A DNA stretch of 64,000 nucleotides, from NCBI GenBank assembly GCA_022925895.1, contig JAKSYS010000104.1, positions 56,787-120,786 of the forward strand. The letters run 5' to 3'. Position 1 is the stretch's first letter; the number at the start of each line of letters is the position of its first letter. The stretch is from Fragilaria crotonensis (lineage: Eukaryota > Bacillariophyta > Fragilariophyceae > Fragilariales > Fragilariaceae). The notes under the pieces were generated by a model, which saw only the letters and a list, made by a program, of their open reading frames with translations, did no database searches and was not told where the DNA came from. Of this stretch, positions 1 to 64,000 are shown piece after piece. Position numbers and translations under genes: made by a program.

Positions 1-1023
1 TCATATAGTTCAGGCAGGAAAGGCGCATCATGGTTCGTCTTCTTGCTTGAAAGCAGTTCTCTGTTTCAGTTTATCGCGAGAGCGGAAGGGATAGTCGATC
101 TCGTTGTCAAGTTTCTTGTGAAAGAGGTGCGCTGACTCATATAGCTTGTCATTCCCACATGTTTGCCTTACCCATTCGTACCAATGCATTCGTACTTTGT
201 ACAGTACAAGTACTTGGAACTCAAGGGTATGCTTGTACCAGATCCCTTGTAAAGTGCTACTGTACTTGGAAAACGTACGTCATGTAAGGGCTATCATTCG
301 ACTCTACGTACGACTGCAACAACTACTAGTACTGGCTAATACAAGTACTAGAATACGAGCTAGTACGTAGTACCAGGTAGAGTACACATACTGTACATGA
401 ATACATGTTTCATACTCCAGTACAATTCTTGGAAGTGTTCGAATATGAAGCCGTTGCTACAAGCTATGTACAAACTGTACTTGCGCTATGGCTGCCGTAC
501 TCCTTGTTACAAGTACTAGTAGCACCTAGTAGTAGTGGAGTACTGACAAGTCCTCGTTGCCGCTGTGCCGTCTGGTTGGACGTTGGACTGTGCGCTCTGT
601 TACAAAACGGAATGGAAAGGTCCGGTAAACTGCCGTCCCAACCGACGTGAAGATTGCTAAATATTCTACATACGATATGAATATACACTCTTGCTCCTTG
701 GAGGCTCGCCGATACGTTATACGTTGGGAATCCTTGGGAACCTGTATGCGACGGTAGAGCCACCGTACCGGGTACTCTGTTTTCTGTACTACCGGTACGT
801 GCAGTAGGATGAAATACATCCATGGACCCCGGGAATGTTTGCCTTGTACCCGGAGTACTACAAGTACCGGTAGTACGTGTATTCATAGTACATCATACTG
901 TAGAGTACCTGGAACAAGTAGTATCGTACTTCTAAATGTGGTACAAGTACAGTACGAGTACCCGATCACACCGTACTGACCTCATCGCCCAAAAAGGACC
1001 GCCAATCCGATCCGTAAACAAGA
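1..1023. other. Intergenic, GTAC-rich, no gene seen
   Basis: Only short overlapping reading frames without family resemblance occur here. The stretch is dense in GTAC tetramers and in short palindromic runs such as AGTACT and GGTACC, a bias shared by most spacers of the window. Confidence 0.6.
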
Positions 1024-1423
1024 ATGGAGACATTAGTTTCAGCAGCCATTCTCAACTGCATTGCTTTGTTCCGTTCCCAGAATATCTGTGTGTGTGTCTT
1101 TGATATGGATTTGACTGCAGTGGCAGCCCACAGTCGAGGATGTCTCCTTCACTCAGATCTGGATGCGTATCTCCGACAAGCGACACCTGATTTTTTGGTG
1201 CTGGTTCCAGACAACACATTCAGATGAAGCCAAATATGGAGGTCATGTGCAACCTGTAACTCACATTCTGGGCGCAGAGCTTGTTCGTGCCCTATTGGAA
1301 TATCATGTTGCAACGCTGACTGCCAGTGCCTTCGGCGTTGTCGTTGCATACAATCCCTGCCTCCGTAAGACGGTGAACCCGAATGACTTGATCAAGCATT
1401 ATCAAATGAGACAAATCCTATGA
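1024..1423 (+). pseudogene. Broken HAD-like phosphatase-type gene
   Basis: Two adjacent frames together resemble a conserved HAD-superfamily-like protein of algae and protists. The first frame holds VFDMDLTAVAAHSRG, with the D-x-D nucleophile motif, followed by DAYLRQATPDFLVLVP. The second frame continues with THSDEAKYGG, THILGAELVRALL and VVAYNPCLR, the order expected in this family. The switch falls near 1210-1230, where residues also appear to be missing, and there is no obvious start context. HAD enzymes are Mg-dependent phosphohydrolases acting through the first Asp; the substrate of this group is unknown to me. The family assignment is from memory of motifs. The broken frame, short length and relic-rich surroundings suggest a dead copy. 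Confidence 0.5.
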
Positions 1424-1642
1424 CATTTTGATAATGTGTTGCCGCATCAACTAGTCTTTATGATGGTATTGAAGAAACCTTGCGTGTTTGAGACTGTTGT
1501 GACTAGCTACTGTAATGTGCAAGCCATTCAATAAGACAATAGAATGGGTTTTCAATGCAACGATAGTACTATACTAGACAAAATGGAGTGAACAAGAAGT
1601 TCCATCATTGATCCCAAATCCTAATTATAGATAGCGACAAAT

Positions 1643-2040
1643 CTATGTCCATCGATCACACCACCAGCTTCCGGTGCAACAGTCACACGGATTTGCTGGT
1701 GGATTTCCTTGTGGGAGGAAATCCGCATGCTTCAGATACTCTAAGTATTCCTCACCCACAATCATGCATATTGCTTGAGGAATATTACCTTCTAGCTGGT
1801 TCATGTGAAACCAATCAATGCTCAACTTGGTTAGTAGGGCAGCTCCTGCTGTGATGGGATGAAGCTTGTCAATGCGATGCTTGGCGACACGCCAGTCTGT
1901 CAATCAAACCAACTGGCCGAGGTATTGATTGTGCCTGTTAAGTCAATGCCCAACATTTCCAATGGAATCAGATGAAGCATGCTGTATAGCTCCTCCGGAA
2001 TAGAATCTGTGAGTCCATTCTCAAACATTTGCTACGATAG
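1643..2040 (-). pseudogene. Relic of an LRR transmembrane protein, C-terminal end
   Basis: On the minus strand two frames recall the C-terminal end of the LRR genes at 5.5 and 16.1 kb. One reads FENGLTDSIPEELYSMLHL and MLGIDLTGTI, degenerate LRR units. The next reads LSIDWFHMNQLEGNIPQAIC and ends in GNPPANPCDCCTGSWWCD. The intact genes end in the same Cys-rich cap (NPCDCCTSCCNRDTEIC and ECECCTGCCDRNTELC). A stop or frame change lies near 1905, and no transmembrane or N-terminal part is visible upstream, so this is a fragment. Confidence 0.6.
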
Positions 2041-5000
2041 TAGACATGACAAGTTTGCAAAGTTTATTGCTCGTCCCAGGTAAGAGTTTCTTCCTTCAGA
2101 CATCTTGAAGCGGAATTGGTTATGGTTAGTGTGCTTGTGACCACTTGAGAGTTGCATGGTCGACTGAACCACCAATGCCATTATGATGAAATGCACACCA
2201 CCAAACATCATGACAGGGCAACAAGTAGTAACAAAGACGCACCAGAGTCTCCTTATGATGCTTGACATGATGATCATAGAATCTTGGTCACTCCCCTTGT
2301 AGATGAAATCATGAGGTTGATAGCTTCAAATTCTTTCTCATTGTGATTGCCACATTTAGGGCCATGGTTTTGTCATCAGGAATGTAGCAATTTACAGAAC
2401 CACTGTGCAAGACATTTGGTGGAACAGATTCGCCTCTCAATGGAAGCTTTAGAGGCGGAGAAGCAAGGATCTGCTGAGGACGGATACTTGAGGTTGTCAT
2501 CATCATTCGTTGTTGTCTTCTCCAATGTTTGGAAACACACTTGGAGGAAAACTATGAGAATTCCTCACCTGACAAACAAGATTGAGATGGCGACCGACTC
2601 TTCGTTAGTCTGACCCTTCACCTCCGTTGAAGCAGAACCCTACTAGGCGCAGCAATGTTGATAAGAAAATCCTCTTTGAGCTCCTTTTTCATATTCCTTG
2701 CTCCCTTCCTTCTTCAGACCAGCAGTTACATGCAGCATCCCGTCACTTTAAGTCCAAAACTATGCACCACGCTCACGGGCATTGGGATGATATGCTTTTG
2801 CAGAATTAGGAGCTTGGATGAACAACGTCCATCAAACTATGGAGTGGTGATCAAACTGAATCTGGTATAGTACAGGCTTCTTTAAAAATGGGGAAATTAC
2901 AGTTAAGCCCTCTTAAAAGATTTTTCAAAGTAGTACTGGGAGTGCAATGATGCTCTCTTGTATACCTTCCAATTTTCATGTTAGTTGTCCCATCCAGTAG
3001 ACAACAAATGGCCATGATACGTAACATTGCTGTCCATTTTTTGTCACCGTTTCATTTCCAATGTGTTCACATCTGAGTTGAATCATTCAGGATGTTTCAT
3101 TGATAAACCGTCTATGCTGGACTGTGGTCATAAGTATTTGCAGGTCAGGTCTGTCTCATTAATGGCGCTTCATTCAAGACGTCCTCATGATTGCTGGAAA
3201 GAGCTCCAGCACAGACTGCCTCCTCATACACAGATGAGATGATTCATTATTTGCAGGATAACAAGCAACGGTGATTAAAAAATCAACACTAATGGATCAC
3301 CCAATGATTGTGAAGAAGACTTGACTGTGAAGGAAAGTTAATGAGGAACAAGCAACTTAATTAGGATGCCGGTGATGCTGATGATACTGAAGAGGTATCC
3401 AACAACGAAAATGATGACAAATCTTTGGACAACTGTGGCAAGGCCGCTGACCTGATTTTGGTCTTTCAAAACACTGACAACAACCTGATTCAATATGGCT
3501 ATACTGGAGACACCACTTAGAACAGAGTTTTTTCAGTCAGTCAATTGTCATCTCAAGAAGGTAGTACTTTGAAAAGAAGTAGAATTCCTGCACACTTTGA
3601 TGAAAATGGTGGCATTGTTGATGTGGAATTCCTTGTCAAGAAAACTGGAGAAGACAATGACACTCATGATGTAGATGACGTGAAGTAACAAGTACTCCAT
3701 ATCTTGTACTGGCTGCACATTTTGCTTGTTTCACTAGTACTATCTTCTTTGCTGTACTCCGGCAGTGCAGCAGCGTCTTTGGTTATGACCTCTGCAGCCA
3801 CAATTTGAAGAAAGAATCGGCAAATCCTCTACAGCCAGGAATTTGCTGTGTCTTCTTATTGTTTTGATCCAAGTCCAACCAGACTGCTGTGTTGCAACCA
3901 GCAGTGGCTTTGTAACACCATCATATTGATACCATCCAAACTAACTGGGAAGACATGTCTCTTGAAAGTATTATTGATATTCCCAAGAAACATGTCATTC
4001 TTGTCAAACAAATTCATGAATACATAATTCAAGTCCACTACCTTCCACTTTCTGTTCATGTCATGGGAATGTTGGCAAGGAAACATTCATCTTGCCATGC
4101 CTAGCAGCCAGGAACGCCATCGCAATATGGGAAATTGCTTTTGTTCCTGTTAACTACTATGGCAACACCTGTTTCCTTAATGTTGTTGCAAACATAAAAG
4201 ATGGGAACAGCAATTTCACCATCTTCTATTTTTAGAGAATTTTCGTGTCATGAGCGACGGGCGACGGCCCAAGGCCCGCCTACACATGTATTGCTTGTCC
4301 TGTCTGCCACAGAGCTCAAATATATTGGTACTGCGAGTGTGTTACGAGTACTCGGTGTGTAGTGTATTGTGTATACTGCATTTTAGATCACCGTACAGGT
4401 GGTAAGTAGGACTGTAGTACTCGAGTACCAGGAGGTAGAACCAGTATTTTTGTTCCCAAATCCTGCTTCTGGAAGCAGTCGTGCTTCTTGGAATACATTG
4501 TTTTGTATGTGTGACACATGAACGTGTTTTTCACCGGTCCGCTGAAATCCATTTTGTCGAGACATGCCTTGCGCCCTCTGTGTTCCACGACCCAATGGCT
4601 GCCTTACTTGGGTGCCGGTTGAGGGAGTACGTACCACCAGGTACTGTAGTGTTGGTACTTGATCATTCTGAAATGACGGAATGGCGTCGAACGCGTATGA
4701 TGTACGTGGGACCTTCGACCTTCTTTGTCATGTATCATACAGACGTAGAGAGTCTTCCCAAATCCCAAATCAACGCAGTGAAGTACTGATACGGTTACGC
4801 AGTTCTACAGTACTTGTTTTTGGCTACTTCCATAATTGGAGAGGGGTATTGTGTGGTCTATTCATACATGCAACATGCGACCCAGCGAGTATACCAGTCG
4901 TACAGACATCATGCTTCGATTTTTGTATGAAAATCATTCGGCAACGAAGGGAAAAATCTGGTTTTCAATTTTTCGATGAGACGACTGCTGCATTAACAGT

Positions 5001-5527
5001 TACTACTACTGCAAGTACTGGGTACCGTAGGGCATACTGGCGAGTATGATAGGGCGTAGGGCGTAGGGGTGTCTCGGTGCAGAACTGGCAGTAATGTACT
5101 AGCCCCGGACTACTGTATGCCTACAGTACCAGGTTATACCTCGCAGTCGTACATAGTATCATATGGAACTCTGAGCTCGTCATAATACACATGTAAGCTG
5201 AGAAAAAAATGGGAGTATATGTGTATTTATGTGTTGTTTATACATGGAAATTGCGTGGGTCAACCTGGACAGTTTTCCTCAGTCCACACGTATACATAGT
5301 GAACCAGGTATGCATACTTGCGGTATGAATACTTGCATCCCCCCCGCGGACACCCGGAGCCCGGAGTACAATTTTTGGAGCGCAGTTTACATTTGAACCC
5401 ACTTTCTGATTTGCTCTCTTTGCTCGATCAGGCGAAAGGTCAAGTTGGAACCGAGTTGTAAACGAACGATCTGCAAGCTGCACATTAACAGCGATAAACT
5501 CTTGCCTAGCTCCTTCACGTTATTCTC
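2041..5527. other. Intergenic with anonymous decayed sequence
   Basis: No reading frame longer than about 120 codons resembles a known family. A frame at about 3570-3688 (+) reads STLKRSRIPAHFDENGG and later GEDNDTHDVDDVK, and 3856-4086 (-) holds an isolated 76-codon frame; both could be transposon debris, but I cannot name them. From about 4250 onward the sequence becomes GTAC-rich spacer. Confidence 0.4.
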
Positions 5528-8500
5528 ATGTCGTCATCCGGTAGGTGCTTACAGTTGCATATTGGTGGTGGTGTTTGTTGCTCTATTTCCTCCTTCGTAC
5601 ATCACCATGTGCTGGCCGTTGCGTTGATCGTAGAAACATGGAAGCATTCCACGGAGCGATAACTTTGTTGTTTCAATCTTTTCGTCTCATCCTAGTTCAA
5701 AATCCCCTTTAAAATTGGTTATTCATGAACAGGGAAAGGAGGAAAAGGAGGTGGACGCTTCACTTCAAGGGCAACAGTTCCAGGAGCTGTTTCGGTCCCA
5801 GCCAATGAGGAACCAGAAGTGGCTGCAGCACAACCAACAACACCACCACCATCAACAACGCCATCATCAATAAATTCATCACCATCAGCGGTTCCAGAAC
5901 CTGGCACTGACGTGCCACGAATCCCGTCGCGCCCTGGCAAACAGCGAACTGTCGCTCCAGCGACTCAACCTGGCGCTGTTAGTATGAATTCTGTATCCAA
6001 CTCAGCAGTGTCAGACAGTAGTAACGCCGGTGCGGACGCGGATGGAATACACAGCATCAGTGCCATCGAGCCGGAACCCCTTATGACAACCAGACCAGCT
6101 GTAACGTCCAGTCCAACGCCGATTCCCAGTGTCGTCGAAAACAGCTGCCAAGGGCCGTCGTACGACTGCGCCGGCGACTGCGCCAGGTGCTGTCCACTCC
6201 GCAGCGGAGGAACCAGGTAGGGACAGCGACCAGCCTCGGTCGTCCTCCGAAATTGTGGTGCCACAATCCGGGAAGAGTCGTCGCAGTTCCGCACAGGCGG
6301 CTTCGGTTCCGGGAGCTACTGCTGTAGGAGGTAATTCATCACAAACGACGCGTCGCCTTGCCTCCCGATGGGTCCGAAGGCGCCGCACTCCGCGGTTCCG
6401 CGTGCTCGTGATACCGAACTATTGTCGACAACCGCAGCGACAGGCATACTTGATACCACTAGTGCTGACGACCAGGAACCACCTCTGTCTCCAGGAGCTG
6501 CTAGCACCCATGGCGTCGACGAAGCCAGAGTGTACGTCACACCCGAACACCCGGGAAGCTATTCCACGACAAGCCTTATCTCGCAAGACTCGTCGGCCTC
6601 ATCCAGGGATCCTCGACTCCACCGCGTTCCATCCAGTGGTGATACTCAGGCTTTGGTCTCAAACTTGACGGCCTCGCAGGATTTGGCAGCCAAGGATCGT
6701 CGCATCCGCCGTGCCGAGCCAAGTGTTCCGGGAGCTCATCATGTGGCTGGCGCGCAGGACACTTCAGATGCAGTGGCCTTGTCCAAGGATCCTCGCGCTC
6801 GTCACGAAGCACAGCGAACAGGCGGGGATTCCGCGAAGAGCCGCATGCCGCCGCGTGCCGAAGTGGTGACTGCAGGAGAACAAGAACCGACTTCGGTGAT
6901 CAGTGCTGAAGATCCTGAACAACCGTATCACTCCATTACTTCCGTGGGAGCTGGAGACGTGGGAAACGGAAACCGATATGAAGCCGATGCCAAGGTTGCC
7001 GAATCGAGTGGTGTCTCGATCCCTGAACATTCCCGCGACGTTTTTGTTGTGGACCGAACACCTGCTGTCACCTCCAACGACATCAAGGATCCTTATGACG
7101 ACCCCCACAAGAGCCCGCTAGACGAGGAGCAGCCTTCGCGTGGTCCCATGGCCAGAAATGCGGCTGCTGTCGCGGCAGCTCTAACGACTGAATCTCGCGG
7201 AATCGGCGTTGCACCGGACGTGACGTATGGAACTACTCGGGGTGGCTCAAATGACGACAACCTTGCAGTCGCAGTAGCCATTGAAGATGGTGAAAACGAA
7301 AGCTTTCTTCCAGCAGCAATCGAGTATGACCCTGATTCCAAGCCACCTTTGATGAAGAATCGTCGTTTTCGTCTTTACATCATCTCGGGCATTCTTCTCT
7401 TTGTCATTGTCATCGTCACGGTCATCCTCGGAGTGGTTGTATTCAAAAAACAACCTGGGTATGGGGCGTCAGACGCTCCATCGTTAGCTCCTACGTCCAC
7501 CATGGATGCGAAATATTACCAACAGTTTGCCCAAGTCCTTGGATACAATGAATGGAATTTCACAAGTGATTCCCCCCAAGGTGCTGCAGCCCAGTGGATC
7601 ATCGAAGAAGACCCTCGAAATTTGGGCGTTGACGATGAGACGCTGACCCAGCGTTACCTGTTAGCAGTCTTTTTTTACACCACAACGCAAAACGGAGCCC
7701 TTTCGTGGCGCTCTTGCAACCCTGATCCTTCCGACAGCACTATCACCGAGTGCGATTTCCAACAGTATACCGCCCTGGATAATGAAGAGGTGACATACGA
7801 ACCAAAGCTCTCCTCCCGTTGGATGAGTGGAGTGGACGAGTGCACATGGGCCGGAGTTCTTTGCAACGATCTCAACGTCCTTATCGCCATCGAGCTTAGT
7901 AAGTGCCTTGCATGTCGAATTGTACGATCTCCTTAACTGGAAAAAAATTGTTCGCTTACACATTGCTGCTTTGTTATCGACTCAGTGGGCCAAACATTAC
8001 CGGAACCATCCCTACGGAACTCGCTGCCTTCCCTTGGTCCAGTCACTGTCCCTTGCGTTCAATGAGTTTACTGGAACACTTCCGATTACCTTTGCATTGC
8101 CCGACAGTGCTCGACAGTTGCTCAATCTTGAAGTTCACGGAAATTACCTCACTGGCACCATCCCTTCGGAGTACTTCCAAGCCACCGGTCTTCAGAATTG
8201 GAACATCGGCCAAAATCTGTTTACCGGAACTTTGAGCACGGAAATCGGTCGTTTGACTAACCTGAAAGGTTTTCATACATTTGATAATATGCTCACCGGA
8301 ACGTTCCCCACCGAAATCGGTCGTTTGGAGTACCTTTCGTTCACCCGTCATCAGGAAAATCGGTACACTGGAACAATTCCATCTGAACTTGGCGAGCTGA
8401 TTTTAATGCAAGAGCTTTGGATGTATTCCAATCAGTTCACGGGTACGATCCCAACAGAACTCGGGAAAGCACCAAGCATGGTGGACCTCGAATTGAATTG

Positions 8501-8895
8501 GAATAAGCTGACTGGAACTATTCCGACGGAGTTCTACCAATGGACTTCCTCTCCCGTCTTGATCTTTTCCAGAATTATTTGAATGGAACCATTGCAACTG
8601 AGATCGGGTTACTGACAAATATGGCGGAGCTTCGACTCTCTCGAAATGAGTTTACGGGTACAATCCCTTGGAAATTGTAAATCTCACCCAGATGGAATTG
8701 GCTTGGTTCCACAGCAACCTGTTCGTTGGCTCTGTTCCCTCGGGTTTGTGCCAGTACGTTCCCAAGCCCTTGATGGTTTTGCAAAGCGACTGCTTTCCTG
8801 AGGGAAGCTCACCAAACCCTTGTGACTGTTGTACGTCCTGTTGTAATCGAGACACGGAAATTTGCCTCATCATCGACGACAATACCGCTCCCTGA
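5528..8895 (+). CDS. LRR single-pass transmembrane protein, gene 1
   Basis: Likely a membrane protein with a long disordered N terminus, one membrane segment near 7362-7440 (IISGILLFVIVIVTVILGVVVF) and a C-terminal LRR array with repeats of the LTGTIP-TELG type, closed by a Cys-rich cap (NPCDCCTSCCNRDTEIC). The inferred gene has a 13-nt first exon (5528-5540, MSSSG), intron 5541-5732, a long second exon, intron 7899-7985 (GTAAGT...CAG) and a last exon. The paralog at 16.1 kb has the same plan, which supports this start. The N-terminal part carries repeated P-G-A motifs (TVPGAVS, TQPGAVS, TAPGAVH, SVPGATA, SVPGAHH). Frame changes lie near 6200, 6345, 7987, 8034, 8540 and 8669, several at short T or G runs. 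A role in surface recognition or binding is inferred from the LRRs; no kinase domain is present. Confidence 0.75.
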
Positions 8896-9062
8896 GCGCA
8901 CTGTCCCATCTGTGGGGGCAAGACATACTAATCATACTGCTTTAAAAAATTGCGTGAATTAGTGTGTGTATTCCGGTGAAGTACGGGGCATGCTCTGCAT
9001 ACGTCCTTATTCTATATATCTATCACTATCATCAAAACAAACAACAAGTGCAGGAGGCAGCC
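8896..9062. other. Short spacer between convergent genes
   Basis: This AT-rich stretch separates the 3' ends of the LRR gene (+) and the kinase gene (-). No gene is seen in it. Confidence 0.5.
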
Positions 9063-10496
9063 TCATTTTGAACTGCTGCGTCGATCCGAACTTCCGGTCA
9101 CGTTGGAAGAAAGTAGCGACGTAGTTTTTGACGATGTAGACTTCCAGTCATCCATGTTTTCCGACTCGTCTACTGAGCCCTTCCTCTTCGTCATTACCCG
9201 CCAAACCCCTTTCAGCTTGGAAGACCTCGCTGGTTTATTGACCTGTGGTTCGGTCTTTGACGGTGACGGGAGTAATTCAGGTGGTGGAGGTGGCGGTGGC
9301 AAAAACTCAGCAAGCCATGAATGCGCCAGACACTCTTCAGCAGTCATCCGTACTTCAGGATCGGTATGCAGAAGATTGGCGACAAACCGCTTTGCATTCT
9401 TAGAAACGCCCTGCCACTCCATGGGATGAAAGCTGTATTCGTTCTTGCATATTTTCAGGTACAATGCATGCCTTTCGGTATCTTCATAGGGATGCACTCC
9501 TGTCAGCACGTAGAACATTAGAACACCAAAGCTCCACATGTCTGCCTGCGTATCATATGGAATTTGAGCAATAACTTCGGGAGCCATAAACATTGCTGTG
9601 CCGCAGCGTTCCGTGAGATTCAAAGGGTCCCCATCAGCATCCTGCAACACTCGCGCCGCCATTCCAAAATCTATGATAACAACTGTTGACATGTCTTGCG
9701 CATCCTTCAGAACAAGATTCTCAGGTTTAAGATTTCGATGGCAGATCTTTCTTTCGTGAAGATGGACCAGACCGTCCAAAGGGACTTAGCCAACAACTTC
9801 CCTTCCATCTCATTCAACTTTTGCTTCTGCACGAGCGTCGTCAGAAGATCACCACCCTCAGCAAAATCTAAGACAATGTAAAATCGTGTATCTTCGTCGA
9901 AAAACTCAACCAGCCCCGAAATGCTAGAAGGACCATCGCGGATTTGGCTGAGCATCGACACTTCCTGGTAGACCAAGTCCTCATCTTTGGGACAAATTTC
10001 GCTTGTTAATAATCTTTGCAGCAAAGCGTAATCCTGACGTTTTGTGAATGCACTCCCACACGTTCGATAACCTCCCTTGTTGACCTTCAGCAATAGTGTT
10101 AGTTATGTACTCCAGTATAAACATTGTCGAAAGGGCCTTCCCACCGCTGGTACGTACCTGTCGCGTCAAAACATACACCTGCTCGAAGAGCACCTTTGGT
10201 TCTTCGATAACGGATGCGTCGTCGTTGCGATCGTCGTCGACCAGTGAACGCAACTGATGCAGAGGGGTGGTATGTGCGGGGTATTCAGAGCGTTGCCGAG
10301 CTCGAAAGGGGGTGCTCCGCCTCGGTGTCTGATATGCTTCCTCCTCGTCGGCGTTGAAGGGCATGGCAGAGAAACTGGGATTGACAAGATCCTTCAGAGA
10401 AAAACAACCTGGAGGGGCATATGTCATGCTACAGCATCCATACGAATCCGCCTCAGTCAGGTCATGCACGACCGGATACAGAGTGTTGTAATTCAT
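9063..10496 (-). CDS. CAMK-like protein kinase with HRN catalytic loop and frame breaks
   Basis: Exon 1 (10496-10158) encodes a Ser/Pro-rich N terminus. Intron 10157-10085 starts GTACGT and has a CTAAC branch-like site. The rest encodes a kinase domain: a glycine-rich loop around GGYRT/VWEC, the lysine motif FAAKIINK, EFFDEDTRFYIVLDFAEGGD, then HRNLKPEN, VVIIDFGMA, APEVIA, and DMWSFGVLMFYVLTGVHPY. The order matches calcium/calmodulin-dependent-type Ser/Thr kinases, and a proline-rich tail follows. The catalytic loop has Asn where kinases carry Asp (HRD), which predicts loss of or strongly reduced phosphotransfer. Frame changes near 10058, 9988 and 9780 split the domain, two of them at A or T runs. 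It is either an intact gene with sequence errors or a decaying pseudokinase. The gene is convergent with LRR gene 1. Confidence 0.7.
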
Positions 10497-11849
10497 GTCG
10501 AGGTGTTAATTTTCTGAAGTAGTCCACTGTTGTTGGAGTGCTGGCGCACAATTTCCTTCTGCTCCTTCAACCTGTAAGGAAACAAGGAAAGGAGGTGTAT
10601 GATCTGTGGATATCAAGTCTTCAAACTAATATCTTTGCTGTTGCAAGCGCTTCTCCTTGAACCTCTTCAGTCGTCCGAGTTCGCGATGTGTGCAATAGGA
10701 GGATTCGAAAATGTGGATGTGGTTTTGGGTATAGGGATGTTATCTCCGATCCATCAGTTGGATCTCAACCGACAAATAAATATGTATGACGATGTATACA
10801 TGTGTAAAATTTTAGTTGCTATGTAATTTAGAAACATTTAGGGCATAACCGTCAATATCGCCCAAACACAACCATGGAAAGTTCCTTGGTTGGCTACTCG
10901 GAGTACCTTGGAACTTAGAACCACACGGTTTGGCTCGTGCTTCGTCATAAGAGAGAACTCATGTACTCCTAGTATCATATGATCAGGGCTCAGAAGGTCT
11001 ATGACTCTATGATATATGCATACACATCATACGAGAGATCTTATACAGGATACAAGAGATCTTATACAGGATACAAGTAATAGTACGGAGTGCAACGAGA
11101 CAGCAAACACGTCAGAAGTCAAACAGGAGGACGGCGATCACCTCTTGGTGACTGAAGATGGAGGCGAATTGACCCGACATGGGATCGCGAGTCGAAATAC
11201 CTCGCAACACCAGTTATCTTCCATGGTATGATTCCAAAGTCTATGGGCAGCATGGCATTTTCGTTGCTACCACGGTGCAGTTGCTGCTTCGCATATTTCT
11301 GTTGGCTTTACTAGTCGTTGGCGACGACAGGGTCCAATCTGCGTTACTCGAAGTAGAATGGATTTGCTCAGCCGTAAGCGTCGTGAAGGTCGCTTCTTGT
11401 ATCCTAGTTTCTGGATGCAGTCGCGGGCGCATGTGATCGGTGCGCGTTGGGACGACCGACTCGCATTGACAAGGTCCGAGGGAACACCGTCAGCGTCGCC
11501 AATAAAGGGAGGTTCGAAGCAGTTGGCTGACACAGTGCGATCCTCCAATGCATGAGTCACTCCAGTTTGCAGACGGAGGTGAAGGCTGTTGTGGCATCAT
11601 TCTCTACTACTGTACTCTACTACTAGAAAACCAATTAAACTAATACAGCGTACAGGCTACTGTAGAGAATAGAACGTCTACAGCAGTAATCAGTACAAGT
11701 ATCAGGAGTACCTGGCACCGGTGGTACTAGTGCTGTAAATTGTAAATTCAGACGGTTTTCTGGTGGAAATGCGTATTATGCGAGTCCATGTTACATGTTT
11801 TCAATTTTCAAGATGATACTAACAAGACAGACTGACATTGATCTCGTAG
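10497..11849. other. Spacer upstream of the JmjC gene, possible missed exon
   Basis: No recognisable protein. A direct tandem repeat of about 21 bp (core GATCTTATACAGGATACAA) lies near 11036-11078. Around 11240-11560 both strands stay open, with a hydrophobic frame LLLRIFLLALLVV on plus; this could hold an upstream exon of the JmjC gene, because that gene appears to begin right after a splice acceptor (ATCTCGTAG) at 11849. I could not join them. Confidence 0.35.
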
Positions 11850-13010
11850 TTGTCTCTTGTTTTGAGTGATGCTCTATGGGAGCACTTTGGAAAAGTTGGC
11901 ATGTTTGAAAGTGGTAAAGATAAGCGCTGTTATGGAAACACAATTGAATACTCCATCAATCGGGCCAAGCACAATTTGTGCCCAACCAGAAACCCGTCAG
12001 ATTGGACAGGGGCGGATGCTCATGAACAGATGAGTTCTCTTGGAAGTTTCACCGACACGTCGGTCACTCTAGGATCTGGTAAAGTATTCCATGATAACAC
12101 ATCGCGGTTCCCGTCCTCAGCGTTTGACAAGGACTTGACGGCGACACGCTTCCGAATGTTCCTGTAGTACTGACTGGATGTTGCGACGATTGGAAAGCGT
12201 TTTCCTCCCGGATGTTCCTGGAACCTCGATGATCTGGCTTCTAGATACTCCCCGCTTGTCTCGTTGGATGGCGGACCTTCCTTTGCCAGGATGTCAATTT
12301 GTAGTGCGAAAGTATCTCTGTCAGAGTACAAACGATACTGTGCCAACAATGCGGACGACGACAGCGCACCACTCTACGTCTTTGATCCAGATTTTCTTTC
12401 ACCCGATTCAACATTTTGCAATGGCGATTCCGTGCAGGACGAGTTTACGATACCGCCCTGTTTCTCTCACGATGAAATGGCGTGCTGCAACGGTTCGAGG
12501 TTCCGACCACTGCCTCCAGCTTGGCTGCTAGTGGGGGCTGCCCGCAGTGGTACACCTATCCATAATCATCCCATGACAGTTGCTTGGAATGCCCTGCTCT
12601 CAGGATGCAAGTTATGGTGCTGTCTTCCACCAACAGTACCGGAAAGTAGGTTACTACTGAACAACAATACGACCGACCGGCATTTCGATTCTGGTGAGAG
12701 CGAAGATGACGATGGTCACGATGATGAGTTTTTTGATTTGTCCGCACTTCAGTGGTTTGAACAGTGCGATCCTCTGTCTGAGAATACCTTTATTATTGTC
12801 CAACATCCAGGCGAAGTGGTGTTCGTCCCTGTCGGTTGGTTCCATGTGGTCTTGAACGTAACAACGTCCACTGCCATATCCATGAGTTTAACACTCAGAA
12901 AGGATCTTCCCGACATCCTCTCCATGCTAGCCGAAACTGATACCGAGTTTGCTGTGTTTTGGAAGAAGCGGCGAGAAGAACAACCAGTACAATCACAATC
13001 AAAACCGTAA
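11850..13010 (+). CDS. JMJD6-like JmjC/cupin-8 protein (5' end uncertain)
   Basis: The C-terminal half reads cleanly and matches the JmjC fold of the JMJD6 group: LYVFDPDF, PPAWLLVGAARSGTPIHNHP, TVAWNALLSGCKLWCCLPP, and late VVFVPVGWFHVVLNVT. These enzymes are Fe(II)/2-oxoglutarate oxygenases acting as lysyl hydroxylases or demethylases. The usual metal triad H-x-D...H is seen as H-N-H...H, so Fe binding may differ. Upstream, NVPVVLTGCCDDWKAF (about 12150-12200) is the expected strand before the catalytic domain, but it is in another frame; changes lie near 12150 and 12205. The N-terminal part (SDALWEHFGKVGMF) could be the tail of an F-box-like region. The region starts directly after an acceptor-like TAG, so at least one upstream exon is probably missing. 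The C-terminal domain is fairly certain; the start is not. Confidence 0.65.
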
Positions 13011-13600
13011 CGGGGCGGTGGGCATTGCAACAAAATGTCAAATGCCAACCGGGAACTATTCCTTCTGGCGGCGGCATTGTTGCCCGCCAAGCCGCTGCGC
13101 CGGGAAAACGCAACTTTTCAGCTAAGACATGTTAAATCGTTTGAAATATAGTCCTACTAGGGTTTCATTCTATGCACATTGGAGAGCCACGCTTACTATT
13201 GGAACAATCTTGGCGGTTAGCGTCGAGATCTCTACTAGAAGCAGCGAAGCCACCAATTGACGCTGTGCGTCGGTAACATCAACGCGGAGCTAGCAACCAC
13301 TAGTCATTTCCTACTTGAAATAGGCAGTAAGGTCAGAGTGGCGGATAGCACGTTTGTGAGCTTCGCCGTATTGGAGGACTACCGGAAGTAGTCACATCTA
13401 TCAACAGCATTTTCCACTCAACTTAATCCGATGGTACTGTAATATCATGAAATGACGGACTGGTACGTACAAGCGGTTCTACTAGTACCGTATTGACAGG
13501 GAATTCGGAGTTTGGACCAGGGATACGCACAATAATATTGCTATTGTATTGTTGTTTTCGAATTCACACAAAAAATATAGATTGCAATAATCGTTTCCGC
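13011..13600. other. Spacer, no gene seen
   Basis: Non-coding stretch between the JmjC gene and the first 31-bp repeat array. No feature recognised. Confidence 0.4.
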
Positions 13601-13747
13601 CAATACAATATATTGCAATATGAACAAACACCAATACAATATATTGCAATATTTCTTTCGACCAATACAATATATTGCAATATTTTAGTTCGACAATACA
13701 ATATATTGTATTGTATTGCATAGACAATATACTGCAATATATTGTTG
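13601..13747. repeat. 31-bp minisatellite array, left
   Basis: The core CAATACAATATATTG begins at 13601, 13632, 13663 and 13694, a fixed 31-bp spacing. Each unit is CAATACAATATATTGCAATAT plus about 10 variable bases. The array ends in shorter ATATTG variants. The core contains the palindrome CAATATATTG. A matching array with the same period lies at 14536-14697. Confidence 0.85.
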
Positions 13748-14132
13748 AGTTTGGCAAGACTGTACTATATCTACTGTGCTACTGATACCAACGCAGCGTC
13801 AGTGTATCATACTGAAATCGGTGGGCTACTAATAAATCATGAACTGAGATTTAACCGCCGTTTTCTTCTAGTTGAAACTTGAAACCATATGCACTTACGA
13901 CCATCTTTTCACACTACAATTCCAACTTCGAATCCTTGAGGCTGGTGCATCCCATGGCAACCAAGCAGGCTAATCCTTGATCATGTTAATGACATAGTAT
14001 GATAAGAGCTAAAAAGTGTCAGTAGATTTAACATGTACTCGGAGTAGAATATAGATCACTGCACTTTACCAATCCTGCTCCTCTTGGCCTCCTTCACCTT
14101 TGCCTTTGTCCTGTTCCTTGTCCGACTCCGCA

Positions 14133-14501
14133 TCATCCCTGCCATTTGCAACCGAAGCAACTGTGGACAAATTCCACAGCTGTCTGTTTTGCATCTAGTG
14201 TTTTTGTGCTTAACCTGCGCCAGTGAGGACAAAATACTCGCTTTGCCATGGAGAAGAGTCTCTCAACCACACATGAGGTTGGAAGCAAAAACCTCGTGTT
14301 GATATACTTGCTGCCTTCAGTCTTGTCTTGCACACGTTGTCGCTTGAGTGCTTGCTCAGCAAAGGACAGCTCACCATCATGATCCTCGCAGTTGCTTCCT
14401 TCTGCTATCGTGTCCTGCAACGAGCGACAAAGAAGGACTTGTACTGAGAGAGTGGTTTGCTCGACGCCATCGAAAAAAGATATCCACATTTTCAAGTGCA
14501 T
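14133..14501 (-). pseudogene. hAT transposase fragment, C-terminal dimerisation region
   Basis: The frame holds LPTSCVVERLFSMAKRVF followed by RRLSTKTLDAKQ, the signature of the hAT family C-terminal dimerisation domain. Only about 120 codons remain. The BED finger and the catalytic region are absent, because the upstream side runs directly into the right minisatellite array. The fragment sits between two 31-bp repeat arrays, so the whole 13.6-14.7 kb block may be one non-autonomous hAT derivative with iterated ends. It cannot encode an active transposase. Confidence 0.75.
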
Positions 14502-14535
14502 CTTGAGATTGCACGCATTTCACTGTATACAGGTA

Positions 14536-14697
14536 CAGTACAATATATTGTACAATATATTTGTATTGTTTGACTTATCAATACAATATATTGATATTGT
14601 CAGAGTTAACAATACAATATATTGATATTGTTCGACTGACCAATACAATATATTGGTAACAATATATTGCAATATATTGTAATACAATCTATTGTTG
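14536..14697. repeat. 31-bp minisatellite array, right
   Basis: The core CAATACAATATATTG begins at 14579, 14610 and 14641, again 31 bp apart, with degenerate ATATATTG units on both sides. The spacer TTCGACTGAC before the unit at 14641 resembles TTTCGAC before the unit at 13663 of the left array, so both arrays are in the same orientation. Confidence 0.85.
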
Positions 14698-16124
14698 CGC
14701 ATCCCTGGTTTGGACGACACCCCCTACGGGATACGGGAGCACTTGCCTACTCCGAGAACTCTGGAGCTCTGGAGCCTGGGAGTAGATCTTTAGATCTTAC
14801 TAGGTCTACTGGTACTCGTACTACTGCATGACTTAGGATGAGGGATGTGGTGCAAGATTCCTGCATTAATGTAAATGGTACCAGGTACGTTGTCGTCGTT
14901 CCTGCATAAATGTAAATCGTATTCGTCGGTCCCACGCCCCCATTTCCCAGGGCGTACAGTGTAGCCAAGGTACCAGGTACTTCGAGCCTTGTGGACCTGG
15001 AGTTGAACTCCTGTTGATTCTGTGTTCAGTTCCTATCATGGTCCTGTATCATAGACATCATGAATCAAGATGGTATCGTCATCACATGTCTCATGACAGG
15101 TTGGCTGCCATAAGACTAATCCCGAGAAATCTTTTGCATGATGGCTAAAAATCCTTCACCTGTCCAACAGCCTGCACCACTGTTGACAACAGGCGACTCA
15201 CAGACAGCTCCAAGTACTACGGTACGCTACATTCCCACGGCCAATACAGTAACAGATTTCACTGCTACGTACTCCGGAGTATACCTCATAACTCACATGA
15301 TTCGCAGTGCTATGGTCTAGTACTGTAGTATTCCGGAGTTCGGACTGTGAAGTCCACAGTAGTGGCAGCTTCTGATCGTCGACGCTTACGAGTACCAGCT
15401 ACTAGCGGTAGTACCGGTAGTCATCACATCGAGATTTGAACCGGTAAATGACGGTTGAAAGTAAAGATCGTCTAGGTTGGGGTGGTTAATTAGACGTTAT
15501 TATGGAGCATTATCGACGAGCTTTTTCCCTCCAAGGGGTCATAGTCGTAGTCGTCGCATAATTAGTAATTAGTCCGGCAGACACCGCCAACTGCGACAAA
15601 CCTGGTACAGAGTTACAGTACGAGTAAAATTCTGGATAGTGTCTTGCTTGTTGCATACCCATCGAGATGGCGAATCATTTTGGGCAATACTGGAGGTTTC
15701 CATTACTACCGCGACTTGGTCACCGAGACTGGATTTCACGACCAGCGGCATTCGACATAAGCGCAACATATATGTAGATTGTCGTATTCCAGCGAGAGAT
15801 TTAGACATCAAGGGCGATCCCGAGTCCTCCTTTAATTTTATGCCTTTGCTTAAGTGGACTGCTAACCAGTACCAGGAACCCGGTACTGCACATAGTAGTC
15901 GCAGGTCGCAGGTTTACGACTAATCTTGTTCTTTGTCGAGATTGCAGGTGATGGTTTAATGTGTATGCTTAACTTTGTGCGCTGAGTTCATTCATCTTCG
16001 ATCGGAAACGTTGCAGACTGCGAAAAGAAGAGACCTCCACAGCAAGACGTGCTATCGATTGAATTAATTTGAAACCAATCGATCCACTGAGCCTTTTATC
16101 ACGCCACTGTTAGCATTAAGCAAC
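14698..16124. other. Spacer upstream of LRR gene 2
   Basis: GTAC-rich in its first part. No coding region recognised. The last 150 bases before the ATG at 16125 should hold the promoter, but I see no clear element. Confidence 0.45.
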
Positions 16125-18759
16125 ATGACGAGTGATCTCAGTAAAGGTTCGTTGCCGGAATCCCGTTTTCTTTGCGTTCTCATCACTCATTGTTATGTCA
16201 TCCAACCGTCTCACTAATTTCCATTCAACCCACGACAGACCTTATTCCAAGCTTTGAAGCTTGTCCTGTACAGACTAGTCGAAGACGCCCAACTCTCGAA
16301 TTCGCAACGCCGCTTGTCGACGGTCATGGGGACCTCGAGACGGATAAAAGAAGAAGAAAAGAAAAAGACTTCTAAACTGACGGCTCGGCGTCTCGAGTAA
16401 AGTCATCAAAAGACGATTTCAGTGCCAGTGGTGTGGAAGCAGTCAGGAAGATGAAGAACTTCAACACGGCGCTGGCGTTCCAGGATGGTCCGATGGGGAG
16501 AGTGGTTTCACGGATGTCACGGAAGCCACCCAAAAGTGGGAGAACTCGGGAATGAACAGGAGCGTCGGCCCGACGCTCCGGCGACAGTGCCAGGTATTCA
16601 ATACGTATCTCGTGAGGATCATCAGCAAGCTGAGGCTCATCTAAGGGCGAAGGACCCACGTTTAAAGCATCGTGTATCGATCGAGAGGTCGAAAGTTTCT
16701 TCGTCCGTGATGAGCAACAAAGCCGCGGAAGAGGCTTCACGCTCGAGGTGTGAATCTCCAGGTACTCTGTACGACCGCAAGATGGCAGCCCACGAAGAAG
16801 AGTTGACTAGGAAAGCCTCCCTGGATCCGGATGCTTTGATCCGGGATCAGCGTCAGGGTCGGGAGGGGTTCGGCAATGATGGACGTGATGGTGGTAAAGC
16901 ACCATCATCGTGGAAAAGACCAAGTACAAGTCGGAAGGCAAAGACGATGACGCCGGGCCTCAAGATTTTGAAAAATTTGTTGATGACTATGACGCGCGTC
17001 AAAGTGGCGTTAGCAGTCAGACGCATGCCACAACGCAAGTTATCGAGTCACATGGCAGAGTTGGGGCGCCTGATGTCGAGTACGGAGTTATGAATGGTGG
17101 CTACAGCAAAGAAGACGAATTCACGGACGAAGATGTTGCCATTGCCATTGCTGTGGACGATTCCTATTACGAGAACCAAGACCATTACCACCACGCAATT
17201 GAATACAGCCCGGATGCGAAGCCGCCTATCATAAAGAACCGTCGCTTCCAATTTTATATCCTTACAGCGATGGTGATGATACTTATCTGCGCCTCAATCT
17301 TGATTGCTGTTCCTATAGTAATAGCGAACCGATCTACAACAAGCTCATTGACCGACTCTCCCACGCAGGCCCCAAGTACTGCGGCCGAGGGAATGTATCG
17401 CGAACAATTCATTGCTGTCGTCGGGCCGCAAGTGGACGTGGATGGGTCACCACATGATCGCGCTGCGAATTGGATCATGTTTGAAGATCCACAGCGTCTC
17501 ACACCCTCAGCGACAATCTCATCCAAAGGTACCTTTTGGCATTGTTCTATTTCATGACGTCAGACAATGAAGAGAATCCGTGGAGGTCTTGTGGGCGTCC
17601 ACAAGGAACCGTGGATACTTGCGAGTTTGAGAAATTCACTATACTCCCGAACGACACGATCACCTTCGTACCAGAAATGGCTACGCCGTGGCTCAGTGAC
17701 CAGCACGAGTGTGAATGGGTTGGAATCACTTGCGACGTTGGCGATGCAGGTTCCATCGTTGTGGCGCTTGATGTCTGTAAGTATTCTGTTTCCGGGAACG
17801 AATTATGATGCGTCCATGATGCTTCGTTTCTTACAAGATGATTCTCGTTCGCAACCCCAGGGGGGCAAAATCTCAAAGGATCAATTCCAACTGAGCTGAG
17901 TCAGATCACTTTCCTACAGTCAATCTCACTCGGATATAACAATTTCACCGGGACCCTTCCCGTCGAGATCGCCGAAATGCGTTACTTAGTTAACCTTGAA
18001 CTCATTGGTAACCAACTGACTGGAAGCATTCCACCAGAATATTGGAGAGCAATTAATCTGCAGGGATTGAACCTTGTCGAAAACGCCCTCTCAGGAATGA
18101 TAAGCACAGAGGTTGGGCTCTTGACGAACTTGAAGGGACTCCACTTGAGTTCTAATAGCCTTGAGGGACCTTTACCAACGCAAATTGGAAGCCTGCAGTT
18201 CCTCTCATACTTAAGGACGGACAAGAACCAACTTACTGGAGCCATCCCCACCGAATTTGGAAACCTAAGTCACCTGCAGGAGCTCTGGTTGCATGAAAAC
18301 TTGATGTCAGGGACGATCCCTACCGAATTCGGACTCATGCCTGCAGTGTCGGAGATTCGAATTGGCAGCAACCGGTTCTACGGAACGATTCCGAACGAAT
18401 TGTGGGACAACAAGACGCAGCTGCAAGAGCTGGATCTTAACGACATGCTGCTGAGCGGATCATTAAGTACCAGGATTGGTGAACTTTCGTCCCTGGTGGC
18501 ACTCCGTGTTCGCAGGAATCATTTGACGGGTACGGTTCCTACAGAGATTGCGCAGCTCGGCAACCTTCGTTTGGCATGGTTGCATCTGAATCAATTCTCT
18601 GAGTCCATACCGTATCAGATTTGCTCTCGCGTTGGCCCGGGACGCCTTCAGTTCCTGAATGCTGATTGTGGTCCAACTGGTGCTCCAGCACAAGAGTGTG
18701 AGTGCTGTACGGGATGTTGCGATCGCAACACTGAACTTTGTCAGTTGACAGATGACTAG
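16125..18759 (+). CDS. LRR single-pass transmembrane protein, gene 2
   Basis: Paralog of the gene at 5.5 kb with the same plan. A tiny first exon (16125-16146, MTSDLSK) is joined through intron 16147-16238 to DLIPSFEACP. A long low-complexity N-terminal part with several frame changes (about 16370-16900) contains TVPGIQYVSRED, like the P-G-A motifs of gene 1. The conserved lead-in AIEYSPDAKPPIIKNRRF precedes the membrane segment (17249-17320, rich in I/L/V); gene 1 has AIEYDPDSKPPLMKNRRF. Another frame change lies near 17530. Intron 17777-17860 (GTAAGT...CAG) precedes the LRR exon, which is open from 17861 to the stop: about ten LRR units (LTGSIPPE, LTGAIPTEFGN, MSGTIPTEFG) and the cap ECECCTGCCDRNTELC. 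Function inferred as cell-surface or endomembrane recognition. Confidence 0.78.
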
Positions 18760-21700
18760 CTCATAATTGAGTATATATGCATACCGGCGTTGTTCAACCC
18801 TCTTCCAAGCGCCCGCATAAGCCGATGGTAGTACTTGGTAGGATTAAAGCCGTGGTATCCGTTCAAGCAGAAATGTACTTGTTTCTGACTAGTGCACCAT
18901 TCGCTTCAACCTAATTATTGGATTGTACTTGCTTGTGTTTGTTGTACGTGAGCGATCGAATGGTTAGATAGGAATGCCTTGCTGAGTAAAGCCGGCAAGC
19001 CATGTGCGATACGACCTTAGGCAGGGTAAGGGTATGGTCACAGGTAGACTAAAATGCTCTACCATCCACACTGTTCGTAGACACATCGGTCATTAAAGTC
19101 AGTTGGCCCATCCAGAAATGTGTCATAGGGGTAAAACACAAGGACATCGGTGTCGAGTACAATTGTTTTAGCATTTTCACCATGCTGATGTCTGTGGATC
19201 AAAAGGGGTACTGTAGTACATAATATAAAGTATATTGGCGGGCAAATGAGATATTCTGATCATTACGCCTGCCTTGCCATATCCCCTGCTCCTCAAAATT
19301 CTTGAACAAAATTCAAACATGACATAATGAGAGACCAATTGTCCTAAGAAGCTTCGATTAGCCCAGATAAATGACGGATAATGCATCAAGCATCTAATGA
19401 TGCATTTTCTTGTTGGAGTTTCCCGTCCAAAACGTTGACAGAGGTTCTCAGAAGCTGGAGCCCATCACGCAAATTTGCCCCGCGAAGACCTTAATTTCGG
19501 ACAAAGAAACAGATCTAACTCTACACACAGCCTGTCATCACCAACGTTACCTTCGTACACTTAACGCACCAATCAACGAATTGGGTGAGCAGCTCAAATT
19601 GATGCTCAGAGCCAGTGCAAAACTCAAAAAGTCCAAACACAACTACACTACCCGAGGTTGGTTTTCCGCAAAGTCACTTGTTCCCGTACTTATAGTACAA
19701 ACACTCAGAGGACTCCTGGTTAAATAGTTCTAGTCAAGAAAGCCTTGCATGGAAATAGCAAGGATGTGCTGGAGTACTGGTTTGCCACCATTGCTAAAGA
19801 AAAGCTGCTGCTGAGCATTCAGGTGGACATTCTGATGCCAGTATTTGAAAACATACACATTGAGCACTATCATCATTCGTCCTCCTGGTGGGGAATGCAA
19901 AGCAAATGATGTTTTGGTTTAATGTCAGAATTTTCTGTATTCAAGGTCAGAGGAGCACCACTAAACCTGAACAGAGGGAGTATTCATCTGAGGAATTACT
20001 GTACGAGCAGAAGGAGGTTCTGGCTTTGCTGACCCACCAAAAGTAGGGGCTTTGGCTACTGCTCGTTGATGAGGAGGTTGGTTCAAATACATTGCAGACA
20101 AAAGACAGGTGCGGTGAGAAGCTTAATTCCAAAGCGTGGCAACAACCACACACACTTCACTGTTGCGTTATTATCGGGTTTACTGGCTGCTGCATTGTGC
20201 CTAGTAGTAACAATAACGCTTCAATTGTGAGGGACCTTAAGGGATTCTGCAACTTGATGCCGAATACTTGTTAACTAAGGCATTGTTCTTAAGAAGCTTG
20301 TTTTGGTTAAACAAGGGGTACTAGAATCAGTGGCTCAAATCCATTTTTCTGGTATGCATAACAGGTAGTGACAGAGGTGCATTTTTGGATGTCCCCTGTA
20401 TTGTGGATTCAGAGAAACAACTGATAAAAGGAGGCAACAAAAGCTCTTGGATGTTTGGTCAGAAAGTGACTATTGATAATCAAAAAGAGTGGGTGGATGG
20501 TAGTCTAAACTCTAAACCTTCACCTTGACAATCTCAAGTGTTTAGTTTATCGGTAATGGTCAACGGTCAGGGCACTTCATGTGATAGAAATGCAGTCATG
20601 TCAGTCTTGCGGTGAAATCAAACCAATCGGTATGAGACTCGGGGTTTCCGTCAAGAGGAGAAAGGGGTTATAGTGACAGCAACATTGCTGAACATATATA
20701 GTATCATTGTCACCTAATGCATCGATAACATGCTGGAGTCACCGTTTTACTATACGGTATACGGTACGGTAAGGTCGAGATTCTCAAGTACTACTACTAC
20801 GTATGCGCTTTACTAGTCACATAACTTCAATCAGTGTCCTTCGTCTGGGACACTGGGACTGGGACATCCGGAATCCGGATTGTATGTTTGTCGGTTCTAC
20901 GATGGCACAACTAGAGGTTCATTTCCGGTCTTTCGTACAAACATGCCACTTCGTCGTCATTAACGGCTGATGTCCAAGTTACAGAGTACTGTAGTATGAT
21001 TGTTACCAGGTAGTGTTCCTGCCATGAGTCATCAGTCATCAGGTAATGCATTATGTCAGCAGTCAGCAAGGTAGATGTACGATGTATGCTGTATTCTGTA
21101 CTCGGTATGCTGTATCTGCTGCTGTAGAATACGATGAACGTTGATATGCATACGAGAAGCGAGAAGTACTTGTACACTGTACACCTCCGAGTTCTTATAA
21201 GTTAATGTAGTACTCCGGGTACTACTACAGTAGTCATCAACAGAGTACTACTCACAACCACTCTACTCTATAGTACGTATACCTGGTACCTGGTACCTGG
21301 TACTACTTCGGAGTACTGGAGTACTACAGTACTTCGTACGGCATATCTGTATGCACTATGCACTCTACCAGGTGGTAGGTTGTAGTACTACCTGGTACGT
21401 AGTATGCTCTATATGCATACCTGTATCAAATGGGGATACGCACTATCAGCATATGTTCGGTTTTTTATTATGCCCGGACTACGCCGACGACATAAATCAT
21501 CAACAATCAATCGTACAATCGTACCACATAAAAATGGCTTGGAACCAATAGTTTCACAAGAGTTTTAAATTACTATATCTCCGTAGAAACATAAATGTTC
21601 AACGAACGGTTCTTATATCATTGATCCTTCATCTGCTTGTCAACAGCAATGAGGAATGATCAAAGTACTGGAGCAAGATCCGAATTGCCTATCGATGATA

Positions 21701-22416
21701 TACAAGTCTTCGTTTTTCATTTACTGGCTCAAAGTCGTGTATAAATATAAATACATATATAGATAATATTTTATATTCCGTTCTTTTTATTTTTCACAAG
21801 AGTTTGATGAGTGAATCGTCAATCGAAATTCGTATTGGTACAGGGTTTTGTACGAGCTGTTTGTACCACACAGTGTTGAACAAACGCCAAGTGGAATTCT
21901 CTCAAACGTATGAAAATATTCATAACTGTAGCTTGTAGAAATTGGGAGGGCATCCTCGACATGTGAAAAATGGTCGCGCAACAATGTTTTGACGTCTCAT
22001 CTGCAGTATGCGTTTTTTAGAGAATTGAGCATTTAAAATGCTCTCCTATCAGCAGAACATATCTCTATTGGCTATCTGAGGAGAGCTTTATAATAGGTCC
22101 CGGTGTGAAATTATGGAAAATGGATTGTTTTTGTGTAGAGTTCCTTGAATTTCACAAGAGATTGGTTCAGAGCCAATTTATCGTGTCAAAGCCATTTTTA
22201 TGTGGTACTACCACTTCAAGTGTTCAAGAGTTCAGCAAGTACCTGGCTGTACGTTTCCTACAACTCCATCGTACGACCACACCTGTAGAATTCTACAGAG
22301 ACATTTGACGACATTTACTCCCTTGTAAAGTCCTCTGGAATGCAGAATACGTCCAAACAAAAATCATAAAATCAGAAACCAACAGCAACACAGCTGTCTG
22401 AGCTGTACCAGGTACC
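18760..22416. other. Long spacer with anonymous debris
   Basis: No family is recognisable. Short frames at 19410-19850 and 19980-20270 (+) could be old transposon pieces. The part 20740-21430 is extremely rich in GTAC palindromes, including a short tandem of CCTGGTA near 21282-21303. AT-rich sequence follows up to the cyclase gene. Confidence 0.4.
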
Positions 22417-25400
22417 ATGCCCAACACGACGAACAAGTCGTCAAAGATCTGTAACGTTCTCGGCGGGCTAGATGTTACGAGATTCGTTTCTTCCAATACT
22501 CGACAGGTGTTCAAAGGGGCTATAGAAGATGTTGAATTGATTCGAGAATATGTCAGCCTAGCAGCAGGGAATCAAGGCATAGTGGGAGGCTTTTCAGACT
22601 TGAAAGCATTGAATAATTCGTTAGACTGGAAAGGCCGAGGGTTGTCTGAAGGAACCACCACAGTCGATGCCGGTTTGGGCTATGTGGACGATCGAAGTGA
22701 CCGCTTGATGGATCGATATGTTGGTCTACGTGAGCAACCTTTCGTTGGTGACAAGCAAAACGATCTGATGCTCATTGACACCTTGTCGAACCTTTTCCCC
22801 TGGCTTGTTGATCGCCGATCAGTTGAGAAGAAGTGGTTCAAACCACATCAGAATGGTCGTAGTGAGGGACCTACCAAGGAGCCTTTCGTGTTTGAAACGC
22901 TCTATGCAGCGGCGTGGATAGGTACCTACGGAAATGCTTGGGTGTACTATCCCCTTGTCAGTGTTTGGGAAAGGACATCCGGCTGGACTTGGGGATGCCT
23001 CGGCAATGATGCTGAGAGTCACGCGTGGCCCTTTGTGGACCCGAATTTGCCGGAGAACAATCCAACTCGACGGACCTTCCTTGCGGATCCATATCCTGAT
23101 GTGGCCAGGCAAGGACTATCTCTCATCACGGCGATGGCACCGATATACCTCACCGGAACCTATGGAAACTACACATACAACGACACTTATTTTGCATCTA
23201 CTGGTGTCGATATTGCAGTTGATTCCACATCGTCGTTGTTGGACACCCTGCTTGACACAATGACGAATTCAAGTTTCGCCGTGCTCGTGGACATGACTTT
23301 TAAAACCATTGTGATTTCGCAGACAGTTGTGGAACGAATCTATCCCTCTCGCACGGGTTTTGAGGATACGCGAGTTGCCTACGATCTGACAGATGGTTCG
23401 ATTGTTGAAGATAGACGAAACCAGACCTACATGGTGTCCGACACTATTCATCAAGGTCTAAGCGAGCTCGAGAATGCGGACTGGAAGCAACTTCTCCGCG
23501 AAATCAAGCTTGCAAGCCCCGGAGAGCGCGGCGTTTCTTCGATGAATTTGACCCTGACTGGAGAGGAGGAGCCACGTGAGTTTTACGTGATGTACGAGCG
23601 GTGGGCCGATGTGGCTGATTGGGTCATGTTGGCCTTTGCACCAATCTACGATGTGGAACATGCAATCGATGTTAGTGTCTACGATAGCATGTCCGGCCAG
23701 GATGATACGTCCGTCGATTTGCAGGGTGAATGGGGTCTCGATTTGTACGGCGAAGCGACCATGGTTAACAAGGGTCCTCTCGATGTCACGGTTATGATCA
23801 AGTCCACACCTGAATGGTTTGCGCTTGCACCGTCCGATTTGGAAGCGTTCAAGCTAGACTCTGGAAATTCCATTGCACTTCACTTCAACGTGGACACTTC
23901 CGTGCTAGAAATTGGAGTGTCATCCTTCCTTCTAACTTTACTATTGCCGATGATGGTTACCCAGACTGTTTCTACAATCACGACATCAGCCTCCCTGTGA
24001 CAGTCACGGTCCATGCAAAAGATTGCGCCGCTCTGACCGGCGACTCTATGAGTGTGGCCGATGCAAATGGTGGCTGCATTTGCGGGCCTTCCTCGGTCGC
24101 GGTTGGTGGATCTTGTGCTCGCTATTCTGTTTTGCTTCCATCGATTCTGGTCCCACTGATCGTTTTGGGCTTGTTTTTCGTTCACCTTTATGTGAGGCAC
24201 AAGCGCAAGCAGGCAGATTATGTATGGTTGATCAAGACATCGGACTTGACATTCGACGAACCTCCCGAAATTCTTGGCCGAGGCACGTTCGGTCTCGTCG
24301 TTCGGGCAGAATATCGTGGCACTCAGGTCGCCGTGAAACGAGTGATTCCCCCCGTTTCCAACGTAAAGGATGCAGGATCAACGGACAGCGTCGTTCTGGA
24401 AAAAGATTCCTCGGAAAACGAAGCGGAGGATCGTCTTACTTCCCTTACGACATCGACTGCGAACAAGCCAAAGCGAAGGAAGTCGAACGACTACTTTGAC
24501 TTCAACAGACCAGATGCTCAGGATAGTAGAACCGCGTCCGGTCTTGTGAACGCTCACCTCCTCAGCAGCACTGGGAGTGTCACTCACGCTCCGAACAGTG
24601 CTGTGTCGACAGGAGCCAATGCCTTCGATGCTTTGAAATTAGCTCCAACCTCCTCTGCTCGTGTATCAGCTAAACAGTACGCAAAGCTCAAGGCAGATTT
24701 CATTCATGAGATGCGATTACTTTCCAAGCTTAGACATCCATGTATTACGACTGTGATGGGTGCTGTCATCGAGTCTGGACAAGAGCCGCTTCGTCATGGA
24801 GCTAATGGATCATGGGTCGTTGTTCGATTTACTTCACAACGATACCATGATTGTGGAGGGCGATATCGTACTCCAATTTTAAGAGATGTAGCACAAGGTC
24901 TACGTTTCTTGCATGCTGCTACTCCTCAAGTGGTGCATGGCGATCTCAAGGCCCAAAACATCCTTGTTGACAGCAAATTTCGAGCGAAAGTGGCCGACTT
25001 TGGCCTGTCGCAAAGAAGGGCGTTGGAGCAGCGGGAACTCCTTTCTGGATGGCGCCTGAGCTCCTTAGTGGAAAGTCGATGAACTCCGCAGCGTCGGATG
25101 TTTACTCTTTCGGAATCATCCTTTATGAAGTGTATTCTCGCAAGATACCGTACGAAGGTGAGGATTTTACCGAGACAATCAAGCAGATCTGCGACCCAGC
25201 GATAAACAAACGACCACCCGTTCCCACGTCCATGCCAAAGGAGGTTGAGTCTTTGATGGCAGGATGCACGAGCGCAGATCCTGTGCAGCGCCCAACCTTT
25301 CATGACATTGACGACAAGCTCAGGACATTTACTGTCGGCAGCGTCGAGCCAGGCCAGGTGCGACTTTCGATGCAGACAAAAAAGACTTGGGATACCACGT

Positions 25401-26167
25401 TGACTGCTTCGGAGAACCTCCTGCTGGAAATCTTCCCCAAGCATGTGGCGGAGGCGCTGAGTAAAGGCCAGAAAGTTGAGCCTCAACATTTCGATTGCGT
25501 TACCATCTTTTTCTCTGACATTGTGGGGTTCACAACCATCTCTTCTGAGCTCTCTCCATTAATGGTCTCAGATATGCTCGATCGTCTCTACACCAAGTTC
25601 GACAAGCTTTCTAGAAAGCACGATGTGTTCAAGGTGGAGACTATCGGTGATGCATGGATGGGAGTGACAAACGTGGCGGCACCACAGCCGGATCACACCA
25701 AACGTATTGCTGCCTTCGCTATGGACGCCATCAAAGCTGCCGCCATCACGATGATCGACCAGGAAGACGGGAGCAAGGGATTTATCAAGATTCGGGTGGG
25801 GTTCCACTCAGGGCCTGTCATCGCGAATGTCGTCGGGTCGAGGAACCCAAAGTACACACTAATTGGCGATACTGTCAATACGTCGTCGAGGATGGAGAGT
25901 AATTCTCGTGCTGGTTGCATCTTGTGTTCGAAAGCATCGGCGAAATTATTGGAGGAACAAGCGCCAGAGTTTTTGCTTGTCCCTCGTGGTCATATCGAAG
26001 TGAAAGGGAAGGGTTTGATGGAAACATTTTGGGTTACACCAAGGCCTGAAGCAGATGGTGTTTTAGCAGAGGGTGCCTTGGAGGGTAGGCCTACACGAGA
26101 GAAGTCCTCGAAGCGATCCAGGCTGTCAGACTGTGTTAACATCAGCAACTTCCTGAATAGCTCTTAG
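22417..26167 (+). CDS. Receptor with Cache-like ectodomain, TKL-like kinase and guanylate cyclase, copy 1
   Basis: Predicted membrane receptor making cyclic nucleotide. Domains in order: N-terminal Cache-like sensor (about 22500-23400; LYAAAWIGTYGNAW, YLTGTYGNYTYNDTYFAS, VERIYPSRTGF), a beta-rich region, a membrane helix near 24125-24190 (YSVLLPSILVPLIVLGLFFV), a kinase domain (GRGTFGLVVRAEYRG, QVAVKRVI, VVHGDLKAQNILVD, ADFGLS, SAASDVYSFGIILYEVYSR), and a class III cyclase (VTIFFSDIVGFTTISSELS, FKVETIGDAWMGVTN, RVGFHSGPVIANVVG, IGDTVNTSSRMES). The metal-binding Asp residues are present; the base-specificity Glu (KVETIGD) favours GTP. Kinase Lys, HGD Asp and DFG are all present, unlike the pseudokinase of animal receptor cyclases. 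Frame changes near 23937, 24790, 24875 and 25013 are mostly at short homopolymers; the paralog at 59.6 kb reads through each. No N-terminal signal peptide is visible, so a 5' exon may be missing. Confidence 0.8.
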
Positions 26168-26721
26168 GGTAAAAATTGTATTTTAACCAAGTGTTCATTT
26201 TTCCTTTAACTTCAAGAATGCGATTCGGAACATCTTGTGGATTGTGGACCAAGCAAGTGACATCTTCGCTGCAATTCTCCTGGTTTTAGGGAGGAGGATA
26301 CCCTACACGAGAGAAGTCCTCGAAGCGATCCAGGCTGTCAGACTGTGTTAACATCAGCAACTTCCTGAATAGCTCTTAGGGTAAAATTGTATTTTAACCA
26401 AGTGTTCATTTTTCCTTTAACTTCAAGAATGCGATTCGGAACATCTTGTGGATTGTGGACCAAGCAAGTGACACCTTCGCTGCAATTCTCCTGGTTTCAG
26501 GGAGGAGGATACCCTACACGAGAGAAGTCCTCGAAGCGATCCAGGCTGTCAGACTGTGTTAACATCAGCAACTTCCTGAATAGCTCTTAGGGTAAAAATT
26601 GTATTTTAACCAAGTGTTCATTTTTCCTTTAACTTCAAGAATGCGATTCGGAACATCTTGTGGATTGTGGACCAAGCAAGTGACACCTTCGCTGCAATTC
26701 TCCTGGTTTCAGGGAGGAGGA
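26091..26721 (+). repeat. Three tandem 211-212-bp units overlapping the cyclase 3' end
   Basis: CTACACGAGAGAAG begins at 26091, 26303 and 26514. Each unit encodes the last residues of the cyclase (TREKSSKRSRLSDCVNIS...), its stop, and about 140 bases of 3' flank. Only a few single-base differences separate the units (for example one A in the run after the stop). Unit 1 is used by the gene, while units 2 and 3 lie downstream. Confidence 0.93.
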
Positions 26722-26841
26722 AGTGTACCTTTCGGCCAGGCTGTTAAAATCCATCCCGATTGCTCTCAAGATGTGTTTCACCTGCTACGGTAACAATGAG
26801 TGTTCAACAAAGGCATGCTGATGAAATGATGAGATATTCTA

Positions 26842-27672
26842 TTAGTAGTAATCATAATTGTCAACCACGCGCATGCGGGATGAAATCAAAGAGAGCGTCT
26901 CCACCATCTTTTGAGGCGTCGGTCGGACTTCGGCTTGAATGCATTTCAAGGCCAATTCGATGAGTTGAGACAAAATATTGAACGTCCAACTCTCGCGCAC
27001 ATAAGGGTCCAAATCATCTTCGATATAGTGTCCATTGGTTGTATATCTTTCTGTATAATCGCCAAAGCGACGATCATCACTGCAATCATTCTGCAGGGAT
27101 CCAGTGAGCAATTCTATCATGAGTATACCAAAGGCATGGACGTCATTAGCACCGGCGAAACGCATGACTTTCGGGTTCAAATTGTTGTCCATCCCGATGG
27201 TACTGGACGAAATAGCAAACTTTTGAAGGGCCAAGACTTCTGCCACGTTCAACATAATGGAAATACGACGCTGAGCATTTAGCTGAACACGGCCCTTGGC
27301 AGTCTTGAGAAAGTCGGCCAACGTTCCCTTGGAAAAGTCTTCCAAGACTAAACAGTCTTCCGAATACCCGTAGACACGTTGAAGATTTGGGTGACGCGTG
27401 TGACTATCGACCGACGGGGAGCTGGGCGCCACGACGAAATGACGGTCCAAGACTGAATCGTAGGCTCTCATGATACCTCCCTTAGTATTGGCATCAATGC
27501 ATCCTTTGATGTATTCGAGAGGAATCTCGACGGGTTCTTGGTTCTGGAGCATTGCTCGAAGCAATATGTCACGACCAGAATCTTGGGTTTGAGGGATGGC
27601 TGCCCCTTCCACATTGACACTACCAGTAGGTGTGCTGCTATCTGCATGAAGCAAAATCTTGGCCAAGGACAT
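26842..27672 (-). CDS. Kinase-like protein lacking catalytic motifs
   Basis: One open frame from ATG at 27672 (in-frame ATGs also lie upstream, to 27783). The fold resembles receptor-like/TKL kinases: HPNLQRVYGYSEDCLVLEDFSKGTLADFL (hinge and helix region), then RISIMLNVAEVLALQKF, NNLNPKVMRFAG, and NDVHAFGILMIELLTG (DVxSFGV-like). The ATP lysine motif, HRD and DFG are not found; the segment that should carry HRD and DFG is shortened to SSTIGMDNNLNPKVMRFAG. It is therefore probably a pseudokinase or a degenerate copy. The reading frame is intact despite this, which argues for some constraint or recent origin. It is convergent with the cyclase gene, with the triplicated repeat in between. Confidence 0.55.
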   Translation of the reverse strand: MSLAKILLHADSSTPTGSVNVEGAAIPQTQDSGRDILLRAMLQNQEPVEIPLEYIKGCIDANTKGGIMRAYDSVLDRHFVVAPSSPSVDSHTRHPNLQRVYGYSEDCLVLEDFSKGTLADFLKTAKGRVQLNAQRRISIMLNVAEVLALQKFAISSSTIGMDNNLNPKVMRFAGANDVHAFGILMIELLTGSLQNDCSDDRRFGDYTERYTTNGHYIEDDLDPYVRESWTFNILSQLIELALKCIQAEVRPTPQKMVETLSLISSRMRVVDNYDYY

Positions 27673-28421
27673 GGTGTGAGTTGAAGGTGAACGCTTTGTG
27701 TCGACCATCATATTGATCGAAAATACTCCGAGTACCCGTGAATTGTGAATGTGAATTGTGCTGTGCACGACACAGCAGCACAACGTTTTTTTTTTTTCGA
27801 TGATCTGAGGGTAGTAGTATGTTTTTTATGTTGATCACCTCGTAGACTTCTTCCAACGATGTCATACGAATTCGTAGTACTACTCACTGAAAACGTTTGA
27901 ATAAAAGTGAACGGAAGTAATGTACTTGGTGTACAATGTACACTGGTCCCAGTACGAATGATCCGAGTTGCGCCTAACGAATCAGAAGCCCACGTACGTC
28001 TTGGTATACTTCTCGACCATGTCCCGCTTGTACCTTCTGGGTTCGAAATCGTGGCCCGCAAGTGCACCGGCCTTCTGGTCGAATCGAATTGCCCCATGTC
28101 GCGAGGCAATTGAAGTCTACTAACTGGTACTCGAGCTCTTCTGCATACTCGAGCCCTTGCTCCAGTACTATGTTCAAGGTTTAAGGTACAAGTACCTGGT
28201 ACCAGTAATAACATTTGCATATGCAAAGCTTTCGTTTAACTTTCAAATTGCTTGCGACATATGACAAAAAACATTTATACCGGTATGCTTGTAATTACGG
28301 AGTGATAACGTCCTACGCCTATGTAGAAAGTAACTCATGAGCCACTATGGAAATCGGATGCCAGGGATTGCAATCATTTTCTTCCTTCGCCTTTTGTTCC
28401 TCTTCCAGAAGAAGTAAAATA
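27673..28421. other. Spacer before the retrotransposon
   Basis: Contains the 5' flank of the kinase-like gene (with a T-run at 27787-27798) and GTAC-rich spacer. No gene recognised. Confidence 0.4.
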
Positions 28422-28650
28422 CCTATCGTAGATAGGCCGCTGTACGGCGGCCTTCACGAATTCCTTGGGAGTAGGGACTGTGGGTTTTGTACAGTACCTG
28501 TGTCCGTACAGAACACACTCAATGCTTGCTGGCACCTAAGGCTATTGCTGCAAGTCAAGTACTAGGATGGCCGAAGAGAGAGTCTAGTAGGATTAGGCTA
28601 TCCACGGAACGTAGTGGCGTTCCTAGGACCCCCTGCCCCCAATGCATTCT
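28422..28650 (-). repeat. Split direct repeat B2 (outer 3' end)
   Basis: 229 bp starting CCTATCGTAGATAGG on plus and ending AATGCATTCT. It appears identical to B1 at 28887-29115. A 36-bp G-rich stretch (28651-28686) separates it from A2. Confidence 0.93.
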
Positions 28651-28686
28651 GGGGGGAGGGCCCTATCAAAGGTGTGGGGGGGTGGG

Positions 28687-28887
28687 CTAAACCACTACTT
28701 GATCAATCACTCAACAAGAACAGTGATTGTTTGGAATTCTCGCTTTACAATCTGCGTTACGATCTGACCACGTAATTCATACGCACATGTTGCAGCATTT
28801 TTAGTATGTGGTACAGGCGGTCATTTGATCGTGGCTACGTCAGATGTGGTATGGAGGTCCGTTCGTTCAGTGTGCCGTACGCGTTGC
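28687..28887 (-). repeat. Split direct repeat A2
   Basis: 201 bp starting CTAAACCACTACTTG on plus and ending GTACGCGTTGC. It appears identical to A1 at 34830-35030 and directly abuts B1, sharing one base. Confidence 0.93.
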
Positions 28888-29115
28888 CTATCGTAGATAG
28901 GCCGCTGTACGGCGGCCTTCACGAATTCCTTGGGAGTAGGGACTGTGGGTTTTGTACAGTACCTGTGTCCGTACAGAACACACTCAATGCTTGCTGGCAC
29001 CTAAGGCTATTGCTGCAAGTCAAGTACTAGGATGGCCGAAGAGAGAGTCTAGTAGGATTAGGCTATCCACGGAACGTAGTGGCGTTCCTAGGACCCCCTG
29101 CCCCCAATGCATTCT
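28887..29115 (-). repeat. Split direct repeat B1
   Basis: 229-bp copy of B2. It lies just downstream of the recombinase ORF in the element's sense direction. Confidence 0.93.
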
Positions 29116-29415
29116 CCCACCGGTACCATCGCTAGCCAACTTTGGCTTCTGCCGTTGTCTTTGGAATCTGCCGTTGGTACCTGGACCCCCACCACCCTTT
29201 GCAAGGAGGGTGTCCGCCACCGAAGGCGGGCACCCTCCAGCACCGGAGGCAGTGGGCAGTGTAGAGGCCGATACCGCAGGTAGAGTTCACTGGTCGGAGT
29301 GGGCAGTGCTAGCCACTCCACCATCCAGGCCATTCCTCTGGGAAAAACCCAACTGTGGGACAAAATTGCCAGGAGGATGGCCGGGTTGTCCTCTCGCGGC
29401 ACACGCGGTGTGTAA

Positions 29416-30465
29416 CTAACCGCCCACATTGTGAAAAGAGATGGGACGTCGCATTTTTCGTGCCGTGTCTTGACTGACGACTGCGATTTGGGAGTGAATA
29501 TATGTTAAAAATGTGTTTGATTTCCATCGCCCATACTTCATAATTGCTTCCGCTGGATGCCCGGACAGCCACAGAGCCATGGCGCCAGATGCTCGCAGTG
29601 AGTGGGCGCCAATTCGGGAGGGATCATAGCCACAGGCCTTTAGATTCACCAGTTGGGCTCCATGGCGGACGGCAGCAAGAATATCGGCGGCGCGAACATG
29701 GATGAGTTGCGGGTGCACGGTGCTGAGTGGCGTGGTCAAGGGCAGTCGGAGGTGTGTGACCACGTGGCCAACTCGGCGAGCCGCGGCTTTCACGGGGCAG
29801 AAAGGACCGGGAACTGCTTCGTGGTGCATGGTTTGCCCCCGCTGGCCATTCTTTTGGTTGTCGATGGTAAGGGTAACAGATGTGGCAGCCAAGAGGATGA
29901 CTGGATCAGAAGTGTGAGGGAGAATTGCTTGTCCGGCCCAGAGCTTGACATCGCAGACACGGAATTGGGTTGTGCGGGTGCGGACATGGGCAGCAGGCAA
30001 GGTGTATTCCCCCACACGTAGGAGAAAGAAAAACGCCAAGATAATGAGGTCAGAGACGGCTTGTGAGAATGCAGATGCCTCGATTGCACAGCCCGCGGCG
30101 GTGGCTGCTTCGATGGCATGGACAGGGAGTGCCAATTGGGGTTTTGGCGCAGGGTCAGCTTGCCTGTAGGACTTCAGGATGTGGGCAAAGGGCAGGTCGA
30201 GGTCGTTGCGACCGGAGGTTCGTCGAGGGTCGTTAAGTCCAGCCAGCACGCGGGCCTGTGCCACGTGACGGAGGGCTTTTTCGACGGTTTGGGCACCAAC
30301 CGGCCGACCAGACCCAAAGAATCCAATTCTAATCCGGGCGGCAAAGCCCAGGAACAGTTGTTGTTGAACTCCAAGGGGGCAGGAGGGCATCCAGGGGTCG
30401 ATGTGGCATTCATTGCAGTAACGCGCCCACCACCGCCAGCTGGCCTGGCGGGCAGCATCGTCCAC
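29416..30465 (-). CDS. Tyrosine recombinase (integrase) of the Ngaro-like element
   Basis: Catalyses integration of the circular DNA copy through a 3'-phosphotyrosine link. Visible catalytic residues: FLLRVGEYT (first Arg), GAHSLRASGAMALW (H-x-x-R), and GRWKSNTFLTYIHSQ with the W in the second-His position and the nucleophile Tyr. The 349-codon frame is uninterrupted, a normal length for DIRS-order recombinases. It overlaps the 3' end of the RT ORF by about 290 bp in another frame, a typical compact arrangement. The true start may be an internal codon. The N-terminal part (WARYCNECHIDPW) is the SAM-like DNA-binding helix region. Confidence 0.9.
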   Translation of the reverse strand: MDDAARQASWRWWARYCNECHIDPWMPSCPLGVQQQLFLGFAARIRIGFFGSGRPVGAQTVEKALRHVAQARVLAGLNDPRRTSGRNDLDLPFAHILKSYRQADPAPKPQLALPVHAIEAATAAGCAIEASAFSQAVSDLIILAFFFLLRVGEYTLPAAHVRTRTTQFRVCDVKLWAGQAILPHTSDPVILLAATSVTLTIDNQKNGQRGQTMHHEAVPGPFCPVKAAARRVGHVVTHLRLPLTTPLSTVHPQLIHVRAADILAAVRHGAQLVNLKACGYDPSRIGAHSLRASGAMALWLSGHPAEAIMKYGRWKSNTFLTYIHSQIAVVSQDTARKMRRPISFHNVGG

Positions 30466-32603
30466 CGTGGCAATTGCAATCGCTGCCCCCGCAAGGTCAA
30501 AATCACGTTGGACATCTGCTCGGGCATGGGGAGGGCACGTTGCCAGGATGTACGCTTGGGGGACAAAGGGAAACGAGTGGCAAAGTGTGTGAGAAAATGG
30601 GAGTCATCAGCAAGGTCAGGAATGGGTCGGGATGCAATGTCGGCAAGGGTATTTGATTTTCCAGCAATGTGGACCACAAGGAGTGGCCCGGCTTCTAAGG
30701 AGCGCTGGCGCATGGCAAGTCCGCGGAGTAACCGGTGGGCCGCCTCCGATTTCGCAGTCTTAGTTGCCATTGTGGTGGCCCAGGCAACGCTGGGGGAATT
30801 GTCACTGTGGATGACGGTGTTGACATGTTGTAGGGTTGGCACACAGGTTTCCAGGACGTTGAAGTGGAGGAGGACCGCAGCCATTTCCAAATCGGAGTTT
30901 GTCAAGCGCCCCTCCGGATTAGACGAGGACACGACGGCGCTTTGGATGTCAAGGGGCCACATGATGCGCCAGACTTGCGGCGTGAGGGAGCACGCCCCGC
31001 TGAACCAGACGCCACCAGCTCCAAAGGCTGAGGCATCACAATACCCAAGGTAGCCCGGCGGGCGGTGAACCAGTTCATTGACATGCGTTGGCCGCCGAGC
31101 TAAGTCCAGGACCATGGTGCGGAGGTCCAGCAGGGTTGCCCGAAGCTCACTGTTTGCCGGACCGAGGATCACGACGACGGGGTTACCGCGGAGCGCACGG
31201 TTGAGCGGAGTAAACAGGGAGCGTGCAGCTGGGAGGATTGTAGCAGCATTACGCAATCGTCCGACCACCGATTGGAAAGTCTTGAGGGGTACACGTTTCT
31301 TAGCAAGGAGGCGACGCGTGGTCATTGCAAGATCGGCAGCTTTACTGTTTGGCAGTCGAACAGTGCGGGTGGCGCCATCAATCACAAACCCAAGAATTGT
31401 CTTCTCCGGTGCCCATCGCGCATCATTAGCTTCAAGTTTCTTCTGTGAAATTGGATCCTTGCCGCCTTCATGTCCCGACGTTGCAGGTGGTGGAAAGATG
31501 GCATGAATTGTGTGGAGGGCAGCCCGTCCCATGCGTTGGAGCAATGTACCATCAGCACTCTGGACGGCTGCCAAGATATAGTCGTCCACATACACTGCCA
31601 TCATTTTCCACTCCGGGGCCTGCACTGTCTGACGTTTGGCTGGAAAGGCGGGGGTCATATATTCGTCTGCACAATGTGGCGGGAGTGCGATGCCTGACTC
31701 CAGTAGCGATTGCATAACATCCCGTCCAGTTTCCGTTGCAGCACAGAAATATCCGGGGCTCTCAGTCCATCCCATTTGCAGTGCATGTGGGATGACAAGA
31801 CGTACAGGCGCATTCGGGGCACCTGGCAACACATAAGCAAAATTCCACTTGTCCTCTTCCTCCACCAGCATGCGCCAAAATCCATCAGACAGGTCAATCT
31901 TAGCTAAGTGAACAATCTCGTGCGGTGGAACCGATGCAAGAAAGTCAAATAGCCGGAGCAACACACGTCCAAGTTCCTTTACTGGCGGAGCTGGGGACAT
32001 AGAAGTTGTTGTAGCATTCACTGCTGGTTGGATGAGAAGCCCATCCGTCTGGCGTATACGTTTGCGTGGTCTGGTTGTCGGGAACTTGTGTACAGGAAAG
32101 GAAAGGTCCAATAGCAGGCGTCCACGTCGATTCACTTGTGGTATGACAGCAAGCGGCGAAACTTTCAGGTTCTTGGGTGCCAGTTGCTTCACTGTCTCCC
32201 AGTCCATGACTTCAGTAAAACCTGCCTTTACCTGGTAGTCAACTTCCTCCATAATCAGTGTTCGGGCCTCAGTGGTAAGTGCGCTGCGGTGTGGGCCCCG
32301 GGCCACTGCAAGGTCAATTGCTTCCATTGGCCATGGTGCACCACAATCCACTGGCACTCCTGTTGCCCATTCCACCAAAGTTGTCATAAAGGGATGCATA
32401 TCACGTATCCACTGGGCAGGTTGCATCAGGCTCCTGCGTGGCTGGGGCTCACCTTGTGCTGACGCAGTTGGAGCTGGCTGGCAAGGGCTGCCTATTGCAA
32501 ATTTAGTCATATTGTCAGGGTTGTCGGGTTTTTTTACAGAGGTCATACCATGCATCATTGTCGGAGGCGGAAACAATTCAGAACGTAGCGACAAACTAGG
32601 CAC
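30174..32603 (-). CDS. Reverse transcriptase-RNase H of the Ngaro-like element
   Basis: 809-codon open frame. The reverse transcriptase core is seen in HLAKIDLSDGFWRMLVEEED (motif A Asp), QMGWTESPGYFC (motif B) and MMAVYVDDYILAA (YVDD catalytic pair). RNase H follows: GYCDASAFGAGGVWF, NSDLEMAAVLLHF and TVIHSDNSPSVAWA carry the D-E-D residues. It makes the cDNA and removes the RNA template in the particle. No methyltransferase-like domain follows. The C-terminal end overlaps the recombinase ORF. Clean frame over 2.4 kb, unlike the Copia and hAT genes nearby. Confidence 0.92.
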   Translation of the reverse strand: MPSLSLRSELFPPPTMMHGMTSVKKPDNPDNMTKFAIGSPCQPAPTASAQGEPQPRRSLMQPAQWIRDMHPFMTTLVEWATGVPVDCGAPWPMEAIDLAVARGPHRSALTTEARTLIMEEVDYQVKAGFTEVMDWETVKQLAPKNLKVSPLAVIPQVNRRGRLLLDLSFPVHKFPTTRPRKRIRQTDGLLIQPAVNATTTSMSPAPPVKELGRVLLRLFDFLASVPPHEIVHLAKIDLSDGFWRMLVEEEDKWNFAYVLPGAPNAPVRLVIPHALQMGWTESPGYFCAATETGRDVMQSLLESGIALPPHCADEYMTPAFPAKRQTVQAPEWKMMAVYVDDYILAAVQSADGTLLQRMGRAALHTIHAIFPPPATSGHEGGKDPISQKKLEANDARWAPEKTILGFVIDGATRTVRLPNSKAADLAMTTRRLLAKKRVPLKTFQSVVGRLRNAATILPAARSLFTPLNRALRGNPVVVILGPANSELRATLLDLRTMVLDLARRPTHVNELVHRPPGYLGYCDASAFGAGGVWFSGACSLTPQVWRIMWPLDIQSAVVSSSNPEGRLTNSDLEMAAVLLHFNVLETCVPTLQHVNTVIHSDNSPSVAWATTMATKTAKSEAAHRLLRGLAMRQRSLEAGPLLVVHIAGKSNTLADIASRPIPDLADDSHFLTHFATRFPLSPKRTSWQRALPMPEQMSNVILTLRGQRLQLPRWTMLPARPAGGGGRVTAMNATSTPGCPPAPLEFNNNCSWALPPGLELDSLGLVGRLVPKPSKKPSVTWHRPACWLDLTTLDEPPVATTSTCPLPTS

Positions 32604-32678
32604 AGTATGTGGACGCTGGGTCTTGCCCGTACCTAGTTTTTCATTAACGTATAGATTTGAATTCCCCTCCGGCCCCTG

Positions 32679-34826
32679 TCAGGCCTTCATGAGATTGCTC
32701 TCTGTCATCTTCTTGAGTCGCACCAAAAGTGCAGGGGGCACTGTAATCCCTCCCGGTGGAATACTATGGTTGTAGGTGCACATCACATTGGAGCACTCCC
32801 CAAAGTAAACAAAGTCCATACAGGTTCCTCGCGGCCCCAACACCATTTGGGCAAAAGCTTGTTTCTCGGTACGCATGAGCTCTCGCATTCCAATTCCCGG
32901 CTTCTGTTCGCGGAATGGACCCATGATCGCGGTGATTTCTGGGACAGGTGCTGGGTTGGTGTGGGCCTGTCCACTGGCAGACCTGGTACTCGTTGCCGCA
33001 AGGTGCCCTTGCTGGGACACACTGAGTGTCGAGATGGTCGAACCGGCCGTCGATCCACCACTCCTAGACAAGTTGTCCGACACAATTGATGGAGTTGCAA
33101 CTCCTCCACCAATAAGCCTGACTACCGGGCAGTTCAACGATGTCTTCAGGGAGCATGACTTCACCCAATGCCTTGTCAAAGCCAGCTCAGACCTTGCTGG
33201 CAGTGGTCCTGGGTGCGAGAAGCATGCCCTGGCATCAATGAAGACTTGCCAGAGCAGTTCCACAACCATAGCTGGCTGGAGGACTTCGTAGACCGCAACC
33301 ATCTGACCAAGGAGCTGGAACAGGGCACGCACTTCAATTGCATGCGGGCACGTCGGCAGGAACAGGACATCCAACAGCTTGATGTAGCGCCGGAGCAGCT
33401 CACGCATTCCATGGTAGGTGGTAGGGCACTTCCCTGGCTCCGCCTCCAAGGTTTGCACATCAGCCGTGGAGAGAAAGGTTGCCCTGTCTGCCCGTTCCTG
33501 AATTCGACGGCGCTTTGCCTGGTGCTCCACCGTCACAGCCATGACACAGAATGGGGAGATGCCGCGGTGGCAGTTCTCAAACGACAGGTCATTGTCGTAC
33601 CCGAATCGGAGTTCTTTAACATCGCGGACTAGTTCCGGAGACACATAGATTCTAACGGGATCAAGGTCCTCCACCGTTGGTAGCAAGTAGTTCTGCAGCA
33701 CTGCCTCAATCCGAGTCAAAGTCCTGCCCTCGACTAGCATGGTTGCATAGATTGAAGGGAAATCCCGCTCTGTCGCGAGCTCTGCAAACAGCCCACATGC
33801 CACCATGATGCGAGTTTTCTCATATGGCGAGTACTCCTTGGACTCTTTCCCTCCTGGTGCTGCCATCGACGCTGCTTGCTGCTGCTCTGCCGCAAGCTCC
33901 CTTGGATCCTGCTGCCAGGTTGGGAGGACAGGTGGAGTTGGCGAGCGGAATGCTGCAAGCCTCATACTCATCCACCTGAGCACCTCTCGCTCTGCAACAA
34001 GTACCGGTGTTAACCACCGGATATCCAATATACTGCGTTTTTTGGGGGCACCACTAACACCAGCACGCACACACGCTGTCAAACACCAGTCAACAAGGGA
34101 TGCAGATTGATTCCTAAGTACATCAGACTCTAGACCTGCCACCAACGATTGCATCACCTTGAGCGCCTCCTCAGGCGCCTGGAACCCAAGGAAATATGGG
34201 ACCCACGTCATTGGGAGCACGTGAAGCCTTGGTACAAGTCTCTCGCTGGAATCCGCTGGGCCGGGCTGGATTGATACTAACCTGGAAACCCCTGCCTGTG
34301 GCGCCATCGCCGCATACTGGGAGGCCACACTTGCTGCAGTTGGAACACGGACAATACTAGGCACCAGTGATCCGATCATCCCTCCATCCGGCATCTGCAG
34401 CAGAGTTGGCAACTGCCCTGTCTCCGCATCAACCTCGCCCAAATATCCGAAGGTCTTGCCCTGCAAGTACCCAGCCCTGTCGCCCAGCCTTCCTACATAC
34501 TTGCCAATACGAGACATCACTGATACCACGGCTTCCTGCCCCTCCAACGTAGTAACGGTCAAAAACGGGCATAGCCCTTCGTCTCCGAGAACCGCGTTTG
34601 CCATATCACCAACCTGCTCCTGGTGGGCTGCAGATGCCCGGTCTTCAGGAAGTTGGTCGAAGTGTGCCTTCACGTTCACGACGTACGAGAGTTCTGCTGC
34701 TAGTGTCGACACACGTGTCGGGGACACTACCCACCCAGTAATAGTACCTGGCGCAGCATCGTATGCATGCTGTGGGCCCTCGCGCGTATGCAGAGGGGCT
34801 CCGACGGGGTTTTCCACGTTGGCCAT
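32679..34826 (-). CDS. Gag-like ORF1 of the Ngaro-like element
   Basis: 715 codons, uninterrupted. The ATG lies only three bases past the inner end of repeat A1, so A1 probably acts as promoter and 5' leader. Near the C terminus CMDFVYFGECSNVMCTYNH has the spacing of a CCCH zinc finger (C-x8-C-x4-C-x3-H type), suited to RNA binding. No other domain recognised. By position and by comparison with DIRS-order elements it should be the structural protein that packages the RNA; that role is inferred. Confidence 0.75.
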   Translation of the reverse strand: MANVENPVGAPLHTREGPQHAYDAAPGTITGWVVSPTRVSTLAAELSYVVNVKAHFDQLPEDRASAAHQEQVGDMANAVLGDEGLCPFLTVTTLEGQEAVVSVMSRIGKYVGRLGDRAGYLQGKTFGYLGEVDAETGQLPTLLQMPDGGMIGSLVPSIVRVPTAASVASQYAAMAPQAGVSRLVSIQPGPADSSERLVPRLHVLPMTWVPYFLGFQAPEEALKVMQSLVAGLESDVLRNQSASLVDWCLTACVRAGVSGAPKKRSILDIRWLTPVLVAEREVLRWMSMRLAAFRSPTPPVLPTWQQDPRELAAEQQQAASMAAPGGKESKEYSPYEKTRIMVACGLFAELATERDFPSIYATMLVEGRTLTRIEAVLQNYLLPTVEDLDPVRIYVSPELVRDVKELRFGYDNDLSFENCHRGISPFCVMAVTVEHQAKRRRIQERADRATFLSTADVQTLEAEPGKCPTTYHGMRELLRRYIKLLDVLFLPTCPHAIEVRALFQLLGQMVAVYEVLQPAMVVELLWQVFIDARACFSHPGPLPARSELALTRHWVKSCSLKTSLNCPVVRLIGGGVATPSIVSDNLSRSGGSTAGSTISTLSVSQQGHLAATSTRSASGQAHTNPAPVPEITAIMGPFREQKPGIGMRELMRTEKQAFAQMVLGPRGTCMDFVYFGECSNVMCTYNHSIPPGGITVPPALLVRLKKMTESNLMKA

Positions 34827-35156
34827 CTTCTAAACCACTACTTGATCAATCACTCAACAAGAACAGTGATTGTTTGGAATTCTCGCTTTACAATCTGCGT
34901 TACGATCTGACCACGTAATTCATACGCACATGTTGCAGCATTTTTAGTATGTGGTACAGGCGGTCATTTGATCGTGGCTACGTCAGATGTGGTATGGAGG
35001 TCCGTTCGTTCAGTGTGCCGTACGCGTTGCATACTACACGTACCATGTACACATACGTCATACGACATATACATACTCGAACCCCTGACTCGAAGTATGC
35101 ATACAAGATACAATATGTCATATGTCATATTTAAAGTGTGTGATTCTACTACTTGT

Positions 35157-35200
35157 AGCCATTAGCCATTAGCCATTAGCCATTAGCCATTAGCCATTAG
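35157..35200. repeat. Heptanucleotide tandem AGCCATT
   Basis: About six copies of AGCCATT. The hAT element at 35201 inserted in this tract; the right flank after 38009 continues with GCCATTAGCCAT. Confidence 0.93.
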
Positions 35201-38009
35201 CAGGCATGTTTATTTAAGGCGATCTCCCGGGTTCCCGCCTCAACTTCCTAAAATTGACCCTGACGCGGCGCCTAAAACAAGCAATTTTTTGCCCGTGTGC
35301 CTAATCGGAGCCTGACTTTTGCCTAGAATAAGCACATCTATATTTGCAGCTGCATGTTGCTACATTGTCCCTTGCCACCATGTCCTCGCGTTCTTCTGAA
35401 CATGTGAAGTCCAATGATGCTCGGTTAGGGCTTCAAATAGCATCGCGACACGTCAAAACTTCGAAAGTGATCGGAATTCAGTGCCGTTTTTGCATGGTGT
35501 TTGGTCGCGAGGAAAGATCTGGCACCAAACGAAAGGCACGTACTGCTGTGAAGGGATGGTCGGCACCATTTCGCTATGACAATATTGAGATTCATATGCG
35601 ACAACAGCATGCCGTCCATTTTGAACGCTACGAGCGCCTTGACCGGAAGGATAAGGATGCACGTGAAGAATTTTTTCGAGATCGCGAGAATTATGATTCT
35701 AGTACTGGTACCGGCTGTCCTCCATCAAAGGATATTACAATCAAATCTCACTTTCCGTCATTGTCTCCAAACACCAAGCCAATTATTTTTACAATTGCAA
35801 AGAAGGATATTGTTGATGTAATTGTTGGCGACATGTTTTTTGATCCTGCAGATGATGCTGAAGATACGATTGATGATGACGACAATGCCGATGGTAGTAA
35901 TGGTTCCAACTCAACAGCATTTGGAAGTGAGCGAGAGCTTAACGCCTCAAAGCGTAAACGTCAGAAAACAGCCGCTACAGCAAAGACGAGCTCTCAGATT
36001 GTTCAAGCGAGTTGGTGATAACAATCTGGAGGAGGATGAGCAAGATTATTCCTATTCAGTGAAAATTCCGCATCAAAGGCAACGCTCTTGATTTGGCGGT
36101 AAGGTACACATCATGTGGCACTTCCTTCAGAATGACAGCCGAGATCATTGGTTGTACATATGATGTTCTAGGTGACCCGCGTTTGCGACATTGTTGTCGG
36201 CAAGATGTGAGCAACTACATCAGAGTTGTCGGCGCCGTCAACTTACAGCGTATTTCGGACCTGTTGTCCCGCTCCTGGGGTTTCTCACTTGCCCTTGACT
36301 CTGCAACACACCAGAGTACATCATACCTTGACTTGCGCTTCCGTCTTTTTGTTAAGGAGCAAGGAACCATAGTCTGTCTTCATGGTTGTTCCCTTCCGAT
36401 GTTTGATCGGCACACCGGTGAAGTTATGTTTGACATGGTGACGAAGTTCTTAAGTGTACTTTGTCCAGAGTGGAAGATTCGTCTGATTGGTGTGGCTTCT
36501 GATGGAGCTCGTAATATGACAGGCCGTGTTGCCGGTGTGGTTACCAGACTTGCCTCTGCCATGCATGAAAGTTGCCCGTTGACTCGCATCTGGTGCGGAG
36601 CTCACCAACTCGACCTAGTGATGGAGTACATCATGAACAACGTCATCAAGGAGCGATTCTTTGGCATCATGACAGCTTTCATCTCTCATCTCACGCGGCA
36701 ATTGAATTTGATCGCAGACATGAAGACGACCTGCCCTCGCATTGTTAACCGATGGCTATCAACAGCAAAGGTTACGAAATGGTTTAAGTTCCACCGCGCA
36801 CAGTTGCTTCAACACATAGAATCAAAGCATCCTGCATCGGCACCACCACGTCTCTGGTGGGTTTCATTAATGGCGATGCAGCATTTTACACATCGGACTT
36901 CAGTTGCCTTTTGCTCCATCCAAGGCTTAACAACCCTCCTAGAGCAGCAGCAGGCGGCGTTGAATGACCTTGTTGGATTTTTTAAGGAGGATGTTGGAGT
37001 GGAGGGTCCGCTTGATGCTGAAGCCATTGGAGATCTGGATTTGTTGACCCACGTTATGGATGGGAAGTATGCGGTGCCGCTTTCAAGTGTCCACAAATTC
37101 TTATGTGGTCTGGCAAGCTGGATTGATACGTTGATTGATGAAGCAATCGATGTTGACAGAAACAACTTGTTTAAGGACATCGGCCAAGTTTATGTCACAG
37201 CCTGCAATCGGATCGACTCAATCTGTGTGCATCGCAATCACAATAATGATCCATTTGATGATCCTACCGCGTTACCTCCTGTGCTTCCGCATGAGATCGT
37301 CAAGCTTTCTGCTTTCCAATTTCTTCAGAAAATTCGTAAGGACACGTTTCGTTTGGATCACCGCTACTCATCCTCTCAGATTGATTTGATTGCGGATGAG
37401 CAGAAGGCACTCCGACATGCATACCGAACGGAAGAACCTGTGTTGAAGGATGCAATTGATCAGATTTCAGGCAGATCAAGTTTTAAGGAAGGATGGAGTG
37501 CGATTGCTGGAGCTCGATTCCAGAATTTGATTGATTATTGTGGAGTTGTTGCAACCTTGTTCCCTGGCACGAGCACGGTTGAGTCTGATTTTTCGGTTCT
37601 TCGTTGGGAGAAAGATGGATTTCGAAAACAACTTTCTGACATCGGATTGGAAGGGGTTATGCAAGCTAAGCAATATTGTTTCATTCACCAACTCCTCCCA
37701 CCTGAAAGGAATGCTGCATGAAAGTCCCCAAGAATAGATGGGATGATGCCGAATAACACAGTCCCGCGATAAGGATGATAGACTGCATGACTGCATGGTA
37801 CTGTTGCTCCTCTAGCCTTCTCTATGTATCGTCCTCCGTCGTCAGCACGCTACTGGCACTGTAGCAGCGTACGTAGTAGTGCACTAGGATTTCTACGTGG
37901 AAATTAGTATGCATTTCTACTGCCTAAAGTAGGCGCGTTCATTCGCATTCGGCGCCTAAAATAGCTTATTCGAGGGAAATAAGGCTACCGCCTTAAATAA
38001 ACATGCCTG
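35201..38009 (+). mobile_element. hAT-superfamily DNA transposon with TIRs and 8-bp target duplication
   Basis: Left end CAGGCATGTTTATTTAAGG; right end is its inverted complement (CCTTAAATAAACATGCCTG, with one further G:C position matching). Both ends are flanked by GCCATTAG (35193-35200 and 38010-38017), the 8-bp duplication expected for hAT. The target lay inside a GCCATTA tandem, so the duplication could be blurred by the repeat, but the position fits exactly. The element is 2809 bp and contains one transposase gene. Confidence 0.9.
35380..37721 (+). CDS. hAT transposase with BED-like finger (two frame changes)
   Basis: Cut-and-paste transposase. The N-terminal part carries a BED-type finger: CRFCMVFGRE, then FRYDNIEIHMRQQHAVHF (C-x2-C...H-x4-H). 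An acidic linker follows. The catalytic region includes LGVASDGARNMTG (second Asp) and WCGAHQLDLVMEY. The C terminus has PGTSTVESDFSVLRWEK, the dimerisation region. ATG at 35380 sits in a good context (GCCACCATG). Frame changes lie near 36005 and 36062, between SSQIVQ and VGDNN and between YSYSVK and RIKGNALDLAVRYT, the second at an A run; otherwise the frame is open, so the copy may be intact in the organism. Confidence 0.85.
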
Positions 38010-38046
38010 GCCATTAGCCATGCAGTCGTCATAAGGCGAACGGTGT

Positions 38047-38691
38047 CAAGGCTGGCATTGGTAGGTTTTCTAATTCAGGTTTTTGTAGGCGGTTATATTA
38101 AAAAACTGAACTACCGGTAGTAGATTTTGTTTCCAGACGGAAAATCTAGGTTTTTGGTGTTATTCAAATGTGATCCCTACTAGAGCTGTAGTTTCCAGCA
38201 TTGCACTCATTTCAGCTCTGCTGCAGTGTCAACAACAACATTGAGCAGTACAATTCAATGATCATGGAAATGAATGAGGGTGATGTTGTTGCCAACATTG
38301 ACAAAAATAATCCTGCAGGTACAGCAGATTCTCAAGAGCACCACAGCATTAGGAGAATGCAGTGCCATCACTTTTGGCAGCAATTGACAAATGATCTTGC
38401 CAAGGAAATTGAATGGTGCTGTTTGCTGGCATTGTTGCATCAGATATCATCACCACAAGAATGGAATAGGCAATGGTGCATCTCATGCATGTCATGCCTT
38501 TTGATTAACAATGAACCGTATTGAAAATTGAGAATATGGATCACCCCATGTAGTTCATGGCCACATAGGACATGGTACACAAAAGGTTCATTTTGGTTTT
38601 TGTAGGTTACTCAAAGGTTTTTGTTGGTTTTCGTAGCAAAACCTAAAACCTAACTTTCTCAAAAACAAAAATCAGGTTTTTGCCAGCCCTG
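38047..38691. mobile_element. Possible short hAT-like MITE
   Basis: The left end CAAGGCTGGCA (38047) and the complement of the right end, CAGGGCTGGCA (38691), differ at one of 11 bases, and CAGGGCTGGC is a common hAT terminus. Both ends contain repeated AGGTTTTTG motifs. No convincing 8-bp duplication is seen (AACGGTGT against CTGACTGT), so this is tentative. The interior frame 38201-38524 is not recognised. Confidence 0.3.
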
Positions 38692-40529
38692 CTGACTGTA
38701 TCATTGCTATTGGAGGACTCCTACTCTAGCATAGTACTAGGAGCACAAGTACAAGCATAAGCACAGAAGTGGTAGTGTTACCTATTTCATGCATTTTCAA
38801 TGTATTTGTACATGAATACTTGCTTCCTTTCTGCTGAAATCAATTTTATTGATGACAGGAATCTCTGACCAATTATAAAGCATCAATGATTCTGTGAGGA
38901 TCGTAAGTTGATCACATTGAAAGTTGCAAACTTGACATAGTCACATTAATTTTGATAACCCCATCATATCAATTTCTCAAAATTTGATTTTTTCAATACA
39001 AAATGTGTATTGTAAAACTTTTCGCAGGTACCTCGCGCGAACCTCAAACTGAATGAAGAGCTTTTTGCCGGTTGCATCCAAACCGTTGCGAGCTTCCAAA
39101 AAATTCTTGACTCCTACAACCACGTTAAGCTTGCTCAAAATGCACGTCCTCATGAAACCAGGCGAGCTGTGAAGGTCTGGTTGTTGATGTTTCCGGTGCT
39201 CAAGCAAGAATGCATGCTCCTTCAGAAATCACCAACAAGGACTGGATTGAAGTCATCAGATGCTGCTGGGTGCTACCTGAGTCAAATGCTTAGGGACACT
39301 TGAAGGACCTACGGAAAAGGATGTCATCATCCACAACTCCTGTCTTTTGATTGAGATTGGAAAACAAACATTCCATCTGTGGATGAAGTTTAAATGTGCG
39401 ACCCTATAGATGTTTGTGTTGAGAAGCTGTTTGAAGCATTTAGATTCAATAACAAAAGCCTTCTCCTCTCCATTTAGCTTGCACCACGTGCCTTGAATGT
39501 TTTCAAAAAACAGATGGCCAAAATAGCACATGCAAAAAGCAAGGGTGTGGCACTACTGTCCTTTAGATCGCAATATTAGTTCATTTGACTAGCGAGCTTG
39601 GTAATCAGAAATCCACCAATATCCATCCTCCTCCAATCTACTTTTACAAGAAGAGCAGGATGTAGTACTGTACCATTCTGCATTGTACAATACATTCTGA
39701 GCTTTCGCCGACGACTAAGCGGTAGTACCTATTAATTTTTTTAGTCCACTACTATGTTCATGTTTGTACTCGGAGAATCAAGTATCAAGTACCTGTACTC
39801 CAGTACCAGGTACAGAGTACAGAGTAGTTCAACAGCTTAATGTTTGATTTGGGAGTGTGGGAATATGCATACACGAGCTGCGCGCGATCTGTGCAATCAT
39901 GAACCGTCCAACTGGCTGTCCGGCTACCAATGTTGTCACTCTAGTATGCTGACTACTCATTCCAATTACTGTTTTGTGAGGGCATCGAAACAAAATTACT
40001 TCCAAGTTAATCTTGCCATCACTTATACTGTAGCAAAACCATTCTGCAGGGAATTCAGTCTTTGGAGTACCTCAGCTAGTAGTCATATGCTGATGTATTC
40101 AGATGCAATTTCTACGTCAATGGGCAATACACCCGTTCCCATAATTTACGATCAAGCAACCCAGCGGAAGCGCTGCTAGAACTGCGTTCTCTTGGATCGG
40201 AATTGAGCGCACAAACGATGTTCATATAAAATTCTCCATGCAGTCCACGTCTGCCGGCTGCCGGTAGTCCATGGACCAGTAGCCTGGCAGGCGAGCAACG
40301 GGCGCATTGCAAGATTCGGCATTCGGCAGTCGGCAGTTGGGAGTTCTGTGGGTCGAGTCGTTGCGTTCCGGGTCTCTCTTCTCATTTTCTATTCGGCTGT
40401 TCCGGAAGCGTACGTCCTCGGACCGGCGTGGTCATCCCACAGTTTTTTTCGTTCAATGACGCCATTCTGTGCACCTCGCTAGCACCCGTCGCAGTAGCTT
40501 CCAACTTCCAAGGGACGCAGACGTGCACC
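38692..40529. other. Spacer with anonymous debris
   Basis: Frames at 38977-39207 and 39256-39531 on minus are not recognised and may be decayed mobile DNA. From 39,650 the sequence is GTAC-rich. The last 150 bases before 40530 are the probable 5' region of the PH gene. Confidence 0.4.
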
Positions 40530-41241
40530 ATGAGCGGCATGCGATTGATGCGTCCTCACTTTGTGGATCCACAAACAAACATTGTATACGATACAAATTC
40601 TGCGGATTACGAAGGATGGTTAACAAAGCAAAGTTCATGGCTCAAGGTACGTGAGTGTGACTCCTAATAATGATTCTGTCGCACGAGTAGCTTGGGTTAC
40701 GTGGGAATCAAACTATCTGTAGTAGAATACCAAGTTCTTGCAGAAGTTCATCGTGCTTGACCTTGACCACTGCTCTTGTCAGAGTAAACCAAACGGTATT
40801 CAACTCGTTCATTCTATCTCACTACTTCCCTTGACAAAATGTTCGCTTTTTTAAAAGGATTGGCGTCGTCGCTACTTTATACTCAAGGGTTCCAAGCTAT
40901 TCTTTGCCAAGACAGATTACAGTGCTCCACATGGTATGATTGATTTGTCGCAATGCACGACGGTGAAATCTGCGGACTTGAAATCCAAGAAACGAAATTC
41001 ATTTGAAATCTCCACTCCGGAAACGACGTTTCTAATGTACGCGGATACTGAAAAAGAAAAGGACGATTGGATTGGAAGTGTGGGAAAATCCATCGTTCGG
41101 TGTTCGAATACCTATTATCGAACTCCAGCCACTAACTCGAATGCACAAGATGGATCATCGCAACAGCCCCAGACGCTCAACCAGCAGGATGACGACGATG
41201 ACCTTTATTCGGATGATGGAAATGGCTATTTCAATGACTGA
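40530..41241 (+). CDS. Pleckstrin-homology domain protein, PH1-like
   Basis: Small 166-residue protein that is essentially one PH domain, expected to bind phosphoinositides or a protein partner at membranes. Exon 1 is 40530-40646, intron 40647-40857 (GTACGT...AAAAG), exon 2 40858-41241. The joined frame runs YEGWLTKQSSWLK then DWRRRYFILKGSKLFFAK, ending in FLMYADTEKEKDDWIGSVGK with the conserved tryptophan of the C-terminal helix. The plan resembles plant PH1-type single-domain proteins. The tail is rich in Gln and Asp (QQDDDDDLYSDD). ATG at 40530 lies in CACCATG. Convergent with the DCC gene. Confidence 0.88.
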
Positions 41242-41581
41242 GACACTGAACGTTGTCCTGCGTGTGTGTGGAGTTGTTGCTCCTCTACGTAGTACATGTG
41301 TTTCCGTATGATTGCAGCGATGCAAATGTCTCGCCTCGTCGTAGTGTATGGCCTCGACTGATAGAATTGACACGGCAATCCCGCCACGACTACATCTGTG
41401 GCTGATTTCCGTTCGATGGCAAAGGAGTTGGGCATTTCGTGACGATTACTGTAGCGTCTGTTCTTTATATAGTAGCCAAACAGTCGCACACAGGTGTGAT
41501 TTTGTTCATTCAATGCCTCCTCGTTCTTGTGGTTGTTCCATTGTCAATACTCCAATCATCCTAATTTTTAAAAACGTACCA
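41242..41581. other. Spacer between convergent 3' ends
   Basis: Non-coding between the PH and DCC genes. No feature recognised. Confidence 0.4.
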
Positions 41582-42383
41582 CTATGCCAACCCCTCTGGA
41601 TCCTTGACAAATCGATCATCAAATTCTCCATCAAAGTCCACTCGACACGAATCTCGTTCACCGAATCGATATCGATTGTGCGACACAACATGGTACAGTT
41701 CATCGCGCACAATACGTGGGATGAGGAATCCCAAATGTCCCAATCCCACAAAGAGCGGACCATCGAGTCCTTGCGAGATGCGCAGAATGGCATCCGATTC
41801 CGACCAATGCTTCCAGTCCGATTCAATCACAACGATGCTCGACATGTCTTGCGGTGAACGACCGACATGGAGTAAAAGAGATTGGCCAATTTTACTTTGC
41901 ATGGAGGCGAACCGGAAATTGGCTGGTGTATACGTACCATGAAGCAAAAGAGAGCGAGCCATGTCAGCAATTTTGTTCTGCGAGTGTGACGAGAGGAGGA
42001 AAATTGAAGACCAACCAGTGTGGTACTTTGAAGCACTCACCTTTGGAATCGTGATCCAGTGCAAAATTGACACCACCATTACAGAGGTTACATACTCCAT
42101 CGAAGAGAATGACAGGTCGTTGGTCCTTTTCAAAGGCACTATTAGCTAACGAATTCCAATCCCATCCTACATGTTGGCTGGAGAATGCGGCAGTATTTGG
42201 AGCAGAGAGAGACACTTTCAGAGGACGCGCCCCACGATTTGATGCCGCAGCTGTGATTGTAGCTGACGGAGGCATGTAATTACAGTACAAATCCGTGGCT
42301 TGAATAGGGCACGGAACAAAGCCAGCAGCCCCGGTCGTTGCAACTGCAAGTAACGACATTACAAGCACAGTTGTCGACTTCAT
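41582..42383 (-). CDS. DCC-family thiol-disulfide oxidoreductase, probably organelle-targeted
   Basis: Exon 1 42383-42041, intron 42040-41923 (GTGAGTG...CACCAG), exon 2 41922-41582; the joined frame gives 227 residues. The N terminus MKSTTVLVMSLLAVATTGAAGF is a signal peptide, with a Phe after Gly-Ala-Ala-Gly that resembles the ASAFAP cleavage motif of diatom plastid presequences. The catalytic motif is VILFDGVCNLCNGGVNF (D-G-x-C-x-x-C), characteristic of the DCC/DUF393 family. NFRFASMQSKIGQSLL, from exon 2, is the conserved following helix; RISQGLDGPL and HVVSHNRYRFG complete the family pattern. Redox role inferred from the family; plastid location from the leader. Confidence 0.87.
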
Positions 42384-42632
42384 TGTTTCGTTTACTTTTC
42401 AAGTACGGAAGCAGCTCCAAAACTTTAGGTTCGGTAATTGTATGGGACTGGAACCAGAGATCAAGGTGTGACAACGACTGCAATCGATCAGTATTAAGTC
42501 GTCACTCGACACAGCTTGTTGGCTTTCGCAGGAAGAACCTCAAGCCTTTCAGGTCCCTTCAGTCTATGTACTTGTACCAGAAGACCAGAAGTGCTCTCGG
42601 AGTAATGTATTGACAACCTTGTCGTACATATG
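42384..42632. other. 5' flank of the DCC gene, up to the Copia LTR
   Basis: Contains the promoter side of the minus-strand DCC gene. It ends with CATATG (42627-42632), the likely target site duplication of the Copia element. Confidence 0.4.
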
Positions 42633-43148
42633 TGTTAAATCACCGTACCGTAGTAACCCTACAGTAGCTTTCTGAAAATACTCGTCTAGAATGTGACAGT
42701 AGATCGACCTCTACCCAATTCCTGTTTTCCTGTATTGTGAGCTTTATAGATTAGCAATCTAAACCTAAAGTCATCATTGCATCAGTGATGAGAGCCTTTT
42801 AAGCTCTCCAATCCAACTGACAAGTGACTTTTCATGTAGCCCTTACACAATCCAAACGTCTGAAGACATAACCCAATTTTGCACTTCCAGTACCTTTTAC
42901 TTGCGTGCAGTCTTCAGCCATAAGGGCTAACTCCACCTAGAGTAGAAGCCTGCAGCCTGGGAAGTCTTCCAGGTCTTTCAGACTTGCCCTTTCTGCCAAT
43001 GGTCGTCCAATCATGGTGACCACAAGGCTCACTCCGATGCACTGGACATACTGCAGTTGCACTGTTGTACTCACACTGTTCGACGTACTGTGCGTCGTCT
43101 ACTACTGTTGTACTCGACTCACATACCGTAGTGCAGTAAACCTTGACA
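42633..43148 (-). repeat. 3' LTR of the Copia element
   Basis: 516 bp, near-identical to 54493-55006. Differences seen: CCAATT/TCACTT near 42718 and one-base length changes in GCCTTTT/GCTTTT and ACTTTT/ACTTT. Confidence 0.93.
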
Positions 43149-45729
43149 TCCTCCGTGGACAGTGGATCGTAGAGCGTTCCCAATAGTCCATCTGATATGA
43201 CAGCAGCGTGCTTTGCAAATAGGACCAACGGTAGATTCTTGGTCATGGCATCACTGGGATTGTCGCCACTCCGTATGTGTTCAACCCACAGGTCATTGCT
43301 CAGGATCATATCGTTCACGAAGCGGTACCGGATATCCACGTGCTTAGTTCGTTGACCGATAGCGGTATTCTTAGCCATAAAAATTGCGCCAGTGTTGTCT
43401 TCCTTCAAGATACTCGGGAGGATCGGTAGCCGATTTCCGATCTCGGTGAGCAGTGACACTATGAACTTAACCTCCGTTGTAGCCATGCTCATTGCGACAA
43501 ATTCCGCCTCAGTCGACGAAAGGGTCACTCCGGTCTGTTTCTTAGATTGCCACGAAACAAGACAGCCACCAATGGTTACTAAATAGCCCGAGATACTTTT
43601 GCGATCACCTCTGTCGCTGGCATAGTCCGAGTCGACGAATGCCACGACGCGTCTGTCTTTAGGAGCGCGCATCTTCACACCTTGGAACTGATCCGACTTA
43701 ATATAACCGATCAAATGTCTCAGGGCATTCCAGTGTTCGTCATTAGGGGCATTTAAGTGACATGTCAGTTCGCGGCAAGCATTAGACAGCGTCGGCTCCG
43801 TTTTACCACATGCGAACATCAGACGTCCAACGTAGGATCGATACAATTCCTGCATGACAATTTCATCTTCCTCCGTGGAGCGCAAAGGGGGGGGGTAACG
43901 GCCGCACCGGGTGTCTTCTGCTCCTTCAACTTCAATTCAATGTCATCCTCGAAATCGCGTACGATGGCTTGTAGGTAGTCTGTCATACTGGATCGTATGT
44001 ACTTGCCCGTTTGGTCTCGACCAGTTTCGTAGTCCACTCCCAGGTGACGTACGAGGTTTCCGAGATCAGAGATGGCAACCGCGTCTGAGATTCCTTTCTT
44101 GATGCGATCCACATGTTTTCGAATGCCTGTGATGATAGAGTCGTCGCAATACACGACCACCAGGACCAACAGGTTTCCATCAGGGTCATGCAACGTGAAC
44201 AGGCAAGGGTCGGTTTTGCACTGGGTTAAGCCCAAATTAATTAGAATTTTTGCAAATGTCATCATCCAAAGTCGCGGGCTTTGTACCAGGCCGTACTGGG
44301 CTCGCTTGAGTTTGATGATATGGTCCGTAAGGTAGATGCCTTTACTTTCTAGGTACTCCAAAAGTCCTTCGGGAAATTCGATATAGACATCGGAGTCTAC
44401 GAGAGCGTTGAGGAATGCCGCTTCAACATCAACCAATATCTGAATCCAGTCGTCATGCTTCTCTTCTTGTTCCAACGTCACTGCGAGTACCACTTTGATC
44501 GTAGTGTTCGTCGCAAGCGGAGAGTACGATTCGACATAATCAACTCCCGGTTCTTGTTCATAGCCTCGGATCACGGATCGGGACTTCCTTGTCCCATCAA
44601 GCTTTAGTTTGAATATCCAACGGCAACGTAGTGTCTTACGATTCTTCGGCAACTTGTTGCGTGGTATGAATTCCCATGCGTCACGCTTGAGAAAGTTTTC
44701 CAGCTCATCGTGCATCGAAGTTGTCCACTTCGGGTCATTGAGCTTACGTAGATCCTTGAAGTTCTTGGGTACACCGGGTTGGGGATCTGATTGAAGTTGT
44801 GCGTTGAAAATAACCTCTGCTTCCGTAGTGTTTGTACACGTAGCTATCGCAACCGTCGTGTCATCGTTCCTGGGACCGTCGGCGACGGTAACGGTTGAAG
44901 CACGAGCGCGTGCTCGGGTGACAGCCCCAGAACCGTATTCCGGAGCAAGATTCCTCCGCGCAGGACGTACGACACCAGGTTGCACGACCGGATCCTCCGT
45001 GCTTGTAGGTACGATAGCCGGCAAGTCCCACAAGTCGTCAGCATCAAGAACGTCATCCTCCGGCAAAAGTGGCACGTCCGGCGAAGCAGGTAAGATAATC
45101 GAATCCGTCTTAATCCTATCTATTTCATTGAACAGTGCCATGTCGTCCAAAGCCGTGATACGACCGTGCCATTCCATCCACTGGTGCACGTCGCGTGACA
45201 GTATGGTATGCTTCGTTGCCGGGTTGTAGAATTTGTACGTGTCACCGGAATGGTCGTTCGCGTAACCGACGAAGACGCATTTGGACGCGCGCACATCCGA
45301 TTTCGCTTTAACCTTAGTGCGGTCTGTCACATAAGCAATCCGACCAAAAGGTTGGAGGAAATCGATGATTTTGGGCACTGCATCAGCCCCAAACCAAGCA
45401 GTGTAGGGGTCCAGAGCAGTACCAGGCCTTGGGAGAGTATTCCCAAGCTTGGTCATGGTGTTGATAGCCTCCGGCCACAATAACCCTTGTGACTCCAGTG
45501 TGAACCGGGCACAGTACATAGTAGCAAAAGCCCGATCCTTACAGGTCGCGAAACTGCGTTCCACGACACCATTCATTTGTGGCGTATTCGGGGCAGTCAT
45601 CTCCAGCGTGATTCCGTGTTCCGCGCACACCTTTTGCACATATGCCTCGTTTTCGCCGGCATTGTCGCAGCGCAGGAATTTACAAGGTTTACCAGCTGCC
45701 TTGTTAGCCACAAGTAGGCTCTCCAGTGG
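43149..45729 (-). pseudogene. Copia pol, 3' part: integrase remainder, reverse transcriptase, RNase H
   Basis: Continues the integrase after the insertion: VPLESLLVANKAAGK, FLRCDNAGEN (second Asp), PQMNGVVERSF (Glu). Reverse transcriptase follows: CRWIFKLKLDG, ILVDVEAAFLNALVDSDVY (first Asp), QYGLVQSPRLW, VVYCDDSIITG (Y-C-D-D; most Copia elements have YVDD). RNase H: AFVDSDYASDRGDRKS, STEAEFVAMS, KNTAIGQRTKHVDIRYRFV. A nine-G run at 43887-43895 shifts the frame between RT and RNase H. The part upstream of 45730 belongs to the inserted transposon. Integrase function is lost in this copy by the insertion. Confidence 0.88.
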
Positions 45730-45731
45730 TA

Positions 45732-45753
45732 CAGCTGTTTTCATAATCAAATA
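45732..45753 (+). repeat. Left terminal inverted repeat
   Basis: CAGCTGTTTTCATAATCAAA; pairs with 52429-52450 with one clear mismatch in the first 20 bases. Confidence 0.88.
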
Positions 45754-45837
45754 ACCGAACGTAGATCTTGGTAACTTTTGCACGTATATGTTTTCTAACC
45801 TAAGTAAACTAGCTTCGTACTTTGGAGTACTCAAAAA

Positions 45838-46030
45838 ATTAACACGATAATATAACGCATTGATCATGGGGGAATCAGCGGGTCAATGAAGCACATACTG
45901 TTGCAAACTGACAACATGCCCCATGTTACTGCCTCTTGCACCGCCTTGAGGATTGAGTAACATGAGTGATGTTGTCAGTTTTAACATCCCAACCCCCGAT
46001 TCGAGATCATTAGGAGTGCCTTAATGAGAC
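45838..46030 (+). repeat. Diverged duplicate of the transposase gene start
   Basis: Similar to 47110-47300: both have ACGC..(T)GATCATGGGGG, a TCA(A/T)(T/C)GAAGC stretch, AGTAACATGAGTGATG / AGCAACATGAGCGACG, and a start reading MSDVVSFNIPTPDS against MSDDVVSVNLPTPKFE. The left copy hits a stop after about 20 codons. Confidence 0.7.
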
Positions 46031-47109
46031 TGTGCTTCGGTGAGTTTCTGGGCCATACGATTTGAAGCAAAATTCAAATTCAGTTCCCACTGGAGGTAGA
46101 ATATGGCCATCACGTCTCCGCCTTTGTCGTTCTTTACAAGTTTGATATATATTTCCTGAACAGGGGTGGGAGGATGGCCTCCCGGATGTGACAATGATCG
46201 ACCTATCGGAGAGTGTGCGTTAAAAAGTTCACTCGGGTGTCCGTGTCGATGCTAACGATGCGGTATTGCCCAATGCATAATAGAGCTGCTGGAATGCTCA
46301 AGGCATACCATACAATGATAGAGCATCAAGACAAACCAACAGGAAGAAATCCGAGAAGGTCTTGTTCGGTGGCGCGAAGGATCTGCTTCCACGAGTGACG
46401 GTTCATGTAGAGTTGCGCACTACGAAAGGGAATGCTGGTGCGATTGCAGATAACAGGATTACTAGCGACGACGCGCGGCTCAAATTGTTCGCTGTACTCT
46501 GATGATGATGTGACGCTATGATCCAAGTTCTGACGCGGCTCCCTACCTCACTCGTCTCCTTTTTGCAATGTATACTGGTACATCCAAATATGCATTACGC
46601 CTACACACTGCATCACGAAGAGCAAACCATGGGGATTGATATGATTTGCATTGTTGGCGCGCTGGTGGGGAGTCGATGCACTCAATTGAGATGCCACGCA
46701 ATATTGATTCATTATTTGTGCTTGGTGCTGCTTCGATTGGTCGTGCATGCTGGGTGAAAGTTTTATTTGTACTGTTGCATTGGGATTTGTCGTTGGCTCC
46801 GCCGGACCGGCGCCGAGTACGCTCTTGATCATCGTCACTGCAAATGGTTCTGGGGCTGCCACCATGGAGGATATCTCTGCTGATTGTCCTCCAAGGGTGG
46901 CAGAAATGGAATGCTATCTGACGCCATTAAGACGGTCGCTTGATATTGACATCCACAGTCAGGGACATCATGCATCTCCGATCCTCCACGTGAGGAGGCA
47001 GAAGTGGTATGCGATCTGGCATTAGTTCGTCACGACTTTGAAATCGTGGACATCTCCTATTCGCTGATTCTAGAAGAAAGCAATCGAAGCGGAGGTAAAA
47101 CTAGCTTAA
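46031..47109. other. Unidentified sequence inside the nested transposon
   Basis: Lies between the two copies of the transposase 5' region. Frames such as 46747-47025 (+), with FICTVALGFVVGSAGPAPS and SADCPPRVAEMECYL, are not recognised. Confidence 0.35.
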
Positions 47110-47230
47110 GTATACTAGCGTCATAATCAAAAAACGCCTCGATCATGGGGGATTGAATTGAATGGGTCATCGAAGCGCATCCTGTCATAAACTAACGTGT
47201 TGCATATAAGTGCTTTTTAGATTGAGCAAC

Positions 47231-50200
47231 ATGAGCGACGATGTTGTAAGCGTTAATCTCCCAACCCCAAAATTTGAGATAATTAGGAATGCCTTCATAC
47301 AGCTTTGTGCCGATGAAACGTTTCTTCAGTCAGTACGGAGAAAATGGTTGCCAGCGGAAACATGGGCTGCAGCATTGACCATATGTCGTCTTGTTGATGA
47401 AAGTATGTGTACTGTTGATGCAAAAAAGTTCAATGCAGCAATGATTCGAAGCAAACGCCCATTTGATGGGTCCTCGATGGACAGATTTGATGGCACAAAC
47501 AATTCTGGAGTATTCGTATCAAATTCCAAAATATTCTATACTACATGGTCACAGCTCCACTTGAACAAGCAGAGTATCCACGTCCTCTTGATGCAAAGTG
47601 GAAAGAAAGTGTTGTTTCCATGGCTGCGGATGTGCTGTCAAACATCAGAACAAGATCAACGGCATCGCTTGACAGCCTTTTCTCCGCGATGTCATTCAAG
47701 GACAAACTTCAGGTATCGACAAACGAGGCTTCTTCTACTAGTCCCATCACGGAAACCACAATCACAACAACGCACGCTGCCTCTCTCATTTCTTCCCATC
47801 ATTGCCATGATCCGCAAGCTGAACAATTGCAAGAAGGGCTGTATGATGAAACATTGGCACTCCAAAACCAGAAAACAGCAGGAGCATTCTGTTTTTGGAG
47901 TAGTCGTGAGGCTTGGAATCTGTTTGCAGGTGGAAGTGGCACTTCATACGAGCAATTTTCAGCCAATATTACAAACGCTGGTGGTGGTAGTAGTGTTCTA
48001 GACATTTTGGAGGGTCATATTGTGGTTCTACAATCCGTCAGCAAAACTCCGAATGGCTGGAGAAATGTGGTGCCAGGGCGCGATGAGGAAAATGTTTGTT
48101 CTCAATCGGAAATCTTTGTCGTGCGGAGCAGGTCCATTATTCTATGCTTGGCATACCAGACTGCCACTCGGCACATGAATTCATGGACTTGGGCACAGTG
48201 TTGCAGTGAAGCCTGCCGACAACTCAATGAGCTTGGCGTGGTGCAAGCAACAAAACCGCGCAGCGTTCAAGATTGGAATGTGGAGTTCCGCAGGTGCACG
48301 TCTTTCCTTCACCCTAATCATATTGTGAGATGTGGCCGACGCCCTATTCCACGACTCTTCATGAAGTATCCTGATGCAAAAGATCAAATCACAGCATTCG
48401 GTTTGGGCAATCTGACGGTTCTGACAGTTGAATTGGTGCAAGCATTCTGCATCGAAGAGCTCTTCCCCCAAACTGTTCGACCAGTGGTGCAACGATGTTG
48501 AAGAAAGTGACTCTTCCATAAATTCAGCATTGCTGACACAAGAAATGTTTTTGAAGGAACACAACATTAGGAATTTCAGTATTCCGACATGTTGGAGGTG
48601 GATGCATCACCTTGGCTTTGCCTACAGCATACAACAAAAATCATACTACGTTGACGGTCATGAACGTGATGACGTCATAGCAAGTCGAAAGCAGTTCTGT
48701 CGCAAGTACCTTGCCGAGCTTGAACCAAAATGTTTACGATGGGTTCAATACGATTCATGTGAAGTGGAGGCATCACGTCTGGATCCTGAGTTTGGCTACA
48801 AGTATACGCACAATGAGAGCGTATTCTACGAGTTCCATATCGACTACTGCTATCGTTGTGATGCTATGTGTGGAAAAGTTGCATCAATGAGCGTGCGTGC
48901 TCCTCCTGGTTCAAGACCTATTGAAATTTACGGTCAGGATGAATCAGTTTTCTCCCAATTCATGTTTCCCTCAAAGAGTTGGGTAGGCCCAAATCAAGAA
49001 CGAGGGTTGTTTCCCGAAGTCGCTTGGAGAAGGGCTGATGATATCAGCGTTTGTGTCTCGCGACACTGGATTTGGAATGCCGATGACGGATCAAGATCTG
49101 GTACTAGTAAACGCTTCGCGACAAGGAATGCACTATATTGACACAACTGCGGCTCTTGAAGTTCACAAACATACTCGGAAGCAGCCATTGACACAATCAC
49201 CTTTTGTCCGAAATTTGCTTATAGGAGCCACGAAAGGGGGCTATTGGAATAGCTTTCATATGGCAATTCAATTGGAGGATGTCACCGATTGTTTAAAAGT
49301 TATCCGACCTCAAGTTGAGTTTGTTTTTATGTTTGATCACAGCCAAGGTCATGCTCGGAAAAAAGACGGGGCTCTTGATGCACAAAGTATGTCTCGGAGT
49401 TTTGGTGGTACCCAACCTAAAATGCACTCGTCCAAGATTACAGGCAACTGCCTTGGCCCATTCGAATCTATATTGAGGATTGGCGATGAGCAAAGTATGG
49501 TCTTTCAGACTGAAGACCAAGGTCCATGGTGGTTGGCTTCAACCGAAGTTCGAGAGAGACGAAAGTTTGATATTCATGACAACAGTGGCCGAACTAAAGT
49601 TGTGTCACGGACACGGGCTGAGTTGGTATCTGCACTGTTGGAGGAATCCGGCATCGCCATAGAGTCCAATCGCCCCTTGAATGAGCTGAAAGAACTTGCA
49701 ACTATTCATGGTGTCAGTCTGACACGCGAGAAAGTCTTTGTCACTGAAGGTTGGCACGGCAAAGCAAAGGGACTTCTGCAAGTTTTATGGGAGCGAGGGT
49801 GGATTGATACATCTAAATGCAAAGAACAAAAGGACAAAGAAGGAAACAAAGTGATAAATACGTCGTATTATACACTTATCGGACGTAAAGATCCGGCGAC
49901 TGGTCAGATCATTGAATCATCGTCACTTCGAGCACTGATGGGCAACTGTTTCGACTTCAAGACCGAGGAAACAGCATTACAATTTTGGGCTCCCAACTTG
50001 GTGTACACGTAATGCTCACACCAAAATTTCACTGTGAATTAGCGGGTGAAGGAATTGAGTATGCATGGGCACAAGCGAAGGCACTAATGAGGAGAACACC
50101 GATGCAGGAGAAGAAAGGTCGAGTCAATTTCATGAATGTTGTCATGAGGTGTCTTTGCCCTGAAACAGTCTTGACCAAAGAGCGAGTTAGAAAATTTGCC

Positions 50201-50389
50201 TCAAGAGCGCGAGCGTATATATGCACCTACTATTACCTTGAACAAGAGACCAACGGCAGTGATGACATTGGTGGCACCACAGCTGCAAAACAGCAACTCC
50301 TTTACAAGAAGATCGAACAACTCATGAAAAGATTCAAAGCACATCGCTGTGCTTTGACTTTGACATGCGTTTTGTCCTCGCAGTATTGA
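47231..50389 (+). CDS. DDE transposase of the nested Tc1/mariner-type element, frame-broken
   Basis: ATG at 47231 (MSDDVVSVNLPTPKFEIIRN). The pieces follow in order through at least four frame changes (near 47545, 48440, 49035, 49995). Visible parts: PRSVQDWNVEFRR; FSIPTCWRWMHHLGFAYS, a helix-turn-helix-like segment; KSYYVDGHERDDVIASRK; IYGQDESVFSQFMFPSKSW (first catalytic Asp); VEFVFMFDHSQGHARKKDG (second Asp); PKFHCELAGEGIEYAWAQAK (the Glu of the DDE triad). A region ELVSALLEESGIAIESNRPL looks SAP-like. The order agrees with Tc1/mariner-type DDE proteins (DDE_3-like), though at about 1000 residues it is much longer than mariner transposases. This copy cannot be read as one protein unless the breaks are sequence errors. 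Confidence 0.75.
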
Positions 50390-50666
50390 AGGGACAGGAT
50401 GAGGACGAGAATACTGCATGAGAGCATGCTCACTTGTCCAGAGTCACGAGAGGGTTGCCCGGATTGCCCAACTGACACGTGATTCGACATACTGCTCAGT
50501 AGAAGCGAACAATGGGGTCAATGATAGCCATAGTAGGGTGTAACAAATGACATCGCTCTTCAATCGGCACTTGTTCCGTCGATTCACAGTCTCTGATAGT
50601 GTGGCCATATTCAACGCTGCTTGATAGCATCAACAAATCAATAGCATTGTTGTTCGATGCGGTTGC

Positions 50667-51334
50667 ATGGCGTCATTGACTTTGGAATTCTACTCCACCA
50701 GCACCTGGCTTAGATCTTTCGGGTGTGGTCGTACCATTGCCATTGATGGCATTATACATTGGAGCCTGACAGCAACACTTTTTGAATTTGGTGTTACTAA
50801 AGTCAACCGCGGAGTTCGTGTGCACCTCTATTCCGCCCTTCTTGCCGATTGTCAGCAACACATTGAGGTTGAAGATTGTCTTCTCAGGAACGGACCGTGC
50901 CAACAGATGCCCAACTTCCGATCCTCTTTTCCAGTCTGACTTTCCTCCTCATCGAATGCCTCCGCCACCACACCAGCCAGTACCATATTTAAGAAACGTT
51001 ACATGATCCTGCCTTGAACAACTCCTTGCCGACCTTCAAAAACTTTCCTTGGCACGGCTTCAACCCAGCGAGAACAATATCAAATTTGAACGCATCAAAC
51101 GTAAAAGTGACCTTCGCAATATCAGGCTCAGTAACTACAATATTCGCAATCTCAGGCTCAGTAACTGCAATCTTCACACTTCGCAATCTCATAGTGCAAG
51201 CTTCACAAACGACTGCATTGCTGCAAGGCACCTCAAGCATGATGGTCGCCAACATTGATGATGTTCCTTGTTACTCTGCAATACCCATGGCAGTTCCAAA
51301 GTTGCGTGCTATCATGAGCTTTTTCTTAAGTTGA
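50667..51334 (-). other. Unrecognised open sequence inside the nested transposon
   Basis: Two minus-strand frames (51255-50989 and 50903-50673) read as protein-like: VPCSNAVVCEACTMRLRSVK, an internal duplication VTEPEIAN / VTEPDIAK, and VLLTIGKKGGIEVHTNSAVD. I do not recognise a family. It may be a second captured host fragment, since it lies next to the methionine synthase piece and in the same orientation. Confidence 0.35.
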
Positions 51335-51382
51335 TTGCACCTCAGGGCAATCCTACCAGTCGATGTTCAACAATGGTATTCC

Positions 51383-52266
51383 CTATTGGTTGTGCATTGT
51401 CAACAACAAGATCCATACAACCTTAAAGCAACTTTCACCGGAGCGAAGACCCAAATCAGGAAGCTTGCAAGGCTTATAGTTTGAAGCCATCTCGCGGATT
51501 GCCTTAAGGTGAGGTGGGGTCAACCCGCAGCAACCACCCGCCATGTTCAGCCGTCCCTTATCAAAACACGCCTTGTTGTGCATCAACATCGTGTCGAGCG
51601 CGTCATTGTAGCCACCCATGTTGTTCGGGAGATTTGCACTACTCGCATACATGCAGTGTTTGCCACCTTAGTAAACGCCTTCGCAAGACGCTCCGCCGCG
51701 AAAGGAACCATGTGGTGCTTAGCACCTAGTAGAGGAGCGCAGTTCAGTCCGACACACATGCAATTCTTGGCGTGCCGGATTGATGCATAGAACGCCTTGT
51801 CCGTCTAACCTGACAGAGAATGTCCCGATTGGTCAACCAATGAACCACCACTAAAGAAAGGAATGTCTAAACGAGGACTGTATTCCGAAGTAAAGTAGCC
51901 ACTCGCGTACAATACCGCCTTCGCATTCAACCCTCTGCCATTCATCAACAACCACACAGTATGCTTCAATTATCTGTGAATCGACTCGTCAAACGCCACA
52001 TTGCGGGCACTAGGATCCTCCACACCACTCGGACCGATACTGTCTTCGCGGTTCGTCGGTCCCAGTGAACCCACCACGAAGTGGTGCGGTTTGATGGGGC
52101 CCTTCGACATCACCTCGTCGCACGCCTCACCTGTCAGCCGTGCGCAAACATAGTTCAACTCGTATGCATACACCTCCACCTCGTAGTCCGCCATGCATGG
52201 CAGCCCGCAGTCGTCGACGAGAACGTGGAATACGGTTGTTGCGATCCGCATCCGACAAGGGCAGAG
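51383..52266 (-). pseudogene. metH: Captured fragment of cobalamin-dependent methionine synthase
   Basis: Minus-strand frames match, in order, the homocysteine S-methyltransferase (N-terminal) domain of MetH: TFSSTTA, then MADYEVEVYAYELNYVCARL, FVVGSLGPTNREDSIGPSG and VEDPSARNVAFDE, then SGGSLVDQSGHSLSG, FYASIRHAKNCMCVGLNCA, and finally LPNNMGGYND, NMAGGCCGLTPPHLKAIRE. The zinc ligands C (GLNCA) and CC (GGCCG) are visible. At least three frame changes and an internal stop, no start and no cobalamin-binding, SAM-activation or folate domain: it is a gene piece of about 290 codons, not an enzyme. It lies inside the TIRs of the nested transposon, so it moves with it. Confidence 0.85.
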
Positions 52267-52428
52267 GTTTAGACGGAATGAAATCTCATGTGAATAAACT
52301 ACTACTGTACTCAGTCAGCCGTCGGATCCGAGAAGGGTATGGCGTGTGGCTATTCAAATTGTTTTGCTGACGTCTACTATGGAAATTATTGTATCCCTGT
52401 AGAAAGATTACTACAGTCTATGCGATGC

Positions 52429-52450
52429 CATTTGATTATGAAACCAGCTG
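52429..52450 (-). repeat. Right terminal inverted repeat
   Basis: Its complement starts CAGCTGGTTTCATAATCAAA. Followed by the TA target duplication at 52451-52452. Confidence 0.88.
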
Positions 52451-52452
52451 TA

Positions 52453-53317
52453 CATGGATACCACTCTTGCGTGGGAGGAAACTGTCCCAGCAAAAGCGAG
52501 TATTGTCGTCGACGATGCGAAGCCAGTACCGGTTGGAGTTCAACGAATCACTGAACGGACCCGAAATGTCCAAGAAGAGTCGTTCGCCGGGGGCCTTTGC
52601 CTTAGTCAACGTAGATTTAGGTACTGCCTTTGCGCGAGCCTTGGCCAACGCACACGACCCACAGGGTTGCACCACGCCGGTCAGAGTCCAATTGTGACGG
52701 GTTGCCATCGCCTTAACAGTACGAGTGTCCGGATGACCGAGTACCGAATGTGCAATGTTGATGTCTAGCGTTACCGGCTTTGTAGTAAGGCTATGTACCG
52801 ATTCGTCGCTCGAAGTACGCATGCCCGTAAGGTAGTAGAGCTGGTCGTTGTCGTGTCGAGCAAAGCGAACCACCGTTCCCTTACCCGGATCCGTCAAGAC
52901 AAATTCACTCTTGTCTGCAATGTCCAGCTTCCAATCATCGTCAATGAGTTTGCGGAGGCTGACGATATGTTTAGTAAACTTGGGGGCATAATATACATCT
53001 GTCAAAGTTACCAGAACACCATGTTGATCCGTCATTGTGACCGTTCCTTGGCCGAGAGTAGCGATCTGCGCTCCGTTACCGATGGTGATCATTTTGTCCG
53101 AGGGGCGCATGGCCGACATTAGGCGTTGATCGTAGGTGACCCCACACGTAGCGCCAGAATCAAGTAGCCATTCCTCCGTGCCATCTGCTGCGGCCGTACC
53201 AACAAACTCAGTCTCAATTGCGCTGACGTTGACAAATTCCGATGTCCCGTTCTGATGCGTATCAACTTCATCCGGCACTCGGACGTCGTCGTCGAAAAAA
53301 GTAGTAAAGTCCTCCAT
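52453..53317 (-). pseudogene. Copia pol, 5' part: protease, zinc-binding and integrase start
   Basis: Protease: EEWLLDSGATCGVTY (D-S-G catalytic triplet), TIGNGAQIATLGQG, DVYYAPKF. Then the GAG-pre-integrase His/Cys motif, HSVLGHPDTRTVKAMA and GVVQPCGSCALAKARAKAVP. The integrase core begins LFLDISGPFSDSLNSNRYW (first Asp) and RIVDDNTRFCWDSFLPRKSG, and stops where the Tc1/mariner-type transposon entered (52450). The last six codons of the long frame come from the transposon end. Confidence 0.9.
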
Positions 53318-54451
53318 GTCTTCAATACCATGTGTTTCCTCCCAAGAGTCGTCGGCCCAGTCATCGAAGAACGTGTCCGGATAGAGCCACTTAGGCTGAT
53401 TTCCATCGCGTCGCTGGCACTGTCATTGACAACTTCAACACAGCTGACACCAACAAACATTGCCATGTCATTCGCGGTCTTGTCTTTCTTGGGCTTCGTA
53501 CACTTATTAGCATAGTGGCCCTTCTCTTGACAGTTGAAGCAGGTCACATTTGCTTTGTCAACCGGTTCCTTATCGGTGGTGCCGGTTGCGTCTTGGAGGA
53601 ACGGCACTCGTCGGCCTTGTGTCCAACCTTACCGCAGTTACGGCAGGTCCCCTTGAACTTCTTGTAGGGGTGCTTACTGACGTTAGCAACCAGTGCCGAT
53701 TCTGACTTGTTCTTTGCCCCCGTCTTCAACAGGGCCTTATACTGGAGCGTGATCTCCTTCCTCAACTTGACCAACGGTGTCTCAGCAAGTTCGCCGCGGT
53801 ACTTGAGTACTACGGGATCGTAGCCCGAGGACATAGAGGTCATGATGTGGCTCTTCATTTGGAGATCGTCCTTCTCGTACCTGACATTGATACGGCCGAT
53901 CCTCATGTTGAAGTGGTCCAAGTCGTTAAACCACAACTCGGGATCCTTCTTGGTCTCGTTCAACTTGCAGTTAGCGAACGCTTCTGCTAGCTCGGGAAAG
54001 TTCTCTTCAGCATCTGTGGCGCAGTACTTTCCTGTAGAATCGACCAAGCCTTGAATGGGTCACCTTCAGCCCGTTCAATCAAAGCGTAAGCCTTGTCGGA
54101 GCAACTCGCGACCAAGTATGTCCAAGCTGCCGCCCGCGCCAAGTACTTCCGGTTTTCCACCGAAGTAGTTGGGCGTGTCGTGGTCGGTGCCGCGGTAATC
54201 CCCGCTACACCCGTACCAGCGACTGGCGCTCCCGTGGCTGGCCTGACCGGCTCTTCCACTTCACCATACTCATACTCTTCGACTGTGAGTCCCGGTCTTG
54301 CTTCTGCCTTGGTTAGAGCCAGCAAAAATCCCTTGGACCCAGCGAGAGCAAGTGTCTTCCCTTCCCAGGATCTGAATTTTGTCTCATCGCCGTTAAACGC
54401 GAACGCACGAACAGTAGTTCCAAAGTTAGACTCGGAATCATCGGTAACCAT
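53318..54451 (-). CDS. Copia gag with two zinc knuckles, frame-broken
   Basis: ATG at 54451 (MVTDDSESNFGTTVRAFAFN). Capsid-like part: FNGDETKFRSWEGKTLAL, KAWSILQES, FNDLDHFNMRIG, IMTSMSSGYDPVV. Two CCHC knuckles: CRNCGKVGHKADEC (near 53640) and CFNCQEKGHYANKC (near 53530). Frame changes lie near 54030, 53590 and 53330. The structural role, packaging the RNA in virus-like particles, is from the family. The leader between the LTR and the ATG (54452-54492) contains the palindrome CGTTTATAAACG next to the LTR; I could not identify the primer tRNA. Confidence 0.82.
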
Positions 54452-54492
54452 TTTTGTCTTACTTTGCGGGTTCAACTGATCGTTTATAAACG

Positions 54493-55006
54493 TGTTAAAT
54501 CACCGTACCGTAGTAACCCTACAGTAGCTTTCTGAAAATACTCGTCTAGAATGTGACAGTAGATCGACCTCTACTCACTTCCTGTTTTCCTGTATTGTGA
54601 GCTTTATAGATTAGCAATCTAAACCTAAAGTCATCATTGCATCAGTGATGAGAGCTTTTAAGCTCTCCAATCCAACTGACAAGTGACTTTCATGTAGCCC
54701 TTACACAATCCAAACGTCTGAAGACATAACCCAATTTTGCACTTCCAGTACCTTTTACTTGCGTGCAGTCTTCAGCCATAAGGGCTAACTCCACCTAGAG
54801 TAGAAGCCTGCAGCCTGGGAAGTCTTCCAGGTCTTTCAGACTTGCCCTTTCTGCCAATGGTCGTCCAATCATGGTGACCACAAGGCTCACTCCGATGCAC
54901 TGGACATACTGCAGTTGCACTGTTGTACTCACACTGTTCGACGTACTGTGCGTCGTCTACTACTGTTGTACTCGACTCACATACCGTAGTGCAGTAAACC
55001 TTGACA
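54493..55006 (-). repeat. 5' LTR of the Copia element
   Basis: 514 bp, TG...CA in sense. Followed on plus by CATATG, the target duplication. Confidence 0.93.
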
Positions 55007-56122
55007 CATATGCAGTCTTCGTACGTGTATATTAGTAATGCGACTATATGTGCATATGTTAACGATTGACGTCGTAGATGTGTCACATGTCCCCAGCTTG
55101 AATGCGTCCCGTGGGTCGTGGGTTCAATACTCGGTACATATATGATACATACGCGTAATCCGTGGAGCAAGACAGTGCTCCAGTAGGAGTCCTTTAGAAG
55201 ACCTTTGTTTACCACGTACTGTAGTACTCTGTTACAAGTATAATTCTACTAGTGGTAGGACCACTGTTCCGAGTTCCGAAGGTCAACGACATCATGCTGC
55301 AGATGCCGGGGGGTTCCGGAATTTCCGGATCCAGCCCATTGCCCAGCATTCGAACATGACGTAACGATCACGATCTGCTAACCCGGAATTTTAATTAGCT
55401 GCCGAAACCCGAAACTGCCCCGAATTCGGTGACGTCAACTTTCGTTCAATTCAGTTGTACAGTACGGTAGGCACTGCCACTACAGTACAACTACTTGTAG
55501 TGCAAGTATTTGGACTTCAGTAATACAGTACAAGTAGTTTCTGGTTGGCTTCTGGATTCTGTATCTCCCAGAAAATAAGGGTCTTGGAATGTTCACAGCA
55601 GATGACTACTTGTACCTAGGAAGTGTGAATCGGAAGTACTCCAAGTACCCTTAATTACTCCGAGAATTAAGCGAGTAGTAGAACCTACAATCTCATCCGC
55701 ATCCCTACGATTGTCAATTCCGTACATCAGTCCTAAACAAAGAGTGAAAGAAATGCATCTCGGGAGTTCTGACAGTATGGGTCGATGCTATTGGTGCTGC
55801 ATTCCATTTGGTCAGCCAGGCATCTCTTTGTCATGCCCTAATAAATTACATGGCACCCCAATGTTGGTACATGCATGTCCGCTCACCGATTACCGATTAG
55901 CAATACATGGGAAGCCCAACCAAGACTGAGATATTCTGGCTTTAGAACATGCTGCGATTGGCATAGTTGACGTGTTCAAATCGGGCTGGACCAACCAGAA
56001 GTAAGTTTCCATCAGTTGACTGGTGTGAATGCAAAGATACAGAATAGTGTTTTAAACGACACAAGAACTTCGCCACAATAAATTATAAATCTTAAGAATC
56101 AGAATTCACAAGCAGCAAAGGG
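55007..56122. other. Spacer between the Copia element and the E2F gene
   Basis: GTAC-rich at 55,450-55,690. No gene recognised. The bases just before 56123 are AT-rich (AATAAATTATAAATC) and may form the promoter or leader of the E2F gene. Confidence 0.4.
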
Positions 56123-57283
56123 ATGATCCGATCCACTCGCAGTCGTAAACAACCCGAAAGCATCTATCGTCTTCAGGAAGAGGACTATCGTTTGAAGAAT
56201 CTTCGAGCTGTCGAAACAGGCAGCGCCCTCGATATGGACAAGAACGGAGAGGACGGACAACAGTTGCACCCGTCGCATGAGATGAGGCCTCGTAAAGTCG
56301 CAAGAATCAGCGAGGATACCTTGTCCAAGAAGGGTAGCACTAACACGAGCAAGCCCAAGACATCTGGAAAGTCGACCGGCAACGACACAGCAGCGAATGC
56401 TGATGCTCTGAATGCCAAGAAACTGTGGGAGGGTCAAGGCCACACCAAGCTCGGGTTTTCCGCCCAACGATTTGCAAAAATCTTACAGGTAGGTTGGTGT
56501 GAACATGCGTCGGGTGCAATGTTTTGATAAATCCTGACTCACAGATGATTCAATCACACCGTCTTCCAGAATCGTGAACGTGGTGCCATATCCTTCATCG
56601 AAGCCAAACAGCTCCTTGAGGTAAACTCTCGTCGCCTCTACGACATCCTTCATGTCCTCGACGGTGCTGGGCTCATTACCGTAGACAGGACGTCGAAAAA
56701 ATCAAACTGCATCATTACCTGGAATGGACCACTTCATTCCCCAATCGAGGAATCGCAATTGCTCCATAATCAAAAGCTCCACCAAGAGCTTATCCAGATT
56801 AACGACTGGATGCGCCAGATGGAAAAACCATACCATCAGCCAAGCACATGTCCGAGTGGCACCATGACCAACGACACATTCGACGACACTAAGTTGTACA
56901 TTACCAAGAATGAGCTGTGGAAGCAGCGTCGAGGAGGAGTTGATTTGATTCTAGCCCCTCAACCTGGAGCCGTCTTACACGTTCCGACAACTCCAATGAC
57001 TCCGCTCGCCACCGGGAGTGCCTTGTCCACACACCACTCCACCTTTTCCTTTCAGCTCGTGTCACCAACTCCACTGAACATGCCGTCACATTCATCCACT
57101 GACTCCGTAGCCTACCTCCTTGAAGACAGTGGCATCCTCAAATCATTGGACTTGGGAGCACCACCACTCCCTCTGCTGGCATCGTGCTGCTCGGATTTCA
57201 GCCAATTGCACCTCGCACCACCATCCTTAACACCCTCTACCTCGGATTGGTCATTTCATCACAGGGCAGCTGTAGCCTTGTAG
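56123..57283 (+). CDS. E2F-type winged-helix transcription factor
   Basis: Cell-cycle type DNA-binding protein. Exon 1 56123-56488, intron 56489-56569 (GTAGGT...TTCCAG), exon 2 56570-57283; the joined frame has 359 residues with no break. The winged helix runs from KLGFSAQRFAKILQ across the splice to NRERGAISFIEAKQLLE, with the recognition motif NSRRLYDILHVLDGAGLI (R-R-x-Y-D-I of E2F/DP), then SNCIITWNGP. A short leucine-containing helix, SQLLHNQKLHQELIQIN, resembles the dimerisation region. The tail is rich in Ser, Thr and Pro; I see no clear retinoblastoma-binding motif. The N terminus is basic (RKQPESIYRLQ, MRPRKVARI), suiting nuclear import. Whether it is E2F or E2F-like (DEL) is open, but only one DNA-binding domain is present. 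Confidence 0.88.
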
Positions 57284-57420
57284 ATGAATGAAACCATAAA
57301 ATCAAAAGTCGCTGACATTCATGTACTGTAGTAATGGTTGGAATGCCAAATGCGCATGTTTCCTTAGTAATAGGAGACTGCTTGAAACACTTGACTACTA
57401 ATACAATCGCGTGCGGCTTG

Positions 57421-58305
57421 TTAATTCGACACTCCAAATCCCTTACTGGGAGGCTTTCGCCGAGGCTTGCGTTTTTGTACCTCACGTCTTTGTTCGCGAT
57501 TTAATGCCATTTCTTCCTCGGTCAGTGGTTCCTTGATGACTGGATACAAATCTTCAAACACGCCGTCGTATTCAAAATCATCATCGTCGTCCATCATTTC
57601 GTCGGCAAACAGAATGGCATCATCGTCGTCGTCAAAATCCTCGACGGACCATTCCTCGTCCGTAGACTCAGAATCCAACGTCATGGCTTCCTCGGCATCC
57701 TCCATACCAGCTTGGATAGCGGCTTCTTCCTCGTCGACAGGAGCTTTCTTATTCTTCTTCACATACAAAGTATTCGGATCAACCTTCTTCTGTCCCTGAC
57801 TGAGTGTCAAGATACGTCCCTTCAATTTCTTGTTTTTGCAAAACTCCATGGCACACGTTGCAAACATGGGATCCGAAAAAATGACAAATCCATATCCCTT
57901 GCTCGCATTCGTCTTCCAGTCTCGAATTATTTTCATGGAATGCACGTTGCGGGCATGTCCCAAGTGCTGCACCAAGAATTCCTTCAGATCGTCTTCCGTC
58001 GCATCAAAAGGGAGACCACCGATAAAGACTTTGCCAGGATCCACAAATTTTTTGGTCCCCCGTCGTCCTGCCGTTGAGACGCGTTGTTGATTCGTTTCCG
58101 ACAATATGGAATCACGACCACTGCCTCCTTGGGATTGGAGTTTCATAATCCATGGTGTTGTGCGTGTTGGTGCGATCGAGGAGTACAACACGGTCGCAGC
58201 ACTGGGATGCAATGTTCGTCTGTGAGACAGTGTCGGGGCAAACGCTTCCGATGCTGGTATGGATGTGACCACAACAAGGAGAATGGCCAGGGAGAAATTC
58301 AACAT
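57421..58305 (-). CDS. Plastid-targeted RNA-binding protein, single RRM
   Basis: 294 residues, single exon. The leader MLNFSLAILLVVVTSIPASEAFAP is a signal peptide ending in A-S-E-A-F-A-P, the ASAFAP-type motif that sends diatom proteins into the complex plastid, followed by a Ser/Thr/Arg-rich transit-like part. One RRM: KVFIGGLPFDATEDDLKEF (RNP2) and SKGYGFVIFSDPMFATCAME (RNP1), with the aromatic residues for RNA contact. The C terminus is strongly acidic (DDDDAILFADEMMDDDDDF) and ends basic (EQRREVQKRKPRRKP). Role inferred: binding and stabilising plastid transcripts. Convergent with the E2F gene, divergent from RPL26. Confidence 0.88.
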   Translation of the reverse strand: MLNFSLAILLVVVTSIPASEAFAPTLSHRRTLHPSAATVLYSSIAPTRTTPWIMKLQSQGGSGRDSILSETNQQRVSTAGRRGTKKFVDPGKVFIGGLPFDATEDDLKEFLVQHLGHARNVHSMKIIRDWKTNASKGYGFVIFSDPMFATCAMEFCKNKKLKGRILTLSQGQKKVDPNTLYVKKNKKAPVDEEEAAIQAGMEDAEEAMTLDSESTDEEWSVEDFDDDDDAILFADEMMDDDDDFEYDGVFEDLYPVIKEPLTEEEMALNREQRREVQKRKPRRKPPSKGFGVSN

Positions 58306-58880
58306 GTTGATGGAGGACGGTGTCGATGTTTCGATATGCTGGCTATGATTTGATCTGCTTCTCTATCTGGTAGTACTCTAGCAAGTGCTTGTACTGCTGT
58401 ACCCTTCGATGTGCCTGATGATGGGGTATCGAACACGAGTTGTCCGACCCGCTACAGTACCGAACATCCCGTTCGACGGCGTGGTCCTTGGTCACGATGA
58501 ATGGCCACCCATTCTTTGACGTGTGTCTGTCCACCCGTGACGGCATTTCATGGGGTTGACTAGTTCGACTAAATCAACCTTACCTTTCTACTAGTAGACC
58601 TCTGTACAAAGATTACCAACGCTACGTAACCTGATCAACAGGTCTAGTTTCTAATTGTTGTCTCCATCAAGCAAGGTGTGTGCTCGTTTCGACCATGATA
58701 GTCCTCCTTGGACATCGTTTCAGGATCGACGTGCCGAATAGACTCTTTGAATGTTGTAGTTGTCTGTGAACCATCGTGGTTGTAGTGAAACCGATTGAAA
58801 ATTGTAAATATTTGCTCACCATTTTCTTTTTCTTCTGATTATCGTGTGAATACAGTCAAGGACATTTAATATTATTCAAA
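58306..58880. other. Divergent promoter region, RRM gene and RPL26
   Basis: 575 bp between two start codons pointing outward. AT-rich near RPL26 (CATTTAATATTATTC before the ATG). A pyrimidine-rich stretch CTTTTTCTTCT lies at about 58826. No further element recognised. Confidence 0.5.
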
Positions 58881-59294
58881 ATGAAGTTCTCTGACAATGT
58901 CTCCTCATCTCGCCGCAAGAGCCGAAAGGCTCATTTCGGTGCTCATTCGGAGGCCCGACGCAAGATCATGTCTGCCAATTTGAGCAAGGAATTGCAGGCT
59001 CGTCATGGTGTACGATCCATGCCAATTCGCAAGGATGACGAAGTCATTATTACCCGTGGTGTCTACAAAACTCGTGAAGGAAAAGTGACTAGCGTTTATC
59101 GTAAAAAGTGGGTCGTTCACGTGGAGCGCATTACCAGAGAAAAGGCGAATGGTGCGGCAGTCCCTGTGGGCATCCAAGCGTCGTCGTTGACGATCACCAA
59201 GCTCAAGATGGACAAGGACCGTAAGAGCCTTCTCGAGCGCAAGAGCAAAAACAAGGATAAGAAGGAAGACGCTGCCATGAGTAACGTTGACTAA
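58881..59294 (+). CDS. RPL26: 60S ribosomal protein L26 (uL24)
   Basis: 137 residues, uninterrupted. The start [19 protein letters not shown] is the conserved N terminus of eukaryotic uL24. The KOW motif is in [21 protein letters not shown], followed by [17 protein letters not shown] and [21 protein letters not shown], all in the usual order and length. The C-terminal tail is Lys-rich. Large-subunit protein near the peptide exit tunnel. Single exon with an AT-rich leader and a consensus-like AAAATGAAG start. Convergent with the cyclase gene at 59.6 kb. Confidence 0.97.
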
Positions 59295-59635
59295 ATTTAT
59301 CAAATAGCAAACAATGATGAAATATCTGTCTCTTTGTACGGCGGTCGCTTGCACGATACGTACACAACACCATAAAGTATGAAGAGTTGGGCCGGACCTG
59401 CCATTTGACGAGGGACGACTCTAGTAGGCCTGCTTTACTGAACTCTTATGAGTCGATAAGAATGCATCTGTTTTTCCTAAAGGTTAAAAGAAACTTGATA
59501 AAAATTCGCAACCCAGATTTTTCGATACAGGCGTTGCTAGACTGTTCAACAAGCCACCCGCTAGCTCCGGAGAAAGCTGATTCGACCTTGGGGGCCATCA
59601 AAGGACCAAGATTTGTCCTACATTGTCACTACAAG
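59295..59635. other. Spacer between RPL26 and receptor cyclase 2 3' ends
   Basis: Non-coding 3' flanks of two convergent genes. Nothing recognised. Confidence 0.4.
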
Positions 59636-62600
59636 TCAATTTTTCTTCTTCTGGGGCCTTGCTTCGGCCACCCAAAAGGCTTCCATACTACCCTTCCCCT
59701 TCACGTCGATTATACCTCGTGAAACAACTGTAAGCTCTGGCGCTTGCTCTTGCAACAGTTTCGCGGCTCGGGCCGAACACAAGATGCGACCAGGTTGAGA
59801 GTTGCTCTCCATCCTTGCCGATGTATTCACTGTATCGCCAATAAGGGTATACTTGGGGTTCCTTGCCCCAACGACATTGGCAATCACAGGCCCGGAATGG
59901 AACCCGACGCGGATCTTCACAAATCCTCTGCTGCAGTCTTCCTCGTCGATCAAAGTGCGGTTGGCCTCCTTGATGGCATCCATAGCAAAGACAGCAATGC
60001 GTTTGGCGTGATCCGGCTGTTGTGTCGCCACGTTCGTCACGCCCATCCACGCATCGCCGATGGTCTCCACCTTGAACACATCGTGCTTCCTGGAAAGATT
60101 GTCAAACTTGGTGTAGAGGCGATCAAGCATGTCGGAGACCTTCAATGGAGTCAGTTTGTGACAGATCTCTGTGAAGCTGACAATGTCGGAGAAGAAGATT
60201 GTGACGCAATCAAAATGTTGAGGCTCAACCTTCTGGCCTTTACTAAGCGCCTGTGCTACATGCTTCGGAAAGATATCCAACAGGAGGTTCTCGGATGCCG
60301 TCAATGTTGTATCCCATGCCTTCTTCTGTTGCAAGGAAAAGTACAATATTCCTGGTTCAACGCTTGCGACATTGAAGGCCTTCAGCTTGTCATCAATCAC
60401 ACGAAACGGTGGTCGAATATCGGGATGAGCGTTTGTGCAAGCATTCATCAACGTCACAATCTCTGGAGGCATTGACTTGGGAACGGGAGGCCGTTTGCTG
60501 ATGTACGGGTCGCGGATCTGATTGATTGTTTCCTCGAAATCCTCACCTTCGTACGGTATCTTGCGAGAATACACTTCATAAAGGATGATTCCGAAAGAAT
60601 ATACATCCGACGCTGCAGTGTTCGAGGACGCTCCGTTGAGGAGCTCCGGCGCCATCCAAAATGGGGTGCCTGCCGCTCCGACGCCCTTCTTCTGCGAAAG
60701 CCCGAAGTCAGCCACTTTCGCTCGGAATTTGCTATCGACCAAAATGTTTTGGGCTTTGAGATCTCCATGCACAACTTGGGAGTGGCAGCGTGCAGAAGCG
60801 TAATCCTTGCGCTACATCTCTCAATATCTGAAGCACGATATCGCCCTCTACCACCATTGAATCGTTGTGAAGTAGGTCGAACAGGGACCCATGATCCATT
60901 AGCTCCATCACTAGGAGCGGCTCATTCCCCGACGAAAGGACTGCTCCCATAACAGTCGTAATGCAAGGATGCCTCAACTTCGACAGCAATCGCATCTCTT
61001 GAATAAAATCAGACTTGAGCTTCGCGTATTGCTTGGTTGTAACTCGAGTTACACGGATGGCAGTATCATTCAAACTCTCCATAGAACTAATTTCATGCGT
61101 TCCATTCACCCGTTTACCGTTGGGAACCCCAGGTGGGGTCGTGCTCGCACGATCGTTCCCATTGCTCCTGCTGAAATCGAAATACGAATTCGAACTCTTT
61201 CCCGATGTTTTACCTGAAGGAAACGACAGCATCGAACCCAAACGATTTTCATGTTCAGCCGACCCGTCTTTGGTTTGGAGAGGAGGAATGACTCGCTTCA
61301 CGGCCACTTGAGTACCACGATACTCCGCCCGAACGACGAGACCAAAGGTCCCGCGGCCAAGGATCTCGGGAATTTCATCGTACTGCAGGTCAGAAGGCTT
61401 TATTCGCCATATGGAATCCGCCTGTTTTCGCTTCCGATCCACGTAGAGGTAGATACCAAGAAGCCCCAGCAATAGCAGTGGGACCAAAATAGATGGGAGT
61501 AAGACGGAATAGCGAGCGCAAGAACCGCCAATCTCAACTGATGACTGCATACAAATGCATACGCCATTTGCATCCGCTATGCGCATTGGATCGCCCGTCA
61601 GTTGCGCACAATCCTTTGGATGAACGGTGACAGACACAGCAAGACTGATGTCACGATTGTAGAAACAGTCTGGGTAATCATCATCAGTTATCGTGAAGGT
61701 GACCAAGAAGGACGACACCCCATATGCAAGCTGGGAAGTATCCACGTTGAATTGAATAGGCAAGGAACTTCCTGAAAGAAGAATTTCATTCTCGAAATCT
61801 GACGCAAGCTGAAATCCGCTCGGAATGGACTTGACTGCGACTTCAACATCAAGAGCTCCGAAGTTCTCCATGACCGCTTCACCGAACAAACTTTTACCCC
61901 ATTCGCCCTGCAGATCGACGGAAGTATGATTGTGATCTGACATGCTATCCAAGCGAACATCTACCGCATGTTCAACATCGTAGATCGGTGCAAAGGCCAA
62001 CAAGACCCAATCTGCCACGTCCGCCCACCTCTCGTACATCACGTAAAACTCACGGGGCTGCGACTCTCCAGTCAACGTCAAATTCAATGAAGTATAGCCG
62101 CGCCTTCCGCGGCTGGTCTTTGCAATTCTCGCTGAAGCTCCTGCCAATTAGCATTCTCGAGCAGGATTAGATCTTGATGAATGGTGTCTGACACAAGGTA
62201 GGTCTGGTTACGGCGATCTTCAATGGTCGAATTATCCACGCGGTCGTAGGTAACCCGAGATGCTTCGAAGCCTGTGCGAGTTGGGTACAGCCGCTCAACG
62301 ACTGTCTGTGAAATCACGATCATATGAAAATTGATATCAACAACAATGGCGAAACTCGAGTTAGTGATCGTGTCCAACAAGGTGTCCAACAGCGTCGACG
62401 TGGAATTAACTGCTATATCAAGACCAGCAGATGCAAAATATGTGTCATTGTAGGTATGGTTTCCAAAGGTTCCAGTGAAGTATATGGGTGCCAACGCTGT
62501 GATGACCGATACCCCCGGCTGGGCAACATCTGCGTAAGGTTCAGCGAGGTAGGCCTTCCGTGTTGGATTGTTCTCGGGCAGATTAGGTTTGATATAGGGA

Positions 62601-63217
62601 AGATCAAGGGTATAAAAATCGCTTCCGACGAGATCACCAAAATTGAATGGACGTCCTTCACCAAAGTCAAGCACTGGAGGATAATACAACCATGCATTCC
62701 CGTAGGTCCCGATCCAAGCCGCTATGTAAAGACTTTCAAACACGAGAGGTTCCTTGTCTGCCCCTTCGCTTCGCCCATTCTGATGAGGAATCATCCAGTT
62801 CTTTTCTGCCGTTCGACGATCCACAATCCAAGGGAAGATGTTCGATAGTGTGTCGGCAATCATCATGTCAGATTCCTTGTCCCCAACAAGCGGTTGATCA
62901 TCGCTCAAGCTGACATATCTATCAACTAATCGGTCACTTCGATCATCCGCATAGCCCAAATTGGCACCGACTGTGGTGGTTCCTTGAGGCAGCCCGCGGC
63001 CTTTCCAGTCTAACGAGTTATTAAGTGCTTTCAACGTTGACATGCCACCAACTATGCCTTGATTCGCTGCAGCTAAGCTGACATATTCTCGAATCAATTC
63101 GACATCTTCGATGGCCCCTCTAAAGACCTGTCGAGTATGCGAAGAGACAAATCTCGTTACATCTAGGCCACCGAGAACATCACAAATCTTGGACGACTTG
63201 TTCTGACTGCTTGTCAT
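59636..63217 (-). CDS. Receptor with Cache-like ectodomain, TKL-like kinase and guanylate cyclase, copy 2
   Basis: Paralog of the 22.4-kb gene, same domain order. ATG at 63217 (MTSSQNKSSKICDVLGG) fits the paralog's start; another ATG lies at 63235. Cache-like part: LYIAAWIGTYGNAW, YFTGTFGNHTYNDTYFAS, VERLYPTRTGF. Membrane helix near 61445-61514 (YSVLLPSILVPLLLLGLLGI). Kinase: GRGTFGLVVRAEYRG, QVAVKRVI, VMELMDHGSLFDLL, HGDLKAQN, VADFGLSQKKGVGAAGTPFW, APELLNG. Cyclase: TIFFSDIVSFTEI and ETIGDAWMGVTN (metal Asp residues), VGFHSGPVIANVVG, IGDTVNTSARMES. The Glu in KVETIGD favours GTP; the usual second guanine contact, a Cys before LFGD, is Thr here, so specificity should be tested. Frame changes near 62126, 60796 and 60778 each fit loss of one base in a short run. 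No signal peptide seen at the N terminus. Confidence 0.85.
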
Positions 63218-64000
63218 GATTGTTGACAACAACAAAAAGTCCAGGAGAACTCAGGATTTATACGAGTAATCTTCTGACTTCTTAGCAAAATGGAGTCTAC
63301 AAGTAGACCACTTGAGTATTCTGAAACAGAATAATAGCATTATCCTACTCTACTAGCTAGTACAAGTACCGCTCTACTGGTCAAGTTCGAAGAGCCATTT
63401 TACATTTTACCCAACAGGCATTTCACTACGGAGCGGGCATAGCGGTAAAGGTACAAAACCGGATCATGGGATTGTGGCCAATTTCGTCCGATTAAGTAGT
63501 TTGCTTTTCCCGTATGACATACACGGATTCCAGATATATATGCCATGTAACTGGTACTCGTACCCTTCTGCACGATGGAGGGATGGTCCAGGCGTGCAGG
63601 CTCTCTACTAGAGGCACCAGGGTCCAAGGGGCCATGCAAATTTTGATACTTAGATGTACACCGGTACTCGTAACGAGCCTCTTGAGTAGAGAGTCGTGTT
63701 TGGCTTGAGCGTGCACCGACTTCCGGAGTCGCACCTATCGTAGAACATACTACAAGGTGTACGTACAGAAGACAAGATTTTCCAGATGTCCCACTAATAA
63801 ATGGTCCCTACTGTCGTCAGAATCCGTTTCGTATTACATTCAAATTTTTCGCTCTGCTGCCAATTGCCGAATGACTTAAAGCATATATAGCACGCAGGAT
63901 ACATATATGCTACGAAGAACGTTCGTGCAACTCTTGTGAAGAATTCTGGAGTGATATCATTGCGCGACAAGGAATTTTAAAACTCGAAACTATTCAGCAC
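63218..64000. other. Upstream flank of the receptor cyclase, no gene seen
   Basis: Contains the promoter side of the minus-strand cyclase and GTAC-rich spacer. A missing first exon with a signal peptide could lie here, but I found none that joins. Confidence 0.4.

Follow-up and report, generated by a model that had tools for sequence, protein, structure and literature searches.

The window analysed here is a stretch of 64,000 nucleotides from the diatom Fragilaria crotonensis (positions 56787-120786 of contig JAKSYS010000104.1, hereafter C9; the genome searched comprises 62.1 Mb in 881 contigs). It contains a DNA transposon that is nested in a retroelement and carries, between its inverted ends, a decayed part of the gene for the cobalamin-dependent methionine synthase (MetH). 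The features of the locus are listed below in window coordinates.

45730-45731 and 52451-52452: TA flanking the DNA transposon
45732-52450, plus strand: DNA transposon (same unit in C193 with different flanks; empty site in C537)
45732-45779, plus strand: left inverted end, CAGCTG... (repeat search, flanking bases excluded; ends aligned with other copies)
47210-50386, plus strand: transposase region, frame broken in C9 (open frame in C183; codon-position constraint)
51013-52227, minus strand: MetH fragment covering the homocysteine domain (starting near module residue 180) and continuing into the folate domain (as far as about residue 570)
51524-51538, minus strand: second zinc-ligand motif, GGCCG
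51739-51756, minus strand: first zinc-ligand motif, CVGLNC
52234-52290, minus strand: trace of the linker that precedes the homocysteine domain in MetH, beside the right end (short alignment by eye, no significance test)
52403-52450, minus strand: right inverted end, ...CAGCTG (repeat search, flanking bases excluded; ends aligned with other copies)
52436-53317, minus strand: part of a retroelement, presumably copia-type in view of its Pol_BBD match, in which the transposon is nested (Pfam; uninterrupted relative on C537)

The transposon has terminal inverted repeats of 51 nt that are 73% complementary in the repeat search, and TA was found at either flank of each copy that was read at both its ends, five in total (C9, C193, C183, C534 and C619). 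The unit in C193 is an end-to-end match of the C9 unit, MetH piece included, from which it differs by 3 substitutions and 17 indels over 6.7 kb, and the flanks of the two differ; a related unit is present in C183. A transposon-free version of the sequence flanking the C9 unit is found in C537, with a single TA at the join. The second insertion site and the empty site thus indicate movement as a whole unit inclusive of the MetH piece, and the ends and the target site suggest a cut-and-paste mode for the family. The surrounding retroelement part matches Pol_BBD (E 9.2e-16) and, below the cut-off of that profile, gag_pre-integrs (E 2e-4). A direct repeat was also observed within the transposon (45847-45996 and 47126-47268; pieces of 27 and 29 nt at 81-83%, spacing 1272-1279), both parts of which are matched in C183 as well.

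The transposase frame of C183 is open over 1072 aa, or 1056 aa when counted from its first ATG. Within this reading frame, single-base frame differences number five in C9 and four in C193, with none shared, and the sole length difference from C183 that is common to C9 and C193 lies upstream of the first ATG. The broken frames may therefore be long-read errors, and C9 and C193 may each have an open transposase frame like that of C183. Of the 17 indels between C9 and C193, 11 span a single base, and most adjoin single-base runs (by eye); given the possibility of read errors, the age of this pair is to be judged by the three substitutions.

The first-pass annotation had regarded the element as of the Tc1/mariner type, and the TA target duplication and the inverted ends agree with this assignment, whereas the transposase does not lend it support. 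The C183 protein (1056 aa) has no significant match, to a Tc1/mariner transposase profile or otherwise, in Pfam, NCBIfam or the PDB sequences, the best E-values (0.057, 0.068 and 0.17, respectively) all being to unrelated proteins. Relatives of the transposase were absent from the viral contig collection, and none of 11 pattern matches in the genome contig collection was confirmed. The translation, judged by eye, contains the acidic motifs QDES, FDHS and HCEFAGEGIE, with a second spacing that appears to exceed 200 residues; the DDE/D triad of Tc1/mariner transposases has a short second spacing of about 34-41 residues. Membership of Tc1/mariner is putative, the label resting on the target duplication and the inverted ends and not on the transposase.

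The MetH piece is situated between the transposase region and the right end, antisense to the transposase, and is decayed. A tblastn search with the host MetH recovers three colinear pieces (52194-51682, 51643-51362 and 51342-51013; E 3e-87), and the profile PF02574 (homocysteine S-methyltransferase) matches the minus strand at 51350-52302 in two of the three frames (E 1.4e-11 and 4.9e-7, with stops read as X). At the DNA level, the fragment is 71% identical to the host MetH (C218) over 863 bases (51365-52227). The C and CC motifs of the MetH homocysteine domain are zinc ligands; both are found, CVGLNC and GGCCG lying in different frames. The profile, the significant tblastn match and the two motifs uphold the earlier claim that pieces of the MetH homocysteine domain lie between the transposon ends, and the piece described at 51383-52266 is real; the stretch is longer than had been described, running from about 52290 to 51013 and reaching the folate domain. 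With a piece of a host gene between the transposon ends and its parent at another genomic locus, the arrangement qualifies as transduplication. The alternative that a MetH pseudogene came to lie in or beside the transposon by chance, or as a separate insertion, would suit the decayed state of the fragment, but it is hardly conceivable and was rejected: the same unit with MetH occurs at a second insertion site (C193), related units such as that of C183 occur elsewhere, and the site in C537 is empty.

The parent gene could be located. A full MetH occurs once in the genome, at C218:638382-646985, as a single open frame of 2867 aa. It encodes the homocysteine and the pterin-binding domain three times each, followed by one set of B12-binding domains and, in the stretch scanned, the start of the activation domain. 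The units are spaced 2253 nt apart; 71 bases differ between the first and the second, and the first and the third differ by 6.3, 4.8 and 16.7% at codon positions 1, 2 and 3 (713 codons), so that the units are not one sequence duplicated by the assembler. Independent evidence that the tandem modules are real is provided by the transposon piece in C259, which spans the join of two units (89.5% identity, 1142 columns). Gene conversion is suggested by tracts, up to 560 bases long, in which the units are identical. The available text of one study (PMC4523565) describes, for Phaeodactylum tricornutum, a doubled MetH and pterin-binding domain, and tandem modules are thus not new in diatoms; a MetH with three of them was not encountered in the literature searched, as far as its available text extends. 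Exon boundaries, proposed earlier for telling an RNA from a DNA capture, do not separate the two, since the host gene is a single frame without introns. As for other methionine synthase matches, C60 contains a separate open frame of 368 aa with a PF02574 match, which is not among the MetH search matches, and C76:239359-240283 has a MetE-type (PF01717) match in two abutting frames, possibly owing to a frameshift, an intron or a long-read error. In view of this MetE-type match, B12 dependence is not assertable.

The genome was searched for MetH with a query of 1177 residues, comprising the last module, the B12-binding part and the start of the activation domain (E 0.01). The 32 matches fall in C218, in eight transposon-bearing contigs (C9, C193, C183, C534, C619, C246, C498 and C259) and, as two short matches, in C86 and C217. 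With C246 and C498 taken as one locus (98.9% over 9.5 kb) and the two short matches not counted, the further copies that the first-pass annotation had proposed to look for amount, with that of the window, to seven distinct MetH-bearing insertions of the transposon family. A search for the right end in C246/C498 was negative, and C380 has at most a 50-base MetH trace (E 0.14). No pieces of the B12-binding or activation part were detected outside C218 with this query at E 0.01. The matches in C86 (37120-37473) and C217 (9154-9417) cover short parts of the folate domain, contain stops and resemble MetH at 42-45%; neither the transposon ends nor the transposase, when used as queries, matched these two contigs.

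The copies in C534, C619, C246/C498 and C259 lack a transposase match, both inside and next to their ends, and would represent non-autonomous relatives. Transposase relatives devoid of MetH (no match at E 0.01 in the stretches examined or in their contigs) are present in C185, C273, C658, C573 and C424, in each of which 298 bases separate the transposase match from that of the right end. These five relatives suggest that the transposon is older than its cargo, loss of the cargo being also possible. In a sister subfamily (C800:17135-18615, C657, C356 and C365:15260-17877), about 1.5 kb lies between the transposase and the right end; its pieces match C365 in order, and also C356 (67-84%), and it is possibly a second captured host sequence. 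Another cargo, of 1.2 kb and matched nowhere else, is seen in C105/C339. The cargoes of C800 and C105 contain no Pfam domain at the cut-off, with one sub-threshold match (E 0.059).

The MetH pieces of C9 and C183 differ by 32.2, 31.4 and 35.1% at codon positions 1, 2 and 3 (382 codons) and their transposases by 8.5, 7.4 and 23.6% (1057 codons), even differences in the one and uneven differences in the other that indicate little or no constraint on the MetH piece and a transposase that has been kept, with the caveat that poor alignment of decayed pieces can level the codon-position counts. Between C9 and MetH module 1, the differences are 22.3, 21.3 and 38.3% (431 codons), a pattern that would be expected if the element copy has decayed and the host gene has changed mostly at silent sites. 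An unrooted tree of nine sequences was inferred from codons 380-690, with poorly aligned codons dropped; it did not include C193, C498 or the other half of C259. The branch lengths at positions 1+2 and at position 3 are 0.207 and 0.355 for C9 and 0.191 and 0.208 for C183; the third-position excess on the C9 branch would count against fully free decay and leave room for some constraint.

The reading favoured here, to which we assign a probability of about 0.85, is that a transposon family with TA target duplication took up an internal part of the host MetH in the ancestor of C9/C193 and C183, and that this part has since been a passenger under little or no constraint. A single shared uptake rests on the gene order and the MetH stretches common to C9 and C183; their joins differ, the MetH of C183 starting at about module residue 141 and that of C9 at about residue 179 with the linker trace. 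The uptake would have placed the piece antisense to the transposase, between the transposase and the right end, and may have proceeded by repair synthesis templated on the MetH gene after a break or at an excision gap, through template switching. Thereafter, the MetH piece would have decayed under little or no constraint, presumably without a function, while the transposase was kept. Nothing in the sequence speaks for a product of the MetH piece.

The copies are not of one age. Identity to the host modules is about 88-94% in C534, C619, C246/C498 and C259 as against 69-75% in C9 and C183, and one capture with equal decay everywhere is rejected on these values. The host MetH has probably been sampled more than once by the transposon family. 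The composition of the fresher copies was examined along their length. Compared with module 3 at codon positions 1+2, C534 differs by 15.9% in residues 299-395 and by 4.8% in residues 395-750 (Fisher 7.4e-6), and C619 by 15.2% and 5.3% (Fisher 6.3e-5), values to be read with the cut (nucleotide 1185, residue 395) having been picked after the alignments were seen and with the two copies being near relatives (98% alike) and not two independent tests. The step at positions 1+2 is absent in C9 (Fisher 0.82) and C183 (0.11), and C246, with only 15 codons before the cut, gives 0.10. Over all sites, the two parts differ from module 3 by 18.7% and 9.3% in C534 (break placed best at residue 399; a fit as good in 15 out of 1000 block shuffles) and by 18.0% and 9.1% in C619 (19 of 1000); with the same reference, shuffles as good numbered 163 per 1000 for C246, 349 for C9 and 642 for C183. 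Fisher values for all sites at nucleotide 1185 are 2.0e-4 (C534) and 4.1e-4 (C619) with module 3 and 1.3e-2 and 9.9e-3 with module 1. With the latter as reference, the best break in C534, C619 and C246 moves to residue 702-703, because the tails of these copies are of module-3 type. A larger step (about 77% vs 89-94%), obtained from the multiple alignment, was discarded as pairwise alignment gives a smaller one. All 11 indels of C534 in nucleotides 893-1112 recur in C619, which makes read errors an unlikely cause. C534 and C619 are read as an old MetH stub followed by fresher host sequence that would stem from a new capture or from homology-guided re-copying.

Wholly independent captures of MetH by one family, instead of one capture with later top-ups, are a serious contender, at somewhat short of even odds. 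They would account for the difference in identity to the host between the fresher copies and C9/C183, for the two-module boundary spanned by C259 and for the last-module type of the tails in the C534 group. On the other hand, C9, C193, C534, C619 and C259 have in common a short sequence where MetH meets the right end (by eye), and a clean new capture does not predict residues 299-395 of C534 and C619 to be more changed than residues 395-750. The tree, in which a group of all element copies has a support of 59, one of C9/C183 plus the C534 group 37 and one of module 3 plus the elements 33, appears compatible with one capture as well as with several. We tentatively propose that the homology of a captured piece may let repair synthesis re-copy fresh, longer stretches of the gene repeatedly, the family being a layered record; this rests on the passage from stub to fresh MetH in C534/C619 and from the old join to a fresh two-module stretch in C259.

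Selection of the MetH part in the transposon for a time, as a useful cargo that was broken later in each lineage, would be in line with the grouping of all element copies against the host modules in the unrooted tree (support 59), with a constrained C9+C183 stem (0.023 at positions 1+2 and 0.235 at position 3) and with the mostly third-position differences between C259 and module 2 (4.0, 2.2 and 17.9%, 223 codons). This is nevertheless unlikely: host-gene evolution between uptakes accounts for the constrained stem just as well and is the simplest reading of it, none of the copies found could be a complete enzyme, there being no B12-binding or activation pieces among the matches outside C218, and the pieces of each copy have at least one stop, though read errors could explain some.

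The first-pass annotation had also raised antisense or small-RNA effects on the parent gene. Read-through from the transposase would yield antisense RNA of MetH, and many exact 21-mer positions are common to the host MetH and the fresher copies (C534, 181; C619, 247; C246, 186; C498, 186; C259, 183), but only one each to C9 and C193, seven to C183 and none to C380. The five fresher copies, in turn, lack a transposase match beside MetH and hence transposase read-through. A source of small RNA acting on the parent MetH is on balance very improbable, and with a single 21-mer position in common the proposed effect is unlikely for the window copy; the fresher copies (C534, C619, C246/C498 and C259) are the better candidates.

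Gene capture had been thought, in the first pass, to be unknown for Tc1/mariner-type elements in diatoms. No report on point for diatom DNA transposons was found in the literature searched (most subscription journals lay outside its scope), and the plant review PMC13317346 does not mention diatoms, Tc1, SDSA or gene conversion; mariner-type elements that capture genes, the Pack-Mariners, are however described in rice in the available part of PMC8903248. From the same source, the present element is like a rice Pack-Mariner in being a TA-flanked DNA transposon with host gene pieces between its inverted ends, and unlike it in that Pack-Mariners are non-autonomous plant elements, whereas the cargo here also occurs in C183 with an open transposase frame, in a diatom, and consists of pieces of one gene at different ages. 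Together with the rice elements, the histone H3 captured by a hAT transposon in Pseudocercospora and its relatives (PMC6710886, as far as available) is the nearest known case encountered; there, too, a housekeeping gene in a DNA transposon has been multiplied as broken copies. The fungal case involves hundreds of copies and inactivation by RIP, while seven insertions and gradual decay are seen here. Turmoil-1 of C. elegans, going by the accessible portion of PMC2572040, likewise has protein-coding pieces in a DNA transposon outside plants, which lie in the inverted terminal repeats, unlike the MetH piece.

The capture of a housekeeping gene by a TA-flanked DNA transposon is thereby extended to a diatom. 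Repeated sampling of one gene, if true, would be a variant on known capture. A single genome holds the carrier, the parent gene, cargo-free relatives, a site without the element and copies of two or more ages, and offers a compact case for how transposons acquire genes and whether homology makes the same gene re-acquired.
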